A DNA stretch of 64,000 nt, taken from contig NZ_CP036349.1 in assembly GCF_007753265.1 (NCBI RefSeq), positions 1,211,363-1,275,362 on the forward strand, in the 5' to 3' direction. Shown here one piece after another: positions 1-64,000 of the stretch. Origin of the DNA: Botrimarina mediterranea. Lineage in GTDB: Bacteria; Planctomycetota; Planctomycetia; Pirellulales; Lacipirellulaceae. The notes under the pieces are model-generated. The model saw only the letters and a list, made by a program, of their open reading frames with translations. It was not told the origin of the DNA and ran no database searches. The translations under genes and the position numbers were made by a program. Positions within the stretch are counted from its first letter, which is position 1. The number at the start of each line of letters is the position of its first letter.

Positions 1-209
1 TTGCACAGCAGGGTGCGACGGAACGACGTGCGGGTCTTCTCGATCGACTTGGCCGACGAGACCTCTTCGTCCCGATTGAGCATCGGGATCTCGCCCATCT
101 GCATCAGGTACATCCGCACCGGATCATCGACGTGCGACTCGCCCGGATCGTCCTCGTGCTCGCTGCCCGAGGCGATGGTTGAGCCGTTACGTTTCACGTC
201 GTCATCCAT
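1..209 (-). CDS. rpoD: RNA polymerase primary sigma factor (sigma-70), N-terminal part
   Basis: Only the first ~69 codons lie in the window; the gene runs off the left edge. After a short charged leader (MDDDVKRNGS), the minus-strand translation contains DDPVRMYLMQMGEIPMLNRD, the hallmark of sigma-70 region 1.2 in primary sigma factors, which contacts the promoter discriminator. The product would direct RNA polymerase to housekeeping promoters. The ATG at 209 is the only nearby ATG, but the frame stays open upstream through a Lys/Pro/Ala-rich stretch to GTG codons near 293 and 302, and no clear ribosome binding site precedes any of them. The true start could therefore be up to ~30 codons earlier. 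The family is certain; primary (RpoD/SigA) rather than a group 2 paralogue is inferred from the motif. Confidence 0.85.
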   Translation of the reverse strand, partial: MDDDVKRNGSTIASGSEHEDDPGESHVDDPVRMYLMQMGEIPMLNRDEEVSSAKSIEKTRTSFRRTLLC

Positions 210-558
210 AGGGCGTTTGGCGAGGGGCTTGGCGAGGGACTTGGGGGGGGCGGCTTTGGCCGACTTCCGTTGAGGACGCTGGGTGCGGGGCACGGCAAAC
301 ACTCGCGGTGAAGAGGCGTTGACGAGGGGGCCTGTCCGTCGGACGGGCCAGTGCTGTGACGCCCCGAAGAAGCACGCGGCAGGCCAAGGCCCGCGGCGGC
401 GAGCCGCAACGCTTCAACAACCTCCTTGCTACCAAGGACTTACGCATGCCGCTACAGTTTGGTTTGGGAGTCGCCGAAGACGCCGACGTCGCGGAAAAGC
501 GGCGAAAACGGCCCCCGATGTTGCAAACCGTCAACACCCGCCACCCGCTGTACGCCCG
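210..558. other. Intergenic region between divergent rpoD and unknown gene
   Basis: No convincing gene is visible. Open frames here have the repetitive Pro/Arg-rich composition of GC-rich non-coding shadows. Part of 210-302 may be coding if the sigma factor starts upstream of 209. The rest should hold the divergent promoters, but I cannot point to a clear -35/-10 pair. Confidence 0.4.
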
Positions 559-1461
559 ATGACCACCCCGCTAGCCGACGCCGCACTGCTTGCCGCTGGG
601 GCGTCCGCAGGGGGTGTCCTCGATCCGACCGACGAGTCGGTGGACGCGGCCTATCTCGACCTCCGGGAGGATTCGCAGGATGTCGCCCTCTACAAAATCC
701 GGCAGGTTGGCGTTGCGTTCGGTCCGAGGCTTTACCTTCAGGAACGGTTGCGGTTAGTGATTGCTTGCGGCGAGCTTCCCCCTCACCTTCCTGCTGCGGC
801 GCTGGCGGAGAAGTTTTCCGTTCATCCCGAGGGCGGAGGACCGATGATCGCCACCGTCCACGGCGAAAACCTTTGGGACCGCCTCGAAGAATTGATGGTG
901 GCGGGCTGCGAATTTCGCAACGCTTCTAGCGGGCTGCCTTTGCATGAAGACGAATGGCCACACACTGCATGGGCGCCTGCCGGTCCCGCTGTCGTCGCTA
1001 AAGCATTCGTCGCAGGCGCTAGAGTGGTCATCGCGAGATTTGTCACGCCCGATGCGGTATCTGCCGCCCTTGCCGCTGCTGAAATGGGGTTGCCGGTCGC
1101 GGAGCAGCCGACGGGGGACGTTCTGCTGAAGTTCAGCACTGGCGTAGAACTAAGGGTTGTGCTTCCTTTGGAGGTGAACGCCGATTGGTTCGAAAATCGA
1201 TTACCAGAAGACGTTCGAGCTAGATGCACGCTTGAGCAAACAACCGATGCGCGACTGCTGACGATTGTGTCAGCCGAAGATGATTGGTCGCTCTTCGAGA
1301 TCGCAAGACGTATCACACTTGCCGCGCCTGCGGGCACGTTGCGACATCCGCTGTACGATCAGGTCGTTTGGAAGTTCGAAGAAAGCCGGTTCGCTATTCC
1401 CGCCGAGTTGCTTGAGTTCGGTTACGACCTCCGCCCCGCAGCGGAATGGCTGGAAGGTTAG
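559..1461 (+). CDS. Hypothetical protein (300 aa)
   Basis: I do not recognise this protein. The frame is open from 283, but the segment before the ATG at 559 (MTTPLADAAL) looks non-coding, so I start there. The product looks soluble: no signal peptide, no membrane segment, acidic and rich in Ala/Val/Leu, with a mixed alpha/beta pattern. No catalytic signature stands out. It is somewhat less GC-rich than its neighbours, which may mean recent acquisition. It is divergent from the sigma factor gene and is followed after 135 bp by the enoyl-CoA hydratase-like gene on the same strand. Coding status is likely, because the long frame has normal protein composition; function is unknown. Confidence 0.6.
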   Translation: MTTPLADAALLAAGASAGGVLDPTDESVDAAYLDLREDSQDVALYKIRQVGVAFGPRLYLQERLRLVIACGELPPHLPAAALAEKFSVHPEGGGPMIATVHGENLWDRLEELMVAGCEFRNASSGLPLHEDEWPHTAWAPAGPAVVAKAFVAGARVVIARFVTPDAVSAALAAAEMGLPVAEQPTGDVLLKFSTGVELRVVLPLEVNADWFENRLPEDVRARCTLEQTTDARLLTIVSAEDDWSLFEIARRITLAAPAGTLRHPLYDQVVWKFEESRFAIPAELLEFGYDLRPAAEWLEG

Positions 1462-1596
1462 CCGGTTCGCGCTACCCTCCCCGGGCTGACGCCACGGGGC
1501 TCGCACAGAGCGTAAACTCGCAGGTGGCGTAAAATCGAGGCAACGCCCGCCCTTCGCTCCCCTCGTCCCCCGCCCCTAACCCCTCGTCCCTCCCCC

Positions 1597-2388
1597 ATGA
1601 TCATGCCCAGCGACGCCGTGGAGCTTCGCATCGATGGCCCCGTCGCCACGGTGCTGCTCAACCGGCCCGACTACGGCAACGCCCTAACGCGGGCCATGAT
1701 GTCCGAGCTGCGCCAGGCGCTCAGCGACCTGCATCTGGAAAAACGCGTCCGCGCGGTGATCCTCACCGGCGCTGGGGAGACGTTCTGCACCGGTCGCGAC
1801 CCCGCCGAGCTCGGCGATAGTGGCGACCTCATTGCCGACCTCGCTCGCTACGGCGAAGAGGCCGAGGAGTACCGCGACCTGCTCGTGGCGATGCTCGAGT
1901 TGCCCAAGCCGTTGATCGCCGCGGTGAATGGCCCCGCCGCTGCCGGCGGCGCGGGGCTGGTGCTCGGCTGCGACGCGGTGGTCGCTTCGGGCCAGGCGAC
2001 GTTCGGCTTCCCCGAGCCCCGCCGCGGCTCGGTCGCTGGCGTGGCCGGGCCGCTGCTTGCGCACCGCGCGGGGGCGGGCGTCGCTGCGCGGCTGCTAGTG
2101 ACCGCCACGACGATCGCCGCCGCCGAAGCCCATCGCATCGGCCTCTATCACGAGCTCGTGCCGCCCGACCTCTTGTGGGCCCGGGCGTTCGAGCTTGGCA
2201 ATGAGTGCGCCGCGGCGGCGCCGCAGGCCGTGCAGCTCACCAAGCGGCTGCTTTATGAAATCGTCGGCGAACAGCTCGGCACGCTGCTCACCAACGGCGC
2301 GGCGGCCAGCGCCACGTCGCGGACCACCGACAGCGCGAAGGAAGGGATCGCGGCGGAGCGCGAAGGGCGTGAGCCGGAGTGGCCGTGA
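1597..2388 (+). CDS. Enoyl-CoA hydratase/isomerase family protein
   Basis: This is a crotonase-fold protein of 263 aa, the usual length. An N-terminal strand pattern (VATVLLNRPDYGNAL) is followed by the CoA and oxyanion-hole motifs LTGAGETFCTGRDP (~47-60) and NGPAAAGGAGLVLGCD (~107-122), then FGFPEPRRG with the first catalytic Glu position of enoyl-CoA hydratases. The segment that carries the second catalytic Glu in true hydratases is Ala/Val-rich here (GVAARLLVTA), so simple hydration is uncertain. An isomerase or other crotonase activity on acyl-CoA is equally possible. The frame starts ATG-ATC-ATG, so 1603 is an alternative start. No fatty-acid oxidation genes lie nearby, and the pathway is not assignable from context. 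Confidence 0.85.
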   Translation: MIMPSDAVELRIDGPVATVLLNRPDYGNALTRAMMSELRQALSDLHLEKRVRAVILTGAGETFCTGRDPAELGDSGDLIADLARYGEEAEEYRDLLVAMLELPKPLIAAVNGPAAAGGAGLVLGCDAVVASGQATFGFPEPRRGSVAGVAGPLLAHRAGAGVAARLLVTATTIAAAEAHRIGLYHELVPPDLLWARAFELGNECAAAAPQAVQLTKRLLYEIVGEQLGTLLTNGAAASATSRTTDSAKEGIAAEREGREPEWP

Positions 2389-2598
2389 GTTGGGAGTTCC
2401 AACCACGGCCGCCCCAAAAGAATTCCCAACAATTTCCCGCCAGCGGTTTGCCACCCCCCGAATCGCGACCTATTCCTTGAGTGCCGGGTCATCGGGCCCG
2501 CGCTCTCCTCACCCTTCACCACGTCTCTTCTACTACCACAGGCGCCCCCCGCACCCCAATGCGGGATCGGCCGCCAGCTCCGCCGGAAACTTCTCGGC

Positions 2599-2712
2599 CG
2601 ATCGCTGGCGTGTCGAAAAAGGCAAACCCGTCGTGAGACGGGGACGCAAAGCCATGGGTCTCGATCGTCCGCCCTTCTCGATGGGGCGACGCGCATCGTA
2701 GATCGCCAGGCC
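2599..2712 (+). promoter_or_regulatory. Cyclic-di-GMP-I (GEMM-I) riboswitch aptamer
   Basis: The conserved GEMM-I core is intact. GGCAAACC (2621-2628) is followed by a 4-bp stem CGTC/GACG closed by a GNRA tetraloop GTGA (2633-2636), then GGGACGCAAAGCC (2641-2653), nearly identical to the class-defining core of the Vibrio Vc2 aptamer. P1 forms between CTGGCG (2605-2610) and CGCCAG (2704-2709). A second hairpin with arms near 2667-2674 and 2683-2690 sits where the tetraloop-receptor helix belongs, and GTAG (2698-2701) matches the conserved 3' strand. Binding of c-di-GMP would stabilise P1. The next plus-strand gene I trust is rpmG, 740 bp downstream. The only frame in between (63 codons from 2772) looks non-coding, so the target is unclear. 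Confidence 0.85.
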
Positions 2713-2985
2713 GCCGTACGCTCGCAGTCGTCGCGCGGTTTCCCGGGCCTCCTCGCCACGGGAACGATCCGATGCACACTCTCGCACCGACCTCGGTCTT
2801 CTCGCCTTGGTCCCGGCCGTACGCCATCGCGTCCGACGCCCGGCTGCTGGCCCTGACCAACACCCGGCGCCCGCGCGAGTCGCAGGCCGTCCCGGCGCCA
2901 TCGAGCGGCCCCGCGATCTCCACGGCGCCCGCCCCCGCGACCAAATCGTCGCCACGGGACTAGACCGCCCTGCGATTGATCGTTG

Positions 2986-3065
2986 CGTCTGAGCCGGGGG
3001 CGCGAGCCCTCGGTGAGCGCCGGGTACCCGCTTCCCACCGAGGGCTCGCGCCCCCGGCTCAGACG
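2986..3065. repeat. Intergenic palindromic repeat, family A (complete copy)
   Basis: A near-perfect inverted repeat: the left arm begins CGTCTGAGCC, the right arm ends GGCTCAGACG, and the centre holds GGGTACCC. The arms pair over about 35 bp. Related copies occur at 13455, 19262, 33439, 35590, 40757, 43516 and 48038. Confidence 0.85.
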
Positions 3066-3454
3066 TTCCCAGACGTTCCCAAATGGCGGCCGCTGCCAGC
3101 ACGCAGCCCCGGCCGGCTAGCAGCAACGGGAGAGGCCCGTCGGGCTAAGGTGTCCCCCAAAAAGCCGGACGCCCGGCGGGTCCTCTCCCTCGCTACTCCA
3201 ATTCTGCGGTCTGATTTGGCCTTAGGACGGCCAATAAACTCTCGCCGGGCCCTTCTTCGGCGAATCGGACCTTTTCCGCCCGGCCCGGGGGCGATAACCT
3301 ACGGGACTCGGCTGTGGCCCCGGACGACGCCTTCTCGGAAGGCGCCCCTGTCCGGAGCGGCCCGGCTGGGCTGTGACGCGGTGGCCTCTCCTGCACCAGC
3401 AGGGCGGCGCCGCTCCCCGAAGCATCCCCTCAAAAAATCCCTGCGAGTGCGGCG

Positions 3455-3625
3455 ATGGCCAGCGGCAAGCGTAAGAAGAAGGTCGAGACCGTGTTCCTCG
3501 TCTGCGAGGAGACCGGCATGTACAACTACACCATCCGCCGCAAGCCCGGCGGGGAGAAGCTGAAGCTCAAGCGCTTCTGCCCCAAGCTGCGCCGCCACAC
3601 GCTGCACGTTGAGAAGAAGAAGTAA
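3455..3625 (+). CDS. rpmG: 50S ribosomal protein L33
   Basis: A 56-residue basic protein beginning MASGKRKKKVETVFLVCEE and ending LRRHTLHVEKKK, matching bacterial bL33 in length and pattern (the central YTIRRKP segment and the C-terminal LRRHT motif). It sits on the surface of the large ribosomal subunit near the E site. Only two Cys are present (CEE and FCP), so the four-Cys zinc ribbon of zinc-binding L33 paralogues is incomplete; this is probably a zinc-independent or partially degenerate form. The ATG follows a GCGGCG stretch without a strong ribosome binding site. It is not beside secE/nusG or tRNA genes as in many bacteria, but stands alone upstream of recJ. The c-di-GMP riboswitch lies 740 bp upstream on the same strand; a link is unproven. 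Confidence 0.9.
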   Translation: MASGKRKKKVETVFLVCEETGMYNYTIRRKPGGEKLKLKRFCPKLRRHTLHVEKKK

Positions 3626-3677
3626 GCGCCCACGGGGCGCGCTACGGGTCTGGAGGGCGGACCCGTTCAACGGCTCG

Positions 3678-3754
3678 AAGTCGGAAGTGGGAAGTAGGAA
3701 GTGGGAGCCGGTTCGCTGGTTCATATCCAACTTCCAACTTCCCACTTCCCACTT
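3678..3754. repeat. Inverted repeat between rpmG and recJ
   Basis: The left arm (3678-3706) is built of GGAAGTGGGAAGT-like units, and the right arm (3728-3754) of their complement AACTTCCCACTTCCCACTT. A ~20-nt loop separates them. It ends only 12 bp before the recJ start and could influence its translation or end the rpmG transcript, although no T-tract follows. Confidence 0.7.
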
Positions 3755-3766
3755 TGCAGGGACGGC

Positions 3767-5521
3767 ATGCCACGCCTTTGGCGAATCGCGACGCACGACC
3801 CGGCCCGGATTGCCGAGCTGCAGCGCTCCGCCGGGCTGCCGCCGGTTGTCGCTCAGCTGCTCGCCGCCCGCGGCATCTTCGATCCCGCCGAGGCGCGGGA
3901 GTTCTTGGAGCCCAAGCTCACCGGCCTGCGTGACCCGGAGCTGCTGCCGGGAGTCAACCGCGCCGCCGACGAGATCGGCCGCGCGATGCGCGACGGCGAG
4001 AAGATCGTCGTCTACGGCGACTACGACGCGGACGGCATGACCTCCGCCGCGATCCTGCTGCGGTGCTTGCGCCTGCTCGGCGCCCAGGCTCGGTTCTATG
4101 TGCCGCACCGCATCGAAGAGGGCTACGGCCTCAACTGCGAGGCGCTCCGCACGCTGGCCCACGAGGGGGTCCGCACCGTCGTCACGGTCGACTGCGGCGT
4201 CGCCAGCCTCACCGAAGCGGCCACCGCGCGCGAGCTCGGCCTGCGCCTCGTCATCACCGACCATCACTTGATGGCCGACCGGCTGCCCGACGCGGCGGCG
4301 ATCGTCCATCCGCAGCTGCCCACCGAGGACGGGGGCCGTTACCCGTTCTTCGGTCTCTGCGGCGCCGCGGTGGCGTTCAAGCTCGCCTGGGCGCTGTGTC
4401 AACGCGCCAGCGACGCCAAACGTGTCAGCGAGCCCATGCGGCGGTTCCTGCTGCAAACCACCGGCCTCGCCGCGATCGGCACCGTCGCCGACGTCGTGCC
4501 GCTGATCGATGAGAACCGCATCCTCGTCCGGCACGGGCTCGCCGCCTTGCGGCACTCGCCGGTCGCCGGCTTCCGGGCGCTCGAAGAAGTCGCGCAGCTG
4601 ACTAAGAAGCCCGAACTGGACGGCGAAGACCTCGGCTTCTCAATCGCCCCGCGGCTCAACGCGGCGGGCCGGCTCGGGCAGGCGGAGCTGGGCGTCGAGC
4701 TGCTGACGACCGACGACCCGGCCCGTGCGGCGGAGCTCGCCAAGTACGTCGATGAGCTGAACGAGACGCGCAAGACGGTCGAACGCTCGGTGCTGCTCGC
4801 CGCGCGCAAGCAGGCGAAGGACCGCTTCTGCCCCGACTCGGACCCAGCCCTGGTGCTCGCCGACCGCGACTGGCACCCGGGCGTCATCGGCATCGTCGCC
4901 GGCAAGCTCGCCGAGCAGTACGGCAAGCCGGTGGTGGTGGCGTCGCTCGACAAGCTCGGCGCGAAGCCGGCGATCGGCTCGGGCCGCAGCGTGCCGGGTT
5001 TTGATTTGGCCGCCGCCTTCGAAGCCGCCGGCGCCCACCTCATCAGCCACGGCGGCCACGCCGCAGCCGCCGGCCTGCGTGTCGACGAACCGCACCTCGA
5101 CGCCTTCCGCGAAGCCTTCTGCGCGCACGCCGCCGAACGCCTCGGCGACAACGGCGCGCTGCTCGAACTAGCGATCGACGCCGAGGCGCCCCTGTCGTCG
5201 CTGACGCACCAGATCGTCACGCAGATCGAACGCCTCGCCCCCTTCGGCCACGGCAACCTGCGGCCGACGCTGTGCGCCACCGGCGTCCGCCTCGCCGGCC
5301 CACCGCGCCGCATGGGCGGCGCGGGGCGTCACTTGTCGGTCGATCTCGAACAAGCGGGCGTCAAACTGCGCGCGGTGGCGTTCGGCGCCGGCGACCGCGA
5401 AGAAGAGCTGTTGAGGCTCGACGGCCCGATCGAGATCGCGTTCCGGCCGGTGATCAATACGTTCCGGGGTTATCGGTCGGTGGAGATGCACCTGGCGGAT
5501 TGGAAAGCGACGCCGCGGTGA
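3767..5521 (+). CDS. recJ: Single-stranded-DNA-specific exonuclease RecJ
   Basis: This is a 584-aa RecJ, the normal length, degrading single-stranded DNA 5' to 3' in recombination and mismatch repair. The DHH phosphoesterase domain shows motif I DYDADG (85-90), VDCG (141-144) and TDHH (164-167), which bind the catalytic metals, and AIGTVADVVPL (~237-246). The DHHA1 domain has DRDWHPGVIGIVAGKLAE (~367-384) and the conserved GGH (429-431). A C-terminal OB-like segment follows. The frame is open from 3701, but the segment before 3767 is the palindromic repeat. The ATG at 3767 is preceded by AGGGA about 7 nt upstream, which decides the start. Confidence 0.95.
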   Translation: MPRLWRIATHDPARIAELQRSAGLPPVVAQLLAARGIFDPAEAREFLEPKLTGLRDPELLPGVNRAADEIGRAMRDGEKIVVYGDYDADGMTSAAILLRCLRLLGAQARFYVPHRIEEGYGLNCEALRTLAHEGVRTVVTVDCGVASLTEAATARELGLRLVITDHHLMADRLPDAAAIVHPQLPTEDGGRYPFFGLCGAAVAFKLAWALCQRASDAKRVSEPMRRFLLQTTGLAAIGTVADVVPLIDENRILVRHGLAALRHSPVAGFRALEEVAQLTKKPELDGEDLGFSIAPRLNAAGRLGQAELGVELLTTDDPARAAELAKYVDELNETRKTVERSVLLAARKQAKDRFCPDSDPALVLADRDWHPGVIGIVAGKLAEQYGKPVVVASLDKLGAKPAIGSGRSVPGFDLAAAFEAAGAHLISHGGHAAAAGLRVDEPHLDAFREAFCAHAAERLGDNGALLELAIDAEAPLSSLTHQIVTQIERLAPFGHGNLRPTLCATGVRLAGPPRRMGGAGRHLSVDLEQAGVKLRAVAFGAGDREEELLRLDGPIEIAFRPVINTFRGYRSVEMHLADWKATPR

Positions 5522-5547
5522 GCGAGCGTTCAGCTTTCAGCGTAGCT

Positions 5548-7302
5548 CTACTTAAGACGCTCTTCGCTGTAATCTGGGTCGGCGTTAAATCTACCGAATC
5601 CCCTTAGCCACTCCTGCTTCTCGAGTTTTGCCTCAGCCTTTGGCCACAAGTCGTTTACTTCGGAGCAAAGGTCAGGAGATAAGTAATTTCTATGACCGTC
5701 AAGCCAGTTCATAACGTGATAAAAATCTTTCCGATCGACGTATTCAACGGACGTGGTAAACTGCCTAAGCTTAGCGATTCGATCGTCTAGGTCCGCTCTC
5801 TTTATACGAGGCGGCAGTTTTGGGAGTATGTCAACCATCCCATCTTCAGACTTTACAATTGCTAACCTGCCCGCTTTCCCATGGACGTATCTAATGGCCG
5901 AGTTGTACCGCGCTCCACGTGATGCCGTGCAGCTTCTGTGGGCCATGCCATCTAGAATGGTTCCGATAGCATAACAGAGTGCGTCCGTGCCAATAATGAG
6001 TGCTCCATCAACTTTGCTTGTCGTGCGTAGGAGCTCTTCTGTTAAGGGGAATGGAGTGACTGGGTAGCCTTGTTGCTCCAGCCTCTCCGCTTCCGAACTC
6101 GCGTCCTCAGCGATTATGAGCAATGCACCATGCCGCTGCTCGTCTAACGCCTTCGATACCGAAACAAGGTGATTGATATGTTGGGCTGGTAAGCTGCCGA
6201 ATACTCTAGAAAGATGATCCCGGAGTAAATCGCTAGGAAAGTCTGTCTTTCTCAGTAATGGATTTCCATGCTCAACGTACATTAGAGTCTTGCTAGCGTG
6301 TTCAAGCTGCCAGCAGAATCTTCGCATGTAGCGGACCAAGAATGCGTTCTCCATCCCTTCGTCGTAGTCGCCGTCTAACCTCCCTATTCCGTACACTTCG
6401 TGACCGTCGCACAGCAAAGAAGTGGTATTGCTCGTAAGCTCAAGCGACTTGCGGACTGCAGTATGGTTGGATAGTGGTATAGAGTTGCAGAACTCGATGT
6501 CAATTTTAATGTGCGGATGCGAAGGGTTCGAATAGATGATCGAACCAAGGCCCTCAGATCCTTCATATAGCAAGGAAGATATGCGATTGTGGATCTCATA
6601 CTGAGTGCGATATGCGTCGAATGCACCACCAGCGATTGTGGTAACATCCATCATCTGCCGCCCGCCTTCCCTGATGATGTCATCTATGTTGCCTGTTATC
6701 CCAAAACCATCTCCCGGGTTTGGGCGTTCTAGTGCATGCAGGCATCGACTTAAGAAAGATTGCAGGCAAGATTCTAGGAGAGACCGCATCACCTTGAATG
6801 GTTGGTCGTCGTCGTGAGGGGCGCGGTCGTTGGTAAGTGAATAATATTGCTTTAGACGCGCCTTGTCGATTTGCGCAATCGTGAATACTTGATAGCCGTC
6901 GATCATTACTGGCCATGACGCATAGGTTGCCCATGTGTTCTCAGGTAACGATTCCAAGGTTGATATGATCGCGGATCGCCAGCCATCAGCTTCAATGCTG
7001 CGAACCAGACCCTCTTGAGCCTTTTCTAAACTGTGCACTCCGTGGATCGATGGGTCGTACTTCCCAAGTCTTCGAGCCAGCTCTGGGATGGGCGCGAGTT
7101 GCTCAGGACGAACGACACAATCGTCTGGAGCAACACATATTGGATGCCTGTTTGGACGGTCGTCAGCCAGAAATCCGACTAAGAATGCCCGGCATTCAAT
7201 ACTGGGGTCGAGTGAGTGGATGAGGCTGCGCAATTCTATTGCGACTGAGACTTGAAAATGCTCTTGATACGGCCACATAAAGTACTCAAGCACGTAAGGC
7301 AC
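5548..7302 (-). CDS. Diadenylate cyclase-like (DisA_N/DAC domain) protein with long N-terminal sensor region
   Basis: 584 aa. Residues ~385-495 resemble the DisA_N diadenylate cyclase domain: RHGALLIIAED (390-400), then VDGALIIG containing the catalytic DGA motif (432-434), then RGARYNSAIRYV (462-473) at the place of the canonical GTRHRA motif, so RHR reads R-Y-N. Known DAC enzymes condense two ATP into c-di-AMP. Divergent DAC proteins carrying DACN-type putative sensor domains have been described from comparative genomics, and this looks like one of them. Residues 1-380 match nothing I recognise and have no signal peptide or clear membrane segment. The gene is distinctly AT-richer than its neighbours, suggesting transfer. 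It converges on recJ (26 bp between stops) and stands alone. The domain call is fairly firm; cyclase activity is not proven. Confidence 0.75.
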   Translation of the reverse strand: MPYVLEYFMWPYQEHFQVSVAIELRSLIHSLDPSIECRAFLVGFLADDRPNRHPICVAPDDCVVRPEQLAPIPELARRLGKYDPSIHGVHSLEKAQEGLVRSIEADGWRSAIISTLESLPENTWATYASWPVMIDGYQVFTIAQIDKARLKQYYSLTNDRAPHDDDQPFKVMRSLLESCLQSFLSRCLHALERPNPGDGFGITGNIDDIIREGGRQMMDVTTIAGGAFDAYRTQYEIHNRISSLLYEGSEGLGSIIYSNPSHPHIKIDIEFCNSIPLSNHTAVRKSLELTSNTTSLLCDGHEVYGIGRLDGDYDEGMENAFLVRYMRRFCWQLEHASKTLMYVEHGNPLLRKTDFPSDLLRDHLSRVFGSLPAQHINHLVSVSKALDEQRHGALLIIAEDASSEAERLEQQGYPVTPFPLTEELLRTTSKVDGALIIGTDALCYAIGTILDGMAHRSCTASRGARYNSAIRYVHGKAGRLAIVKSEDGMVDILPKLPPRIKRADLDDRIAKLRQFTTSVEYVDRKDFYHVMNWLDGHRNYLSPDLCSEVNDLWPKAEAKLEKQEWLRGFGRFNADPDYSEERLK

Positions 7303-7564
7303 TATTTATCTCTCTCAGTCTGAGTATACGGCGATGCGGCCAGACGATTCTTTGATTTGATCGATAGTCCGTTTGATTGTCCACGAATGTCGTCGTCGGC
7401 GGGTGGCTGGGGACGAGGGTGATCGTCGTAACCCCCAGCGTTTGGCGAGGGGACGCCGCCTATCGCTGCTCAGGAAGTCGAGCTTTTCTCCGCTTCGCTG
7501 GGGCCTTCGCTGCGCTGCGGCCCCAACCATGCGGCATTGGAAAGGATCGCTCCCTAATGGAGAA

Positions 7565-7758
7565 AGCCCCGGAGGGGCGAAAGCGCGTAGCCAGGGGCGC
7601 GAGCCCCTGGAATGCGGCTGCAATTACGTACGAGCCCCGGAGGGGCGACAGCAGGCTTTTTGGCGACGGCGCCGTCGCCCCTCCGGGGCTTTGTGTATTT
7701 GATCGCGACTCTCCAGGGGCTTGCGCCCCTGGCTACGCGCTGCCGCCCCTCCGGGGCT
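7565..7758. repeat. Large nested palindrome (CCCCGGAGGGG type)
   Basis: About 190 bp of nested inverted repeats. The outer arms are AGCCCCGGAGGGGCG (from 7565) and its complement (ending 7758). Second arms CGCGTAGCCAGGGGC (7584-7598) pair with the complement ending at 7739. Inner arms GAGCCCCGGAGGGGCG (7632-7647) pair with 7676-7690 around a GGCGACGGCGCCGTCGCC centre. Each arm also folds on itself. The whole 7303-7808 interval contains no credible gene. Confidence 0.8.
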
Positions 7759-7808
7759 CTTGTTGCTGGCGTTGGCTTTTTCGGGCGCCCGTTCGCCGCC
7801 CGTCCTGC

Positions 7809-8447
7809 TCACAGCTGATCCAGCGTCCGGCGCAATCCGGCACGCACCATTTCCAGCGAGTCGGCCGGGCCGGTGGGTTCGATCCACTTCAGGTGGCGAT
7901 ACAACTCGGGCGCTGGATTCGGTTCGTGCGCCTTGTAGTGGGTGATCGCCCCGTAGAGTTCTTTGAAGCCGTGCGCAAGGTTGGCGTTGTCGATTTGGGC
8001 GATCGCGACGTCACGGATTGCCGGTTGGTCTTCCGCCTGCTGCCCGTGATATGCCGTTTGTTGGTAGCGGAAGAAGACGACGCAGGGGAGCTGCACCGCT
8101 GCTTCGGCGCCGAGAGCGGTCAGGAACTCGGTGTTGAAGCGCTGGATCGACTTGGGTTTGCTGGCGTGCAGGTAAAAGAGATGCAGGGCCCCGGCGGCCA
8201 GGCGTTCGAGCCGATCGACGACGCCTTCGTCGCCCATGATCTGGCGCAGGCCCCGGTTCATGGAGTCATAAAAGAAGAACGCAAAGGCGACGGCCCGCCC
8301 TTCGTTAGTGTCGCCCGCTTCGATAGGTCCCGCTTCGATCGACTCTGTTTCGGTTGCGGGGGCGCAAAGCTCGTCGAAGCGGCGGAGGAACGAGTTGACC
8401 CGATGCCCGATTTCGTCACCCTCGACTTGTTCATAGATCGGGATCAT
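7809..8447 (-). CDS. Hypothetical protein (212 aa)
   Basis: I do not recognise this protein. The frame is open from 8546, but the ATG at 8447 (MIPIYEQVEGDEIGHRVNSF) begins the part with normal protein composition and avoids crowding the neighbouring gene. The product looks soluble and mostly helical, with a central FAFFFYDSMNRGLRQIMGDE segment and a YRYQQTAYHG-like stretch; there is no signal peptide. It shares its strand with the PEP-CTERM gene upstream (96 bp) and ends beside the large palindrome. No function can be assigned. Confidence 0.55.
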   Translation of the reverse strand: MIPIYEQVEGDEIGHRVNSFLRRFDELCAPATETESIEAGPIEAGDTNEGRAVAFAFFFYDSMNRGLRQIMGDEGVVDRLERLAAGALHLFYLHASKPKSIQRFNTEFLTALGAEAAVQLPCVVFFRYQQTAYHGQQAEDQPAIRDVAIAQIDNANLAHGFKELYGAITHYKAHEPNPAPELYRHLKWIEPTGPADSLEMVRAGLRRTLDQL

Positions 8448-8542
8448 AGGTCGCCAGCGCCAAGTGAGTGGAGAGGCCGGCAGGGAACGCACCGCTCGGG
8501 CCGTGTCGATGAGACCTAACCGTATCGGGATCGGCCGCCAGC

Positions 8543-9715
8543 TCAAGAGAGGCCCGCGGGTGCACGGCTCCGGCGGAGGAGCAGCAGCGGGAGGCCGGCG
8601 CCCAGGGCGGCTAATGTCGTGGGTTCGGGAATGGCTTGGACGCTGCCGTTGAGGACGAGGTTGTCGAAGAACAACCCGATGCTCGTCGAGGGGCCGTAGC
8701 CATACACCCGGAAGGTTGCGTCGGTGAGGTCTTGGTAGGACGCGGTTAACAGATCGACGTTGAAGCTGGAGAGGTTCGGCTGCGTCGTGGCGACGACTTC
8801 CGTGGCGATGTCGGTGGCGTAACCGTCGACGCTCGAGCGGAGAACCCAGCCGCGGGGCGCGCTCGCGCCACCGCGGGCGACGTCGAACGTGAGGCTCGTC
8901 AGGTCCATCGTGAAACCGGCTTCGGCGGCCACGCTGAACTCGAAGTACTGATTGTTGAGCACCGCAGATGCCGGATCGGGCGACGTGATGTTCTGCTGCA
9001 GGAACACCGTGTCGGGGAACACCGCGCCGGGCTGCAAGCCAGCGCCCGAGTCGTTGGCGTTGAGGTCGGAAGCGGTGAGGTTGCCGCTGACTTCGGTCGG
9101 AGCGAACGAGCCGCCCGGCGCGCTGTACTTCACCAGCGCGTTGGCGGGGAGCACCGAGCCGTTGAGCGTGAGGTTGTCATAGAACATGCCCACGCTCGGC
9201 GAGGGCGCGAAGCTGTAGAGCCGGAAGGTGGTCTCGGCGAGCACATCGCTGAATATCGCCCCGGCAAGCGCTACGGAATAGTTCGTGAGGTTCGGCGTGG
9301 CGGTGGGAACCACCTCCGTGTCGATGTCGGCGCCGAATCCGTCGAGGCTCGAACGGAGGACCCAGCCCCGGGGCGTGCTCGCGCCACCGCGGGCGGCGTC
9401 GAACGTGAGGCCCGTAAAGTTGAACTTGTAACCCGGGTCGGGGGTCACGCTGAACTGGAAGTACTGATCGTTCAGCACCGCCGAAGCGGCGTCGGGAGAC
9501 GTGATGGACTGTTGCAAGAACACCGTGTCGGGGAGCACCGCACCGGCCTGCAAACCGGCTGCTGAGCCGGTTGTGTTGAGCGGGCTGGCGGCAGCGTTGG
9601 CCGCGATGGTGGTGGCGTCGAAGCTCCCCCCCGGCGCCGCGTACTGAACGATGGCCGCGGGGCTAGCGCTTGCGATGAGGAGCAACCAAGTGAGGGCCGG
9701 TAGCAGGTGTCGCAT
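8543..9715 (-). CDS. PEP-CTERM sorting domain protein with duplicated ~167-aa domain
   Basis: 390 aa, exported. A signal peptide (MRHLLPALTWLLLIASASPA) is followed by two tandem homologous domains (~22-188 and ~195-361), each starting with a YxAPGGSF motif and containing PDTVFLQQxITSPDxASAVLN and ARGGASxPRGWVLRSS, and ending DNLxLNGSV. The C-terminus is a classic PEP-CTERM signal: AIPEPTTLAALGAG, a hydrophobic stretch and Arg residues. That signal is recognised by an exosortase for processing and export to the surface or matrix; no exosortase is in this window. The repeated domain has a jelly-roll-like beta-rich composition, but I cannot name it. Nearest relatives here are the other PEP-CTERM proteins listed. 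Confidence 0.85.
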   Translation of the reverse strand: MRHLLPALTWLLLIASASPAAIVQYAAPGGSFDATTIAANAAASPLNTTGSAAGLQAGAVLPDTVFLQQSITSPDAASAVLNDQYFQFSVTPDPGYKFNFTGLTFDAARGGASTPRGWVLRSSLDGFGADIDTEVVPTATPNLTNYSVALAGAIFSDVLAETTFRLYSFAPSPSVGMFYDNLTLNGSVLPANALVKYSAPGGSFAPTEVSGNLTASDLNANDSGAGLQPGAVFPDTVFLQQNITSPDPASAVLNNQYFEFSVAAEAGFTMDLTSLTFDVARGGASAPRGWVLRSSVDGYATDIATEVVATTQPNLSSFNVDLLTASYQDLTDATFRVYGYGPSTSIGLFFDNLVLNGSVQAIPEPTTLAALGAGLPLLLLRRSRAPAGLS

Positions 9716-9902
9716 TAGCGTTTCTCGAAGCGGGGATCAGGGTGTCGCGGAGAGGTAGCGTCAGAAGGCAAGCGGCGTTGGCGGCGGGCGTCGCGATTGT
9801 CGCGCCCGCAGCGTCTCAATCTAGCCGAGCCGATCGTGGGAAGCGACTTCGGGCCTGCGCGCCCCTGGAGCCCACCAGACCCCCCGGGGGCATGGCATTG
9901 GG

Positions 9903-10049
9903 GCGGCGGCGTTTCGCCCGGCATTTCTCGGGCAATACGCAAACACCCGCGTAGAGGGCCATAGAGGCCCCTTCTGGGCGATCGGGCGTGTCCGGGTGTT
10001 CACCCGCGGGGTCGCGTCAACATCGCGGTAGCGTGGACGCTAGGGCCCT
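9903..10049 (+). repeat. 147-bp direct repeat, copy 1
   Basis: Matches 11092-11238 in the same orientation over 147 bp with four substitutions and no gap. It starts GCGGCGGCGTTTCGCCCGGC and ends GGACGCTAGGGCCCT, and contains the small palindrome GGGTGTTCACCC. The two copies flank the gene at 10428-11033. Confidence 0.9.
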
Positions 10050-10150
10050 ACTCGAAGCGAAGAGAAGATCCCCCATCCCAAGGCTACTGAACGCCGGTCC
10101 GTGCATCGTAGAGAAGAGTCGGCGGTGAACTGCTCTTGCGGACTCTCACT

Positions 10151-10427
10151 TCACGTGCACAGGACGCAGAGGCCTCCGCGATGTCCTGCGGGGTCCCAGA
10201 CGTAAGTGGCAGTTCTTCCTAAAAAAGCGGTTTTTCCGCGAATAGTTCTTGATCCCCTTCGAGGTGTGGCTAAGTTCTCAAGTTGGGCAAGGGTGCCATC
10301 CGGCTTCTCGGTGGCGACCTTGAGGTCTGGATGACTCGGCTTTATAGATGACTCGACTTGGATCGTTGGCGCGTTGCCAAATCCTGGATTACCCAATTCG
10401 GCTCCTGCTGCACGAAGAGAATTTTGA
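10151..10427 (-). pseudogene. Possible remnant of a VOC/glyoxalase-like gene
   Basis: The minus-strand frame lacks a plausible start of its own, because it only opens inside the antisense of the neighbouring gene. Its C-terminal part reads GTLAQLENLATP, then TYVWDPAGH and LCVLCT. This resembles the end of vicinal-oxygen-chelate (glyoxalase/bleomycin resistance) proteins, where a DPAGH motif precedes a terminal strand ending in C-L-C. If real, it is a decayed fragment displaced when the PEP-CTERM gene region was rearranged. The similarity is judged by eye, and a chance frame is possible. Confidence 0.25.
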
Positions 10428-11033
10428 ATGATCACAAAGCTATCGCTGCTTAGCGTCGCGACAGTGGCTCTTGTCGCTGTCGAAGCGCGGGCCTCGCTTG
10501 TGACCAACGGCACGTTCGACACCGATCTCACTGGCTGGCAAGTCAACGCGACGGGCACCGATGTTGTTCCGGTCGCAGGGACGGCTCGCATTGGTCAACC
10601 TGGAACGCCAGGAACCGCCATTCTATCCCAGTTCTTTGACATCCCGGCCGGCACGACCGCGGTCAAGATTTCGTTCGATTACGAGTGGCAGGTGAATCCT
10701 CCGACACTGCCCGACACTTTTTCGGTGTCGTTCGATTACTTGGGAGGGAGTGTCCAAACGCTTCTGACGGAGTTTAGTTCGGCCGCAACTTTCAATTCGA
10801 CAATCGCCTACAACATCACGTTGTTGCTTCCCGGCCTACAGAGCGGTCCAGGTAACGGCTTTATTAGTTTCCAGCTAGATGAAACTAACCCTAGCGTCGG
10901 AACCCGCATCGAACTCGACAACGTCAGCATCTCCGCCGTTCCCGAGGCAGGTGCTTTGGCGGTCTGGTCCGTGCTCGGTAGCGTGGGCATGCTTGGCATG
11001 CGTCGGCCCGCGCGTGAAGACGGCGAGGAATAA
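10428..11033 (+). CDS. PEP-CTERM-like secreted protein with carbohydrate-binding-like domain
   Basis: 201 aa. A signal peptide (MITKLSLLSVATVALVAVEARA) is followed by LVTNGTFDTDLTGWQV, the typical opening of CBM4/9-like jelly-roll domains (NG-F-E/D...L-GW), and a beta-rich body ending in RIELDNVSIS. The tail AVPEAGALAVWSVLGSVG...RRPAREDGEE has the layout of a PEP-CTERM signal but with PEA instead of PEP and an acidic rather than Arg-only end, so it may be sorted differently. The gene lies between the two copies of the 147-bp direct repeat, suggesting it moved or was duplicated as a unit. Function: a surface or exported protein, possibly sugar-binding (inferred). Confidence 0.75.
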   Translation: MITKLSLLSVATVALVAVEARASLVTNGTFDTDLTGWQVNATGTDVVPVAGTARIGQPGTPGTAILSQFFDIPAGTTAVKISFDYEWQVNPPTLPDTFSVSFDYLGGSVQTLLTEFSSAATFNSTIAYNITLLLPGLQSGPGNGFISFQLDETNPSVGTRIELDNVSISAVPEAGALAVWSVLGSVGMLGMRRPAREDGEE

Positions 11034-11091
11034 GCGGGGCGCTTTGCCCCTAGTTGGGCGCCACGACTGGCTCGACTCTTTCTTGCACCGA

Positions 11092-11238
11092 GCGGCGGCG
11101 TTTCGCCCGGCATTTCTCGGGCAATACGCAAACACCCGCGTAGAGGGCCATAGAGGCCCCTTCTGGGCGATCGGGCGTGTCTGGGTGTTCACCCACGGGT
11201 TCGCGTCAACATCGCCGTAGCGTGGACGCTAGGGCCCT
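11092..11238 (+). repeat. 147-bp direct repeat, copy 2
   Basis: Second copy of the repeat at 9903-10049, with the same length and orientation and four differences, offset by 1189 bp. Confidence 0.9.
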
Positions 11239-11321
11239 TCCTGGGCCTGTTGCGCGGGCCGCATGGCGGGGGCTCGTTCGGGCGGGGCAGGGCGCCGTTT
11301 TCGGTGGGTTAGAATCCCCCT

Positions 11322-11681
11322 ATGCCCGAGTCCGACTCCCCTACCGCCGCCGCCGCTTTCAGCCCTGACGGTCGCAACCCCGACGCCCCCAGTTTCGTGG
11401 GGCAGCTCTGCGAGGGGGCGTACAACACGCCCCTCTACCGCCTGACGGTCACGCCCGGCCGGCTCGTCTTCCGCTACCGTCGTGAGAAGGCCCTCCCCCG
11501 CGATGCGGTGCGGGCCGTGCGGCTGTGGCGGGCGCCGCTGGTCGGCTGGATCGCCCCCGGCGGCGTCTGTATCGAACACGATTGCGGCGCGTTCCACCAG
11601 CGGCTCGTCTTCAAGACGTTCCGTTGCCGCGCCGTTATCGAAGCCTGCGCCGCCGCCGGCTATCCGATCGATGGGACATGA
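11322..11681 (+). CDS. Small conserved-looking hypothetical protein (119 aa)
   Basis: I do not recognise a named family. After a low-complexity start (MPESDSPTAAAAFSPDGRNP), the body alternates short strands (YRLTVTPGRLVFRYRRE, LVGWIAPGGVCIEHDC, RLVFKTFRCRAVIEAC) and ends in a helix, a layout like small PH/GRAM-type beta domains. It has no signal peptide or membrane segment. It converges on the potassium channel gene with 41 bp between stops. Codon choice is GC3-rich like the neighbours, supporting a real gene. Confidence 0.6.
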   Translation: MPESDSPTAAAAFSPDGRNPDAPSFVGQLCEGAYNTPLYRLTVTPGRLVFRYRREKALPRDAVRAVRLWRAPLVGWIAPGGVCIEHDCGAFHQRLVFKTFRCRAVIEACAAAGYPIDGT

Positions 11682-11722
11682 CCGGTGGCGAGGCCGAGGG
11701 TCTTCGTCCCTGCTCTGCCGCG

Positions 11723-12832
11723 CTAGTCGGCGACCTGCATTTTGACGCCGCGGTAGAGCATCTCTTTGGGGGCCGAGTAACGCTTCTCGAGCTGCGGCAG
11801 CTCGCCGATGTGGCCCAGCACGATCACCGCGTCGCCGCCCGACAGGGGGCAGTCGCAAGGCGGGTCGACCAGCACCTTGCCCGTGGCGCGGCGGACCGCG
11901 ACGATCAGGAAGCTGCGGTTCCCTTTGAGGACGATGTCTTCGATGCGGTGGCCGTCGAGCGGCGAGCCGGCCGTGACGCGTAGCTCGTCGAGCTTGAGGC
12001 CGATGGCGTCGAGCTCGTGCTGCAGGTCGGCATGGCCCTCGATGTCGGCGAGCATCTGCTCGGCGCCGGGGCGCGTGATCAGCTGCGCCATGCGTTGCCC
12101 GCCGATGACGGCCGGCAACACGACGCGGTCGGCGCCGCTCCGCAAGAGCTTCTTCTCGGTCGAAGGATGCTCGGCGCGGGCGATGATCTCGACGTCGGCG
12201 TTGAGCTCCCGGGCGGTGAGCGTGATGAAGACGTTGGCGGCGTCGTCCGGCAGCACCGTCGCCAGCACCCGGGCACGCTCGACGCCGGCGCGGAGCAGGA
12301 CTTCTTCGTCGATGGCGTTCCCTTCGAGAATCAGCATACCGGCGGCCTCGGCCTCGTTGAGCTTCTCGACGTTCTGATCGACGACGACAAACGCCGAGCC
12401 CGCCGCCTTGAGCTCACTCGCCAAGATCCGCCCCGCGCGGCCGTAGCCGCAGAGGATGGTGTGCCCGCGGAGCTCGTCGATGCCGCGGGTCATGCGTCGG
12501 CGGTTGAGGACGCGGACGATCTCTCCTTCCATCACCATTTGAACAAACCCTCCCGCGATAGAGATGACGCAGCCGTAAGAGACGATGATCAGCAGCATCG
12601 TCGCGGCGCGGAGCGTGAGCGTGTCGATCGGCCGGACCTCGCCGTAACCGACACCGAAGGCCGTGATGACGACCATGTAAACCGCGTCGGCCGGCTCCCA
12701 GCCGTGGGACGCGTAGACGACGCCAACGAGCACACAAGTCGCCGCAAAGATGGCGATCGTCGTCAGGAGGCGGTTGAGCGGCGTGTGCAAGGCCGGACCG
12801 GGGGCGCCGAAGTAGTGCGTCCGCCTGGACAC
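11723..12832 (-). CDS. Two-TM potassium channel with RCK (TrkA-N/TrkA-C) domains
   Basis: 369 aa. Two membrane helices (~20-42 and ~75-98) flank a pore loop whose filter reads GVGYGEV, a close variant of TVGYGD. The cytoplasmic part opens with HTILCGYGRAGR (~124-135), the Rossmann nucleotide-binding signature of RCK/TrkA-N domains, followed by DQNVEKL and GNAIDEEVL. It ends with a TrkA-C domain (~260-345: VTAGSPLDGHRIEDI...GGDAVIVLG). The protein should be a ligand-gated K+ channel of the inner membrane. The ATG at 12832 gives the expected short cytoplasmic N-terminus. The E in place of D at the filter end is a modest departure. Confidence 0.88.
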   Translation of the reverse strand: MSRRTHYFGAPGPALHTPLNRLLTTIAIFAATCVLVGVVYASHGWEPADAVYMVVITAFGVGYGEVRPIDTLTLRAATMLLIIVSYGCVISIAGGFVQMVMEGEIVRVLNRRRMTRGIDELRGHTILCGYGRAGRILASELKAAGSAFVVVDQNVEKLNEAEAAGMLILEGNAIDEEVLLRAGVERARVLATVLPDDAANVFITLTARELNADVEIIARAEHPSTEKKLLRSGADRVVLPAVIGGQRMAQLITRPGAEQMLADIEGHADLQHELDAIGLKLDELRVTAGSPLDGHRIEDIVLKGNRSFLIVAVRRATGKVLVDPPCDCPLSGGDAVIVLGHIGELPQLEKRYSAPKEMLYRGVKMQVAD

Positions 12833-12854
12833 GGGTCAGTGTAATCGAACCAGG

Positions 12855-13424
12855 TCAGGCGGGGCAGCCGGATTGCTCCCAAGCCCGGGCGACGGCGAGG
12901 GCCGAGCGGCCGTGGCGGGTAGCGGCGACCCAGACGGCCGCGGCGAGGCTGACGCCCGTGACCACGCCGCCGAGCAACGTCGCGAGGCGCGCCCGCTCAA
13001 GAGTCGCGGCCAGGGCAGCCATGTCGCCGACTTGGCAGTCGCCATCAATTCCGGGGACATAGACGACGCCGAGCGGGTCACCCTCGGCCAGCCGGCGCCA
13101 ATCCTCACCGACGAGGTCGTCCGACAGGGTGAGCGGCCCGGCGGGATCATCGACTTGGAGAAAAACACGGTAGACCATCGACCGCGACGTGCCCGACCCC
13201 GATTGATGCGAGGAGAGCCTCGTCACGACGCCAACCGTGGCGACGCCCTGCTCGGCAAGCCGTTGCGATTTTTCGGCGAGGTAGTAGCCAACCCCCGCCG
13301 CGACGGCCCCAAAGAACGCTACCGAGAGGCAAACAATAAGGAACACCGGCCGGCGCAGCATAGCGAACCCCGATCTCACGAGGAGAGGAACCGTCGGGAA
13401 AGCATAGGTCACCAACCGGCGCAT
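12855..13424 (-). CDS. DUF3592-like membrane protein
   Basis: 189 aa with two membrane segments (~24-48, FLIVCLSVAFFGAVAAGVGYY, and ~150-170) flanking a soluble domain. The order is TM helix, then a beta-rich region with EQGVATVGVVTRLSSHQSGS and VYRVFLQVDDPAG, then DPLGVVYVPG, then TM helix. This is the DUF3592 pattern (V-x-Y-x-P before the second helix). The start at 13424 gives 21 residues before the first helix; an internal Met at 13361 (MLRRPVFLIV) is a good alternative. It lies just upstream of the potassium channel gene on the same strand (22 bp), so co-transcription is likely. The function of the family is unknown. Confidence 0.65.
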   Translation of the reverse strand: MRRLVTYAFPTVPLLVRSGFAMLRRPVFLIVCLSVAFFGAVAAGVGYYLAEKSQRLAEQGVATVGVVTRLSSHQSGSGTSRSMVYRVFLQVDDPAGPLTLSDDLVGEDWRRLAEGDPLGVVYVPGIDGDCQVGDMAALAATLERARLATLLGGVVTGVSLAAAVWVAATRHGRSALAVARAWEQSGCPA

Positions 13425-13454
13425 GCGGCCCCAACAACGCCGACCAATCCGCTA

Positions 13455-13525
13455 CGCCTGAGCCGTGGGCGGCAGCCCTCGGTGGGCAGCGGATACCCTC
13501 TTCCCACCGAGGTCTCGCGCCGAAG
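13455..13525. repeat. Intergenic palindromic repeat, family A
   Basis: CGCCTGAGCCGTGGGCGG, then AGCCCTCGGTGGG and, after a TACCC centre, CCCACCGAGG form the arms. The right arm is truncated relative to the copy at 2986 and abuts the 3' end of the NIPSNAP gene. Confidence 0.75.
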
Positions 13526-14002
13526 CTACTTCATCGGGGAGTAATCGGTCGGGTTCAGGATCACCGATTCGATCTCCACCGTGAGCTTGCCGTCTTTCTC
13601 TGAATCAGCGACGACTTGCAAGAAGTCGCGGTCCTTGGCGACCCCCTTTACGAGCCGCTGTTCGCGGCTCGCGCGATCGGGGTAGGCGACCAGGTAGTAG
13701 AGGCGATTGGGTTCCGCCTCAGAGGTCCAATAGCCGATGCTCGTGATCCCGTGCTTCTCGAAGAATTTGAGCGTGTGATCGCGAAAACGTCGATTGAGCG
13801 ATTCCATCTTGCCGGGGGCTGCCGTGTAGACACGCAGCTCGAAAACTCTCGGGGAAGTCTCGGGCGTCGTGTCGGAGGGGCCGGCGATGGCGGCCGCCGG
13901 GGCTGATTCCTGCGGCTCTTGAGCGAACGCTGCCGCCGGGGCGGCGAGCATCGCCAGAAGCAAGGCGCGTTGTGTTACTAGGCGTGAGATCGAAAAGAGC
14001 AT
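13526..14002 (-). CDS. NIPSNAP family protein, secreted
   Basis: 158 aa from the ATG at 14002, which has AAGGA about 8 nt upstream and opens a signal peptide (MLFSISRLVTQRALLLAMLAAPAAAFAQ). The frame extends to 14077, but that would hide the signal sequence. The mature part begins RVFELRVYTAAPGKMESL (~60-77) and continues FRDHTLKFFEKHGITSIGYW, the defining start of the NIPSNAP alpha/beta barrel domain, with YYLVAYPDRASRE following. NIPSNAP proteins are dimeric ferredoxin-like folds of poorly known role. It sits directly downstream of the SDR gene on the same strand, so the two probably share a transcript controlled by the divergent HxlR regulator. Confidence 0.85.
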   Translation of the reverse strand: MLFSISRLVTQRALLLAMLAAPAAAFAQEPQESAPAAAIAGPSDTTPETSPRVFELRVYTAAPGKMESLNRRFRDHTLKFFEKHGITSIGYWTSEAEPNRLYYLVAYPDRASREQRLVKGVAKDRDFLQVVADSEKDGKLTVEIESVILNPTDYSPMK

Positions 14003-14076
14003 CGTGTCGTCCTTGGAGAGGTGAGGGTTCGTTTTCAGTAAGAACACGCATCGTCTTTCGGCGACCGCCGATTTCA

Positions 14077-14859
14077 TTACGCGGTGGGGGTGGTCCCGCC
14101 GTCAATCACGTACTCCGCGCCGGTGATCGATCCGGCGAGTGGCGAGGAGAGAAAGGCGATGAGGTAGGCTACCTCGGTCGGCTTGGCGGGGCGGCCTAAC
14201 GGGATTCCACCGAGCGACTGCATGATGATTTGCTTCCCCCCCTCGTAATCGACGCCCGCGCCTTCGGCGACGCGTTCGGCGAGAGCGACCGAGGCCTCGG
14301 TCTCGACCCAGCCGGGCGAGACGCGGACCACACGCACGCCTTTGGGAGAGACTTCTTTCGACAAGCTCTTGCTGTAAGTGGATAGGGCCGCCTTCGCGGC
14401 CGCGTACGCGGTGGTTGACTCCGGCAGGGGAAGCAATCGCTGGATCGACGTCACGTGGATGACAACGCCCGACCCGCGCTCGATCATGCCCGGCAACAAC
14501 GCGCGGTCGAGCCGCACGGCCGGCATCAGGTTGAGGTCCAGCTCACGCCGCCACTGCTCGTCGTCGAGCGCGGCGAAGCCGCCCGCCGGGGCGTTCGAGC
14601 CGCCGAGCACGCTGACCAAAATGTCCACGCCGCCCAGCAGGTCGGTCGCGGCCGCCGCCAACTTGTGGCAACCCTCGGGGGCGCCAAGGTCCGCTTCGAC
14701 GAAATGGATGCCGTCGGGGAGCCGCTCGGGAGCCGTCCGCGAACAAGTCACAACCTGGGCGCCGGCCTGATGCAGCGTCTCAACAACCGCGCGGCCGACG
14801 CCTTTGCTCCCCGCGGTGACGACCGCGCGGCGGCCGGCCAGCTGTAGGTAGTGACTCAA
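14077..14859 (-). CDS. SDR family oxidoreductase
   Basis: 260 aa, the classical short-chain dehydrogenase length. Residues 12-25 ([14 protein letters not shown]) form the cofactor-binding TGxxxGxG motif with Ala-Gly in place of the usual Thr-Gly. The adenine-side Asp is in [11 protein letters not shown] is replaced by LGGSNAPAG, and the catalytic part reads HVTSIQR...YAAAKAAL (Ser, Tyr-x-x-x-Lys). [10 protein letters not shown] and the C-terminal [16 protein letters not shown] are typical of the family. An NAD(P)-dependent oxidoreductase of unknown substrate is inferred. It is divergent from the HxlR regulator with ~120 bp between starts. Confidence 0.88.
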
Positions 14860-14920
14860 GACCGGGTCTCCAGGTGTGGGAATGGGGCGACTCCGGAACT
14901 TTAGGCGCCTCGCTTTTCCT

Positions 14921-14955
14921 GGTAAAGTAGGTTCCTGAAAGTCAGTTGCTTTACC
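14921..14955. promoter_or_regulatory. Candidate operator in the SDR-hxlR divergent promoter region
   Basis: An inverted repeat GGTAAAG (14921-14927) and CTTTACC (14949-14955) with a 21-bp spacer lies between the divergent starts. HxlR regulators bind inverted repeats in such positions as dimers, so this is a plausible site. A chance palindrome cannot be excluded. Confidence 0.4.
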
Positions 14956-14981
14956 GAGAGAAACCAGTGGAGGCTAGCGAG

Positions 14982-15335
14982 ATGGCGAAACGCAAACCGC
15001 TCGTCGATAACGACGACAACGATCACGAGCCCCTCCAGCGGCTGATGTCGATCGTGGCCAGCCCGTGGACGCTCTTGCTGCTGCACCGCCTCCACATGGA
15101 GGGGCCCAAACGCTTTGGAGAACTCAAGCGACGCCTCGGCAAGATCTCGACCAAGACCCTGACCGAACGCCTCCGCCGGCTCGAGGCCGAAGGCTGGCTG
15201 CTGCGGCACTACGAGCCGACCGTCCCGCCGCAAGTGACTTACTCGATTACCGAGAAGGTCCTTGAATTGGACGGTGTCATGGTCGAACTCGACCGCATCG
15301 CCGAACGTTGGTACGGCAAGAGTAAGAAAAAGTGA
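14982..15335 (+). CDS. HxlR family transcriptional regulator
   Basis: 117 aa from the ATG at 14982 (MAKRKPLVD), preceded by GTGGAGG at about -10; the frame is open from 14946. The body is a single winged-helix domain of the HxlR type: PLQRLMSIVASPWTLLLLHRL, then GPKRFGELKRRLGKISTKTLTERLRRLEAEGWL, the HxlR signature with recognition helix, then VTYSITEKVLEL for the wing. Many HxlR proteins sense reactive electrophiles or redox state, often through a conserved N-terminal Cys. No Cys is present here, so the signal must differ. It is divergent from the SDR-NIPSNAP pair, its likely target. Confidence 0.88.
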   Translation: MAKRKPLVDNDDNDHEPLQRLMSIVASPWTLLLLHRLHMEGPKRFGELKRRLGKISTKTLTERLRRLEAEGWLLRHYEPTVPPQVTYSITEKVLELDGVMVELDRIAERWYGKSKKK

Positions 15336-15360
15336 CGGAGTACTTCTGAGCTGAGGGCGC

Positions 15361-15592
15361 TAGTGTCCCGAGTTAGAAGTTCTTTACCAGATTGGGGCGG
15401 TTTGTTGGATGAGACTGGATCAGAGATTTCACCACGACGGGCACAAAGAACACGACGGCCTGCTCGCCGAGGCGTCGTTGAATCAAGAGGCAATCCGCCG
15501 TGCTCTTCGTGACCGTCGTGGTTCCCACAACTTCCGCATTCGAATAGCCGCAAGCACTCTAAACGGAAAAGAACTTATTACTCGGGACACTA
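15361..15592. mobile_element. MITE-like element, copy 1
   Basis: About 232 bp bounded by terminal inverted repeats. The left end is TAGTGTCCCGAG followed by TTAGAAGTTCTTT. The right end is the complement of TAGTGTCCCGAG followed by TAATAAGTTCTTT. About 22 of 25 terminal positions match, and both ends carry TA. The interior has no gene but holds CACGACGGGCAC-type subrepeats in opposite orientations. A related copy lies inverted at 19327-19545. Confidence 0.7.
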
Positions 15593-15626
15593 CAATCCAC
15601 GGCTCAGACGGGTACCGGTGGTTGGC

Positions 15627-16571
15627 TTAAGGAAGTTCGGCGCCGGCTCGGGTGATTATCGCGGCGAGGGCTTTGGGTTCGATCGTGTCTTCGAGGAACC
15701 GGACCGAGCCGTCGAGGAACACGAACTGCACCCCGCCGGGGTGGTCGCTGCGGAACGTGGCGGTGTAGTTCGATTGCCACTCCGCGCGGTCGTCGTTGAA
15801 GTTGTAGGAGTTGTCACGGTTGGTGTGACCCCAGGCGTAGAACCAATAGCCCTCCGCCCAGGCGTGGTCGCCCCACTTGGACGACCCGTCGGCGTCGCAG
15901 CCGGCGTCCCAGAGGTAACTCCTAAATCCGTAGTCGGTCTCGCCGGCGAACGTGGTGTGGGTTGCGCCGTCGGTGATCTGGCTCCAGTTGCACGAGTAAC
16001 GCTTCCCCCTCCGTGAAGGCGGGTTGCGGAACGCGCCGTCGAGCCTCGAGTACTGCCCGTAGTTGACGCGCGACGTGATCAGGTAGCTGCCCGGGCCGAG
16101 CCGCTCGCCGCAATCGGGCATCGGCACGCTCCGCGGCAACGCCATCGACGGGCACAAGTAAGCCGGCAACTCGGCCCTGGTGATCGGCAGGTTGACCGGG
16201 TCGATCGTATCCTTGGTGGGGTCGCCCGTGTCGTAGAGCGATTGCTCTTCGAGATACGGGAGCAGCAGTAAGAACGTGCTGCCGAGCTGCCGGTACTGAT
16301 CGGCGGCGCCGTTGGACACGAGGCCCGCGCCGTCTTCGTGGCCGAGCGCTTTGGGCGGCGGCAGCGTCTGTAGCGTGTTGGCGAAGTTGTGGACCGCCAG
16401 GCCAATCTGCTTGAGGTGGTTCGCACACTGCGTGCGCCGCCCCGCCTCGCGCGCCGACTGCACGGCAGGCAGCAGCATCGCGACCAGGGTTCCGACGATC
16501 GCGATCACCACCAGTAGTTCGATCAATGTGAAACCCGCTAGGGGTCGTGGCCGTCGATTGGCGTCAGTCAT
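15627..16571 (-). CDS. DUF1559 domain-containing pseudopilin-like protein
   Basis: 314 aa. Residues 12-35 are a type IV pilin/type II secretion prepilin signal, GFTLIELLVVIAIVGTLVAM, with Gly-Phe at the cleavage site and the conserved Glu. AVQSAREAGRRTQCANHLKQIGLAVHNFANT follows, and the H-x9-DG motif near the C-terminus (SDHPGGVQFVFLDGSVRF) is diagnostic of DUF1559. These proteins are hugely expanded in planctomycetes and are presumed to be assembled or exported by a type II-like system; the role is unknown. The start overlaps the stop of the upstream PEP-CTERM gene by 8 bp (ATGACTGA), implying translational coupling. Confidence 0.92.
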   Translation of the reverse strand: MTDANRRPRPLAGFTLIELLVVIAIVGTLVAMLLPAVQSAREAGRRTQCANHLKQIGLAVHNFANTLQTLPPPKALGHEDGAGLVSNGAADQYRQLGSTFLLLLPYLEEQSLYDTGDPTKDTIDPVNLPITRAELPAYLCPSMALPRSVPMPDCGERLGPGSYLITSRVNYGQYSRLDGAFRNPPSRRGKRYSCNWSQITDGATHTTFAGETDYGFRSYLWDAGCDADGSSKWGDHAWAEGYWFYAWGHTNRDNSYNFNDDRAEWQSNYTATFRSDHPGGVQFVFLDGSVRFLEDTIEPKALAAIITRAGAELP

Positions 16572-17877
16572 CGGCGCCCTCGTCCGGCAGCAGCGGGCCG
16601 ACGTGCCAGCGCATCCAGCCGAAGAACGCCGCCGTCACGGCAAGTATGCCCGCCATCGCCGAGCCACCGGGCTCGGGGACCGCGATCGCGGCCGCCAGCG
16701 AGAACGCCTCACGCCAGACGGTGTAGTCGGCCGCGTCGATGAAGCCGTCGCCGTTGCCGTCGGCGCCGCTTCCGGCCGTCACGGCGGAACCATAGGCAGC
16801 GCTCCACTCGTTGTAGTCCAGCTCATCGACGGCGCCGTCGTGGTTGAAGTCGCCGACGACAAGCGATTCGTCGAGGATCGTGACGACGACTTCGATCGTC
16901 GGGCCATCGCCGTTGGGGTTGGGGCCGCTGCTGACGTTGTCGAGATAGAAGTCGGGGTAGTAGACATCGCCGTCATGGCCGTTGGGCTCGTGCAGTGACG
17001 AGAAGAAGAAGCCAATGCCGCCCTCCCTCAGCGACGACTGCACGTACTCGGCGACGCCGGGCAGCGCGAGATCGACATCGAACTCGAACAGGTCCCCTTG
17101 CGTGACGTGCGCGCCCGGCGCGTACTCGACGCCGACGTCATCGTAGACCTTGCCGACGGCGAACGGCGTGGGATTGAAGATCGCGTTCTCGTTGTTCGGC
17201 GCCGTGGCGCTGTAGCCGCCCTCGAACATGTTGTTCGAGACGTCGGCGCCTATTGGGTCGGTGGGATAAACCTCGTAGGGGCCGTTCACGAACCCACCCG
17301 AGACGGGCCAACGGCGATCGCCTGAGTTGAAGTACTTGGGGTCGGTCTCGCCGTCGAAACCAAAGGTCTCGTAGTCGCCGCCGAAGTCGACGCCCCACAT
17401 CTCGACCGGCCGACCGGGGTCGGCGTCGGCGCCGCTGAGGACGTCGAACGTGTTGTCGGGCGTGCCGTCGTAGGGGCCGCCTGGCGTCTCACCGATGCTG
17501 CCGAGCATCGTCAGCGTCACCGTGACGGACTCGATCTGGTAGCGGCTGGGGTCGAGCCCCGTAGGGATCGTCGCCGACGTGTCGCCCGCCACGATGAACG
17601 AGCCGCGACGGCCCGGATCGACGCCGCTGCCGGTGATGTCGGGAAAGCCCGGTTGCGGCGAGAACCAGGAGAACGTCGCCCCGCGGTCGCGGACCGAGCC
17701 GAGCCCGTTCGCGGTGCTCGCCGGGTAGAAGAACATCTCGATCTCAGGATCGTCCGTGGCGTAGACGATCGGCGCTGGCGTCGAGGCGACGGCGTCGGCT
17801 AAGGCGGACGCGAGCGCTGTGATGGTGAGTGCGAGCCGCAGCACGGCGTAGCGATGTGGGTTGGTGTGGTTGTTCAT
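16564..17877 (-). CDS. PEP-CTERM protein with dockerin-like EF-hand pair
   Basis: 437 aa from the ATG at 17877 (MNNHTNPHRYAVLRLALTIT), which opens a signal peptide; the frame extends to 17967, but that part is unlikely to be translated. The body (~30-345) is a beta-rich exported domain with Asp/Gly-rich loops. Near the end, VGDFNHDGAVDELDYNEW and DGNGDGFIDAADYTVWREAF form two calcium-binding dockerin-type I repeats. The tail VAVPEPGGSAMAGILAV...FFGWMRWHVG is a PEP-CTERM-like signal, but it lacks the usual Arg cluster and continues into an acidic end (LLPDEGADD), so processing may be atypical. It is the first gene of a coupled pair with the DUF1559 gene. Confidence 0.85.
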   Translation of the reverse strand: MNNHTNPHRYAVLRLALTITALASALADAVASTPAPIVYATDDPEIEMFFYPASTANGLGSVRDRGATFSWFSPQPGFPDITGSGVDPGRRGSFIVAGDTSATIPTGLDPSRYQIESVTVTLTMLGSIGETPGGPYDGTPDNTFDVLSGADADPGRPVEMWGVDFGGDYETFGFDGETDPKYFNSGDRRWPVSGGFVNGPYEVYPTDPIGADVSNNMFEGGYSATAPNNENAIFNPTPFAVGKVYDDVGVEYAPGAHVTQGDLFEFDVDLALPGVAEYVQSSLREGGIGFFFSSLHEPNGHDGDVYYPDFYLDNVSSGPNPNGDGPTIEVVVTILDESLVVGDFNHDGAVDELDYNEWSAAYGSAVTAGSGADGNGDGFIDAADYTVWREAFSLAAAIAVPEPGGSAMAGILAVTAAFFGWMRWHVGPLLPDEGADD

Positions 17878-17973
17878 CGTTTGGTTGATTGGGAGCAAGT
17901 AAGGGGCGAGCCGGTCGCCACCCCTCCGCGGACCGGCCCGCCCTCCTTTCCGGTTAAGAGCGGTCAAGAACGA

Positions 17974-18750
17974 TCAGCCGCGGCGCCGGCGGCCGGTGGC
18001 CAGCAAGGCCGCGCCGATAACTCCAAAGACGAGCGTGCTCGGCTCGGGGACCGCGGTGATGAAGTCGGCGTCAACGACCTGGTAGGCGTCGCTCTGATCG
18101 AGCTGCAAGCCGTAAAGCTGGCCGTGCTGCACGCCGGTGAAGGTCACCTCGAAGTCGGTGATCGGCCCCAGCGACGACACGTCCCATTGCAACAGGTACG
18201 TGTTGATGAAAACGTCTTCTTCGCCGGTCGGCATCGCGACCGTGCCGTTGAAGAGCTTCTCGATGACGCCGCTGGTGGTGGCGGCGAGGGCTTGCGCGCC
18301 GCCGTTGTAATTCAGCGTCGGCAGGACGTTGTCCTTGAAGGCGTAGGTCCACGCCTCGCCCATCTCGATCTGGAAGACGATGTTCGCCAGACCGGCGACC
18401 GGCGTCGCATCGCCGACGGCGAGCGTGCCGCCGTCGTTGTTGATGTCGCCGCTGAAGCCGCCGTAGTACATGCTGCCGCCCGCCGGGTAGGGGCCGCCAC
18501 CTGTGCCGTTGGCGACCTTCTCCAGGAACGCGTCGCCCGAGCCGGCCGCGTTCGAGCCGATCGGCGCCGGCCAAGCGCCCGTCCCCGGAAAGCCGTTGTA
18601 GCCGGGGTTGGCCGCGGCGGTGAGGTCGTCCCAGCCGTCGTAGTCGGCGTTGCCGGGCAAGTTCGGGCTGACAAAGGCCGCCAGTGAAACCGACGGGGAT
18701 AGAGCCGCGGCCGCAACGAGCGCCGTGTAAATCCAACGTGTAACTTTCAT
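17974..18750 (-). CDS. PEP-CTERM sorting domain protein
   Basis: 258 aa from the ATG at 18750, which begins MKVTRWIYTALVAAAALSPS, a clean signal peptide; the longer frame to 18828 has no such start. The mature region is Gly/Asn-rich with PNLPGNADYDGWDDL, SMYYGGFSGDINNDGG and a long hydrophilic beta-rich stretch. It ends TAVPEPSTLVFGVIGAALLATGRRRRG, a textbook PEP-CTERM signal (PEP motif, hydrophobic helix, Arg cluster). It is located 96 bp upstream of the PEP-CTERM/dockerin gene on the same strand, so the three genes down to DUF1559 could be one operon. No enzymatic motif is seen. Confidence 0.85.
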   Translation of the reverse strand: MKVTRWIYTALVAAAALSPSVSLAAFVSPNLPGNADYDGWDDLTAAANPGYNGFPGTGAWPAPIGSNAAGSGDAFLEKVANGTGGGPYPAGGSMYYGGFSGDINNDGGTLAVGDATPVAGLANIVFQIEMGEAWTYAFKDNVLPTLNYNGGAQALAATTSGVIEKLFNGTVAMPTGEEDVFINTYLLQWDVSSLGPITDFEVTFTGVQHGQLYGLQLDQSDAYQVVDADFITAVPEPSTLVFGVIGAALLATGRRRRG

Positions 18751-19261
18751 CAGACTCTCAATGGGTGATACCATGCCGCGGCCACAACAATGCCGCCACG
18801 GCGCGTGAAGGAACGGGCAAGAGCCCACGGCCAGCGCGGACCTTCGGCTTGGCCAAACCGATGGCGATGCGCTGCGAGTGAAGAACGCGCAGTCCTCGAT
18901 CCTGGCGATGCGTCGCGCATCGTTCAGCGAACAAGTGGTGCGGTCCGAGGTCGCCTAGAAAGACAATTCCACGCGCGCGTGGAGGCGTGCGCGGGCTACC
19001 AACGAGGGATCGATACACAACCCTGCCGAGAAACCCGGCGCGCCCACTCAGTGAGGCGGCCTGAACAAGGGGCTGGCTAAGAGGCAGAGGCCTCGTGGCG
19101 GGCTGCTTGCGAGAGAGACAACAACCAGTGCACTAGCCAGTGGCTAATTGCGATTGCGTCTCAACGAAGAGATTAACAGCTTGCCGATTGAGAGCAAGAG
19201 GGCTCAGCCGAAAAATCAAAACTGTCCGAGTCGACGTTGTAGTTACTTCGTCAGTAGAAGT
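18751..19261. other. Intergenic region, no gene seen
   Basis: This stretch lies upstream of the PEP-CTERM operon and should carry its promoter. I find no credible open frame, hairpin terminator or recognisable RNA. The composition becomes slightly AT-richer toward 19150-19260. Confidence 0.4.
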
Positions 19262-19330
19262 CTTAGCCGTGGGCGCGAGCCCTCGGTGGGCTCCGGGTAC
19301 CTGTTTCACTCCGAGGGCTAGCGTGCTAAG
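19262..19330. repeat. Intergenic palindromic repeat, family A (degenerate)
   Basis: CTTAGCCGTGGGCG, AGCCCTCGGTGGG, a GGGTACC centre, then CCGAGGGCTAG and CTAAG. It is the same layout as the copy at 2986 with a diverged right arm. It abuts the left end of the MITE-like copy 2. Confidence 0.75.
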
Positions 19331-19545
19331 TCAAGAGTTCTTTCCCATTTGAGTGCTTGCCGTTATTCGGATGCTAAGTAGGGGAACCACGACGGGCACG
19401 AAGAGCACGACGGATTGCCTCTTGATTCAACAACGCCTCGGCGAGCAGGCCGTCGTATTCTTTGTGCCCGTCGTGGTGAAATCTGTGATCCATGCTTCAT
19501 TCTAAGCCGCCCAATTTTCGAACGAACTTTCAACTCGGAACACTA
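19327..19545. mobile_element. MITE-like element, copy 2 (inverted, degenerate left end)
   Basis: The reverse complement of 19380-19495 matches 15415-15530 with about ten differences, including the shared CTGCTCGCCGAGGCGT and CAAGAGGCAATCCG segments. The right end (GGAACACTA, ending 19545) matches the terminal repeat of copy 1; the left end is diverged. It contains no coding sequence. Confidence 0.65.
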
Positions 19546-19599
19546 GTGCCAACGTAGCGCCAACGGTTCAGACGTGTAACATAGGTTTGTCGTTCGCTG

Positions 19600-20676
19600 C
19601 TACTGCTCCGGCGGCGGTGGGAGCTTCAAGGTCCGCGGTGTGTCTTGCAACAGCTGCGCGTAGTGCAGCACGAGGCCGCGCGTTGTTTGGAACTCGGGGA
19701 GTGCCGCGAGGTTGGTGTAGCGCGGGTCGGTCGCGACCGCTTGAAATCGCGCGGCGGCGGCGGCGATCTCTTCGGGGCTGGGGTGGCCCGACTCTTGGAA
19801 GATCGACGCAGGAAGCGACAGGTAAGATTGCCACGCCGGATCAAGTAGCCGGTAGAGTCGCGGCGCGAAGTCGGCGAGTTGGTCGCGGATCGCCTCCTCT
19901 TCTTGCGGAGAAGTGGGCGGCGCGAAGGCGCTCGCAGCGGCTGATGGCTCTGGCGCGGCCGCCGTCCCCACTGGTGGCGTTGTCGAGGCGACGATCTTGG
20001 CGGTGAGCTGCTGGGCTTCGACCGGGACCACCGGCGCGCCGCCCGCGGGGCGGTAGTAGGCGTCGGTCGCGGCGTGGTCGATCTTCAGCACCGACCCGTC
20101 GAGCGCGACGCCGGCGAACAAGCCGCGGCTGCGCGAGTACGAATAGACCTCGGCGGTCAACGTGGCGTCGGTGCTTGCCGACGCCTGCCGGCCAACGGGC
20201 CCGGCCGCGGCGGCGACATCGGCGCCGATGGTGAGCTTGCCACTCATCAGCGAATCGACGCTGCGGCGCGAACGGTAAACGAGCACGAGGTCTGTCGCCT
20301 GGACGCCCGCTTGCCAGCCGATGTTGCCGCCGGTGATCGTGAGGAACATCGGCGTGTGCCAGACGCCCTGCGCGTCGCGCGCGACGACGACCCCTCGGCC
20401 GAACCGCGCGCCGACGATGAAGCCGCCCTTCACGACGCGCGGGATGATGGCCACCGCTTCGGCGCCGGCGAGCATCGACCGCGGGATCCCCTCGGCGGGG
20501 ATAGCGAGCATCTCGTCGAAGACGGTGGAGGCGTCGTTCACCAGTCGCTGCTCCTGCGACACGACCACCGGCGCCGCTGTCACGGGCGGAGCGGCGACTT
20601 GGCCAAGGGCCAACGGCGTCGTGCAAAAGACCGCCGCTGCGAGGACGGCGACAAGGCGGGGCAAGGGAGTGAACAT
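19600..20676 (-). CDS. SYLF (Ysc84-like) lipid-binding domain protein, exported
   Basis: 358 aa. A signal peptide (MFTPLPRLVAVLAAAVFCTTPLALGQ) is followed by a SYLF domain (~43-215): LVNDASTVFDEMLAIPAEGIP, then AVAIIPRVVKGGFIVGARFGRGVVVARD, ITGGNIGWQAGVQATDLVLVY and YSYSRSRGLFAGVALDG, which are all classical family blocks. SYLF proteins bind lipids or phosphoinositides in eukaryotes; bacterial members are exported with unknown function. The C-terminal ~140 residues (Pro/Ala linker, then helical) are an extension not found in minimal members. It stands alone, with the MITE-like region downstream. Confidence 0.88.
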   Translation of the reverse strand: MFTPLPRLVAVLAAAVFCTTPLALGQVAAPPVTAAPVVVSQEQRLVNDASTVFDEMLAIPAEGIPRSMLAGAEAVAIIPRVVKGGFIVGARFGRGVVVARDAQGVWHTPMFLTITGGNIGWQAGVQATDLVLVYRSRRSVDSLMSGKLTIGADVAAAAGPVGRQASASTDATLTAEVYSYSRSRGLFAGVALDGSVLKIDHAATDAYYRPAGGAPVVPVEAQQLTAKIVASTTPPVGTAAAPEPSAAASAFAPPTSPQEEEAIRDQLADFAPRLYRLLDPAWQSYLSLPASIFQESGHPSPEEIAAAAARFQAVATDPRYTNLAALPEFQTTRGLVLHYAQLLQDTPRTLKLPPPPEQ

Positions 20677-20881
20677 TGGAATCGAGAGAAGGGAGGCAAG
20701 GTGTAGGATCGGATGCCTTCAAGCTAGACCCCGACGCCGCAACTGGGCAAGATCAGCGCGGACTGGATAGCGGATGGCGTGATAGCGTTATAGAAGCCGC
20801 GCCGTACTTGCGAGGGCCCTACCAAGATCACCGGCTGCGAAGCGAATAAGAAAACACGTCGCCAGTCTCACGCCCCCTCGT

Positions 20882-21421
20882 ATGAATCTTGTCGAAAGCA
20901 CCGCCGAGCGTCTTGTCCTTCGCGGCACGCCCGGCGGGCGGCTGGCCGTGATGGCGTTGACAGCGATTGGTTTGGCGCTCACCGCAGCGATTGGTTACTT
21001 CGCCTTCGCCCTCTATGACGCGTCAAAGGGCCTCGCCTGGGGCCATATGCCGCTCGCCCTGGGCTTGGGGATTGGGCAGCTGCTGTTCTGGGCCGGCGCC
21101 GTGACGCTCGCCGTTGGCCGTCTATCGCTGGTGCTCGACCGGGCCACCGGCCAGGGCGTCTACAGCGTCCGCTCGCCGATCATCGACGCGGGCAGGCCGT
21201 GCCGCTTCCGCCTCGAGAACATCGCCCGCCTCGAGATGACCGCGACCGAGGAGGCCCGCCCGGAAGTGGGGGACGGCGCCCGTTTCGACGCGACCGTTGT
21301 CAAACTCCGCTTGCTCGTCAGCCGCCCCCGCCGCGCGATCACGCTCGACGAGACACAGAACGGCAATGTCCAGCGGATCGAGAAGCTACGGGATGCCGTA
21401 GCGAATTGGCTCGAGGGTTAA
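20882..21421 (+). CDS. Hypothetical membrane protein (179 aa)
   Basis: Two predicted membrane helices (~23-45, AVMALTAIGLALTAAIGYFAF, and ~58-80) are followed by a soluble beta-rich domain with RFRLENIARLEMTATEEARPE and VVKLRLLVSRPRRAITLDE, ending in a helix. The layout, two TMs and a PH-like cytoplasmic domain, is common in small planctomycete and proteobacterial proteins, but I cannot name a family. There is no close operon partner: it is preceded by the divergent SYLF gene and followed 267 bp later by the RND adaptor. Confidence 0.6.
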   Translation: MNLVESTAERLVLRGTPGGRLAVMALTAIGLALTAAIGYFAFALYDASKGLAWGHMPLALGLGIGQLLFWAGAVTLAVGRLSLVLDRATGQGVYSVRSPIIDAGRPCRFRLENIARLEMTATEEARPEVGDGARFDATVVKLRLLVSRPRRAITLDETQNGNVQRIEKLRDAVANWLEG

Positions 21422-21688
21422 ACGGCTTCTTCGCATTCACTAAGCGGACTTCGCAAGTCCCATCGCGGCCGGCCGCAACCTTTTTTTAGATCACCTAGTT
21501 TCTCTGGGCGCTGTCATCCCCAGAGGTGGTCAGCCGACGATCGGCAGGTAGAATGTGACGCATCGTCACTTTTTGCAAACCATCAAAAGTCCCCGGTTTG
21601 TAGCAGGTAACGGCTCCTGGCGGCTTCCCACCAACGGCGCGACCTGCGCCTCGCCGTCTGATTTCTTCCTCCCTGGTTGAGAGACGTA

Positions 21689-23098
21689 GTGACTCTTCCG
21701 ATCCGTTTGGCCGGGCCGCTGGCGGTCGCGGCGGCTGTGCTGGCCGTTGGGTGCGGTTCCAAGCCCCCCGGGGGCCCGCAAGCGAACGCCAACGCCCCCG
21801 TCGAGGTTACCGTCGCCAAGCCGCTGGTTCTCTCGACACTCGACTGGGACCCCTACACGGGCCGTCTGGCGCCCGTGGACGAGGTTGAGGTCCGCGCCCG
21901 GGTGAGCGGCTACCTCGAGTCGTATCACTTCGAAGAGGGCCAGTTCGTTGACGAGGGGCAGCTGCTGTTCGTCATCGACCAGCGGCCGTACCAGGCGGCG
22001 GTCGATCAGGCAAAGGCCTTGCTCGAAGAGGCCCACTCTCGCCACCGCCAAGCCGAAGCCCAGGTCCGTGAGGCCGAAGCCGGCCGCCAGCAAGTCTCGG
22101 CCCGACTGGAACTCGCACAAACGCAGCTCAACCGGGCGAAGCCGCTCGTCCCGCGCGGCGCGATCAGCGAAGACGCCTACGACGAGTACGTCGCCGCGGC
22201 GCGTCAGGCCGAGGCCGACGCCGCCGCCGCCGACGCGGCGATCGAATCCGCTAAGGCCGCCGTCAACGCCGCGGTCGCCTCGATCGCCACGGCCGAAGCG
22301 GCCCTCACCGCAGCGGAGCTCGACCTCGGCTACTGCCGCATCACCGCGCCGATCCGCGGGCGGGTGAGCCGACGGATGATCACCAAGGGAAACCTCGTAA
22401 CGGGCGGACTCGGCGCGATGCCGCTGACGACGATCGTCTCGATGGACCCGATCCACGTCTACTTCGATTGCAACGAGCAGGCATTGCTCAAGTACATCCG
22501 CCTGGACCAGACCACCCAGCGCAAGAGCTCGCGCGACGTGAAGACGCCCGCCTACATGGCGCTGATCGATGAGGAGGGTTATCCGCACAAGGGCTACATC
22601 GACTTCGTCGATAATCGCGTCGATCGGGCTACGGGCTCGATGCGGGCGCGGGCTATCTTCGCCAACACCGATGAAGAGCTCGTGCCCGGCGTGTTCGTTC
22701 GCTTGCAGATCCCCGGCAGCGAGCCCGGCCCGCGGGTGTTGATCCCCGATTCGGCGGTCGCGACCGACCAAGCGGCGAAGTTCGTCTACATCGTCGGCGA
22801 AGGCGACAAGCTCGAGCGCCGCCCCGTCACGACCGGCGCGATCTCGAAAGACCTGCGCGTTATCACCGGCGGCCTCGACGGGTCGGAGAGCGTGGTCGTC
22901 AAAGGCCTGCAGCGTTGCCGTCCCGGCGCCGAAGTGAAAGTGACCGTCGAGGAGATTGTCGCGGGCGACGACCTCGGCCTGCCCGACACCTACGAGCCCG
23001 TGGCGCCCGAGGAGTGGCTGCGGCCGGCGATGACTCCGATCAACACCACCCCCGACGCGGCGCTGACACGCGCTCAGAAGGGGGCGAAGGCACGATGA
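21689..23098 (+). CDS. RND efflux transporter periplasmic adaptor subunit
   Basis: About 469 aa, membrane-fusion protein of the AcrA/MexA type. The N-terminus carries a lipoprotein signal ending LAVGC, giving an acylated Cys. RVSGYLESYHFEEGQFVDEGQLLFVID (~70-96) is the first half of the lipoyl domain, then a long alpha-helical hairpin rich in Ala/Glu (~100-205), then the second lipoyl half (DLGYCRITAPIRGRV), beta-barrel and membrane-proximal domains (PGVFVRLQIPG, VVVKGLQRCRPGAEVKV). I chose GTG at 21689 because GAGAG lies ~6 nt upstream; TTG at 21677 is possible. The stop overlaps the pump start (ATGA), so the two are co-translated. Confidence 0.9.
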   Translation: MTLPIRLAGPLAVAAAVLAVGCGSKPPGGPQANANAPVEVTVAKPLVLSTLDWDPYTGRLAPVDEVEVRARVSGYLESYHFEEGQFVDEGQLLFVIDQRPYQAAVDQAKALLEEAHSRHRQAEAQVREAEAGRQQVSARLELAQTQLNRAKPLVPRGAISEDAYDEYVAAARQAEADAAAADAAIESAKAAVNAAVASIATAEAALTAAELDLGYCRITAPIRGRVSRRMITKGNLVTGGLGAMPLTTIVSMDPIHVYFDCNEQALLKYIRLDQTTQRKSSRDVKTPAYMALIDEEGYPHKGYIDFVDNRVDRATGSMRARAIFANTDEELVPGVFVRLQIPGSEPGPRVLIPDSAVATDQAAKFVYIVGEGDKLERRPVTTGAISKDLRVITGGLDGSESVVVKGLQRCRPGAEVKVTVEEIVAGDDLGLPDTYEPVAPEEWLRPAMTPINTTPDAALTRAQKGAKAR

Positions 23099-26000
23099 AG
23101 TTCGCTCACTTCTTTATCGACAGGCCGATCTTCGCGACGGTGCTGTCGGTCGCGATCGTCCTCGTGGGCGCGATCAGCTACTACACGCTCCCGGTGTCGC
23201 AATACCCGGAGATCGCGCTGCCGACGGTTGTCGTCACGACGACCTACCCGGGCGCCACGGCGGAGACCGTCGCCGAGACCGTCGCCACGCCGATCGAGCA
23301 AGAGGTCAACGGCGTTGAGCGGATGCTCTACATGGAGTCGCAATCGACTCCCGACGGCACGATGTCGCTGACGATCACGTTCGAGCTCGGCACCGATGTC
23401 GACCAGGCCCAGGTGCTCGTACAGAACCGGGTGGACCGCGCGCTGCCGCGTCTGCCGGAAGAGGTGCGCCGCGGCGGCGTGGTGACGCAGAAGAGCTCGC
23501 CCGAGATGCTGATGGTGGTCCACCTGATCTCGCCGGACCGCTCGCGCGACCAGGTCTACATCTCGAACTACGCCTACTTGCAGATCCGCGACGCATTGTC
23601 GCGCATCAACGGCGTCGGCGAGCTGCGCGTCTTCGGCGGCTCGGAGTACTCGATGCGGGTGTGGCTCGACCCCGAGCACTTGGCGTCGCTCGACCTGACG
23701 GCGGGCGACGTGGTCGCGGCGTTGCGCGAGCAGAACGTCCAGGTCGCCGCCGGCAAGATCGGCCAGACGCCGCTCCCCGAGCCGACCGATTTTCAGCTAA
23801 CGATCTCGAGTCAGGGTCGCTTGCGCACCGCGGAGGAGTTCGCCCAAATCGTCATCAAGCGCGGCGCCGAGGGACGCCTGACGCGGCTGTCGGACGTGGC
23901 GCGGATTGAATTGGGCGCTCAGGACTACTCGGTCAACAGCTACCTCGACGGCAACAACGCCGTGGCCCTGCTGGTGTTCGCCCGCCCGGGCACGAACGGC
24001 GTCGACACGGCCCACGAGGTCGAGAAGACCGTGAAGGAGCTGTCGAAAAACTTCCCCGACGGTCTGGAGTACCGCATCGCCTACAACCCGACGCGGTTCG
24101 TCGAGGAGTCGATCGAGGAGGTGTTCCGTACGCTGATCGAAGCGACCATCCTCGTGGTGCTGACGGTGTTCATCTTCTTGCAGCGTTGGCAGGCGACCCT
24201 CATCCCCGTGGTGGCGATCCCGATTTCGCTGATCGGCACCTTCGCGATCATGAGCGGCCTGGGCTTTAGCCTTAACAGTCTGTCGTTGTTCGGCCTCGTG
24301 CTGGCGATCGGCATCGTCGTGGACGACGCCATCGTCGTGGTTGAGAACGTCGAGCGGTTGATCCACGAAGGGATGAGCCCGCGCGAGGCGACGCGCACCG
24401 CGATGACCGAGGTCGGCTCAGCGCTCATCGCGTCGGCGCTGGTGCTCGTGGCGGTCTTCGTGCCGACGGCCTTCATGGCGGGCATCAGCGGACAGTTCTA
24501 TCGGCAGTTCGCCGTGACGATCGCCGTGGCGACCGTCATCAGCGCCTTCGTCTCGCTGACGCTGACGCCGGCCATGTGCGCGTTGCTCTTGCAACCGTCC
24601 GACGCCAAGCCCGGCCTCTTCACCCGCGGCATGGACCTCTTGTTCGGCTGGTTCTTCCGGCCGTTCAATCGCGTCTTCGACTTCGGCAGCAACCTCTATG
24701 CGGGGACCGTGAGGCGGTTTGTCCGCATGGGCCTCGTCATGCTGATTATTTACGGCGGCCTCCTGGTGGCGACACGGTACAGCTTCGATCTGGTGCCGAC
24801 GGGCTTCATCCCCGAGCAAGACCAGGGCTACCTGATCGTCACGATCCAGCTCCCCGACAGCGCGTCGCTTACCCGCACGGACGAAATTGTGCGCCGCGTC
24901 AGCGAGATCGCCTTGGATATCGACGGCATCAACAACGCCGTGGCGTTTGCGGGCTTCTCCGGCGCAACGCGGACGAACGCCACCAACGTCGCCGCGTGTT
25001 TCACCGCGCTCGAAGACGCCGGCACGCGCGCCGAGCGTGGCCGCGAGATCAACGTCCTGCAGCAGGAACTCCAGGCCAAGCTGAGCCAGATCCAAGAGGC
25101 CGACATCCGTGTGCTCGCCCCGCCGCCGGTGCGTGGCATCGGCAACGCAGGCGGCGTCAAGCTGTACGTCCAGGACCGCGGCGGCGCCGGGTACCAAGCC
25201 CTCGGCGATACGACCAACGCGTTCGTCGGCGCCGCGATGCAAGAGGCCGGCCCCGCGACGGGCATCGCGGCCGCCTTCTCGTTTTACCGCGCCGACACGC
25301 CCCAGCTGTACGCCGACATCGACCGCACCCGCGCCCAACAGCTCGACGTGCCGATGCAGAACGTCTTCGACACGCTGCAGGTGTACTTGGGTTCGTTGTA
25401 CGTCAACGACTTCAACTACCTGGGCCGCACCTACCGCGTCACGGCCCAGGCCGACGCTGAGTACCGCGACGAGCTCAGCGACGTGCTCCGCCTGCGGACC
25501 CGCAGCGCGTCGGGCGCGATCGTGCCGCTGGGGACGATCCTCACGATGAAAGAACGCATCGGACCCGACCGCATCGTCCGTTACAACCTCTTCCCCTCGG
25601 CCGACGTAAACGGTGTGACGCTCCCCGGCACGAGCACGGGGCAGTCGATCGCCGCGTTCGAGCGCATCGCCGCGACGACGCTGCCGCAAGGCTTCGATTA
25701 CGAGTGGACCGATCTGGCGTACCAAGAGAAGGCGGCCGGCAACACGGCGCTCTTGATCTTCCCGCTGTGTGTGGTGTTCGTGTTCCTCACGCTCGCGGCC
25801 CAGTACGAGAGCTGGGTACTACCGCTGGCGATTATCCTGATCGTTCCGCTCTGTCTGCTGTTCGCGATCGGCGGCGTCTGGTTCCGCGGCATGGACAACA
25901 ACATCCTCACGCAGATTGGTTTCGTGGTGCTGATCGCCCTGGCGTGCAAGAACGCGATCCTGATCGTCGAGTTCGCCAAGGCGCTCGAGGACCAGGGCAA

Positions 26001-26256
26001 GACGCGCTTCGAGGCCGCCGTCGAAGCCTGCCGCCTGCGGCTGCGGGCAATCCTGATGACGGCGTTCTCCTTCGTCCTCGGCGTGATCCCCCTGTTGATC
26101 GCCACCGGCGCCGGCTTTGAGATGCGCCGCGCGCTGGGCACCGCCGTGTTCAGCGGCATGCTCGGCGTGACGATCATGGGCCTGTTCTTGACGCCCGTGT
26201 TCTACGTCCTGCTCCGCGGCGTTTTTGGACGCAAGAAGGCGGAACGCACGGCGTAG
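23095..26256 (+). CDS. RND efflux pump permease (HAE1/AcrB type)
   Basis: 1053 aa, full length for AcrB-like pumps. It starts MKFAHFFIDRPIFATVLS, the standard first TM, and TLPVSQYPEIALPTVVVTTTYPGA follows. TM4 contains GIVVDDAIVVVENVERL with the proton-relay Asp pair, and TM10 contains LACKNAILIVEFAK with the conserved Lys. Two large periplasmic loops and the C-terminal TM bundle are intact. It would export hydrophobic substrates by proton antiport with the adaptor encoded just upstream (4-bp overlap). No TolC-like outer membrane factor lies nearby, so an unlinked one is presumed. No regulator gene is adjacent. Confidence 0.95.
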   Translation: MKFAHFFIDRPIFATVLSVAIVLVGAISYYTLPVSQYPEIALPTVVVTTTYPGATAETVAETVATPIEQEVNGVERMLYMESQSTPDGTMSLTITFELGTDVDQAQVLVQNRVDRALPRLPEEVRRGGVVTQKSSPEMLMVVHLISPDRSRDQVYISNYAYLQIRDALSRINGVGELRVFGGSEYSMRVWLDPEHLASLDLTAGDVVAALREQNVQVAAGKIGQTPLPEPTDFQLTISSQGRLRTAEEFAQIVIKRGAEGRLTRLSDVARIELGAQDYSVNSYLDGNNAVALLVFARPGTNGVDTAHEVEKTVKELSKNFPDGLEYRIAYNPTRFVEESIEEVFRTLIEATILVVLTVFIFLQRWQATLIPVVAIPISLIGTFAIMSGLGFSLNSLSLFGLVLAIGIVVDDAIVVVENVERLIHEGMSPREATRTAMTEVGSALIASALVLVAVFVPTAFMAGISGQFYRQFAVTIAVATVISAFVSLTLTPAMCALLLQPSDAKPGLFTRGMDLLFGWFFRPFNRVFDFGSNLYAGTVRRFVRMGLVMLIIYGGLLVATRYSFDLVPTGFIPEQDQGYLIVTIQLPDSASLTRTDEIVRRVSEIALDIDGINNAVAFAGFSGATRTNATNVAACFTALEDAGTRAERGREINVLQQELQAKLSQIQEADIRVLAPPPVRGIGNAGGVKLYVQDRGGAGYQALGDTTNAFVGAAMQEAGPATGIAAAFSFYRADTPQLYADIDRTRAQQLDVPMQNVFDTLQVYLGSLYVNDFNYLGRTYRVTAQADAEYRDELSDVLRLRTRSASGAIVPLGTILTMKERIGPDRIVRYNLFPSADVNGVTLPGTSTGQSIAAFERIAATTLPQGFDYEWTDLAYQEKAAGNTALLIFPLCVVFVFLTLAAQYESWVLPLAIILIVPLCLLFAIGGVWFRGMDNNILTQIGFVVLIALACKNAILIVEFAKALEDQGKTRFEAAVEACRLRLRAILMTAFSFVLGVIPLLIATGAGFEMRRALGTAVFSGMLGVTIMGLFLTPVFYVLLRGVFGRKKAERTA

Positions 26257-26871
26257 AAGCGGCAGGTAACTCTGCGGATTCGAACAACGGTGAGCCGGCG
26301 ACGTGAGTCGTCGGCTCTCATGCTCCCTGTCGGTAGTGGCAGACACGACTCCCAAGAGAGTCTTGACCTCGACCACCTTCTTCCGCTCGTAGAGATGACC
26401 CTGGCGATCCCTCACGTACGGGACGTTCTGGCGGCTTCGAAGACGAATCGCCTTACTCGCAGCTAGGCGTGTGCTGTGCCGCCACCTTATCGGCAGTCGG
26501 TCATTGGCCATTTCGAACCGGCTCTCGCAATTGCGCACGCGCACAAGCAATTTCACGTCCGCCAGTTCGAACGCTGGGGCCCGCTGATAGGGCCGTCTTA
26601 CATTTGGCGCCTCGGCGTAGGGGTGGCTCGCCGGAGGGCGGCGTCCCTCGATTACCCCTTTGAGAAAGAGGCTTTCGGTGAAGAGCCGTAAGGCTGAACT
26701 TGGTAGGTCCAACCAGGTCCGTCGTGTCGGCAGCGAATTCATTGCGACGGATAGCATCTCACAGGCGTGGATCAACTTTTGTTGATCCTCTCCCGAAGGT
26801 TGGCTAGTCTCAGAAAGGATCATGAAGCGGGCGTCGCCTTATCTCTAAGCCATACACTTGAGGAGTGACTC
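26257..26871. other. Intergenic region with small hairpins, no convincing gene
   Basis: A short palindrome built on GAGCCGGCGAC/GTCGTCGGCTC lies near 26291-26316, possibly ending the RND transcript. A hairpin GGATCAAC-tttt-GTTGATCC lies near 26768-26787. The open frames on both strands (such as 26476-26691) have no recognisable content. The long minus-strand frame through here is antisense to the pump and looks spurious. Confidence 0.4.
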
Positions 26872-27552
26872 ATGAAGTGGACACCGATCGCCGTCTCCCT
26901 TTGCCTCGCCATTATGGCGGGGCCAAACGTGGCGAATGCTGCTTTTCTCATCGAGATCGACACCGATGGGGCGGATGATGGCCCATTCACTCCCAGCCCA
27001 AATTTCAGTTTCGGTGGCGACACAACAACTGCCAGCTCGAGCATCGCATCGCCGACCGTTGGCCTGACGGGGGGCGATAGCATCTTCGGTGGCGACGGAG
27101 TGAATGACCCCGACACCTACCTCTATCGGTACGCACCCGGCGTCGACGCCGATAACCTTGCCCTCGCAACGGGCACGGCGCTCAACGATGATGGCGATTT
27201 CGCTTTCGGCCTAACAGGCGGCGTGTCCGGGGCATACCGTGTCTACGCAACTTGGCCAGAGACGACAAACGTTTCCGGTGGCGACACCACGTTCACGCTC
27301 TCGGAGGTTGGCGGGGATCTGTTTTCGGTGTCCCTCGACCAGAATAACACCGGCGGCGAGTGGATCCTGCTCGGTGAGGCCAACCTATCCGCTGGTGTCG
27401 TCTACACGCTCGCACAGACTGCTGGATCGAACACGTTTGTCTCGATGCGTGCCTCCGCGGCAATGTTCGAGCGAGTGCCCGAGCCCACCTCGGTCGCTCT
27501 AACGTTCGGGGCTGCAATCGGGCTGCTTGGCCTTCGCGGGCGCACTCACTGA
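26872..27552 (+). CDS. PEP-CTERM sorting domain protein
   Basis: 226 aa. GAGGAG stands 8 nt before the ATG. A signal peptide (MKWTPIAVSLCLAIMAGPNVANA) is followed by a mature region that is acidic and Gly/Thr-rich. The segment GVSGAYRVYATWPETTNVSGG...FTLSEVGGDLFSVSLDQNN...GEWILLGEANLSAGVVYTL resembles the golvesin/xanthan-lyase-like CBM domain (R-Y-x-V-Y-A-x-W, then W-x-x-L-G). The tail RVPEPTSVALTFGAAIGLLGLRGRTH is a PEP-CTERM signal. It is probably a surface or matrix protein with a carbohydrate-binding-like fold (inferred). A strong terminator follows. Confidence 0.85.
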   Translation: MKWTPIAVSLCLAIMAGPNVANAAFLIEIDTDGADDGPFTPSPNFSFGGDTTTASSSIASPTVGLTGGDSIFGGDGVNDPDTYLYRYAPGVDADNLALATGTALNDDGDFAFGLTGGVSGAYRVYATWPETTNVSGGDTTFTLSEVGGDLFSVSLDQNNTGGEWILLGEANLSAGVVYTLAQTAGSNTFVSMRASAAMFERVPEPTSVALTFGAAIGLLGLRGRTH

Positions 27553-27576
27553 GAGCGCTATCTTTTTTCTAATGGA

Positions 27577-27612
27577 GCGGCGCCGGTCCCCAACGACCGG
27601 CGCCGCTTTTTT
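27577..27612 (+). terminator. Rho-independent terminator of the PEP-CTERM gene
   Basis: A 12-bp GC-rich stem GCGGCGCCGGTC / GACCGGCGCCGC (27577-27588 and 27595-27606) with a 6-nt loop is followed directly by TTTTTT. It lies just beyond the convergent end of dapB. Confidence 0.9.
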
Positions 27613-27615
27613 GCT

Positions 27616-28425
27616 TCAACCCCGCAGCACGTCCTCCATCGTCAACACCTCGCCACGCGAGCCCGCGGCGAGCCTCTGCTGCAAGAACCTTAGCGCCGCG
27701 AGGGTCCCTTCCGCATAGACGCGACGGCCGAGGACGTTGTGTTCGAGCACGAGCTGGACGGTGCCCGCGGCGGCGGACAGTTCGTAGCGGTGGAAGGCGT
27801 GGCCGGCGAGGTGCTCGGCGGGCACGCCGACCTCGCTCTGTTGTCGTGCGGGGTCACGGACCTTCTCGATGTCGTCGACGGGGAACGGCACACCGAGGCC
27901 ATTGGCCGACGCCACGAGCGCCTTCGCCGTGCCGCTGGTGTCACGCTTGTTCGCCTGATGGCTCTCGACGACCTTGAGTTCCGCGCCGGCGAGCGCGCCG
28001 GGGAACTCCGCCGCCAGCCACCGCGCGGCGGCCTGCATCAGCACAATCGGAACCGCCATGTTCGGGGCGATCACCGCCGACACGCCCGACGCCGCCACGA
28101 GGCGCTTCGCTTCATCAAGATCGAAGCTCGTGGTGCCCATCACAAACGGCACGTCGTTCTCGACATACCAGCGGACATTATCAAGAGCCGCGTCGGGAGT
28201 CGTGTAATCGACCGCCAGCGTGTCCGCCGGCAACGCGACAGCGGCGAGCGAATCACTCGCCACGAGGCCGATCTTCCGATCGCCGATCGCAATCGTCTTG
28301 CCCTCATGAACGGGACTCGACAGGCCAATATCGAAGAGCTCGAAGTCGTCCGAAGCTGCGACTAGCGCCGCGGTCTCCGCCGCCATCTTGCCGGGAAGGC
28401 CAGCCATGAAGATCGGAGTCGCCAT
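27616..28425 (-). CDS. dapB: 4-hydroxy-tetrahydrodipicolinate reductase
   Basis: 269 aa. The N-terminal Rossmann segment is MATPIFMAGLPGKMAAETAAL, a divergent form of the usual GxxGxMG, then VDYTTPDAALDN and FVMGTTSFDLDEAK. The catalytic block ESHQANKRDTSGTAKAL (~153-169) has the H-x-x-x-K-x-D-x-x-SGTA pattern of DapB, and APNMAVPIVLM precedes it. It reduces the DapA product with NAD(P)H in the diaminopimelate/lysine pathway. It is the last gene of the dapA-dapD-dapB series on the minus strand, separated from dapD by a palindromic repeat. The divergent glycine motif resembles the less common plant-like DapB group. Confidence 0.88.
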   Translation of the reverse strand: MATPIFMAGLPGKMAAETAALVAASDDFELFDIGLSSPVHEGKTIAIGDRKIGLVASDSLAAVALPADTLAVDYTTPDAALDNVRWYVENDVPFVMGTTSFDLDEAKRLVAASGVSAVIAPNMAVPIVLMQAAARWLAAEFPGALAGAELKVVESHQANKRDTSGTAKALVASANGLGVPFPVDDIEKVRDPARQQSEVGVPAEHLAGHAFHRYELSAAAGTVQLVLEHNVLGRRVYAEGTLAALRFLQQRLAAGSRGEVLTMEDVLRG

Positions 28426-28490
28426 CGGGCTTTGCTTCTCTTTGGTTTACCACGGAGGCACTGAGGACACGGAGGACGCACTGAGAAAAC

Positions 28491-28568
28491 TAATGACCAA
28501 TGACCAAGCCGCAATGACCAATGTGTTTCGCTACTTCATTAGTCATTGGGGCTTGGTCATTGGTCATT
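28491..28568. repeat. Palindromic repeat between dapD and dapB
   Basis: The left arm (TAATGACCAATGACCAAGCC and a second AATGACCAATG) and the right arm (TTAGTCATTGGGGCTTGGTC ending at GGTCATT) are complementary. The adjoining 28447-28485 carries ACCACGGAGG/GACACGGAGG units of another common intergenic repeat. Confidence 0.75.
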
Positions 28569-28576
28569 TGCTTCGG

Positions 28577-29371
<795 letters not shown>

Positions 29372-29393
29372 CTATCAATCAAAAAAAGAATGG

Positions 29394-29485
29394 GACGCGG
29401 ATTGACGCGGATTGAAGAGATCGGAAAGGATTTAAGTTACGGGCGTATCCGCGTTAATCCTTTATATCCCCGTGCATCCGCGTCC
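29394..29485. repeat. Palindromic repeat between dapA and dapD
   Basis: The arms GGACGCGGATTGACGCGGAT (from 29394) and ATCCGCGTTAATCC...ATCCGCGTCC (ending 29485) are inverted complements. It fills the gap between two genes of one pathway on the same strand. Confidence 0.75.
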
Positions 29486-29496
29486 AATTCGTAAAT

Positions 29497-30456
29497 TCAG
29501 ACAGCGGCCGCTTCGAGGTGCGGGAACTCGGCGATCGCTTCGGCCGCCTTGATCGTCGCCAGGGCCTTTTCGCGGTTCGGGGCGTCGAGCTGATCGACCG
29601 TCACCAGCGGCATCCGCAGGCCGGCGCGGAGCATGTGGTGCAGCGGGATCGGGTTCTTCACGCAGAAGACCGCGTCGATGCACGGCTGCAGCGCCTTCTG
29701 CAATTCTTCCGCCGCGTCCCATTCGCCGGCGGCCGCCAGCTCGGTGATGCGTTGGAACTCGCGCGGCCAGCGGTTGGCCGACGCGCTGATCACGCCGACG
29801 CCGCCGCGACGCATCACCTCGACCACCAAGTGGTCTTCACCCGACATCAGCGAGAAGGTCTCGGGGTCGGTCGCCGCGCGGACCTTCTCGAGCATCGCCA
29901 GGTCGCCCGTCGCGTCCTTCACCGCGGCGATCGCCGGGTGCTCGGCGAGGCGGATCATCGTCTCGGCCTCGATACGGCTGCCGGTGCGCCCGGGGATGTT
30001 GTAGAGGATGATCGAGGTGTCGAGCCGTTCGGCCAGGTCGCCGACCGCCTCGAAGTGCGCCCGCAGGCCTTCTTGCGGCGGGTTGTTGTAATAGCCCGTG
30101 ACGTGCAGCAGCGCGTCGGGGTGGATCGCCTTGGTGATCCGCTCGCTGAGGTGCAGGGCCTCGTCGGTCGAGTTCGAGCCCGCGCTGGCGAGGCACGTGA
30201 CGCTGCGTCCCTGCTGGGCCGCCTTCGCGCGGGCGTACTCGATGCCGCGGGTGCAGAGGTCGACCTGCTCGTCGTGGCTGAGCATGGCGGACTGCCCCGT
30301 GGTGCCGGCGAAGAGGACGCCGCTAACGCCCGCTTCGAGGACCGAGTCGATCAGCTTGTAGACGCGGTGGAAGTCGATCCCCATCAGCGAGCCGACCGGC
30401 TTCATCGGGGTGAGAAGGGCGACGTGGGCGCCGCGGAGCTGGTCGGGCGTGATCAT
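29497..30456 (-). CDS. dapA: 4-hydroxy-tetrahydrodipicolinate synthase
   Basis: 319 aa from the ATG at 30456 (MITPDQLRGAHVALLTPMKP); the frame is open to 30573 without merit. TIM-barrel aldolase motifs are present: GVLFAGTTGQSAMLSHDEQ (~48-66) with the pyruvate-binding Thr pair, LHVTGYYNNPPQEGL, ILYNIPGRTGSRI with the catalytic Tyr, and AIAAVKDATGDL with the Schiff-base Lys. It condenses pyruvate with aspartate semialdehyde. The family also contains other pyruvate aldolases, but adjacency to dapD and dapB settles the assignment. It is the first gene of the dap group. Confidence 0.93.
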   Translation of the reverse strand: MITPDQLRGAHVALLTPMKPVGSLMGIDFHRVYKLIDSVLEAGVSGVLFAGTTGQSAMLSHDEQVDLCTRGIEYARAKAAQQGRSVTCLASAGSNSTDEALHLSERITKAIHPDALLHVTGYYNNPPQEGLRAHFEAVGDLAERLDTSIILYNIPGRTGSRIEAETMIRLAEHPAIAAVKDATGDLAMLEKVRAATDPETFSLMSGEDHLVVEVMRRGGVGVISASANRWPREFQRITELAAAGEWDAAEELQKALQPCIDAVFCVKNPIPLHHMLRAGLRMPLVTVDQLDAPNREKALATIKAAEAIAEFPHLEAAAV

Positions 30457-30574
30457 GGCGGGAAGCGGGGGAGCGGGAGCGTTGCTGCGCACGACGACGA
30501 GCCACCTGCGCGAAGCCGAGCAGTTTAACACGGCGGCTGGAATCGGCCTACGGGGTCGCCAATAGTCCCGCACG

Positions 30575-30608
30575 AAAAAGCCCCCGCCGTGCAGGGCACG
30601 GCGGGGGC
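30575..30608 (-). terminator. Rho-independent terminator of the DUF4394 PEP-CTERM gene
   Basis: Read on the minus strand, a 13-bp stem GCCCCCGCCGTGC / GCACGGCGGGGGC with a 3-nt loop is followed by CTTTTTCG. It lies 37 bp beyond the stop of the gene ending at 30646. Confidence 0.88.
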
Positions 30609-30645
30609 TTCGGACACCGGAGAGCTGTCACACCCGAGCGATAGT

Positions 30646-31569
30646 TCAGCGGCGCTTACGGACTCCAAGCAGGGCCAGACCGCCTGCGGCGAGCAACGCC
30701 GAGGTCGGCTCCGGTACCGCTGCGACCGCGATATCGGCAATCACGCCTTGGCCGATGAGCCCCGAGACCGTTCCCTGCAGCGATGCAGCGCCCGTTCCCA
30801 AGTCAACCATGTACAGACTCGTCGCCTGGTTCGGGTTGGCGCTCGTCAGGTAGGCGGTTCCGGTCGCCCCGCTGATGTCGAATCCGGCAAACCCACTACC
30901 GAGGAACCCACTGGCGAGGTTGACGCCAAGCGGTCCCACGGTCTGGAGATTGCCCATGTTGGCGGGGGTTTGGGTCGCCAGGATGTCGTTGACAACATCC
31001 AAATCGTAGAGCGTGGTGCTGGTCGCCCCGGCGACGCTGTTGGTGTAACCGATCGTGCGGATGTCGGGGGTGTCGCCAAAGTTGGCGTCGCCCGCGTCGA
31101 AGGTGGGCAAACCATCGAGGCTGACCACCGAGCCGTCGACCGGGCTGATTCGGTAGTTGGTGTTGCTTCCTCGGCCGATGAGCCGAACCAAGTCCACGGT
31201 CGGGTTAAAGTCGATGGCTCCGGAGACTGGCAACGGCGCACCGATCGGCGTCAGGGCGCCGCTGGTCGTATTGATCGTGTAGAGCTGGTTGTCGTTGAAG
31301 CCGATGCCGTACAACTCGCCCGTTGAAGGACGGACGTCGATGCTACGCAACGAGAACGGCTCCAACGGATCGATACCGGCGGGCCGCTGGATCACGACAT
31401 TCGAGGTTACCGAGCGAGAGTCGCTGTCGATCGTGTAGAGCTGATTGTCTTGTCCCGAGACAAAACTCGAAATCCCGTAGAGGGTTTCCGCCTGGGCAGA
31501 AGAGGCAACGAAATGGGTGGCCATCAAACACAAAGCGAGGCGGACGCCACCAAAGAAAAACCGAGTCAT
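30646..31569 (-). CDS. DUF4394 domain PEP-CTERM protein
   Basis: 307 aa from the ATG at 31569 (MTRFFFGGVRLALCLMATHF); an ATG at 31581 adds four residues. After the signal peptide, the body shows the repeating DUF4394 pattern: TLYGISSFVSGQDNQLYTIDSDS, GELYGIGFNDNQLYTINTTSGALTPIG, SGAIDFNPTVDLVRLIG, NYRISPVDGSVV, and GFAGFDISGATGTAYLTSA. It probably forms a beta-propeller. The end AVPEPTSALLAAGGLALLGVRKRR is a PEP-CTERM signal. It is an exported protein of unknown role, monocistronic and followed by a strong terminator. Confidence 0.88.
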   Translation of the reverse strand: MTRFFFGGVRLALCLMATHFVASSAQAETLYGISSFVSGQDNQLYTIDSDSRSVTSNVVIQRPAGIDPLEPFSLRSIDVRPSTGELYGIGFNDNQLYTINTTSGALTPIGAPLPVSGAIDFNPTVDLVRLIGRGSNTNYRISPVDGSVVSLDGLPTFDAGDANFGDTPDIRTIGYTNSVAGATSTTLYDLDVVNDILATQTPANMGNLQTVGPLGVNLASGFLGSGFAGFDISGATGTAYLTSANPNQATSLYMVDLGTGAASLQGTVSGLIGQGVIADIAVAAVPEPTSALLAAGGLALLGVRKRR

Positions 31570-31829
31570 GAGCTGTTCCATTCAGAGTGTCGGGAGGGGA
31601 GAGACGGAGCCGTGCAGGATTGCCGACCCTCACACCGTACGGGCTTCACGAAGTGGCAGATTGGCTTCGGCAACAGAAACGCGAAAACTCGGCGCGAAAC
31701 CCCTAAACCACACCGGCGATTGACTCGCGGGCGACCTGCTTGCTTGCGCAACAAGCAAGAAATCGTCTCTCGACTGCCATCATGGGGTGGTCGCTCTTCC
31801 CCCTAGTTGATCGGAGGGGACCCCTCGAA

Positions 31830-33284
31830 CTACGACCGTGCTGCGCGGCCCGACGGTCGCACGTTGCTCCCTTTGCGCTTCGTCAGTTCGTCGCCCAACT
31901 CCCTCCGCGCCTGTTCGGCGTGTCCTTGTAGGCGCGCGACGATTTCCGGGTGTTCGGCGGCGACATTGGTCGTCTCGCCGACGTCGTTCTTGAGGTCGTA
32001 CAACTCGAGTCCCGCGCGGGACTGCTCGTACTCGACCGGGAAGCCGTCCTTGCCGCCGGAACGGCCGGCGAGGGTCCGGTACTGGTGCGGCAACACGAGC
32101 TTCCAGCGTGCGTCACGCACCGCGCGCAGCTGGCGGTCGTAGTAGCAGTAGAAGACCTCGTGTGGCGACGGCGCGTCGCCGGTCATCACGGGGAGGATGT
32201 CCTTGCCGTCGATCTTGCGCTCGGGCAGCTCGGCGCCGATCATGCCGGCGATCGTCGGCAAGAGGTCCATCGTCGTGGCGAACTCGTCGCACCGCGTCCC
32301 CGCGGGGATACGCGCCGGCCAGCGCATCACGCAGGGCTCGCGGTAGCCGCCCTCCCACATGGTCCCCTTGCCTTCGCGCAGCGGACCGGCCGAGCCGGCG
32401 TGCTCGCCGAAGTTGATCCACGGGCCGTTGTCAGAAGTGAACACCACCAGCGTGTCGTCGCCGACGCCGCCGCGCTCGAGCGCGGCGAGGATTTCGCCGA
32501 CCGACCAATCGAGCTCCATCACCACGTCGCCGTAGAGGCCGGCGCCGCTCTTGCCGGCGAACTTCTCTGACACGTAGAGCGGCACGTGCACCATCGTGTG
32601 CGGCACGTACAAGAAGAACGGCTGCTTGCCGGCGTGGCGGTCGATGAAGTCGACGGCGCGCTCGGTGTACTGCGTCGTCAGCAGGGCTTGATCGGCGGGC
32701 GTGAGATTCACATTGACGATCCGCTCGCCCTTATAGAGCGGCAGCGGTGGGTAGTTGCCCCGCCTGCCGTGCTCGAGGTCCTCCCGCCCCGGCGGGTAGG
32801 GCCACATGTCGTTGGAGTACGGCAGGCCAAAATACTCATCGAAGCCCTGGCGGGTCGGCAAGAACTCTGGCAGGTGGCCGAGGTGCCACTTGCCGAAGCA
32901 CGCGGTGGCGTAGCCCCGCGACTTACAGACCTCGGCGATCGTTGTCTCGTGGGGGTGCAGCCCGTGCCGGGCGCCGGGCGACAGCGCGCCTTGGATGCTT
33001 ACGCGGCTTGGGTAGCACCCTGTCATCAGCGCCGCGCGCGACGCGCTACAGACGGCCGTCGCGGCATGGAAGTCGGTAAAGACCCGCCCCTCGGCGGCCA
33101 TGCGGTCGAGATGCGGCGTCGGGTACGACTCGCAGCCAAACGGCCCGATATCCGCGTAACCCATGTCGTCGATGAAGATCACCACGACATTGGGCGTGGC
33201 CCGAGCCGACGTCGCTTGAGCGGTCACGGCAGGCAACAACGCGGCAGCCAGCACAAGGCAGGCCGTTCGGATTAGCGTCGTCAC
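31830..33284 (-). CDS. Sulfatase (arylsulfatase family, formylglycine type)
   Basis: 484 aa from GTG at 33284, which opens a signal peptide (TTLIRTACLVLAAALLPAVTAQA); an ATG at 33362 would bury it. The catalytic motif CSASR (79-83) follows the C-x-A/P-x-R rule, so the Cys should be converted to formylglycine. Metal ligands lie in VVIFIDDMGYADIG (34-47) and later in VVFTSDNGPWINFGEHAGSAGPLREGKGTMWEGG. GKWHLGH supplies the usual Lys/His pair. It hydrolyses sulfate esters, likely of marine or algal polysaccharides (inferred), in the periplasm or outside. A SulP anion transporter gene lies immediately upstream. Confidence 0.93.
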   Translation of the reverse strand: MTTLIRTACLVLAAALLPAVTAQATSARATPNVVVIFIDDMGYADIGPFGCESYPTPHLDRMAAEGRVFTDFHAATAVCSASRAALMTGCYPSRVSIQGALSPGARHGLHPHETTIAEVCKSRGYATACFGKWHLGHLPEFLPTRQGFDEYFGLPYSNDMWPYPPGREDLEHGRRGNYPPLPLYKGERIVNVNLTPADQALLTTQYTERAVDFIDRHAGKQPFFLYVPHTMVHVPLYVSEKFAGKSGAGLYGDVVMELDWSVGEILAALERGGVGDDTLVVFTSDNGPWINFGEHAGSAGPLREGKGTMWEGGYREPCVMRWPARIPAGTRCDEFATTMDLLPTIAGMIGAELPERKIDGKDILPVMTGDAPSPHEVFYCYYDRQLRAVRDARWKLVLPHQYRTLAGRSGGKDGFPVEYEQSRAGLELYDLKNDVGETTNVAAEHPEIVARLQGHAEQARRELGDELTKRKGSNVRPSGRAARS

Positions 33285-33384
33285 GATCGAATCTCGAAGA
33301 AGAAGAAAAGGTGGCGGCGTTCCGTGTCGATGGACAAGAACCCTCGCGCTAAGGATTAGCATTACGGTAGCGGAGATCGATTGC

Positions 33385-33477
33385 CACCCCGGGTTAGCAC
33401 CCGGGGCTCAGACGAAACAGCACGTCGCCATCTCGCCGCGTCTGAGCCGTGGGCGCAAGCCCTCGGTGGGCATAGCC
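33385..33477. repeat. Intergenic palindromic repeats, family A (partial copies)
   Basis: A half-copy CCCCGGGTTAGCACCCGGGG plus CTCAGACG, then CGTCTGAGCCGTGGGCGC followed by AGCCCTCGGTGGG. The second right arm is missing because the SulP gene stop begins there. Confidence 0.7.
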
Positions 33478-35262
33478 CTATGCGTTCAACGCGTAGTTCG
33501 GCTCCTCGTCCGCTGGCGCCTGCCCCGTGATCGTCAGCAGTGGGCTGATCCGCTCGGTCGTCACGTGGTACTGCGGGTCCTCGGACACATTGACCTCGAC
33601 GAGGTCGCCAGCGCGCTTCAGCAACTTACGGCACTCGGCGCTAAGGTGCGTCAGGTGCAGGCGTTTGCCGTGCTGCTGGTACTTATCCGCTAGCGCGCTG
33701 ATCGCCTCCAGGCCCGACTGGTCGTAGACCCGGGTGTAGTAGAAGTCGATCACCACATCGTCGGGATCGCTCGCCGGGTCGAATAGCTCCTTGAACGAGG
33801 TCGCCGACGCGAAGAAGAGCGGACCGTGGAGCTGATAGATCTTGCTGCCGAACTCGTTGTGCTTGATGTCGACGCCGATGTGCTTGGCGTGCTGCCAGGC
33901 GAACACCAGCGCCGAAGCGATCACGCCGAGCACCACCGCCGTCGCCAGGTCGTGCATGACGGCCGTGTAGCCGGCGACGAGCAGCATCACGAGGTAATCG
34001 CTCACGGGCACCTTGCGCATCATCTTCAGGCTGGCCCACTCGAACGTGCCGATGACGACCATGAACATGACGCCCACCAACGCGGCCATCGGGATCAGCT
34101 CGATCCACGGCGCGAGGAACAGCACGAACGCCAACAGACACACCGCGGCGACGATGCCCGACAGCCGGCCGCGGCCGCCGGAGTTCACATTGATCAGCGA
34201 CTGGCCGATCATCGCGCAACCACCCATGCCGCCAAAGAAGCCGCAGACGAGGTTGGCGACGCCCTGCCCGACGCACTCTTGGTTGCCGCTGCCGCGGGTC
34301 TCGGTGATCTCATCGACGAGCGTCAGCGTCATCAGCGATTCGATCAAACCCACCGCCGCCAGAACCACCGCGTACGGCAGGATGATCCATAGCGTCGTGA
34401 GCGTCAGCGGCGGCAGCACCGACTCCATAAAGAACGGCAGTGGCAGGCCGGCCGCGAGGCTCACCGAAGCGGGGTCGATCGCCGCCATGGACTCCTGCGC
34501 CGCGGCGATCGAGGCGTCGTCGAGTTCGGTCGCGACGGCGCCGTGGCCATCGGCCGGCGCGCCGATCGCCGTGGCGGCGGCCTGGGCTTTCGCTTTGGTA
34601 TAGAGCATGTCGCCGACGGTCAGCACGACCTTCGATTGGTTCTCGGCCGCCAGCCCCTTGTCGAGCGTCTGGTTACAGACCGACGCGATCAACGTCACCG
34701 TCACGATCGCCACCAGCGACGACGGGACCGCGCGGGTGAGCTTGGGCAACAGCCAGATGATCGCCATCGTCAGCAGCACGAGGCCGCCCATGATCGCCAG
34801 TGCCGGCCCCTGCATGTAAGTGAGTCGGCCCGCGTCGTCGATTGTCTGAAAACTGCCGAGCTGCGCCATGAAGATCACGATCGCGAGGCCGTTCACAAAG
34901 CCGAGCACCACCGAGTGCGGCACCATGCGGATGAGCATCCCCAGCCGACCCATGCCCACCAGCACCTGCATCAGGCCGCAGAGCATCACCGTGGGGAACA
35001 GGTACTCGACGCCGTACTTCGCGACGAGCGTCACGATGACGACGGCCATCGCGCCGGTGGCGCCGGAGATCATGCCGGGCCGGCCGCCGAACACCGCCGT
35101 CAGCAGGCCGAGGAAGAACGCCGAGTAAAGGCCGACGACCGGCGACACCCCGGCCAGGAACGCGAAGGCGACCGCTTCGGGCACCAGCGCCAGGGCGACC
35201 GTGACGCCGGAGAGGACATCGTTCTTGATGTTGCGTTCGCGGAGGGCAAACAGATTGAGCAT
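33478..35262 (-). CDS. SulP family anion transporter with STAS domain
   Basis: 594 aa from the ATG at 35262 ([20 protein letters not shown]); the extra 49 upstream codons are Pro/Arg-rich and unlikely. TM1 carries [25 protein letters not shown], the SLC26/SulP signature, then [46 protein letters not shown] is the second family block. The C-terminal STAS domain (~480-560) includes [20 protein letters not shown]. Between TM segments, ~65 residues (Ala/Asp-rich, around 215-290) are inserted. It transports sulfate or bicarbonate. Proximity to the sulfatase suggests uptake of released sulfate. Confidence 0.92.
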
Positions 35263-35589
35263 CGTGATTCCGTACTTCTTGCGGGGCGGGAGCGCACCGG
35301 CCGCCTTGATTGGGCTAGCACGCCGAAGGGGAGGGGGTCCGTCGAGCGACGAGACGCTGCGCGCGGACAGGGTCATCGGCCGGGAGGGCCGAGAGGGGGG
35401 GAACGCCAAGAGAAAGCGGCTTCGTTAAGGAAGTCGTGCGGGCATTCGAGGCAGGGAGGGAGGCTTTGGCGGGACAGCTTTCTTCGTTTCGATGCGACAA
35501 CCCTAGCCTAACGTCGCCGTCACGGCTAGAGCGGCGGCGAGAAAAGGGGGCGAAATCGTAGGGGATGAGGCGAGCGGCGCCCCGATTCA

Positions 35590-35682
35590 CTCCCCGGGCT
35601 AGCGCCCGAGGCTCAGACCCAACGGCGCTCGAAACCCCACGAGGCGTCTGAGCCGTGGGCGGTAGCCCTCGGACCGCGCCAC
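35590..35682. repeat. Intergenic palindromic repeats, family A (split copy)
   Basis: CCCGGGCTAGCGCCCGAGGCTCAGAC and, 28 bp on, CGTCTGAGCCGTGGGCGG followed by TAGCCCTCGG form a large inverted pair, so the repeat appears turned inside-out relative to the copy at 2986. Confidence 0.7.
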
Positions 35683-35701
35683 GAGCAATTACCCACCCCA
35701 C

Positions 35702-36955
35702 TTACCTACCAGCGCCCGGCAACTCCAGCGTCGGCGCCGGAAGCCGCACCACAACATCATCGGGCCCGTTGGGCTTGGGGCGCTCGCCGGTCCAATCGAT
35801 CGGCGCGTACTCGCCATCGACGAACTCGCCCGATTGATCGCTGCCGCCGTCATCGACGCCGTTGCGGCCGAGGCTCCAGATCGCAAAACCCTCGTCGCGC
35901 CGCTCGTAGACAAACGGCTCGTTGGTGAACGGGTCGAGCGGGATCTCGGCGAGTGGATCGGGCGCGAGGGCGTCGAGCGCGTCGGGGTACTCGCCGTGGC
36001 GGAGTTGATGGAGCTTGAGGGCAGCGGCGAGGAGGGTGAGGCGTTGCCTCGCGATAGTCGAATCGGCAGCGTCAAAGACAGCTCCCGCGTCCGGGAAAAG
36101 ATTCGCTACAAAAATCGCGCCTACGACTTCTCCGTTAGCGATCGCTGGTGCGTGACCTTCTTGCAATGACTTCGCTTTCAAAGCTGCATGATCGATTCTT
36201 CTGAGATCTTCTACGAAATTTGAATATGCCACTCTTCGCGCAACCGAATCCGGAATGGATGCAATTTCTTTGAGCCTATTCCAGTAGCTTACAGTTACTC
36301 TCAGTGTTTGGTTTGCGTCGAAGAAGCCTTCCAACCACAGTTCATGCACGTCTCCACGGCGATGCATGTCTCCTTCAGGTCGAAGCTTACCCGGCGTCGG
36401 TCGCTCAGAAAACTCTCGTACGACTGTGTCTAGCATCAAGAGAGTTTCGTCGAGAGTGAATTGCGGCGCCCACATGACAGGGCGGTCAGCTCTAGCTTGT
36501 AGCATTGCCACCACTTTGGAAGCATCTTTACCATCGGTAGCATCCTGAAACGTTAGTAGCTCTAGCCGATCTGCAGCTTGCAGGTATCGGAATCCCTCAA
36601 GCGTCGAAATAGCGGAAAAGTCATCGAGCGAGAATTCTGCTAATTTGCGGATGCTCTCTACATTGGCGTTAGCGGTTCCTACAACAGTCTCGTGACATGC
36701 GGCCTCAACAGTTAAACACATGACGGCGCGCCGCATCGCAAGAACGCCACAGAGGTTGGTATTCAGCAGTGGATGAGGCGGCTTGCTGAGTAAGCTTGGT
36801 GAGGGGTTGTAGTAGCGATCGCACTTCACAACGGATCGGAGTAGGTTTAAGCCTGCTTGGTTGGCCTCCAGCCATTCCGAGAGTTCCGGGAAAATCGCTT
36901 CCTCTCCAAGGCCGGGAACCAAAGACTTGTCCCGCCCGAGCATCACTGAGTGCAC
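35702..36955 (-). CDS. Hypothetical protein, C-terminal part of a frameshifted lipoprotein
   Basis: 417 aa in the annotated frame from the ATG at 36955, but in-frame homologous-looking sequence continues upstream without a stop (PSSLCPHLDRWATVHSVML), and the overlapping frame at 36705-37343 supplies the missing start. The protein is mainly helical. Its C-terminal ~110 residues resemble the globular part of type II pseudopilins as found in planctomycete hypothetical proteins: ALKLHQLRHGEYPDALDALAP, then PLDPFTNEPFVYERRDEGFAIWSLG. The role is unknown. The region is AT-richer than its surroundings. If the frameshift is genuine, the gene is disrupted. Confidence 0.6.
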   Translation of the reverse strand: MHSVMLGRDKSLVPGLGEEAIFPELSEWLEANQAGLNLLRSVVKCDRYYNPSPSLLSKPPHPLLNTNLCGVLAMRRAVMCLTVEAACHETVVGTANANVESIRKLAEFSLDDFSAISTLEGFRYLQAADRLELLTFQDATDGKDASKVVAMLQARADRPVMWAPQFTLDETLLMLDTVVREFSERPTPGKLRPEGDMHRRGDVHELWLEGFFDANQTLRVTVSYWNRLKEIASIPDSVARRVAYSNFVEDLRRIDHAALKAKSLQEGHAPAIANGEVVGAIFVANLFPDAGAVFDAADSTIARQRLTLLAAALKLHQLRHGEYPDALDALAPDPLAEIPLDPFTNEPFVYERRDEGFAIWSLGRNGVDDGGSDQSGEFVDGEYAPIDWTGERPKPNGPDDVVVRLPAPTLELPGAGR

Positions 36956-37343
36956 CGTGGCCCAACGATCTAAGTGTGGGCAGAGGCTTGAGGGAGTCGC
37001 GGCCCCGTGGTAAGTCGCACCTTAGTTCGGTGAAGAGCAAAGCCTTCTCTTGGAAGTTCAGCAGATCGACGCCAACGGCACGCCAAAGAATGACGGCGCC
37101 GTTGTCTTCGGGTTTAACGTCACGGCCCAAGCGATTGAGGACAGCTCCGGCGTAATCGGGCAAGCCATCGGACGCGATCGGTTCGGTGATAAACGTGGTC
37201 TCTACCGAGACTTCGATTGGCTTCGGAGGTTCGTTCGCGGTTCCCGAGTTGCAGGCTGTGAGCCAGGTGATGATGGCAAGAGTCGTCCACCACCAACCGG
37301 TTAGGTTTCGGTGGACGCCGGCACTGTTGCTGTCGGTCTCCAT
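36705..37343 (-). pseudogene. N-terminal part of the same lipoprotein, before a frameshift
   Basis: The frame opens METDSNSAGVHRNLTGWW with a hydrophobic segment ending LTACN, a lipobox. LPDYAGAVLNRLGRDVKPEDNGAVILWRAVGVDLL follows, a well-ordered N-terminal domain (planctomycete proteins of this type have N-N-A-A-V-x-L-W-R). Coding sense is lost near 37000: removing one base in a GGCC run there joins this frame smoothly to the downstream frame. The rest of this frame, to 36705, is probably meaningless. It is either a one-base sequencing error or a real frameshift mutation. Confidence 0.55.
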
Positions 37344-37415
37344 CGCCGCATTCTAACCACAACCGCCCGCAGCGTGAACGTTGTGTTCACGCTGCGAAGC
37401 GGGGCGGATCGATAG

Positions 37416-37494
37416 CGGCGAGCCCACGATGTTAATCGTGGGTGGGAAGCTAAGACCCGCTTCCCACCGACGACTAACGTCGCGAGCCTCGCCG
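37416..37494. repeat. Palindromic repeat, family B
   Basis: Three hairpins inside one inverted frame: CCCACGAT/ATCGTGGG, GGTGGGAAGC/GCTTCCCACC and CGACG/CGTCG, with GGCGAG/CTCGCC at the outside. It sits just after the flotillin gene stop. Confidence 0.7.
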
Positions 37495-37506
37495 TCGATT
37501 TTGTGG

Positions 37507-39216
37507 CTAGTTCTCGCTCGTGGCGCCGTTGGCTTCGGCCTTCGGCGTTGGGGCGACCGGCTCTTTCTCTTTGCTGTCGCCGCCCATGAAACGCGCGAGG
37601 CTTTCGGGCACCTCGATGCCGCCGACGTCGCGGAGCACCTGCATCATCGGGGGGAGCGTCCCCGTCATGCCTTGCAGGAAGTCGGCCGTGTTCGAGCGGC
37701 CGTCTTTGCCGGAGCCGTTCTCCCAGACGACGACCTTGTCGAACTTGATGTTCGAGATCGCCTTGGCGGAGGTCTCGGCCAGCGTGTCGAGGTGCTCGAG
37801 CATCATCAGCTGGAACGCTTCGCGGGCGCCGCCGCACGCGGCGACGATCTGCTTGAGGCCCTCGCCCTTCTTGGCGAGGATCTCGTACTGGCCGCGGGCC
37901 TCCGCTTCGAGCTTCGCGTAGACCGCCGCGGCGTTGGCGTTGGCTTCGAGCTTGATCCGCTCGGCCTCGGCTTCGGCCTGGACGATAAGCCGCGCCTTCT
38001 CGGCCTTGGCGACCGCTTCGTACTCGGCGCGCTTCTCGGCCTCGACGCGTTCGGCCTCCGCGAGAGCGGCCTTGGCCATCGCGCGGTTCTGCACCTCGAT
38101 AACCGAGGCTTCCGCTTCACGCTTCGCTGCTTCACCGCGGTGGTAGGCCTCGGCCCTTTGGACGAGCAACTCGGCTTGCGACTTGGCGACCCTTGCGGCG
38201 GCGATATTCTCACCATCGACTGCGGTGGCGTCCGCTTCGGCCATGGCGATACGCTTCTGCCGCTCGGCTTCTTTAACTTGGACTTCGCGCTCGAATTCGG
38301 CCGTCTGCTCGCCGACCGTCTGCTCCTTGAGCATCATGGCGACCTCGATCGCCCGGTCACGTTCGGCGGCCTTCTCACCGACGGTCTGCTCTTTGAGCAA
38401 CTCGGCGAGACGCACCGCCTGCTCGCGCTCGGCCTCACGGGTGCCGATCTCGCGCAGCTTCGTGGCGTCGGCGACCTTCACGGCCTTCTCACGCTCGGCG
38501 TCGGCGACGCGGATCTCACCCTTCCGCAACTCGTCGGCGACGTCGCCACGCGCCTGCTGGATCGCTTCGCTGGCGGCCTTCTGACCGATGGCGTCGATGT
38601 AGCCCGACTCGTCGGTGATGTCGGTGATGTTGACGTTGATCAGCACGAGGCCAATCTTCTTCAGCTCGGGCTCGACCGAGTTTTGAATGTGCTGAAGGAA
38701 GGTGTCACGGTCGCGGTTGATGTCCTCGATCCGCATCGACGCGATCACTTGCCGCAATTGACCGAAGATGATTTCTTCGGCCTGTTTGCGGATCTCGTTC
38801 GTGCCCAGGTCTAACAGGCGGATCGAGGCGTTGCTCATCACCTCCGGCTGGGTGCCGATGGCGACGGTGAAGACGCTCGGCACGTTGACGCGGATGTTCT
38901 CGCCCGACAGCGCGCCGCGGAGCGGGATCTCGATCTGGATCGGCTCGAGGCTCAGGTAGCGGAAGCCCTGCACGAAGGGGATCACATAGGTAGCGCCGCC
39001 GTGGATCGTCTTGGCGGTCTTCCCGCCGCCGACGAACATGCCGTACTTGACGAGCACCTGGTTCGAGCTGCAGCGCTTCAACGTCGCTTTGATGAAGGCG
39101 AAGAGCGCTACCAGTATAGCTACGCCCGCCAGGATGATTCCAAGGGCCCAAACGCCAGGCGGAAAATTCATCGCCGCAATCGGGGGCATCGTGAGCGAGA
39201 GGTTAGCGAGCGCCAT
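37507..39216 (-). CDS. Flotillin-like SPFH/band 7 protein
   Basis: 569 aa. One N-terminal membrane segment (~20-42) is followed by an SPFH domain (~45-230) with QVLVKYGMFVGG, TYVIPFVQGFRYLSLEPIQIEI and IRLLDLGTNEIRKQAEEIIFGQLRQVIASM. A long Glu/Ala coiled-coil region (~240-470) with repeated AxEAEREQAV-type units follows, then a C-terminal domain with VVWENGSGKDGRSNTADFLQGM, the bacterial flotillin signature. Flotillins scaffold membrane microdomains and affect secretion and signalling. It is co-directional with the NfeD-like gene 77 bp upstream, as in the Bacillus yuaF-yuaG arrangement. Confidence 0.9.
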   Translation of the reverse strand: MALANLSLTMPPIAAMNFPPGVWALGIILAGVAILVALFAFIKATLKRCSSNQVLVKYGMFVGGGKTAKTIHGGATYVIPFVQGFRYLSLEPIQIEIPLRGALSGENIRVNVPSVFTVAIGTQPEVMSNASIRLLDLGTNEIRKQAEEIIFGQLRQVIASMRIEDINRDRDTFLQHIQNSVEPELKKIGLVLINVNITDITDESGYIDAIGQKAASEAIQQARGDVADELRKGEIRVADAEREKAVKVADATKLREIGTREAEREQAVRLAELLKEQTVGEKAAERDRAIEVAMMLKEQTVGEQTAEFEREVQVKEAERQKRIAMAEADATAVDGENIAAARVAKSQAELLVQRAEAYHRGEAAKREAEASVIEVQNRAMAKAALAEAERVEAEKRAEYEAVAKAEKARLIVQAEAEAERIKLEANANAAAVYAKLEAEARGQYEILAKKGEGLKQIVAACGGAREAFQLMMLEHLDTLAETSAKAISNIKFDKVVVWENGSGKDGRSNTADFLQGMTGTLPPMMQVLRDVGGIEVPESLARFMGGDSKEKEPVAPTPKAEANGATSEN

Positions 39217-39293
39217 GGGGTTGTTCCTTAACTTGTGGGCAATTCTTTGCGGTTGATTAATTTAAGATTGTCTTCGGGCGCGATTGGAGTTTC

Positions 39294-39881
39294 CTATGGC
39301 GCGTTGATCCGTAGCGGCGCGACTTTGACGGTGTCGTTGGAAACCACGTCCATCACCAACACCTTGGAGCCCGTGGCGAGCGGGTGGTCGGAGTCCGTCA
39401 GTGCTTGGTATTCAACCGTGCGGCCCTGCATCGTGAGCTGGACCTTTCCCGCTCGGCGGTTGGACTCGGCAATCGGGATATACACCTCGGCCGTCTGGCC
39501 GATCGCGTTGTAAACGTCTTCGTTGCCTTGCGTTTCGAAGCGGAAGATTTGCTTGAAGGCCCAGTAAACGGCGTACATGGCGCCGTAACCAGCGAGGCCC
39601 GCCAGCGCGAGCGATACGCCCGCCGAAGCGCCGGTCGCGTTCGCCGCGCCGCCGACGAGGCCGAAGAACGTCGCCGCGGCGGCGAGCGTCCGTAGCGAAA
39701 TCATCTCGAAGAACCAGAAGCCCGACGCGTCCGAGACGCCGGCGTCGTCGCCCCCCGGATCGATTCCCGGCGCGTCGTCGAAGCCGCCATCGTCGCCCCC
39801 AAAGATCATCATCACGAGCTGCCACAGCAGCACGACGCCTCCGCCGATCGCGAAGTAGAGGAACAGGCTTTCGAGGTTCAT
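39294..39881 (-). CDS. NfeD/YuaF-like membrane protein
   Basis: 195 aa. TM1 lies at ~5-26 (LFLYFAIGGGVVLLWQLVMMIF), then a Gly/Asp-rich loop (GGDDGGFDDAPGIDPGGDD), then TM segments at ~62-80 and ~88-108. The soluble C-terminal domain (~122-190) has IGQTAEVYIPIAESNRRAGKVQLTMQGRTVEYQAL...VLVMDVVSNDTVKVAPL, an OB-fold like that of NfeD proteins. NfeD proteins are encoded with flotillins and are thought to modulate their assembly. This matches the next gene downstream. Confidence 0.85.
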   Translation of the reverse strand: MNLESLFLYFAIGGGVVLLWQLVMMIFGGDDGGFDDAPGIDPGGDDAGVSDASGFWFFEMISLRTLAAAATFFGLVGGAANATGASAGVSLALAGLAGYGAMYAVYWAFKQIFRFETQGNEDVYNAIGQTAEVYIPIAESNRRAGKVQLTMQGRTVEYQALTDSDHPLATGSKVLVMDVVSNDTVKVAPLRINAP

Positions 39882-40145
39882 CGGACGGGCCTCGCCGGGG
39901 AGACTAACGGGTCCGCGCCACGCCGGGCGGTTGTCGGCAGTGTTTCGTCGGAGGAGGAGCGATCTTGCCGCGATTGGCTCCGGAAAAGCCCGCAGCGGCG
40001 CGGATTGTCCCCCTTCTGGGGTCCCCCGTCAAAGAAACTTAGCTCTTCCACCCCCGGCGCCGCTCCCGCCGCGGCCCGCTGGCCGGTACGCTCTGTCCGC
40101 TGCGACCCGTGCGACCCGATCAGAGCAACCATCTACCGAGCCCCG

Positions 40146-40745
40146 ATGGCCAAGCGCCGCCCCTCCAAACCGTACCGCGGCAAGAAGTCCGGCTACCGCT
40201 CCAAGGGCGGCGGCGGAGGCGGCTCGGCGCTAAAACTACGGAAGCTTGACGGCGACCGCGGTTGGGCCCTCGTCCCGCCGCCGAGCGCTGAAGAGATGTC
40301 GGACGACATCGCCGAGGTCCACGAGATGCTCGAGCACGGCGAGCTCGAGATCGCCACCGACGAGTTGCGTTTCCTGCTGTCGACCTGCCCCGAACTGCTC
40401 GAAGCCCACGTGCTGCTCGGCCAGATCGCGCTCGAGACCGACGAGACAAAGCCCGCCGACATCGAGCTCGCGCGGGGGCACTTCGGGTACGCGTTCCAAC
40501 TCGGTGAGAAGGCGCTGACGGCGGCCAGCTGCCCCGGCCCGCTCCTCGGCGCCGAACCGTCGAACGCCGCCTGGCACGAAGCCGCTCGCGGCTTAGCCTG
40601 GTGCCTCGAAAAACAAGGCCGACGAGCCATGGCGGACCAAGTTGCCGCGACGGTCCGCAAGTTCGACCCTAGTGACCCGGCGCAGGTGGCGGCGATGCTC
40701 GACGACCTGCGCGCGGGAGGGCTGCCGATTGTGGAGTTGGGGTAA
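40146..40745 (+). CDS. Hypothetical protein with TPR-like helical repeats
   Basis: 199 aa from the ATG at 40146 (MAKRRPSKPYRGKKSGYRSK), a basic Gly-rich leader; the frame extends upstream to 40005 without a better start. After residue ~45, helices pack in a tetratricopeptide-like way: ISDDIAEVHEMLEHGELEIATDELRFLLS, CPELLEAHVLLGQIALETDE, and AWHEAARGLAWCLEKQGRRAMADQVAATVRKFDP. It is probably a cytoplasmic scaffold protein. It is convergent with the gene at 40871. I cannot assign a role. Confidence 0.65.
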   Translation: MAKRRPSKPYRGKKSGYRSKGGGGGGSALKLRKLDGDRGWALVPPPSAEEMSDDIAEVHEMLEHGELEIATDELRFLLSTCPELLEAHVLLGQIALETDETKPADIELARGHFGYAFQLGEKALTAASCPGPLLGAEPSNAAWHEAARGLAWCLEKQGRRAMADQVAATVRKFDPSDPAQVAAMLDDLRAGGLPIVELG

Positions 40746-40756
40746 CTACCACCAAG

Positions 40757-40836
40757 ACGTCTGAGCCGTGGGCGGTAGCCCTCGGTGGGCGTCGGGTACC
40801 TACTCCCCACCGAGGGCTTCCGCCCACGGCTCAGAA
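40757..40836. repeat. Intergenic palindromic repeat, family A (complete copy)
   Basis: The arms CGTCTGAGCCGTGGGCGG and TAGCCCTCGGTGGG pair with CCCACCGAGGGC and CCGCCCACGGCTCAGA around GGGTACC. It lies between convergent genes, a position that would suit termination. Confidence 0.85.
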
Positions 40837-40870
40837 GCAAAGGGATGGTTCGCTCGTCGTAGTTCCTCTG

Positions 40871-42226
40871 CTACGGCAGCTCCAGCGGCCCGAGCTTCCA
40901 CGAGATCGGCGCGGTGTAAACGCCCGTCGGTGTTTCATAGACCCAGGTGAGTACTTCAGGATTCAATTTCGGCTCTTTGTCGTCGGCGGGCTCGTCATCG
41001 AATAACTCGCCGTCGCCGAGGTCGAACAGGTACGCCAAACCCACTTCGTTCTGGCTCTGCATCGTGGTTTCGAAGCCGACTTGGTCGTAGCGTTTGCCTT
41101 CGGCGTCGAGAAGGTACGACGGGTTCTGAAAGACCCAGCCGCGGTGCGAGGCGAGCGAGTCGCCCGCATTGTCGAGCCGTAACCGCATGTGCAGCTCCCA
41201 GATGTCATTCGCCTTCCGGAAACGTGTGACCGTTACCGCGGCGCCGCCGAAGGTCTGAACGATGGGAAACTTTGCGGCGCCGATTTTTTCGAAGCGGAAC
41301 TCGCGGCGCGTGGCGGGGATCATCGCGGTGAGTTGGCCGGCGACGCTCTCGATCCGCCTGACGTCGCGCCCGGGGAGCTGCATCGAAAGCGTCAGCGTCA
41401 GTGCCTGCTCGCCGGGGCTGGCTTCCATCGCGATCGTCTGGTCGGGCATCCGCGGCAATAGCGGCTTGCCGTCCGAACCGGTGACGGTCACGTCACGCAG
41501 CGCCTGCACGATCGCGATCGGCCGCAGCCGCGGCTCCCATGCCGCCTCGATCACCAGATCGAGCCGCGAAGCCGAATCATCGCGTAAGCCGCGCGTCGCT
41601 GCGAGGCTGAGGGGCTCGAAACGGAACGGCCCCGCGTAGACGGCGCCGCGGCTGCGTAGGCGGGTGCCCTCCTCGCGCGGGACGAGCGTCACCTCCCCCT
41701 CTTCGCCGTAGGGATAAACGGAGAGATCCGCCTCGTCGAGCAGCTTGTCGATCGCTTGCCAGAAGGGCTCTTCCGTGAGCGAAAGCGTCACCAGGATCGG
41801 CGGGGCATTGTTGCCGAAAGCTTCGCGCTGGTCATGGAACTTGGCGCCGGTCTGGCGAGTGAACTCTTCTAGGACCTCGCCGATTGGCTGCTGGATGGCT
41901 TCGATCGTCACGGTCGACGCCGCCGTCGCGCGGCGGGCGACGTCGCGTTGGATACGGATCCGCACGCGCTCGATCGCCGCTAGGACTTCGGCGGGGATCG
42001 AGGCATTCGCCGCGGGCAGCTGGGCGAGGACGCGTTCGGCGTTGTCCGGGGCTTCGCCTGCGAGCTCGACCAGCGCCGCCTCGGCCGCTCGGCGGTCGAC
42101 GGCATTGGCTGAGCCCAACTCTTCGAGTTGCACAAGCACGTCGTCGTCGAACTCGTCGGCGAAGGCGGGCGCGGCCAGGAGCAATGCGAACGGGGCGAGA
42201 GCGAGGCCGATCAAGAAGAGTCGCAT
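40871..42226 (-). CDS. Hypothetical exported protein with STN-like segment
   Basis: 451 aa from the ATG at 42226, which starts a signal peptide (MRLFLIGLALAPFALLLAAPAFA); the long frame to 42628 is antisense noise. Residues ~25-100 are helical. Then VTIEAIQQPIGEVLEEFTRQTGAKFH and FWQAIDKLLDEADLSVYPYGEEGEVTLVP resemble the STN module of secretins and TonB receptors, although alone here. The rest is beta-rich with VFQNPSYLLDAEGKRYD. Related planctomycete proteins are uncharacterised. It is divergent from the DUF1570 gene. Confidence 0.7.
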   Translation of the reverse strand: MRLFLIGLALAPFALLLAAPAFADEFDDDVLVQLEELGSANAVDRRAAEAALVELAGEAPDNAERVLAQLPAANASIPAEVLAAIERVRIRIQRDVARRATAASTVTIEAIQQPIGEVLEEFTRQTGAKFHDQREAFGNNAPPILVTLSLTEEPFWQAIDKLLDEADLSVYPYGEEGEVTLVPREEGTRLRSRGAVYAGPFRFEPLSLAATRGLRDDSASRLDLVIEAAWEPRLRPIAIVQALRDVTVTGSDGKPLLPRMPDQTIAMEASPGEQALTLTLSMQLPGRDVRRIESVAGQLTAMIPATRREFRFEKIGAAKFPIVQTFGGAAVTVTRFRKANDIWELHMRLRLDNAGDSLASHRGWVFQNPSYLLDAEGKRYDQVGFETTMQSQNEVGLAYLFDLGDGELFDDEPADDKEPKLNPEVLTWVYETPTGVYTAPISWKLGPLELP

Positions 42227-42419
42227 GGGTCGTCGTCTCCGGCACGGCAGCGGCGAGTAGCGGCGGAAGGGTGGCGGCGGTTTTGACGATTCTAAGCACG
42301 GAAGGCCCGCGGGGTCTTGGCCGGCCTCCCCGGCTGGCGTGGCCGTGGCGGCGTAGGTTTGCCGATAGGGGGCCGCTGCGGGCGGCTCGCCGACGCCGCC
42401 CCGCTTGATCGACCTCCCG

Positions 42420-43493
42420 ATGCGTCCGCTCATCACTCTTGCTCTGCTCACGGCGTTGTCGGCCGCCGGCCTGGCGTCGGCGGCGGACTTCATGTTCCAG
42501 GCGACCGTGGGCGGCACGCTGCTGGAGGGCCGGCCGCTCACTTGGACCGACGCCACGATGGTCCTCCTGTCCCGCGACGGCCAGCTGCACGAGTTCGCCC
42601 CCAGCCATGCAAAGCAGGCCCGCCGCACGGCGCCCGCCTTTCAAGGCTACACGAGCGAAGAGATGCGGCAGCGGCTCTACGGAGAGTTCGGCAGCCGGTT
42701 CGACTACACCTCGACGGGCCATTACCTCGTCGCCCACCCACGCGGCGAGCACGCCGAATGGGCCAACCGTTTCGAAGACCTTTACCGTTCGTTTGTCCGC
42801 TACTTCCGCGTGCGCGGCTTCCAGCCCGAGGAGCCGCCCTACCCACTGGTGGCGATCGTGTTCGGCAATCGCAGCGAGTACGAGCGCTACGTGTCAAAAT
42901 CGTCGTCCGGCGCGCCGAGCGGGGCGCTGGGGCACTACGAGCCCCGCACCAACCGCGTCTATCTCTACGACCAGAGCTCGGCCGGCGGCGACGATCGCTG
43001 GGACGAGACGGCTTCGACCGTTATCCACGAGGCGACGCACCAGACCGCCTACAACGTGGGCGTCCACACCCGCTTCGCTTCGGGCCCGCGGTGGGTCAGC
43101 GAGGGGCTCGCCATGATGTTCGAGGCCCGCGGCGTCCACGACGCCCGCAGCTACGACCGGGGCGACAGCCGAGTCAACTACGGCCGGCTGTACGACTTCA
43201 CGAACAGCGTCGTCCCGAACCTGCCGCTAGGGAATCTCGAGACCTACATCGCTTCGGACCAAGCGTTCGAGCGGATGCCGATCCACGCTTACGCCGAAGC
43301 CTGGGCGTTGACGTTCTTCCTCAGCGAGACCCGCCCGCAGCAGTACGCCGATTACCTGACGCTCACCGCTGACCGGCCCCTGTTCTCCAAGTACGCCGCC
43401 GCCGATCGCGTCGCCGACTTCCGCCGCGTCTTCGGCGAGGACCTCGAACTGCTCGACTCGCACTTCATGAGTTTCATGAAGGGTTTGCGCTGA
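42420..43493 (+). CDS. DUF1570 domain protein, putative zinc metallopeptidase
   Basis: 357 aa from the ATG at 42420 (MRPLITLALLTALSAAGLAS), a signal peptide; an ATG at 42405 is possible. The soluble domain contains VIHEATHQTAYNVG (~203-216), an HExxH zincin motif, followed ~20 residues later by PRWVSEGLAMMFEARG with a Glu suited as third ligand, the arrangement of DUF1570 and related gluzincins. Upstream, YPLVAIVFGNRSEYERY and LGHYEPRTNRVYLYD are family blocks. A peptidase activity outside the cytoplasm is inferred; substrates are unknown. Confidence 0.85.
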   Translation: MRPLITLALLTALSAAGLASAADFMFQATVGGTLLEGRPLTWTDATMVLLSRDGQLHEFAPSHAKQARRTAPAFQGYTSEEMRQRLYGEFGSRFDYTSTGHYLVAHPRGEHAEWANRFEDLYRSFVRYFRVRGFQPEEPPYPLVAIVFGNRSEYERYVSKSSSGAPSGALGHYEPRTNRVYLYDQSSAGGDDRWDETASTVIHEATHQTAYNVGVHTRFASGPRWVSEGLAMMFEARGVHDARSYDRGDSRVNYGRLYDFTNSVVPNLPLGNLETYIASDQAFERMPIHAYAEAWALTFFLSETRPQQYADYLTLTADRPLFSKYAAADRVADFRRVFGEDLELLDSHFMSFMKGLR

Positions 43494-43515
43494 AGGTTCG
43501 GCGAACCAGCAGTTG

Positions 43516-43650
43516 GCGTCTGAGCCGCGGGCGCTAGCCCTCGGTGGAGTTGGCACCCGACTTCCACTGAGGGCTACCGCCCACGGCTCAGATCAACACG
43601 AGTGGGTGTGCGGTTTGTGGCGCCACCCGCGGCTAGCGCCGACGGCTCAT
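43516..43650. repeat. Intergenic palindromic repeats, family A (complete plus half copy)
   Basis: A complete copy at 43516-43594 (CGTCTGAGCCGCGGGCGC to CGCCCACGGCTCAGAT) is followed at 43620-43650 by a half copy CGCGGCTAGCGCC...GGCTCATT. The remaining interval up to 43895 shows no gene. Confidence 0.75.
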
Positions 43651-43895
43651 TCCGAATCCGCAATCCGCGCTCCCCCCGCCCTGCGGGTTCTTGTCGTCCG
43701 GCTGGTGACGGTCGTTGCTGTCGTGGGGCCCGCTGGGGGCGGCGACGGCAGTGAAAGCGGTGAAAGCGTGCTCTTCGACTTGGAGGACTGGGAGAAGTCC
43801 GCCGATAGCTAGCGTCAGGCAAGGCACGGAACCTTTGCCGGTCGGTGGCGGCCGACCAAGACCTCACCGCGAGGCCCCCGATACGGAGATCAACC

Positions 43896-44975
43896 GTGGC
43901 CGCTTCTATCGTTAACGATACGTCAGTCGCTAGTCGACCTCTCAGCTACGCGGCCCTATGGGCGCCTCTGGCGGTGGCGCTGGCGACGCCGCTCTTGTTT
44001 CTGCAAGCCGCCGTCGTGAAGCCGATGTCGGCCGACCTCGACCGCATGCAGCGACAGGTCGCGCGGCTCGAGGCGACGATCGCCGAGCTGAAGTCGAAGG
44101 GGCCCGTCGCGCGGCAGGCGACGGGGCTCTTGGCCGAGCTGACGCAGCAAGAGTCGCTAATCACAGCGGCAGAGCGGTCGCTGGAGCGTTTCGCAATGCT
44201 CGACCGCAAGATGACGCGCGGCCTCGCCGACGCCGAGCATGCGATCGCCAAGCTCGACCGGCTCGAAGTGATTTCGGATCGCGCCCGTGAGCAGGCCCGC
44301 CTGCTCGACGCCACGAACCAGACGCTCGTGATGCTCCAGCCAGTGGCGGACGACCTGCAGAATGCGATCGACCGCGCGGGCCGCCTCGCGCCGGCGGTAA
44401 CCGAGGTCGAACGGCTCTCGTCGCGGCTCGGCGAGGCGCAAGGGCTCACCGAAGCGTCGCTGCGGAGTGTGGACAAGCTCGTCGATATGCAGCAGACGAT
44501 CGCTTCTCGGACGGCCGGCGTCGCTTCGGCGAACGCGGCGCTCGAGGGGCTGTTGCGAATGGAGTCGCGATTGAACTCGCCGCTGCTGGCGGTCGCCGCG
44601 TCGCAGACCCGGCTCGACGAGCTGATCCGGCTCAAAGACGTGGTCATCGCCAAGACCGACGACTTGCCAGCCGCCTTCGATACGTTCGACCTGATCGTCG
44701 GCCTCCAAGACGACTTGCAGCAGGCGCGAGTTGTCTTCGAGCGGGCCCAGCGACTCGTCGCCGACCTGACGCTGCTCAGCCCGTCGCTCAAGCGTCTGGC
44801 GACGGTGATTGAACCGATGATCGAGCAAGCTACCGTCAAGAGCCTCGCGGGCGCCGAGCTGCGGATGGTGCTGAAGGAGCTTGGACAACGGCGGTCCGAG
44901 GCTTTGGCCAAGGCCCAATCCGAAGCGGCCGAAGACGACAGCGTCGCCACGCGTCCCGCGGCGGCGATGAAGTGA
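43896..44975 (+). CDS. Membrane-anchored coiled-coil protein
   Basis: 359 aa from GTG at 43896, chosen because CGGAG lies ~9 nt upstream; the frame is open from 43845. A single membrane segment (~20-42, APLAVALATPLLFLQAAVV) is followed by ~300 residues of nearly continuous heptad-like helix (DLDRMQRQVARLEATIAELKS, QESLITAAERSLERFAML, and so on), poor in Gly/Pro. Probably an inner-membrane protein with a rod-shaped extension, perhaps structural. There is no named family I can see. It is monocistronic with a strong terminator. Confidence 0.7.
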   Translation: MAASIVNDTSVASRPLSYAALWAPLAVALATPLLFLQAAVVKPMSADLDRMQRQVARLEATIAELKSKGPVARQATGLLAELTQQESLITAAERSLERFAMLDRKMTRGLADAEHAIAKLDRLEVISDRAREQARLLDATNQTLVMLQPVADDLQNAIDRAGRLAPAVTEVERLSSRLGEAQGLTEASLRSVDKLVDMQQTIASRTAGVASANAALEGLLRMESRLNSPLLAVAASQTRLDELIRLKDVVIAKTDDLPAAFDTFDLIVGLQDDLQQARVVFERAQRLVADLTLLSPSLKRLATVIEPMIEQATVKSLAGAELRMVLKELGQRRSEALAKAQSEAAEDDSVATRPAAAMK

Positions 44976-44991
44976 AATACTCTCCCCACGG

Positions 44992-45039
44992 GTCGCGGCG
45001 CCGCTTGGACGTGTAGGCGCCGCGACTCGTGTATTTTTT
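44992..45039 (+). terminator. Rho-independent terminator
   Basis: An 11-bp perfect stem GTCGCGGCGCC (44992-45002) / GGCGCCGCGAC (45016-45026) is followed by a TCGTGTA spacer and TTTTTT (45034-45039), 17 bp after the coiled-coil gene stop. Confidence 0.85.
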
Positions 45040-45157
45040 GGGAGACCGAGCGGCGAACACTGCTAGCAACAGACTTCTTCTATCGCCGCGCGGACTGCCA
45101 ATTTGCTACGACGCGTTCCGGTCGGGGGGCCGTTTGTCGCTAGCAGAATTTTCGCCG

Positions 45158-46150
45158 ATGATTATTGCCCCTCGCGCTGGCTTACTGGCCATTGTCGCTG
45201 CTTGCCTCGCGACGATGGCCAGCGGCGCCCAACCCTTCGATCAGGGGCGCCCGTTCGAACCGGGGGCAACGCTCACCGAAGACGGTATGTTGATTGTGCC
45301 CCCCGGCGCTATGCAGCCTGCGCATCCTGCAGCGGTCTTCGCAGCGCCCGAAGATGATCCGGTCGCTGCCGAGCAACAACTCTTCGCCAACGGGCTGGTG
45401 GTCCCGATCGGCTACGGCTGTCCGACCGAGGGGCACTGCGACACGCCATGCGTGGCGTGTCGACAATCTCAGTTCACCGGCTGGTCAGCGGCAGTCGATC
45501 TGCTGATCTACGAGCCCTATTGGGCGGGCGGAACGCGGACCTTCTACCACGATGGTGACACCGACGCTGCAGCAGGAGTGCGGCTGACCGTCGGCCATGA
45601 GAGCTCCCACGGAGGAGGTATGGAACTACGCGTCGGCGGCGTTGATTTCAATGACCTGGAGTACGTCGAGACGGCGACCAGTCCTAACCAGCTAGGCCTC
45701 GCCAACCTGACGACTTTTCAGTTCGACTTCGATCTCACGCAGCGGGTGTGGATCGGCGACAGCAGCATCGTGCTCGGCGTCGGCCCGCGCGCCGGGATGC
45801 TCAATTATCAGTTTGGCATCGACCCGGAGATGCAACTCAACGCCGGTGGCCTGGGGCTCGCGGCGACGCTCCACCGTCCGTTCTGGCGTTCGCCAAAGAC
45901 GCAGTTCGCAGCCGTCGGCTTTGGCCGTGGTTCGATCATGGGAGGCAACGTCGAAAACGCCGCCGGTCAGCAGGTCGCCGACGGCACGCTGTCGATCCTT
46001 GAAGCGGGATTTGGCCTCGAGATGCGCCGTCAATGCTGGGGCGGCGATCTCGTTGGGCGTATCATGTACGAATCACAGTGGTGGGACTCGAACCTGATGT
46101 CGAAGGTTTACTTGGATGGATTGAGTTTGCGGGTGGGGTATCAGTGGTGA
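45158..46150 (+). CDS. Putative outer-membrane beta-barrel protein
   Basis: 330 aa from the ATG at 45158 (MIIAPRAGLLAIVAACLATM), giving a signal peptide; the frame is open from 45029 with no better start. A Pro-rich segment and a Cys-rich stretch (YGCPTEGHCDTPCVACRQ, ~88-105) precede alternating amphipathic strands typical of barrels (GVRLTVGHESSHGGGMELRVGG, LTTFQFDFDLTQRVWIGDS). It ends SLRVGYQW, with the terminal aromatic residue used by BAM substrates. The role is unknown. The Cys cluster before the barrel is unusual and might bind metal or form disulfides. Confidence 0.7.
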   Translation: MIIAPRAGLLAIVAACLATMASGAQPFDQGRPFEPGATLTEDGMLIVPPGAMQPAHPAAVFAAPEDDPVAAEQQLFANGLVVPIGYGCPTEGHCDTPCVACRQSQFTGWSAAVDLLIYEPYWAGGTRTFYHDGDTDAAAGVRLTVGHESSHGGGMELRVGGVDFNDLEYVETATSPNQLGLANLTTFQFDFDLTQRVWIGDSSIVLGVGPRAGMLNYQFGIDPEMQLNAGGLGLAATLHRPFWRSPKTQFAAVGFGRGSIMGGNVENAAGQQVADGTLSILEAGFGLEMRRQCWGGDLVGRIMYESQWWDSNLMSKVYLDGLSLRVGYQW

Positions 46151-46197
46151 GTGACAATTGTGTCTCCGTATCGACACGATGCGATGACAACACTTAT

Positions 46198-46668
46198 TCA
46201 TTGAGCGAGTCGCGTCGCTTCGATGCGGGTTGTGTCAGCCCACGTGCGAAACGCTGCTTCACGCAGTGTGACCCCCTCTTTCACGAGCTCGAAGACGAGC
46301 TCGACAGCGGGCCAGCCCATCGTGCGTAACACGCTGTCGAGCGTCGCGGTGGGGCATTCGCCGTGGAGCTCGACGCGGTGCATCTGGCCGTCGTACTCGT
46401 GCATGTGGCCGTTGAGGCGCCAGAAGACGCCCTCTTCGTGGCCGGTGATGAGGAAGTAGCCGTCGGGCTCGCAATCACTGCGCTCCAGTTCGAGCAGCGA
46501 GGCCTGCATCTGTTCGAAGCTGACGGGCAGCGTTACTAGGAACGCGGGCGGTCCGCCGGATGTGCTGCGGAGTGTTGGTAGATTCAACCCACGGAGAGCG
46601 ACTTCGGGCCCATTGATTGATCCTTCAGGAATCGCGTAAACGTTGGCGTGTAATTCAAGCATCGACAT
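46198..46668 (-). CDS. Hypothetical protein (156 aa)
   Basis: I do not recognise this protein. It appears soluble, with ELHANVYAIPEGSINGPEVALRGLNLPTL, LPVSFEQMQASLLELERSDCEPDGYFLITG, VFWRLNGHMHEYDGQMHRVELHGECP and a helical end. Composition and codon use fit a real gene. An ATG at 46662 is an equally possible start. It lies downstream of ribBA on the same strand (67 bp), but there is no evidence it acts in riboflavin synthesis. Confidence 0.6.
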   Translation of the reverse strand: MSMLELHANVYAIPEGSINGPEVALRGLNLPTLRSTSGGPPAFLVTLPVSFEQMQASLLELERSDCEPDGYFLITGHEEGVFWRLNGHMHEYDGQMHRVELHGECPTATLDSVLRTMGWPAVELVFELVKEGVTLREAAFRTWADTTRIEATRLAQ

Positions 46669-46735
46669 TCCTCCGCATTGACACGATGCGACTCGCTGTC
46701 ATTCCGCAATCCGAATTCCGCAATCCGCATTCACG

Positions 46736-47950
46736 TCACTGCGGAAGCGTGTGACCCATCTTGTCGCGCTTTGTGGCGAGGTACGACGCGTTGGTTTCGT
46801 TTACCGGGGCGGCGAGCGGGACTTGGTCCACGACCTCCAGGTCAAAGCCGCCGTAGACGACGGCGTCGAGCTTCTTGGGGTTGTTCGTGAGCAGGCGGAT
46901 CTTCGACATGCCGAGGTCCTTGAGGATCTGGATGCCGACGCCGTAGTCGCGCGAGTCGACCTTGAAGCCGAGGGCGAGGTTCGCTTCGACCGTGTCGAGC
47001 CCCTCGTCTTGCAGTGCGTAGGCCTTGATCTTCGCCGCTAGGCCAATGCCGCGGCCTTCTTGCGGCAGGTAGACCACCGCGCCGACGCCATCGGCGCCGA
47101 TCTGCGCGAGGGCCATCTGCAATTGGTCGCCGCAGTCGCAGCGCAGCGAGCCGAGCACGTCGCCCGTGAAGCAACTGCTGTGCAGACGGACGAGCGGGGC
47201 CTCGGCGCCTGCCGTGTCGCCGAAGACGATCGCGACGGGCTCCATCGCTTCGTACTTGACGCCGTAGACGATGATCTTGGCGACGCCGTGCTTCGTGGGG
47301 AGCGCGGCCTCGGCGGTGCGCTCAACCAGCTTCTCACGCACGCGGCGGTAGGCGATGAGGTCCTCGATCGTAATGATCGGCAGGTCGAACCGTTCGGCGA
47401 GGGCGTGCATCTCATCGCGGCCGGCGCGGTCGCCGGAGTCGTTGAGGATCTCGCACAACAAGCCAGCCGGCTTGAGACCCGCCATCCGTGCTAGATCGAC
47501 GGCTGCTTCGGTGTGACCCGCGCGGCGGAGGACGCCGCCCTCTTTGGCGATGAGCGGGAACATGTGCCCGGGCCGGACGAAGTCGGTGGGCTTGGCGTGG
47601 TCATCGCACAGGGCGCGGACGACGGTGGCCCGCTCCTCGGCGGTGATGCCGGTCTTCGCCGTGCAATGATCGACCGAGACGGTGTAGTTGGTGCGAAGCG
47701 GCGCCGTGTTGAGCTCGTCGTCCACCATCAGCGGCAGCCGCAGCCGCTGAGCAACGTCGGGAAGGATCGGCGTGCAGAGCTGGCCGCGGCCGTGGGTGAT
47801 CATGAAGTTGACCGTTTCGGCGGTCGCCTTCTCGCCGGCGGCGATGAAGTCCCCCTCGTTTTCGCGGTCCTCGGCGTCCACGACGATGACGACCCGTCCG
47901 GCGGTGATCGCTTCGACGGCTTGTTCAATACTGGAGAAACGGTGCGGCAC
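46736..47950 (-). CDS. ribBA: Bifunctional 3,4-dihydroxy-2-butanone 4-phosphate synthase / GTP cyclohydrolase II
   Basis: 404 aa, the usual fusion length. The N-terminal RibB half (~1-200) has IVVDAEDRENEGDFIAAGE with the acidic Mg-binding loop, FMITHGRGQLCTP and RPGHMFPLIAKEGGVLRRAGHTEAAVDL. The RibA half (~205-400) has LVRLHSSCFTGDVLGSLRCDCGDQL with the three zinc Cys, YLPQEGRGIGLAAKIKAY and LTNNPKKLDAVV. It makes both substrates for lumazine synthase. No conserved FMN riboswitch blocks are visible in the ~170 bp upstream. It is divergent from the gene at 48119, with a family A repeat between. Confidence 0.95.
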   Translation of the reverse strand: MPHRFSSIEQAVEAITAGRVVIVVDAEDRENEGDFIAAGEKATAETVNFMITHGRGQLCTPILPDVAQRLRLPLMVDDELNTAPLRTNYTVSVDHCTAKTGITAEERATVVRALCDDHAKPTDFVRPGHMFPLIAKEGGVLRRAGHTEAAVDLARMAGLKPAGLLCEILNDSGDRAGRDEMHALAERFDLPIITIEDLIAYRRVREKLVERTAEAALPTKHGVAKIIVYGVKYEAMEPVAIVFGDTAGAEAPLVRLHSSCFTGDVLGSLRCDCGDQLQMALAQIGADGVGAVVYLPQEGRGIGLAAKIKAYALQDEGLDTVEANLALGFKVDSRDYGVGIQILKDLGMSKIRLLTNNPKKLDAVVYGGFDLEVVDQVPLAAPVNETNASYLATKRDKMGHTLPQ

Positions 47951-48037
47951 GGGAACGGACGGGTAAGGAGAGGCGGTCGTAACGGACGGCTAAAGGAAAC
48001 CAGCGCAATGACGTAGTATAGGCGTCGGGGGCCTTCT

Positions 48038-48110
48038 GACCCCAGCCGCCGGCGGCAGCCCGCGGCGGAGCGTGCGTGGGGCCGCGGGCTGCCGCCCTCG
48101 GCTAAGGTCT
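48038..48110. repeat. Intergenic palindromic repeat, family A variant
   Basis: CAGCCGCCGGCGGCAGCCCGCGGC pairs with GCCGCGGGCTGCCGCCCTCGGCT around a GCGTGCGTGG centre. It is more GC-rich than other copies and lies between the divergent ribBA and 48119 genes. Confidence 0.7.
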
Positions 48111-48118
48111 TCCAGTAA

Positions 48119-49000
48119 ATGGCTGAATCGTTAGTCGTCAGTCCCGTCGCGCCCTTGGGCCCCGTTGCTCCTCTAGGGATCGAGGAGTACATCGAGCAGG
48201 CCCACTTCTTTGGGATGCTGGCCGAACGGCTTGCCGAGAACGCCCCCGCGCAAGAGGTCCTCGCCTCGGCGCGGGAGGAGGTGCTCGCCACGACCAAGCT
48301 GCCGATGGCGATCGACTTTCTGCTTTCAGAATTGCGGCACGCGGGCGTGATGGCGACGGCGATGGCCAAGCTGGGCCACTACTTCACGCCCTTGCAGGCC
48401 TATATCGTCGGCGAGGGGGAGAACGAGCGGGGCCGTTTCGACCTGCGGGTTGGGCTCGACATTCTCTCCCGGGAGGCCCTGTACCGATCCGGGACATTCG
48501 TGGGCTCGAAGCGGGCGCCAACCATTCAGGGGCTGTTCCTCTACCAGTTCGAGGTCCTCTGCCGTAATCGGCTGGGCTACGACAAAGGACTAACCGCGGT
48601 GGCGGGCGACCCGTCGTATCCAGCCGAGTGGAAAACATGGATCTTAGGAATCCGTCACCAGGTAGGGATTATCGACATCGCCGACCTGATTTACGTCCAG
48701 AGCGAACACGCCGCGAAGCGGGGCGGGGCCAGCGCCAGCCCGCTGTTCGGGGACCAGGAAGGCCGGATCGCTTTGGCGAACCGCAAGAAGGACCCGGCTT
48801 ACCTGTTCAACTCACTACACCGCCAGCTAGGGTATCCCGAGCCGCCGCGGACCCATCGGGCAACTGAAGAGGAGAACCCCATCCCGGCGATGGCCCGGCG
48901 GCTGGAGCAGATGGAGAAGCGGATCAAGCTCTTGGAGGAAGAGCAGCGGGGCGGATTCGACCTCTCCAAGTTCTACGAGAAGCCGCCCGCGGCGCCGTAG
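48119..49000 (+). CDS. Hypothetical protein, helical with C-terminal coiled coil
   Basis: 293 aa, no signal peptide. It appears helical: IEEYIEQAHFFGMLAERLAENAPAQEVLASAREEVLATTKLPMAIDFLLSELRHAGVMATAMAKLGHYFTPLQAYIV, with YRSGTFVGSKRAPTIQGLFLYQFEVLCRNRLGYDKGL in the middle. Its end is a short coiled coil (MARRLEQMEKRIKLLEEEQRGG) and a Pro-rich tail. The sequence has the look of a conserved planctomycete protein, but I cannot assign a function. It is divergent from ribBA and co-directional with the CBS-kor group but separated from it by 443 bp. Confidence 0.7.
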   Translation: MAESLVVSPVAPLGPVAPLGIEEYIEQAHFFGMLAERLAENAPAQEVLASAREEVLATTKLPMAIDFLLSELRHAGVMATAMAKLGHYFTPLQAYIVGEGENERGRFDLRVGLDILSREALYRSGTFVGSKRAPTIQGLFLYQFEVLCRNRLGYDKGLTAVAGDPSYPAEWKTWILGIRHQVGIIDIADLIYVQSEHAAKRGGASASPLFGDQEGRIALANRKKDPAYLFNSLHRQLGYPEPPRTHRATEEENPIPAMARRLEQMEKRIKLLEEEQRGGFDLSKFYEKPPAAP

Positions 49001-49009
49001 CTATGTTTC

Positions 49010-49096
49010 GGGCTCGGCTCCCTGACGGGCGCGGCTCAAAAAAGGATTGGAAGTGGTTCGGCTCGTTGGAGCCGCGCCCGTCAGGAAGCCGAGCCC
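49010..49096. repeat. Inverted repeat after the 48119 gene
   Basis: GGGCTCGGCTCCCTGACGGG and CGCGGCTC (49010-49037) pair with GAGCCGCGCCCGTCAGG and AAGCCGAGCCC (49069-49096) over 28 bp, with an AT-richer loop containing AAAAAAGG. The rest of 49097-49443 shows no gene; it probably holds the promoter of the CBS-kor group. Confidence 0.85.
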
Positions 49097-49443
49097 GGAG
49101 GGTCGTCCCCCCAGCATTGGCGTGAGCAATCTCACGACGGGACAGCGTTTCCTGCGTGAATACGATCCTTTTCTGCATTTACTGCGGTTCTCCAGCGTCG
49201 CCTAGGCTGGTATCTTTAGACGTTACAGCCGGCGCAAGCGGGCCATCGCAATTGCGATTGGGCCGTGTCGCCGCGACCGACTTTGGAAGCTTGGGGAGAG
49301 GGCCTTCGGAGGCTCGTGTTGCCCCGAATCCGGTACGGTCCCGCTAAGATTCGCCACCGGAAACGCTCCCCCCCTTTTTTGACCCACTGTCGCCGACGCC
49401 AGGCCTGCTGCCTGTCGCCAGACGCTTCTGCCGCTTCCCCACC

Positions 49444-49914
49444 GTGGACTTCAAGCTGAGTCTGCAATCCGAGACCATCCGGTCGGTTTACCCCGAAGGT
49501 CCGGTAGCGGTTGAACCTGCCATGACGGTCGCCGATGCGATCGTGCTCATGCAGAACCAGAAGGTCGCCGCCATCCTGGTGTGCGAGAGCGACCGACTCG
49601 TGGGCGTCTTCACCGAGCGCGACGTGCTGCGGCTGTTGGCCGACAAAGCCGACTTGTCGCAGCCGATTGGCACGGTGATGTCCGGCGACCCCGCTACGGT
49701 CACCGACAGCGACACTCTCGGCGAGGCGATCGCTCGCATGGCGGAGGGCGGCTACCGGCACCTGCCGATCGTCAGCTCGATCCATCCGACCGAAGCCACC
49801 GGCATGGTCGATGTGCGGGGCGTCATGCGGTACCTCGTCGAGCACTTCCCGAACACGATTTACAACCTTTCTCCGAAGTCATCGCGGGCGACCGCGGAAC
49901 GCGAAGGCGCGTAG
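49444..49914 (+). CDS. CBS domain pair protein
   Basis: 156 aa, starting at GTG. Two CBS motifs form one Bateman module: VEPAMTVADAIVLMQNQKVAAILVCESDRLVGVFTERDVLRLLADK (~22-68) and VTDSDTLGEAIARMAEGGYRHLPIV...GMVDVRGVMRYLVEHF (~85-135). Such pairs bind AMP/ATP or other adenosine ligands and regulate partner proteins. It lies 60 bp upstream of korA on the same strand. A second CBS protein closes the group, suggesting both sense energy or redox state for the oxidoreductase (inferred). Confidence 0.85.
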   Translation: MDFKLSLQSETIRSVYPEGPVAVEPAMTVADAIVLMQNQKVAAILVCESDRLVGVFTERDVLRLLADKADLSQPIGTVMSGDPATVTDSDTLGEAIARMAEGGYRHLPIVSSIHPTEATGMVDVRGVMRYLVEHFPNTIYNLSPKSSRATAEREGA

Positions 49915-49974
49915 CACGCCTCGACGGTTCGCCTCAACGGGCCGACTTCACCTTGTTTCTGTTGATCACCAATC

Positions 49975-51834
49975 ATGTCTACCGTTGCTGAGAAGCCCGT
50001 CGAAGAACTCATCGAAGCCACCGTCCGCTTCTGCGGCGACTCGGGCGACGGCATGCAGCTCGCTGGAACGCAGTTCACCACCACGTCGGCCCTGGTGGGC
50101 AACGACGTGGCGACCTTCCCGGACTTTCCGGCCGAGATCCGCGCCCCCCGCGGCACCAAGGCGGGCGTCTCGGGCTTCCAGGTCCACTTCTCCAGCAGCG
50201 AGATCTATACCCCCGGCGACGTCGTCGACGCGCTGGTGGCGATGAATCCCGCGGCGTTCGTCACCAACATCGGCGACCTCCGCGACGGCGGCATCCTGAT
50301 CGTCAACGAGAGCGCCTTCGACAAGAAGGGCCTCGAGCTGGCCGGCCTCGAAGGGAACCCGATCGAGGAAGTCGCCCTCCACCAGCTGGAGCAGAAGTAC
50401 AAGGTCTACAAGGTCGATATGACCAAGCTCACCCGCGACGCCGTCAAGGAGTTCGGGATGGGCGTCAAGGAAGCCGACCGCTGCCGCAACTTCTTCGCCA
50501 TGGGCCTGATCTTCTGGGTCTACGGCCGCCCGCTGGAGCCGACGCTGCGGTTCATCGAGGCGAAGTTCGGCAAGAAGCCCGAAATCGCCGGCGCCAACCG
50601 CGCCGCGTTGATGGCGGGCTACAACTACGGCGAGACGGTCGAGGCCTTTGACACGCAGTTCCACGTCCCTAAGGCGGAACTAAAGCCCGGCAAGTACCGT
50701 AGCATCATGGGCAATACAGCCCTGTCGTGGGGCCTGATGACCGCCGCGAAGCTGTCGGAGAAGCGGCTGTTCCTCGGCGCGTACCCGATCACGCCGGCGA
50801 GCGACATCCTCCACGAGCTCTGCAAGCACAAGAACTACGACATCGTCACGTTCCAAGCCGAGGACGAGATCGCCGCGATGACCGCAACGATCGGCGCCGC
50901 GTTCGGCGGTGCGATGGCGATCACGGCGTCGAGCGGCCCGGGCATCGCCCTGAAGGGCGAGGCGTTCGGCCTGGCGGTGATCATGGAGCTGCCGATGGTC
51001 ATCATCAACGTTCAGCGTGGCGGCCCCTCGACGGGCCTCCCCACCAAGACCGAGCAATCGGACCTCTACCAAGCGATGTACGGCCGAAACGGCGAGTGCC
51101 CGATGCCGGTGATCGCCGCCCGCTCGCCGGGGGATTGCTTCGACGTCGCCCAAGAGGCGTGGCGCTTGGCGGTCCGCTACATGACGCCGGTCATGCTGCT
51201 CACCGACGGCTACATCGCCAACGGCTCGGAGCCGTGGCGGATCCCCAGCTTCGCCGACCTGGCAAAGATCCCCGTCGGCCACCCCGAGGCGACCGACGGC
51301 TCGGAGAACTACCTGCCGTACACCCGCGACGAGCGCTTGGCGCGGCCGTGGGCGATCCCCGGCACGCCAGGCCTGGAGCACCGCCTCGGCGGCCTGGAGA
51401 AACAGGACCGCACGGGCAACGTCAGCTACGACCCGGCGAACCACCAGCACATGGTGGACACCCGGGCCGCTAAGGTCGCGAACATCGCCGAGGACATCCC
51501 CGACCAGACCGTCGATGGCCCCGACTCGGGCGACCTCCTCGTCGTCAGCTGGGGCGGCACCTACGGCTCGTGCACCTCGGCGACACGGCTGGCCCGCAAG
51601 CAGGGCAAGAGCGTGGCCCACGCCCACATCCGCTACCTCAACCCGTTCCCGAAGAACCTTGGCGAACTGATGTCGCGTTACAAGAAGGTGCTCGTCCCCG
51701 AGCTCAACTCGGGCCAGCTCCGCACGCTGCTGCGTGACGAGTACCTGGTCGACGCCATCGGCTTCAACAAGATCCAAGGCCGGCCGTTCACGGTAGCGGA
51801 GTTGGTGACACGGATTGGGGAGATAGCTGGCTGA
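49975..51834 (+). CDS. korA: 2-oxoacid:ferredoxin oxidoreductase, gamma-alpha fusion subunit
   Basis: 619 aa. The N-terminal gamma domain (~15-200) starts RFCGDSGDGMQLAGTQFTTTSALVGND and continues PDFPAEIRAPRGTKAGVSGFQVHF. The alpha part begins FLGAYPITPASDILHELCK (~267-285) with the pyrimidine-binding motif, then FQAEDEIAAMTATIGAAFGGAMAITASSGPGIALKGEA and QRGGPSTGLPTKTEQSDL. This is the 2-oxoglutarate (Kor)/2-oxoacid type; substrate preference cannot be read from sequence alone. With KorB it oxidatively decarboxylates a 2-oxoacid to acyl-CoA, reducing ferredoxin. KorB follows after an inserted dead gene. Confidence 0.92.
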   Translation: MSTVAEKPVEELIEATVRFCGDSGDGMQLAGTQFTTTSALVGNDVATFPDFPAEIRAPRGTKAGVSGFQVHFSSSEIYTPGDVVDALVAMNPAAFVTNIGDLRDGGILIVNESAFDKKGLELAGLEGNPIEEVALHQLEQKYKVYKVDMTKLTRDAVKEFGMGVKEADRCRNFFAMGLIFWVYGRPLEPTLRFIEAKFGKKPEIAGANRAALMAGYNYGETVEAFDTQFHVPKAELKPGKYRSIMGNTALSWGLMTAAKLSEKRLFLGAYPITPASDILHELCKHKNYDIVTFQAEDEIAAMTATIGAAFGGAMAITASSGPGIALKGEAFGLAVIMELPMVIINVQRGGPSTGLPTKTEQSDLYQAMYGRNGECPMPVIAARSPGDCFDVAQEAWRLAVRYMTPVMLLTDGYIANGSEPWRIPSFADLAKIPVGHPEATDGSENYLPYTRDERLARPWAIPGTPGLEHRLGGLEKQDRTGNVSYDPANHQHMVDTRAAKVANIAEDIPDQTVDGPDSGDLLVVSWGGTYGSCTSATRLARKQGKSVAHAHIRYLNPFPKNLGELMSRYKKVLVPELNSGQLRTLLRDEYLVDAIGFNKIQGRPFTVAELVTRIGEIAG

Positions 51835-51839
51835 GAGGC

Positions 51840-52329
51840 TAGATGGCAGATGATAAATGTTAGGAACGAAGCGCCAGCTGGAGTGACGGTGCGATGCGTG
51901 ACAAGGTTCAGAGCCATCGCGATTTGAAAGTCTGGCAGCTTGGGATGGACATCACTGAGCACGTTTATCAGTTGTCGAAGTCGTTTCCACGAGAAGAAAC
52001 CTACGGACTCACAAGCTAAGTTCGACGTTAGGCAGCGTCGGTTCCCGCTAACATTGCCGACGGGAATGGCCGTGATTCCGCCAGAGATTACCTAAGACAT
52101 CTTTCCATCGCTGTCGGTTCGTTGTGTGAAACAGAGACCTTCTTACGGCTTGCTATTCGACTCCAATACCTCACGCAAGACGACGCCCACACTCTGCTAC
52201 GCTTAATCGAAGAAGAAGGCCGCATGCTTCGCGGCCTAAAAAAGTCACTAAGAAGAACGTTAGAGCAACCTTGAGCATTCGATAGCCGCAGCTGATATCG
52301 ATCATCTGCCATCTATCATCTGCCATCTA
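51840..52329. mobile_element. Element with inverted ends carrying a four-helix-bundle pseudogene
   Basis: TAGATGGCAGATGATA (51840-51855) is repeated in inverse orientation at 52314-52329 (TATCATCTGCCATCTA), with an extra tandem unit at 52301-52315. These ends enclose the pseudogene at 51894-52274 and split the korA-korB gap. No target duplication is obvious. Confidence 0.6.
51894..52274 (+). pseudogene. Four-helix bundle (S23/IVP-like) protein pseudogene, two in-frame stops
   Basis: The reading frame has GGAG 11 nt before the ATG and reads MRDKVQSHRDLKVWQLGMDI, then YQLSKSFPREETYGLTS, stop (TAA, 52017), VRR, stop (TAG, 52029), AASVPANIADGNGRDS, then DYLRHLSIAVGSLCETETFLRLAIR and a helical end. 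This is the family encoded in 23S rRNA intervening sequences and widely as free-standing genes (typical YGLTSQ-x-RRA-x-S-x-P-x-NIAEG). Both stops are one substitution from sense codons (CAA to TAA, TCG to TAG), and the frame is otherwise intact over 126 codons, so inactivation looks recent. The protein would have been ~126 aa. Confidence 0.85.
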
Positions 52330-52343
52330 TCATCTCCCCCGCC

Positions 52344-53369
52344 ATGTCCGTCGAACTATCCCTCCCCGTCCTCACCGACAAAGATTTCGCCAGCGATCAG
52401 GACGTCCGTTGGTGTCCTGGTTGCGGTGACTATTCGATCCTCGCGCAGATGAAGAAGGTGATGCCCACGCTGGGCGTCCCGCGCGAGAAGATCGTGTTCA
52501 TCTCCGGCATCGGCTGCTCCAGCCGGTTCCCGTACTACATGAACACGTACGGCCTGCACACGATCCACGGGCGGGCGCCCGCCGTGGCTTCGGGCCTGAA
52601 GACGGTGCGCCCCGACCTGATGGTGTGGGTCATCACCGGCGACGGCGACGGCCTGTCGATCGGCGGTAACCACCTGATGCACTGCATCCGGCGGAACATG
52701 GACCTCAACATCGTCCTGTTCAACAACCGTATCTACGGCCTCACCAAGGGCCAGTACTCGCCCACGTCGCGGCTGGGCCAGCGCACCAAGAGCACGCCAA
52801 TGGGCGTGATCGACAACCCGCTCCACCCGTTGTCGATCGCGATCGGCGCCGAGGCGACGTTCGTCGCGCGGTCGATCGACACCAACATCAAGCACCTGGG
52901 CGCCACCCTCAAACGCGCCGCGGCGCACTCGGGCACCTCGTTCATTGAGGTCTACCAAAACTGCAACGTCTTCAACGACGGCGCCTGGGACTACGCTAAG
53001 GACCGCGACACCAAGGCCGACACGACGCTCGAGCTTGAGCACGGCAAGCCGCTGATCTTCGGCAAGGACCGCGATAAGGGCATCCGTCTCAACGGCCTGG
53101 AGCCCGAAGTGGTTCAACTCGGCAAGGGGATCACCGAGGACGACCTCTTGTTCCACGACGAGAAGGCGGCCGAGCCGAGCCTCGCCTACTTGCTCAGCCG
53201 CATGCGTTACGAGGACGGCTTCCCCGAGCCGATCGGCGTGTTCCGCAGCGTCGACGCCCCGCGCTACGACGAGCTGGTTAACGACCAAATCACGCTGGCG
53301 ACCAAGGAGCAAGGCGAAGGCGACCTCGACCGGCTCTACGGCTCGGGCGAGACGTGGACCGTCGGGTGA
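52344..53369 (+). CDS. korB: 2-oxoacid:ferredoxin oxidoreductase subunit beta
   Basis: 341 aa. VRWCPGCGDYSILAQMKKVMP (~21-41) contains the conserved Cys pair, ISGIGCSSRFPYYMNTYGLHTIHGRAPAVASGLK follows, and the thiamine-diphosphate/Mg motif is GDGDGLSIGGNH (~98-109) with NIVLFNNRIYGLTKGQYSPTS. These are standard for KorB/PorB beta subunits, which bind thiamine diphosphate and a 4Fe-4S cluster. It pairs with KorA to oxidise a 2-oxoacid, feeding low-potential electrons to ferredoxin. It may be transcribed with korA through the inserted element or from its own promoter. Confidence 0.93.
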   Translation: MSVELSLPVLTDKDFASDQDVRWCPGCGDYSILAQMKKVMPTLGVPREKIVFISGIGCSSRFPYYMNTYGLHTIHGRAPAVASGLKTVRPDLMVWVITGDGDGLSIGGNHLMHCIRRNMDLNIVLFNNRIYGLTKGQYSPTSRLGQRTKSTPMGVIDNPLHPLSIAIGAEATFVARSIDTNIKHLGATLKRAAAHSGTSFIEVYQNCNVFNDGAWDYAKDRDTKADTTLELEHGKPLIFGKDRDKGIRLNGLEPEVVQLGKGITEDDLLFHDEKAAEPSLAYLLSRMRYEDGFPEPIGVFRSVDAPRYDELVNDQITLATKEQGEGDLDRLYGSGETWTVG

Positions 53370-53442
53370 GGCCTGAGGCGTGAGTCCTGAACGTTCAGGG
53401 CTCCGAATCATCTCCCTCAAGCCTAACCCCTCAAGCCTCAGG
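53370..53442. repeat. Inverted repeat between korB and CBS gene
   Basis: GAGGCCTGAGGCGTGAGTCC pairs imperfectly with CCTCAAGCCTAACCCC and TCAAGCCTCAGG. It fills the gap and ends 8 bp before the next start. Confidence 0.6.
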
Positions 53443-53450
53443 TCTTCCTC

Positions 53451-53969
53451 ATGCTTGTTTGCCCCTACTGCGGCGCCGACGACCTGATCGAAGGGATCGA
53501 TCAGTGCGACGTTTGTGAGCAGCCGTTGACGGACCAGTTCATCCGTCTGCCGGCGAGCAGCGTCGAGGCGAAGCTGCTGCGCGACTTGGTGCGTGACCTG
53601 CCGTCGCACAAGCCGATCGAGCTGGGGCCCGACGCGACGGTTGGCCAAGCCCTGCGGGCAATGGTCGAGGGCGGCGTCGGCTGCGTGCTGATCGTCGTCG
53701 ACGGGGCGCTGGCGGGGATCTTCAGCGAGCGCGACGCGTTGATGCGGCTCGGCCCGCAAGGCGTCGACCTGCATGACAAGCCGCTCGTGAAGTACATGAC
53801 GCCCAACCCGGCCGTCGTCGCGGCGGACGCGAAGGTTGCGTACGCGATGCACAAGATGGACCTCGGCGGCTACCGCCACCTGCCGGTGATGGACGGCGAC
53901 CGCGCGGTGAGCGTCATAAGCATCCGCGACATCCTGCGGTACCTGACCGAGCACAACCAGCCGGCGTAG
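53451..53969 (+). CDS. CBS domain pair protein with N-terminal zinc-ribbon-like motif
   Basis: 172 aa. It begins MLVCPYCGADDLIEGIDQCDVCEQPL: two CxxC knuckles 15 residues apart, a zinc-ribbon-like module. Then two CBS motifs: LGPDATVGQALRAMVEGGVGCVLIVVDGALAGIFSERDALMRL (~57-99) and MTPNPAVVAADAKVAYAMHKMDLGGYRHLPVMDGDRAVSVISIRDILRYL (~115-164). It is closely similar in plan to the CBS protein upstream of korA. It probably binds an adenine nucleotide; the zinc ribbon may mediate protein contact (inferred). It is the last gene of the CBS-korA-korB-CBS group. Confidence 0.85.
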   Translation: MLVCPYCGADDLIEGIDQCDVCEQPLTDQFIRLPASSVEAKLLRDLVRDLPSHKPIELGPDATVGQALRAMVEGGVGCVLIVVDGALAGIFSERDALMRLGPQGVDLHDKPLVKYMTPNPAVVAADAKVAYAMHKMDLGGYRHLPVMDGDRAVSVISIRDILRYLTEHNQPA

Positions 53970-54230
53970 GGTCCGCTGCGCGGACAGTGGTCAGCGGCTT
54001 GAACCTGCCTTGCTCTTTAGGTGGGTCAAAGGGAGCCGTTCGCTCCCGGAGCGCGCCGCCGAGGCATTGATCGAAGATCGATCACCCACGCCGCGGGTTT
54101 CCCCGTTTGCCTCGGGGTCCCCCTATCCAGACCGCCGTTTGGATTACAATTGCGGTCCTAGGCTTTTCGCAGGGAGGAGAGCCGTACCAGGAATGCTTCG
54201 ACGCCTTCCGCAGCGCGGCTGCGAACCGGT

Positions 54231-56117
54231 ATGCCCGATAACGCGATCGATCACCGGCTCGCGCAGACGATCATCGAGTCTTCCAGCGACGCGATCCTGA
54301 CCAAGTCGCTCGACGGGGTGATCCAGAGTTGGAACCCCGCCGCGGCGGAGCTTTTCGGCGTTTCGGCCGAGGCGATGATCGGCTCGAACGTGTCGCGGAT
54401 CATCCCGCCCGACCTGATCGCGGAAGAGCGACTCATCATCGCCCGGCTGCAGCGCGGCGAGCAAATCAAGCACTACGAGACACGGCGACAGAACATCGAC
54501 GGGACGCCGATCGACGTGTCGCTGACGATCTCGCCGCTCTACGACGACACGGGCAAAGTCGTCGGCGCCTCGAACATCATCCGCGACATCACCGAACGCC
54601 GTCGCGCCGAGCTGGCGGTCAGCGAGAGCGAGGAGCGTTTCCGTACGCTAGCCGACAACATCTCACAGCTCGCGTGGATGGCGGAGCCTGGCGGCGGGCT
54701 CTTCTGGTACAACCGCCGCTGGTACGACTACACCGGGACAAACTTCGAGACCATGGCGGGGTGGGGGTGGAAGCTGGTGCACCATCCCGATCACGTCGAT
54801 CGGGTCGTTGACAAGTTCCAACGCGCGATCGCGACCGGAGAAGTTTGGGAAGACACCTTTCCGCTCCGCAGCAAGGAGGGGGAGTACCGCTGGTTTTTGT
54901 CGCGGGCTCAGCCCATCCGTGACGAGTCCGGAGCGATCCTCCGCTGGTTCGGCACCAACACCGACGTGACCGCGCAGCGCGAAGCGGAGCAGGCTCTACG
55001 CGACGCCGACGATCGCAAGAACGAGTTTCTCGCCATGCTCGCTCACGAGTTGCGAAACCCGCTCGCGCCGATCCGGCATGGCCTCGACCTGATCGCCCGC
55101 GACGGTCGCGCCGAAACGGAAGACCTCGAGGTCATCCAGCACCAAGTCGAGCAGATGGTGCGGCTGGTTGACGACCTGATGGATGTCTCGCGGATCATGC
55201 GCGGGAAGGTGGAACTCCGGCGTACTCACATCGACTTGAAGCAATTGTTGTCACGGGCGGTTGAAACGGTCCGGCACACCCTCGTCGCCCGTGGACAAGA
55301 TCTGCGGGTGTCTCTGCCCAATGAGCCGGTCTGGTGTGACGGCGACGCGGTTCGGTTGTCGCAGGTGGTGGGTAATCTGCTGAACAATGCTTCAAAGTAC
55401 TCCGACCATGGGGCGAGCATCGAGCTTTCGCTCGCTGCTTCATCTGGAATGGCGTCAATCCGGGTGCAAGATAACGGCGTCGGTATCGAGGCCGAATTGT
55501 TGCCGAGGGTGTTTGAGCTCTTCACGCAGGCGACGCGATCGATCGACCGCTCTCAGGGTGGGCTCGGCATCGGGCTGACGGTGGTGCAACAACTAGTCGA
55601 ACTGCATGGTGGACGTGTGACGGTTACGAGCGAGGGCCTCGGAGCGGGCGCCACGTTCACTGTTGGGCTGCCGATGGTTGAGACGAAGGAGGCAGCCTCC
55701 GTGGCGCCCCTCTCCGAATGCGACGCGGAGGTCGAACAGGCCTTGAAGGTCCTCGTTGTTGACGACAACGTCGGCGCCACCTGGATGCTTAGCAAACTCC
55801 TGGCAAAGCTTGGCGACCATGAGATTGACGTCGCCCACGACGGTGTCTCGGCTCTCGCCAGGGTGCTCCAAGATTGCCCCCACTTGGCGATACTGGACAT
55901 CGGTCTCCCGGGGCTGGATGGCTATCGCCTCGCCGAGCAGATCCGCGAGGTCCCGTCCTGCCCCGGCGTTTATCTCGTTGCGCTGACTGGCTATGGCCAA
56001 CCCGACGACCGCCGCCGGGCCCTCGAAGCCGGGTTCGACGAGCACCTCGTGAAGCCCGCCAGCGTCGCGGACCTCGAACGGATCATCGTCAGCACGCAGC
56101 AGCGCCTGCGTAGCTAG
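54231..56117 (+). CDS. Hybrid PAS/PAC sensor histidine kinase with receiver domain
   Basis: 628 aa, soluble. PAS1 (~8-125) ends with ASNIIRDITERRRAEL. PAS2 (~130-255, PAS_3-like) contains WYNRRWYDYTG and ends GTNTDVTAQREAEQAL. HisKA has FLAMLAHELRNPLAP with phospho-acceptor His272. The HATPase_c domain has NLLNNASKYS (~382-391), DNGVGI (414-419) and GLGIGL (444-449). The REC domain has acidic pair D511-D512, phospho-Asp556 (LAILDIGLPG), T586 and K608. The protein should autophosphorylate and pass phosphate to its own receiver and onward, perhaps to a separate Hpt protein not found here. The ATG at 54231 lacks a strong ribosome binding site, and no alternative is in frame nearby. Confidence 0.93.
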   Translation: MPDNAIDHRLAQTIIESSSDAILTKSLDGVIQSWNPAAAELFGVSAEAMIGSNVSRIIPPDLIAEERLIIARLQRGEQIKHYETRRQNIDGTPIDVSLTISPLYDDTGKVVGASNIIRDITERRRAELAVSESEERFRTLADNISQLAWMAEPGGGLFWYNRRWYDYTGTNFETMAGWGWKLVHHPDHVDRVVDKFQRAIATGEVWEDTFPLRSKEGEYRWFLSRAQPIRDESGAILRWFGTNTDVTAQREAEQALRDADDRKNEFLAMLAHELRNPLAPIRHGLDLIARDGRAETEDLEVIQHQVEQMVRLVDDLMDVSRIMRGKVELRRTHIDLKQLLSRAVETVRHTLVARGQDLRVSLPNEPVWCDGDAVRLSQVVGNLLNNASKYSDHGASIELSLAASSGMASIRVQDNGVGIEAELLPRVFELFTQATRSIDRSQGGLGIGLTVVQQLVELHGGRVTVTSEGLGAGATFTVGLPMVETKEAASVAPLSECDAEVEQALKVLVVDDNVGATWMLSKLLAKLGDHEIDVAHDGVSALARVLQDCPHLAILDIGLPGLDGYRLAEQIREVPSCPGVYLVALTGYGQPDDRRRALEAGFDEHLVKPASVADLERIIVSTQQRLRS

Positions 56118-56218
56118 CGGCGCCCTTCGGTGGCTTGCGCAACACGGCTGTGCGGGATTACCGTTGGCTCGACAGCGACCATGCCGCTACTCTCCGCCCA
56201 CCCATGACGGAGAGAACC

Positions 56219-57097
56219 ATGATCGCCCTCGGACTCGTCGCGTTACTCGCCCTCGTCTCGGCCGCGGACGCGCAAGAGGCGCCGGAGATTACGTCGGAGA
56301 CGACGGGCGACATTCAGTTCAGCGCGCCACTGGGCGCCTCGCTGGAGGGCATGATTGATATCGAGCGCGGCGAGCCCAATAGGATGCTCGACGGCGTCGG
56401 CTGGATCATCGGCGTGCCCAGCAAGCTGCTGCTGCTCGACTCGCGCGCCGACAACCACGATGTTTCGGCCGCCACGGTCGATAAGACCCGCGCGTTCCTG
56501 TCGGACAAGAAGGTCGAGGGCGTCATGGTGCGCGTCAACCAGTACGACCCGATCGGCGAGTGGAAGCGGCTGGTCAAGAACGACCGCGTCGGTCTCGGCT
56601 GGAGGGCGACGGTCGGCGCCGCTTACACGCTGGGGTACTCGGTCCTGCCGGGTCGCCTGTTCGGACGCGACTGGTACAACCCGTACACCGACACGGTGCA
56701 CGTCTACTCGGACGTGCCCGCGCTCGCGCTCGAGCAGGCGGCCCACGCCGACGAGATTCGCAACCTGTCTCACCCAGGTTTCTACTCGGCAATCCAGATG
56801 CTTCCGCTGGTGGGGATCGTCCACGAGGCCCGTGCGAAGCAGGCTGTCTTCGAGTATGTCGATAAAAACGGGACGGTCGACGAGCAGGCCGAGGCCCGCC
56901 GGGTCCTGGCGCCGCAGCTGGGCCTCGAGCTAGGCGGGCAGGCCGTCGCCTTCATCCCACAGGCCAACGCTCTGGCGTCGCTCAGCGGGGTGGCGGTGGG
57001 CCATGTCGTCGGCCGCTACCAGGCCAGCCAGATCGAGGCCGCCGAACCGCCGCCCGCGCCAGTGATGGGCCCGGTATTGCCCAGCGAGTTGCGGTAG
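56219..57097 (+). CDS. Hypothetical exported protein (292 aa)
   Basis: The start is ATG at 56219, preceded by GGAGAG, giving a signal peptide (MIALGLVALLALVSAADAQ); ATG at 56204 and an upstream TTG are less likely. The mature sequence has IDIERGEPNRMLDGVGWIIGVPSKLLLLDSRADNHDVSAATVDKTRAFLSDK, YTLGYSVLPGRLFGRDWYNPYTDTVHVYSDVPALALEQAAHADEI (hydrophobic, with His/Asp/Glu), and a Gly-rich hydrophobic C-terminal region. Possibly envelope-associated. I know similar planctomycete hypothetical proteins by type, but no function. The histidine kinase gene lies 101 bp upstream. Confidence 0.7.
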   Translation: MIALGLVALLALVSAADAQEAPEITSETTGDIQFSAPLGASLEGMIDIERGEPNRMLDGVGWIIGVPSKLLLLDSRADNHDVSAATVDKTRAFLSDKKVEGVMVRVNQYDPIGEWKRLVKNDRVGLGWRATVGAAYTLGYSVLPGRLFGRDWYNPYTDTVHVYSDVPALALEQAAHADEIRNLSHPGFYSAIQMLPLVGIVHEARAKQAVFEYVDKNGTVDEQAEARRVLAPQLGLELGGQAVAFIPQANALASLSGVAVGHVVGRYQASQIEAAEPPPAPVMGPVLPSELR

Positions 57098-57133
57098 GAT
57101 GGAGCCTCTCCATCACGCCACGCGGCCGGTCCG

Positions 57134-57829
57134 ATGACGCCCCTCGAGCCCTACACGTTCGACCTCGTCCGCATCTGCTTCGGCGACAAGCCGCCGTGGT
57201 TCCTCTTCGAGGTGGCGCTGCGGACGTTCGTGATCTTCGCTTACACGCTGGTCCTGCTGCGGTGGATGGGCAAGCGCGGCATGGGGAGCCTGACGCCGTT
57301 CGAGTTTGCGATCATCGTCGCGCTCGGCTCGGCGGTCGGCGACCCGATGTTCTACGACGACGTGCCGCTGGTGCACACGATGCTTGTGATCGCAATTGTC
57401 GTGGGCATGCAGCGCGGCTTGTCGTGGATGACCGAGCGGAACAAGACAGTCGAGCGCGTGATCGAAAGCACACCGCGGCTGCTCGTCCGCGGCGGCGTGA
57501 TCCACATGGCCAACCTGCACCGCGAGCAGTTGTCGCACGACGAGCTGTGCGAGGCGCTCCGCGCCGAGGGCGTGCGGCAGCTCGGCGAGGTCGAGTTTGC
57601 GTATCTCGAGCCATCCGGCAAACTCAGCGTGCTCCGCTATGAGCAGCCCCGGCCGGGATTGCCAATCCTTCCCGATGGCTCCAATGGCGGCGACGTGGGC
57701 CACGAGACCCCCGCCGGGCCGCGCGGCGACGATCCGCAGTGCTGCGCTACCTGCGGCGCGGCTAGGTCGTCGTCAGGCGTCTGTGAGAACTGCGGTGAAG
57801 CCGAATGGACCGAGGTACTTGCCCCGTGA
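57134..57829 (+). CDS. DUF421 (YetF-like) membrane protein with C-terminal zinc-ribbon-like tail
   Basis: 231 aa. Three membrane segments at ~24-45, ~55-70 and ~78-95 are followed by the DUF421 soluble domain (VERVIESTPRLLVRGGVIHMANLHREQLSHDELCEALRAEGVRQLGEVEFAYLEPSGKLSVL). The RWMGKRGMGSLTPFEFAIIVALGSAVGDPM block is diagnostic. The last ~35 residues add CCATCGAARSSSGVCENCGEAEW, a CxxC...CxxC zinc-ribbon-like module not present in typical YetF proteins. DUF421 proteins are poorly characterised, with some links to stress and spore envelopes. It is probably co-transcribed with the gene 36 bp upstream. Confidence 0.85.
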   Translation: MTPLEPYTFDLVRICFGDKPPWFLFEVALRTFVIFAYTLVLLRWMGKRGMGSLTPFEFAIIVALGSAVGDPMFYDDVPLVHTMLVIAIVVGMQRGLSWMTERNKTVERVIESTPRLLVRGGVIHMANLHREQLSHDELCEALRAEGVRQLGEVEFAYLEPSGKLSVLRYEQPRPGLPILPDGSNGGDVGHETPAGPRGDDPQCCATCGAARSSSGVCENCGEAEWTEVLAP

Positions 57830-58083
57830 TCGGTCCGCAGGGCGGTATCCGATAGGAGGCAGTGTTTTCCGGCCTTTCTAGCCGTTTTCTTGTTAAAATC
57901 AGGGGGCTTCGACGCATATATCCCGGAGGCATCGTGCGCGGTCGCGTTTCGTTGCCGCTTATCGCCGCGTTCGTAGCGGCCCCCTTCTGAGGCAGACGGG
58001 GAACAAGAGCAGGCACAGGCCCATCGGAGCATCCCGGCGAACAGGCCGCGGGGCGACCGCTGGGCCACATCTCGAGGCGGGAC

Positions 58084-59328
58084 GTGAACGATTCGATCTT
58101 CTCTGCGCAGCCGAAGGCGCGTTGGCGGCGGACGCTGGTGCTGCTTGCCTTGGCCGTGCTGTCGTCGCCGGTTGCGGCGCAGGACTACAGCATCTTCTCC
58201 AACTCGCGCATCGGCTTCGGCGACGGTCAGAGCCGGGAGATCCGGAGTACGGTCACGTTCCCGGAGTTCGGCGCCAACGACAAGCTGACCTTCAATTGGG
58301 GCCTCCTCGGCGACCAGGACCCGTGGGACCGCGCCGGCAGCATCCATCTGATCTTGCCCGACAGCAAGCAGGTGCAGCTCGGCAAGTTCGTCACCGGCTT
58401 TAACGGGACGACGACCCACAGCCAGGACGTGTCGAACCTAGCCGCGATGCTCAGCGGCAAAACCGTCACGGTCGAGGCCCACATCGACACGTGGGTCATC
58501 GACGCCTGGCGGCTCAACGCGTCTCTCAATGTGCAGCAGGGCGTTCAACCAAAGGCGAACCCCGACTGGGCACTGCCGGCAATCCCCAACGAATCCGGCC
58601 TCGGCTGGCATGATTCCGGCGACCTCACCAGAAACTACACCGTCATCACGCCGAACAACCTCAAGGACGTGAAGCTCACTTACTTCGCGTCGGGTCACCA
58701 TCACACGCAGACCAGCAACAGCGACGAGTTCAACCAACGGCGGCATTCGCTCTACGTCGATAACCAGCTCGTCTGGACCGGCATCCCCTGGCGGACCGAC
58801 GGCCGCAACTTCCGCAGCGTGAATCCCACCTCGGGCCGATGGGACGGCAATGGTGATGGCGACACCAATGACCCGTATCCGATCGATCAATGGTCGAGCG
58901 ACTTTCCTCGATCCGGCTGGGTCCCCGGCGACGAGGTCCACCCGTATGTCCTCGACGTCACGGAGTACCTCACGGCCGCCAACCGCCACCAGGTGCGGCT
59001 GGTGATCGAGGACGTCGACATCAACAGCTACTGGCGTGTGTCGGGCTACCTGTCGGGGACGTTGGTCGATCCGCCCGAACTGACCGGTGACTTCAATCGC
59101 GACGGCGCCGTGGACGCCGCCGATTACACGGTGTGGCGTGACCAGTACAACCGCACGGGCCTGGCGCTCGCCGCCGACGCCAACAATGACGGCCGCGTCA
59201 ACCTCATCGACCGGGGCATCTGGGCGACGAACTACGGTCGGGGATCGGGCCCGTTCAGCACGGCCGTCCCCGAGCCGGCGACGATCACTCTGCTGGCGCT
59301 CGCTGCTCTTGGATACAGGCGGCGCTAG
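58084..59328 (+). CDS. PNGase F-like domain protein with dockerin-like repeat and PEP-CTERM signal
   Basis: 414 aa, GTG start, signal peptide to ~AAQ33. Residues ~45-330 resemble peptide-N-glycosidase F (PNGase_N and PNGase_C): TVTFPEFGANDKLTFNWGLLGDQDPWDRAGSIHLIL, then KLTYFASGHHHTQTSNSDEFNQRRHSLYVDNQLVWTGIPWRTDGRNFRSVNPTSGRW, GWVPGDEVHPYVLDVTEYL and LVIEDVDINSYWRVSGYL. Then DFNRDGAVDAADYTVWRDQ and DANNDGRVNLIDRGIW are dockerin-type EF-hands, and AVPEPATITLLALAALGYRRR the PEP-CTERM signal. Deglycosylation of glycoproteins outside the cell is inferred. The similarity is by eye, and catalytic Asp/Glu residues need alignment. Confidence 0.65.
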   Translation: MNDSIFSAQPKARWRRTLVLLALAVLSSPVAAQDYSIFSNSRIGFGDGQSREIRSTVTFPEFGANDKLTFNWGLLGDQDPWDRAGSIHLILPDSKQVQLGKFVTGFNGTTTHSQDVSNLAAMLSGKTVTVEAHIDTWVIDAWRLNASLNVQQGVQPKANPDWALPAIPNESGLGWHDSGDLTRNYTVITPNNLKDVKLTYFASGHHHTQTSNSDEFNQRRHSLYVDNQLVWTGIPWRTDGRNFRSVNPTSGRWDGNGDGDTNDPYPIDQWSSDFPRSGWVPGDEVHPYVLDVTEYLTAANRHQVRLVIEDVDINSYWRVSGYLSGTLVDPPELTGDFNRDGAVDAADYTVWRDQYNRTGLALAADANNDGRVNLIDRGIWATNYGRGSGPFSTAVPEPATITLLALAALGYRRR

Positions 59329-60155
59329 GTCGGTCGCGCGTCGCTCTCAACGACTTCGTCGGTCCAAACTTCAAAGGACCGGAGTTGGTTGATCCCGAAC
59401 GTTGTCGTCAACGCGACGTCGGCGGCGTCGCGGCCGCGGGCCATGAGGATGCGGCCGATACGGGGCTCGTTGTTGCGGGGGTCGAGTGTGCGCCACTGCC
59501 CGCCGAGATAGACCTCCATCCATGCGCTGAAGTCCATCGGGTCGGGCTTCTTGGGGACGCCGATCTCGCCCAGGTAGCCAGTGCAGTACCTCGCGGGGAT
59601 GTTCAGCGATCGGCAGAAGGTGATCGCCAAGTGCGTGTAGTCGCGGCAGACGCCGACTTGCTCGTGATAGACCTCAACCGCGGTCCGGTTCGCGCGGGCC
59701 TGCTGATAGTCGAAGCGGATATGGTTATGAACCCAGTCAGAGACCGCCTGCACCAGGGGCCAACCGGCCGGCAGATGCCCGAACAGCGACCAAGCGATGT
59801 CGCGGAGCTCGCTGTCCACTTCGCAGTAACGGCTGGCGAGCAAGAAGTGCAGCGTTTCGTCTGGCAGGTCGCACACTTGGTGTTGCAACGCGTCCCACGC
59901 CTGGACATCGAGGCGACCGTCATCGACGAGGTAGGCGTCGGTGCGGAACGAGACGTATCCCGCGGGGACGCTGGTCCGCCCACAAAGGTTGCCGTAAGCG
60001 TCGATGTAAGAGTGGATGGGGCCAGCCGGCGTCGAGTTTAGCCCTTCAAAGCGCCGGATCGACGGGGCTCGCGACGGATGCACATACGGCATCAACAGCA
60101 CCGTAGTCGGGTTCGTGAACTCAAAGGCCACTTCATAGCCCGCGCGGATCATCAT
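59325..60155 (-). CDS. Transglutaminase-like family protein
   Basis: 276 aa, no signal peptide. A transglutaminase-like N-terminal beta domain (~1-85) is followed by the papain-like core: WVHNHIRFDYQQARANRTAVEVYHEQVGVCRDYTHLAITFCRSLNIPARYCTGYLGEIG (~141-199) with catalytic Cys in GVCRDYTH, then MDFSAWMEVYLGGQWRTLDPRNNEPRIGRI (~207-236) with the Asp in DPRNN. The position often occupied by the catalytic His (xHAW) is Ser here, FSAW. This form also exists in members of this subfamily, so a protease or transferase role is uncertain. Its stop overlaps that of the PNGase-like gene by 4 bp (convergent). Confidence 0.85.
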   Translation of the reverse strand: MMIRAGYEVAFEFTNPTTVLLMPYVHPSRAPSIRRFEGLNSTPAGPIHSYIDAYGNLCGRTSVPAGYVSFRTDAYLVDDGRLDVQAWDALQHQVCDLPDETLHFLLASRYCEVDSELRDIAWSLFGHLPAGWPLVQAVSDWVHNHIRFDYQQARANRTAVEVYHEQVGVCRDYTHLAITFCRSLNIPARYCTGYLGEIGVPKKPDPMDFSAWMEVYLGGQWRTLDPRNNEPRIGRILMARGRDAADVALTTTFGINQLRSFEVWTDEVVESDARPT

Positions 60156-60325
60156 ACCTGAGGTCTGCTACTCTCCGCCAAGGAGGGAACGGCTCGCCCC
60201 AGAGACGCCAATCGGCGAGGGCTGCGCGTCATCCTAGCAGGTTTCACCCGGCAGGAGCGCCGCTAGGCGTCGGAAGGCAATTCGGTTCGGCCTTGCTGTC
60301 CGTTGACGTGAGCCACTTGCCCCTC

Positions 60326-60369
60326 AAAAGGTGCGACAGCCGCCTGCCTTGTGAGCGAGCGGCTGTCGC
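60326..60369 (-). terminator. Probable terminator of the SGNH PEP-CTERM gene
   Basis: A perfect 11-bp stem GCGACAGCCGC / GCGGCTGTCGC (60333-60343 and 60359-60369). Read on the minus strand it is followed by ACCTTTTG, a short T-run. It lies just beyond the stop of the gene ending at 60378. Confidence 0.65.
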
Positions 60370-60377
60370 AACAGGGT

Positions 60378-61859
60378 TTAGCAGGCGCGGCGTTGCCGGC
60401 TGCCGACCCAGGCCAGCCCGCCGACGCCTAGCAGCAGCGCCGAGGAAGGCTCGGGGATCGCCAGGGCCGTTAGCTTGAGCTGACCGAGATACGCGAACCG
60501 GCCCGTCCCGTTGGGGCTAACCTCCACGTCGAGCGTCAGCGTGCCGTCCAGCGCAGGGGAAACGCCGCTGAACACCAACTCGTTGCTGGTGTTGTCCGAC
60601 ACGTCGGACTCGATCACCTGGCCATCGACGGTGTATCGCGACAGCCGGCCGATGCCGCCGTCGGTCCCCGTCCGCGAACTGAACAACGCCAAGTCATAGT
60701 CGAGCGCTGGGTCGAGACCGGATAACGTCACCTGGGCGCGATTCTCCAGCGCAGCGGTGTGGCCGTCGAACGAGCCCGTGTAGAAGCTGTCGCTTGTGGC
60801 AGTGGTGGGGTAGCCCAGCGTGTTGGTCGCGTTGCCCGCTGAGTTGACGCCCGAGAAGCCGTCCGTAAGCGTGACGTCGATGGTCGTTGTCGCGCCGGAG
60901 TCATCGATCACGTTGACAAGGCTGCTGCCGGTCAGGAACGCGGTGAAGTTGTTCCAGTTGCCCGGCGTGGTGCGCGTGTCGCCGCCGAAGTCGATGAAGA
61001 GCGATTCGCCGGCCGTAAGCGGCCCAAGCTCGACGCCGTCGGGCCCGCCGGGGATCGTCATGCCGGTCGTGGCGTCAGCGAAGGTCTGGAGCACCGCGGC
61101 GTCGGCAGGACTCGCCAGCAGGCCGCCACGGCCCGCGACGGAACGCCCATAGATCGTCGAGTAAAGGACGGACGAGGACAGGTACTGGCCATTCGGGCCG
61201 GCGTGGTAGTCGTCGTTGGCGTGCAAGCGGATCGTGCCGCCCGAGTTGAGGTAGTTCTCCCAAGCGTCGCCGACGGGCGCCACCGAGACATCGGTCGTTA
61301 CGGCCGCGGTCGCGTTGGCGGGGATGTAGTTGTCGGCCGCGTCGTTGTAGTGGGTCCGCAGCTGCGCTTGCATCTCCGCCGGGTTGGCGAACGTCCCCGG
61401 GTAAAGCGAGTGGCTCGCCTCGCGGGCCCAAGTCTCGTAGAGCACGACCTGGGCGTCGGGGCTGCCGAGTTTGACGCGGTCGTACAGCGCCGTGGCGTTG
61501 CTCTTGAAAGCGGCCGGGTCGCCCGCGTTGTCGGTCGGTCCGGTTGAGAACTCTTGCAGGACGACGAAGTCCCAGTTCCCCGCATCGATGGCGTTGAGCG
61601 TATCGGGATTGGTGAGGTGGAAGCCGAGCGACTGCCCGCCGGGCGCGACGTACTGGACGTTGGGGGTCGCCCACCCGGCGTCGGTGGCGAGGTCGCGGAC
61701 GAGGTGGGCGATCGGGCCGCCCGCGGTGAAGCTATTGCCGACGAACAGCAGGTTGAGTGGGTCGTCCGCGACGGCGACGACCGAGGTGGCAGCGGTGAAG
61801 AGCAAGGCGAGCAGTGAGCGCGCGCAGCTACGTAGGGATACAGACACGGGTGACTCCAT
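60378..61859 (-). CDS. SGNH-hydrolase-like PEP-CTERM protein
   Basis: 493 aa from the ATG at 61859 (MESPVSVSLRSCARSLLALL), a signal peptide; the frame extends to 61994 without a better start. LNLLFVGNSFTAGGPIAHLVRDLA (~34-57) holds the block I GNS serine motif of SGNH/GDSL-type (DUF4886-like) esterases, WDFVVLQEFSTGPT a block III-like segment, and NDDYHAGPNGQYLSSSVLYSTIYG (~218-241) the D-x-x-H dyad. A second beta-rich domain (~290-465) follows. The tail AIPEPSSALLLGVGGLAWVGSRQRRAC is a PEP-CTERM signal with a terminal Cys. Deacetylation or de-esterification of extracellular polymers is inferred. Confidence 0.75.
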   Translation of the reverse strand: MESPVSVSLRSCARSLLALLFTAATSVVAVADDPLNLLFVGNSFTAGGPIAHLVRDLATDAGWATPNVQYVAPGGQSLGFHLTNPDTLNAIDAGNWDFVVLQEFSTGPTDNAGDPAAFKSNATALYDRVKLGSPDAQVVLYETWAREASHSLYPGTFANPAEMQAQLRTHYNDAADNYIPANATAAVTTDVSVAPVGDAWENYLNSGGTIRLHANDDYHAGPNGQYLSSSVLYSTIYGRSVAGRGGLLASPADAAVLQTFADATTGMTIPGGPDGVELGPLTAGESLFIDFGGDTRTTPGNWNNFTAFLTGSSLVNVIDDSGATTTIDVTLTDGFSGVNSAGNATNTLGYPTTATSDSFYTGSFDGHTAALENRAQVTLSGLDPALDYDLALFSSRTGTDGGIGRLSRYTVDGQVIESDVSDNTSNELVFSGVSPALDGTLTLDVEVSPNGTGRFAYLGQLKLTALAIPEPSSALLLGVGGLAWVGSRQRRAC

Positions 61860-62512
61860 TAGCAAGCAGTCCGATTCGGATGGAGGCCCACGAGACAGAG
61901 GCGGGCCGGTGATGAGTTGGCCGCAGTCTAACCACGCCGCAGAGCGCGTCGAGCGGTGCGGAGGCGACCGCGGGCCTGCGGGAGGGGGCGACACGAGCGT
62001 TCCCTCGGCGGCGCCTTACCGTCATCGTATGGCCAGACCCGCGCGCCCAATCGCCCAAAAACTGCTGAGAAACCGAGGTTACCGACCGAACCGAGTCGTT
62101 GCGGCGACCGCCCGCTAGCCTGCCAGAAATCGGCTTAGAGCGGCCCCAAGATAAACCCGAACTTTTTTGAAAAAAGTCGTAGTTCAAGTATTAAACCAGC
62201 TTTCCGCTGCGCGAAAGTGAGATCGGGTGACGGGGCTGAGGTTGACGCGTCCTCTGCCGGCGGTTCTGGCCAGCCGGCCGGCCATCGGGGCAGGGTCAGC
62301 AGGCCCCTCAGAAGGCCCGTAGGAGGACGCTGGACGCGTCGAGGTGGGTTAGTCGTCGATCCCCCAACGGACGCGTCCAGCGGCCCCCTAGGGGCCTCCG
62401 TGCGGGTGTTGAGGAACCGGGCTGACATCACAGGGGCGTCCGCCTCCACCTCCGGTACACTAAGCGCTCTCGCCGTCAGCGCGGCTCCGTTTACCGATTG
62501 ATCCTTTACGCC
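61860..62512. other. Intergenic region with palindromes, no gene seen
   Basis: This interval carries a perfect palindrome ACTTTTTTGAAAAAAGT at 62161-62177 and an inverted repeat GCTGGACGCGTC (62329-62340) / GACGCGTCCAGC (62370-62381) extended by GGCCCCTCAG and CCCTAGGGGCCTCC arms. Promoters of the SGNH gene (minus) and the DUF1275 gene (plus) should be here. I find no convincing reading frame. Confidence 0.5.
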
Positions 62513-63220
62513 ATGCATTCCAATCGAGTTGTTATCGCGGGGGGCTGCGCGCTGGCTTTCGGGGCCTCCTTCGCCAACACGGGATTCGTCCTGCACACGG
62601 GGACCTCGGTCAGTCACCTCACCGGCGATATCGCCAAACTGACGATCGACATCGCGAGTTGGTCGCCCGAGACGCTGGCGGAGGCCTATCGCGTCGCGGC
62701 AGCGGCGGGGTTCTTCTTTTGCGGCGCCGTGACGGCCGGGTTCTTGATCCACCACCCGACGCTCGACCTGTCGCGTCCGTACGGCCGGACGGTCACGGGC
62801 ATCGGCGCCCTCTTCTTAGCGGCCGCCTGCTTGGTGACCCGATCGCCGCTGGTGAGCATCGGGCTTGCGGGCTTCGGGTGCGGGCTGCAAAACGCGATGG
62901 CGAACCATTACCGCGGGATTGTGCTGCGAACGACCCACCTGACCGGGATGTTCACCGACTTCGGCGTCAACCTCGGCATGAAGGCCCGCGGACACGGGAT
63001 CCCCACGTGGAAGATCGCGGTGCCGCTACTGATCATCCTCTCTTTCTGCCTGGGTGGCGCGTGCGCCGTGGTGTCGCAGAAATCGGGATGGGACACCGTC
63101 GCGATCGCCGGGGCGGCCTACCTGATCGCGGGTATCGGGTGGTCGATCTGGAAGCACGGAGTGCTGCTCCCACGGGAGCGAGGCCGATCGAGCCAGGCGA
63201 TGGATGCGATCGAGGAGTGA
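62513..63220 (+). CDS. DUF1275 (YoaK-like) membrane protein
   Basis: 235 aa from the ATG at 62513. About six membrane segments are present. Typical blocks: AFGASFANTGFVLHTGTSVSHLTGDIAKL (~14-42), FFFCGAVTAGFLIHH, GLQNAMANHYRGIVLRTTHLTGMFTDFGVNLG (~125-156). These conserved segments (S-H-x-TG early, then Q-N-A, then TTHLTG-x-x-T-D) define DUF1275. The function is unknown. There are no close same-strand neighbours and no signal that it belongs to an operon. Confidence 0.88.
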   Translation: MHSNRVVIAGGCALAFGASFANTGFVLHTGTSVSHLTGDIAKLTIDIASWSPETLAEAYRVAAAAGFFFCGAVTAGFLIHHPTLDLSRPYGRTVTGIGALFLAAACLVTRSPLVSIGLAGFGCGLQNAMANHYRGIVLRTTHLTGMFTDFGVNLGMKARGHGIPTWKIAVPLLIILSFCLGGACAVVSQKSGWDTVAIAGAAYLIAGIGWSIWKHGVLLPRERGRSSQAMDAIEE

Positions 63221-63328
63221 GGTACGCCTCATTCCACTAAGCACCCGCGGCCAACTCGCTAGAGCGTGCTTCACTTGGCCGTAGCGTTTCTAGCCTCGCT
63301 CTGATCCACGGAGCAACGTGGGGAAGCC

Positions 63329-63503
63329 TCGCGCAGAGACGCAGAGTTGGATGCCTTCAAGACTCACGCAAAGGCGCTAAGCCGCAAAGAACGCGTTGCT
63401 GTGCGATCGTTTGCGGCTACGCTCATTTCTCAACCACTTTGTCTTTGCGTCTTGGCGGCTTGGCGTGAGTCTTCGCTGCCTGCCCTCTGCGTCTCCGCGC
63501 GAG
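63329..63503. repeat. Large imperfect palindrome
   Basis: Left arms CGCGCAGAGACGCAGAG and GACTCACGCAAAGGCGC with TAAGCCGCAAAG are mirrored by CTTTGCGTCTTGGCGGC with TTGGCGTGAGTC and CTCTGCGTCTCCGCGCG. This ACGCAAAG/AGACGCAGAG type of repeat recurs between genes in many bacterial genomes. Little else is present in 63221-63565. Confidence 0.8.
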
Positions 63504-63565
63504 ACGCTACGACAAAATAAAATCCGCTATAGGGCTTCGCTGCGCCTTGAACCATCAGGCTTATC

Positions 63566-63844
63566 TCACGCAGCCACCAACGAAGCAATTCCCGCTACTG
63601 CCGCCGCCAACAGACCGCCCAGGAAAAGGCGACGCATGAAGAGGCTCGCTTTCGGAAACTCTTCCAGGAATGCAATTGGCAGAACCAAGATCCACGCCAC
63701 ACCGGTTGGATCCTCAACACTAGCGTGCTGCAGTCGCTGAGGCGCCTTGCCTTGCAACGCGATGCTCAAACCTGTGGCGAAGGCGAATACGCCCCCCAGC
63801 ATTACGACCGTCAAGCAGCCGGCGTCGAATGGAGTCATCGACAT
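63566..63844 (-). CDS. Small hypothetical membrane protein (92 aa)
   Basis: Two hydrophobic segments (~10-30, CLTVVMLGGVFAFATGLSIAL, and ~72-90, LFLGGLLAAAVAGIASLVA) flank a short amphipathic region, QGKAPQRLQHASVEDPTGVAWILVLPIAFLEEFPKASLFMRR, itself partly hydrophobic. An inner-membrane protein of unknown role; small proteins of this plan are common. Start at 63844 or Met 63838. There is no recognisable family and no operon partner. Confidence 0.5.
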   Translation of the reverse strand: MSMTPFDAGCLTVVMLGGVFAFATGLSIALQGKAPQRLQHASVEDPTGVAWILVLPIAFLEEFPKASLFMRRLFLGGLLAAAVAGIASLVAA

Positions 63845-63959
63845 ACGAGGGCGTTAAGCTGACTCGTTGGGGGGGGTCGCGAAGCCTTGAACAATGTCGC
63901 TCACCGACCGACAACTTTACACTATCGTCCCGGCGAGACCGGATAACTATACTCTAGAC

Positions 63960-64000
63960 ATGAAATTCCGCGTCATGACACGAGCGTGGCTTCTCTTCTC
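63960..64000 (+). CDS. Start of a truncated gene, probably exported protein
   Basis: An open frame begins MKFRVMTRAWLLFS and runs off the window. The basic residues followed by WLLF suggest a signal peptide. The region just upstream is AT-rich (ATAACTATACTCTAGA), suitable for a promoter, but no ribosome binding site is clear. It cannot be identified. Confidence 0.35.
   Translation, partial: MKFRVMTRAWLLF

Follow-up and report, generated by a model that had tools for sequence, protein, structure and literature searches.

The gene and its predicted domains

The gene lies on the minus strand of a 64,000-nucleotide stretch of the Botrimarina mediterranea genome (the window). It runs from a GTG start at 7302 to a stop at 5548-5550 and forms one complete open reading frame of 584 codons, which fills the coordinates 5548..7302 given in the preliminary description; the plus strand in the same frame contains many stops. 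An in-frame TAA stands two codons before the GTG, with a GAGAG stretch ahead of it. The 584-residue product carries three domains in the order DACNG, DACNH and DAC, all on the minus strand and each above its Pfam cut-off of 27 bits. DACNG (PF21752), a probable sensor, covers residues 9-218 (6649..7278; E 1.3e-45, 156.4 bits), DACNH (PF21750) covers residues 235-336 (6295..6600; E 1.1e-26, 93.2 bits), and the DAC, or cyclase, domain (PF02457, DisA_N) covers residues 384-492 (5827..6153; E 5.8e-10, 39.2 bits).

These profile searches, which the preliminary description had proposed, overturn its statement that the first ~380 residues match nothing. Since this region matches DACNG and DACNH, the supposedly unknown N-terminus is a named pair of probable sensor domains, and the proposal of a sensor-type N-terminus agrees with Pfam's own label for the domains found there. 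The DAC-like C-terminus that it recognized is real, with a DGA motif at residues 432-434 (6001..6009), yet the DAC is not terminal: about 86 residues follow, and a C-terminal extension (residues 499-584, 5551..5808), predicted to be mostly helical, is absent in some relatives (Dyadobacter, Priestia, Hymenobacter). Where canonical DACs have G-x-RHR, the protein has an RGARYNSA block at residues 462-469 (5896..5919). The NCBIfam model NF053872 (DS2_3_antiphage) aligns to residues 6-579 (E 1.2e-153) at 512.5 bits, below its equivalog cut-off of 630. A PADLOC scan of the protein matched no model, and PDB sequence searches gave no match with either the 584-residue protein or the full family alignment; DACNH alone gave a single match at E 0.57.

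Structure prediction supports the domain assignments to different degrees. The full-length AlphaFold2 model, built from 46 sequences, reaches a pLDDT of 89.6 and a pTM of 0.78. Its residues 367-496 resemble solved DACs, with a Foldseek E value of 1.4e-6 to DisA, and VIA-align superposes the DAC domain on a solved DAC at Z 11.5 (2.6 Å over 114 residues, 22% identity), so the fold comparison called for earlier comes out in favor of a DAC. For residues 1-345, folded alone so that DACNG and DACNH are modelled together (pLDDT 93.3, pTM 0.91), the same kind of check, suggested for residues 1-380, yields less: Foldseek returns nothing at E 0.001. VIA-align places DACNH (226-345) closest to DacM (7dfx) at Z 8.4 (3.4 Å over 113 residues, 6% identity), a value near the best Z of 7 to 8 that is typical of models with no clear match. 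Residues 182-344 align to 2fb5 at Z 8.3, and all 19 matches over DACNH among those listed are DACs. DACNG weakly resembles ligand-binding folds of the GAF, IclR and LuxR types in the predicted model; these make up most of its matches listed, beside a few unrelated folds, with Z at most 5.7.

The predicted models suggest that DACNH is possibly a degenerate DAC fold: compared by eye, its order of helices and strands parallels that of the DAC minus the RHR-bearing helix. Sequence profiles give this no support. In hhalign, the DACNH score is equalled by 125 of 200 column shuffles in the comparison with the family's DAC and by 11 of 200 in that with canonical DACs, and so does not rise above shuffling; the CD-NTase (18.2) and patatin (15.7) controls outscore DACNH (11.5 and 15.0). 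A second DACNH-DAC profile comparison gives E 0.12 in another register. An internal duplication of DACNH and DAC was not significant at the sequence level.

The RYN block of the DAC domain

Relatives were collected by a contig scan of genomes, which found 373 in total, and by tblastn, which found seven on plasmids; the phage records searched contained none, and a contig scan with a single protein gave 25 stretches that matched the pattern, none of which encoded a relative. The alignment of 89 sequences comprises the query, the best 80 of the 373 contig-scan relatives, the seven plasmid copies and one copy from E. coli. It leans to the query's side and to Hymenobacter and Solirubrum (26 rows). 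L006 and L143, each from a record of 81,157 bases, probably represent a single plasmid.

Six residues, D432, G433, R465, N467, S485 and D487, are identical in 89/89 members of this best-80-based set. At position 466, which corresponds to the RHR histidine, 76 of them carry Y, 10 carry F, 3 carry L and none carries H; the counts at position 434 are 68 A, 10 T, 8 S, 2 G and 1 C. The comparison set of canonical domains consists of 24 DACs, 23 from 21 other genomes and one from B. mediterranea, and leaves out the fragment L173 and the DACNG-DACNH-DAC family's own matches. In it, the middle position of RHR is H in 24/24, while the next position is R in only 16/24. The family's DAC profile aligns RGaRyns to GTRHRA of the solved protein 2fb5, a CdaS homologue (PMC8573169), with E 9.8e-5. 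Because N is invariant and H absent in all 89 aligned members, and H is present in all 24 canonical domains, the RYN change is old and fixed within the examined set, where it is a family signature. The R-Y-N replacement had thus been read correctly, but it is no peculiarity of one protein.

Like the canonical DisA, CdaA, CdaS and DacZ proteins (PF02457), the query has the DAC fold and the DGA motif. The family differs from them in having Y, F or L for the RHR histidine followed by the invariant N, in an extra invariant ILDG and R462, and in its N-terminal domains. DGA and RHR are described as required for ligand binding, and two DACs must come together head to head (PMC8573169). Replacement of RHR by AAA leaves Mycobacterium tuberculosis DisA inactive and unable to bind ATP (PMC3328451), and for this reason the missing histidine and second arginine could mean either inactivity or another chemistry. 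B. mediterranea also encodes a separate cyclase of the DacZ type (DacZ_P plus DAC), which has the DAC domain in common with the query but differs in its RHW motif and its other sensor domain.

Genomic setting, relatives and CBASS linkage

The gene differs in composition from its surroundings, as the preliminary description had noted. Its GC content is 49.9% against 64.5% for the window, and its GC3 is 0.523 against 0.839 ± 0.075 for 25 chosen window ORFs. DACNG occurs in B. mediterranea alone among 59 close relatives (itself included); across the phylum, 14 genomes out of 392 have DACNH, B. mediterranea among them. The low GC3 and this patchy distribution make it likely that the gene was acquired, as proposed at the outset. 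One other ORF of low GC3 (0.60) lies at 35702-36955 on the minus strand of the window; it has a weak match to T2SS protein G and no NCBIfam match.

Synteny with a genome of the same genus (G001, 91% RecJ identity) ends at the recJ stop codon, at 5521-5548 of the window. The far-side DNA in G001 maps to distant places in the B. mediterranea genome, so that no empty site can be defined. At the break, G001 (locus L121) has an ORF that resembles a REP-associated transposase. Directly upstream of the DAC gene, at 7566-7689 of the window, stand three copies of the palindromic repeat GCCCCGGAGGGGCGA. With 39 copies genome-wide, many of them clustered in twos or threes, against 0 for the backward pattern, this is a REP-like dispersed element.

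Two neighbors were considered as partners and rejected. RecJ, next door, contains DHH/DHHA1 domains, as do c-di-AMP phosphodiesterases; it was set aside because its gene is convergent with the DAC gene and present in 12/12 genomes searched (own included). A K+ channel with a TrkA_C (RCK_C) domain lies 4.4 kb from the DAC gene and has some match in 12/12 genomes (own included), several of them weak. It was considered as a c-di-AMP target, but it is no specific partner: three genomes without DACNG (G001, G003 and G007) have close orthologues of it, 75-81% identical, at places distant from recJ.

In line with the earlier description, the search for a partner gene found none. Profiles for CD-NTase, SMODS, DncV, Cap15 and patatin match 0 of the 354 window ORFs of at least 60 residues at E 1, and all ten neighbors scanned with PADLOC are without a match. 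A pair of genes for a patatin and a DncV-like CD-NTase does occur 1.1 Mb away in the same genome, around 2318514, and looks like an ordinary CBASS. Its CD-NTase has 504 residues, is DncV-like with AGS_C, and matches NF041078 (cGAS) below the cut-off.

Among the closest known systems is one from E. coli. Citrobacter and Gluconobacter copies of the family adjoin genes for a patatin-like phospholipase and a CD-NTase, and the three-gene stretch of Citrobacter, whose CD-NTase has 297 residues and SMODS alone, has counterparts of 80-90% identity in E. coli, where 18 genomes out of 5,426 contain it. Six of the 18 E. coli matches listed bear the gene names 'anti-phage phospholipase', 'anti-phage nucleotidyltransferase' and 'anti-phage protein'. 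In our view this stretch corresponds to DS-2, a CBASS-linked system that the DefensePredictor paper (PMC13092281) describes as a phospholipase, a cGAS and a DAC. According to that paper, mutating either of two predicted catalytic DAC residues eliminates defense, and 15 of 30 DAC homologues adjoined a CBASS, an association that it credits to Galperin 2023 ('All DACs in a row'). The description of such proteins as hardly studied is therefore no longer fully true, as phage-defense tests on the third DS-2 gene of E. coli have included catalytic mutants. Our literature search found nothing on DACNG and nothing pertinent on DACNH, and the portion of PMC12072042 consulted contains nothing on the DACNG-DACNH-DAC family.

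The query and the third DS-2 gene of E. coli share the DACNG-DACNH order, an alignment over the whole length, the DAC region and the RYN block. They differ in that the E. coli copy has DGT where the query has DGA, and follows phospholipase and CD-NTase genes, for neither of which the 354 window ORFs offer the query a match. DAC identity to the query is 45.7% for E. coli DS-2 and 44.9, 44.9 and 42.5% for the planctomycete relatives L011, L012 and L033, and DACNG identity is 19.7% for E. coli and 20.2 to 34.3% for the same three. This pattern suggests a conserved DAC output with a changing sensor, as would be expected for a common output under varying signals. NF053872 scores the E. coli protein at 818.8, the unlinked Flavobacterium copy L018 at 684.2, and the nearest relatives at 567.8 (L011) and 597.7 (L012); since the unlinked L018 passes, the cut-off fails to tell linked and unlinked copies apart. 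The E. coli DS-2-type DAC (L091, 9931-11676) is unreported by PF02457 at E 0.001, and Pfam-based surveys may consequently miss such proteins. In two Methanosarcinaceae copies, an ORF of 163 residues that they have in common lies just upstream of the DAC gene (L022, 7434-7925; L025, 1948-2439). That of L022 has no Pfam match, and the ORF is a possible partner in this branch.

Linkage to CBASS was scored with the CD-NTase, SMODS, DncV, Cap15 and patatin profiles, which were seeded from loci of the same set and checked by Pfam for representatives. Among the 89 loci, which include the best 80 of the 373 relatives, 19 are CBASS-linked and 70 have no CBASS gene nearby. The unlinked loci comprise 60 whose flanks reach 5 kb or more on each side, to which Hymenobacter or Solirubrum contribute 26, and 10 with a shorter flank. 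CBASS-linked loci carry patatin or Cap15 as effectors and the same DAC family as the query, in whose window neither a CD-NTase nor an effector is matched. Nine DAC-containing CBASS loci (L014, L017, L043, L049, L051, L057, L060, L069 and L086) have Cap15 with no patatin match nearby, and L086 has a probable fusion, a single ORF of 362 residues to which both the CD-NTase and the Cap15 profile align.

In a quick, midpoint-rooted tree, which has long branches and includes 30 compositionally unusual rows, the query groups with one Pirellulales and two Gemmataceae copies (support 99), which suggests movement within the phylum. Of the 18 copies labelled CBASS for the tree, 14 fall into one group, to which this branch does not belong (L061 was recognized later). 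Elsewhere in the phylum, 14 DACNH stretches in 13 genomes, a set that leaves out a sub-cut-off second DACNH match of G209 (L127), have no CBASS genes nearby, several of them with short flanks.

A search for SMODS, which overlooks divergent CD-NTases (L051 has one), is positive for 12 of the 36 genomes that carry unlinked copies and for 0/3 genomes of L011, L012 and L033; a need for CBASS in trans is therefore not general. By our own sorting of matches, a canonical DAC is also present in 21 of 27 genomes with a family member: in 18/20 with unlinked copies and 3/7 with CBASS-linked ones. The four CBASS-linked genomes without a canonical DAC are all Pseudomonadota, which confounds the comparison with taxonomy.

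Candidate functions and meaning

The preferred reading, to which we assign a probability of about 0.55, is that this standalone DACNG-DACNH-DAC protein, a DS2_3-like family member, is a soluble, sensor-gated nucleotidyl cyclase that acts in trans. DACNG, possibly with DACNH, would receive a signal, perhaps phage infection or another stress. The RYN-type DAC, in which D432, G433 and R465 are kept and the RHR histidine is not, would then link two nucleotides to form a cyclic dinucleotide; the likeliest product would be c-di-AMP or a close analogue. As no effector was found beside the gene, the product would act in trans and would target either c-di-AMP receptors that the host itself has or the effector of a CBASS encoded elsewhere in the genome. 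By analogy with the E. coli relative, an anti-phage role is plausible. Because unlinked copies mostly occur with a canonical DAC and without a detected SMODS, a stand-alone cyclase or self-contained defense is favored over a displaced part of a CBASS.

Several other explanations deserve weight. A doubtful but possible one is that the protein makes no messenger and that its RYN DAC serves as a receptor or switch, by binding either a nucleotide or a cyclic dinucleotide. The histidine that all 24 canonical domains keep is lost throughout the 89 aligned members (best 80 of 373 included), the AAA replacement kills DisA (PMC3328451), and the DS-2 DAC goes unreported by PF02457 at E 0.001; against this stand the invariance of D432 and the G-x-R core across the same 89 sequences and the loss of defense in DS-2 catalytic mutants (PMC13092281), although a loss of binding would look alike. 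Regulation of ordinary physiology by c-di-AMP, such as osmotic or K+ control, overlaps with the preferred reading and seems rather unlikely as an alternative to defense. Unlinked copies do form tight groups with neighbors in common in Hymenobacter and Pedobacter, 18/20 hosts of unlinked copies have another DAC, and the K+ channel lies 4.4 kb off, but that channel is no specific partner, and the gene is compositionally foreign and rare in its lineage (DACNG in 1/59 genomes).

We also consider, as a speculative and unlikely variant, that the protein is an unrecognized kind of cyclase. A degenerate-DAC DACNH and the RYN DAC would form an internal pseudo-dimer in place of two identical DACs meeting head to head, gated by DACNG and yielding an altered product, asymmetric or non-adenine and not c-di-AMP. 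If this were true, the standalone copy would be a self-contained signaling or defense switch. It is improbable that the gene works in trans with the patatin and DncV-like CD-NTase of its own genome as a split DS-2. DS-2 does combine a phospholipase, a cGAS-like cyclase and a DAC (PMC13092281), and genes of both other kinds lie 1.1 Mb away; however, the genome's own CD-NTase, at 504 residues with AGS_C, differs from the 297-residue, SMODS-only enzyme of Citrobacter, the query's branch is not CBASS-linked, and SMODS goes undetected in 24 of 36 genomes with unlinked copies. Decay of an acquired gene is least credible: foreign composition and isolation would fit it, but the frame is fully open and keeps the residues common to the other 88 aligned members (best 80 of 373 included).

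Overall, the observation in the preliminary description is partly confirmed and its interpretation partly supported, and the soluble, sensor-gated cyclase remains the reading that we prefer. The query extends a known, partly tested family and does not reveal a new one. Its invariant R-[Y/F/L]-N and the possibly DAC-like fold of DACNH raise two testable questions, one about the nucleotide product and one about pairing of domains within the chain, and the RYN signature and this possible fold are the parts worth bench work. In the literature searched, a role of DACs in phage defense rests on one tested system, DS-2. Because the architecture is widespread with no CBASS genes nearby (70 of 89 loci), archaeal and planctomycete copies included, the DAC may have an independent function.
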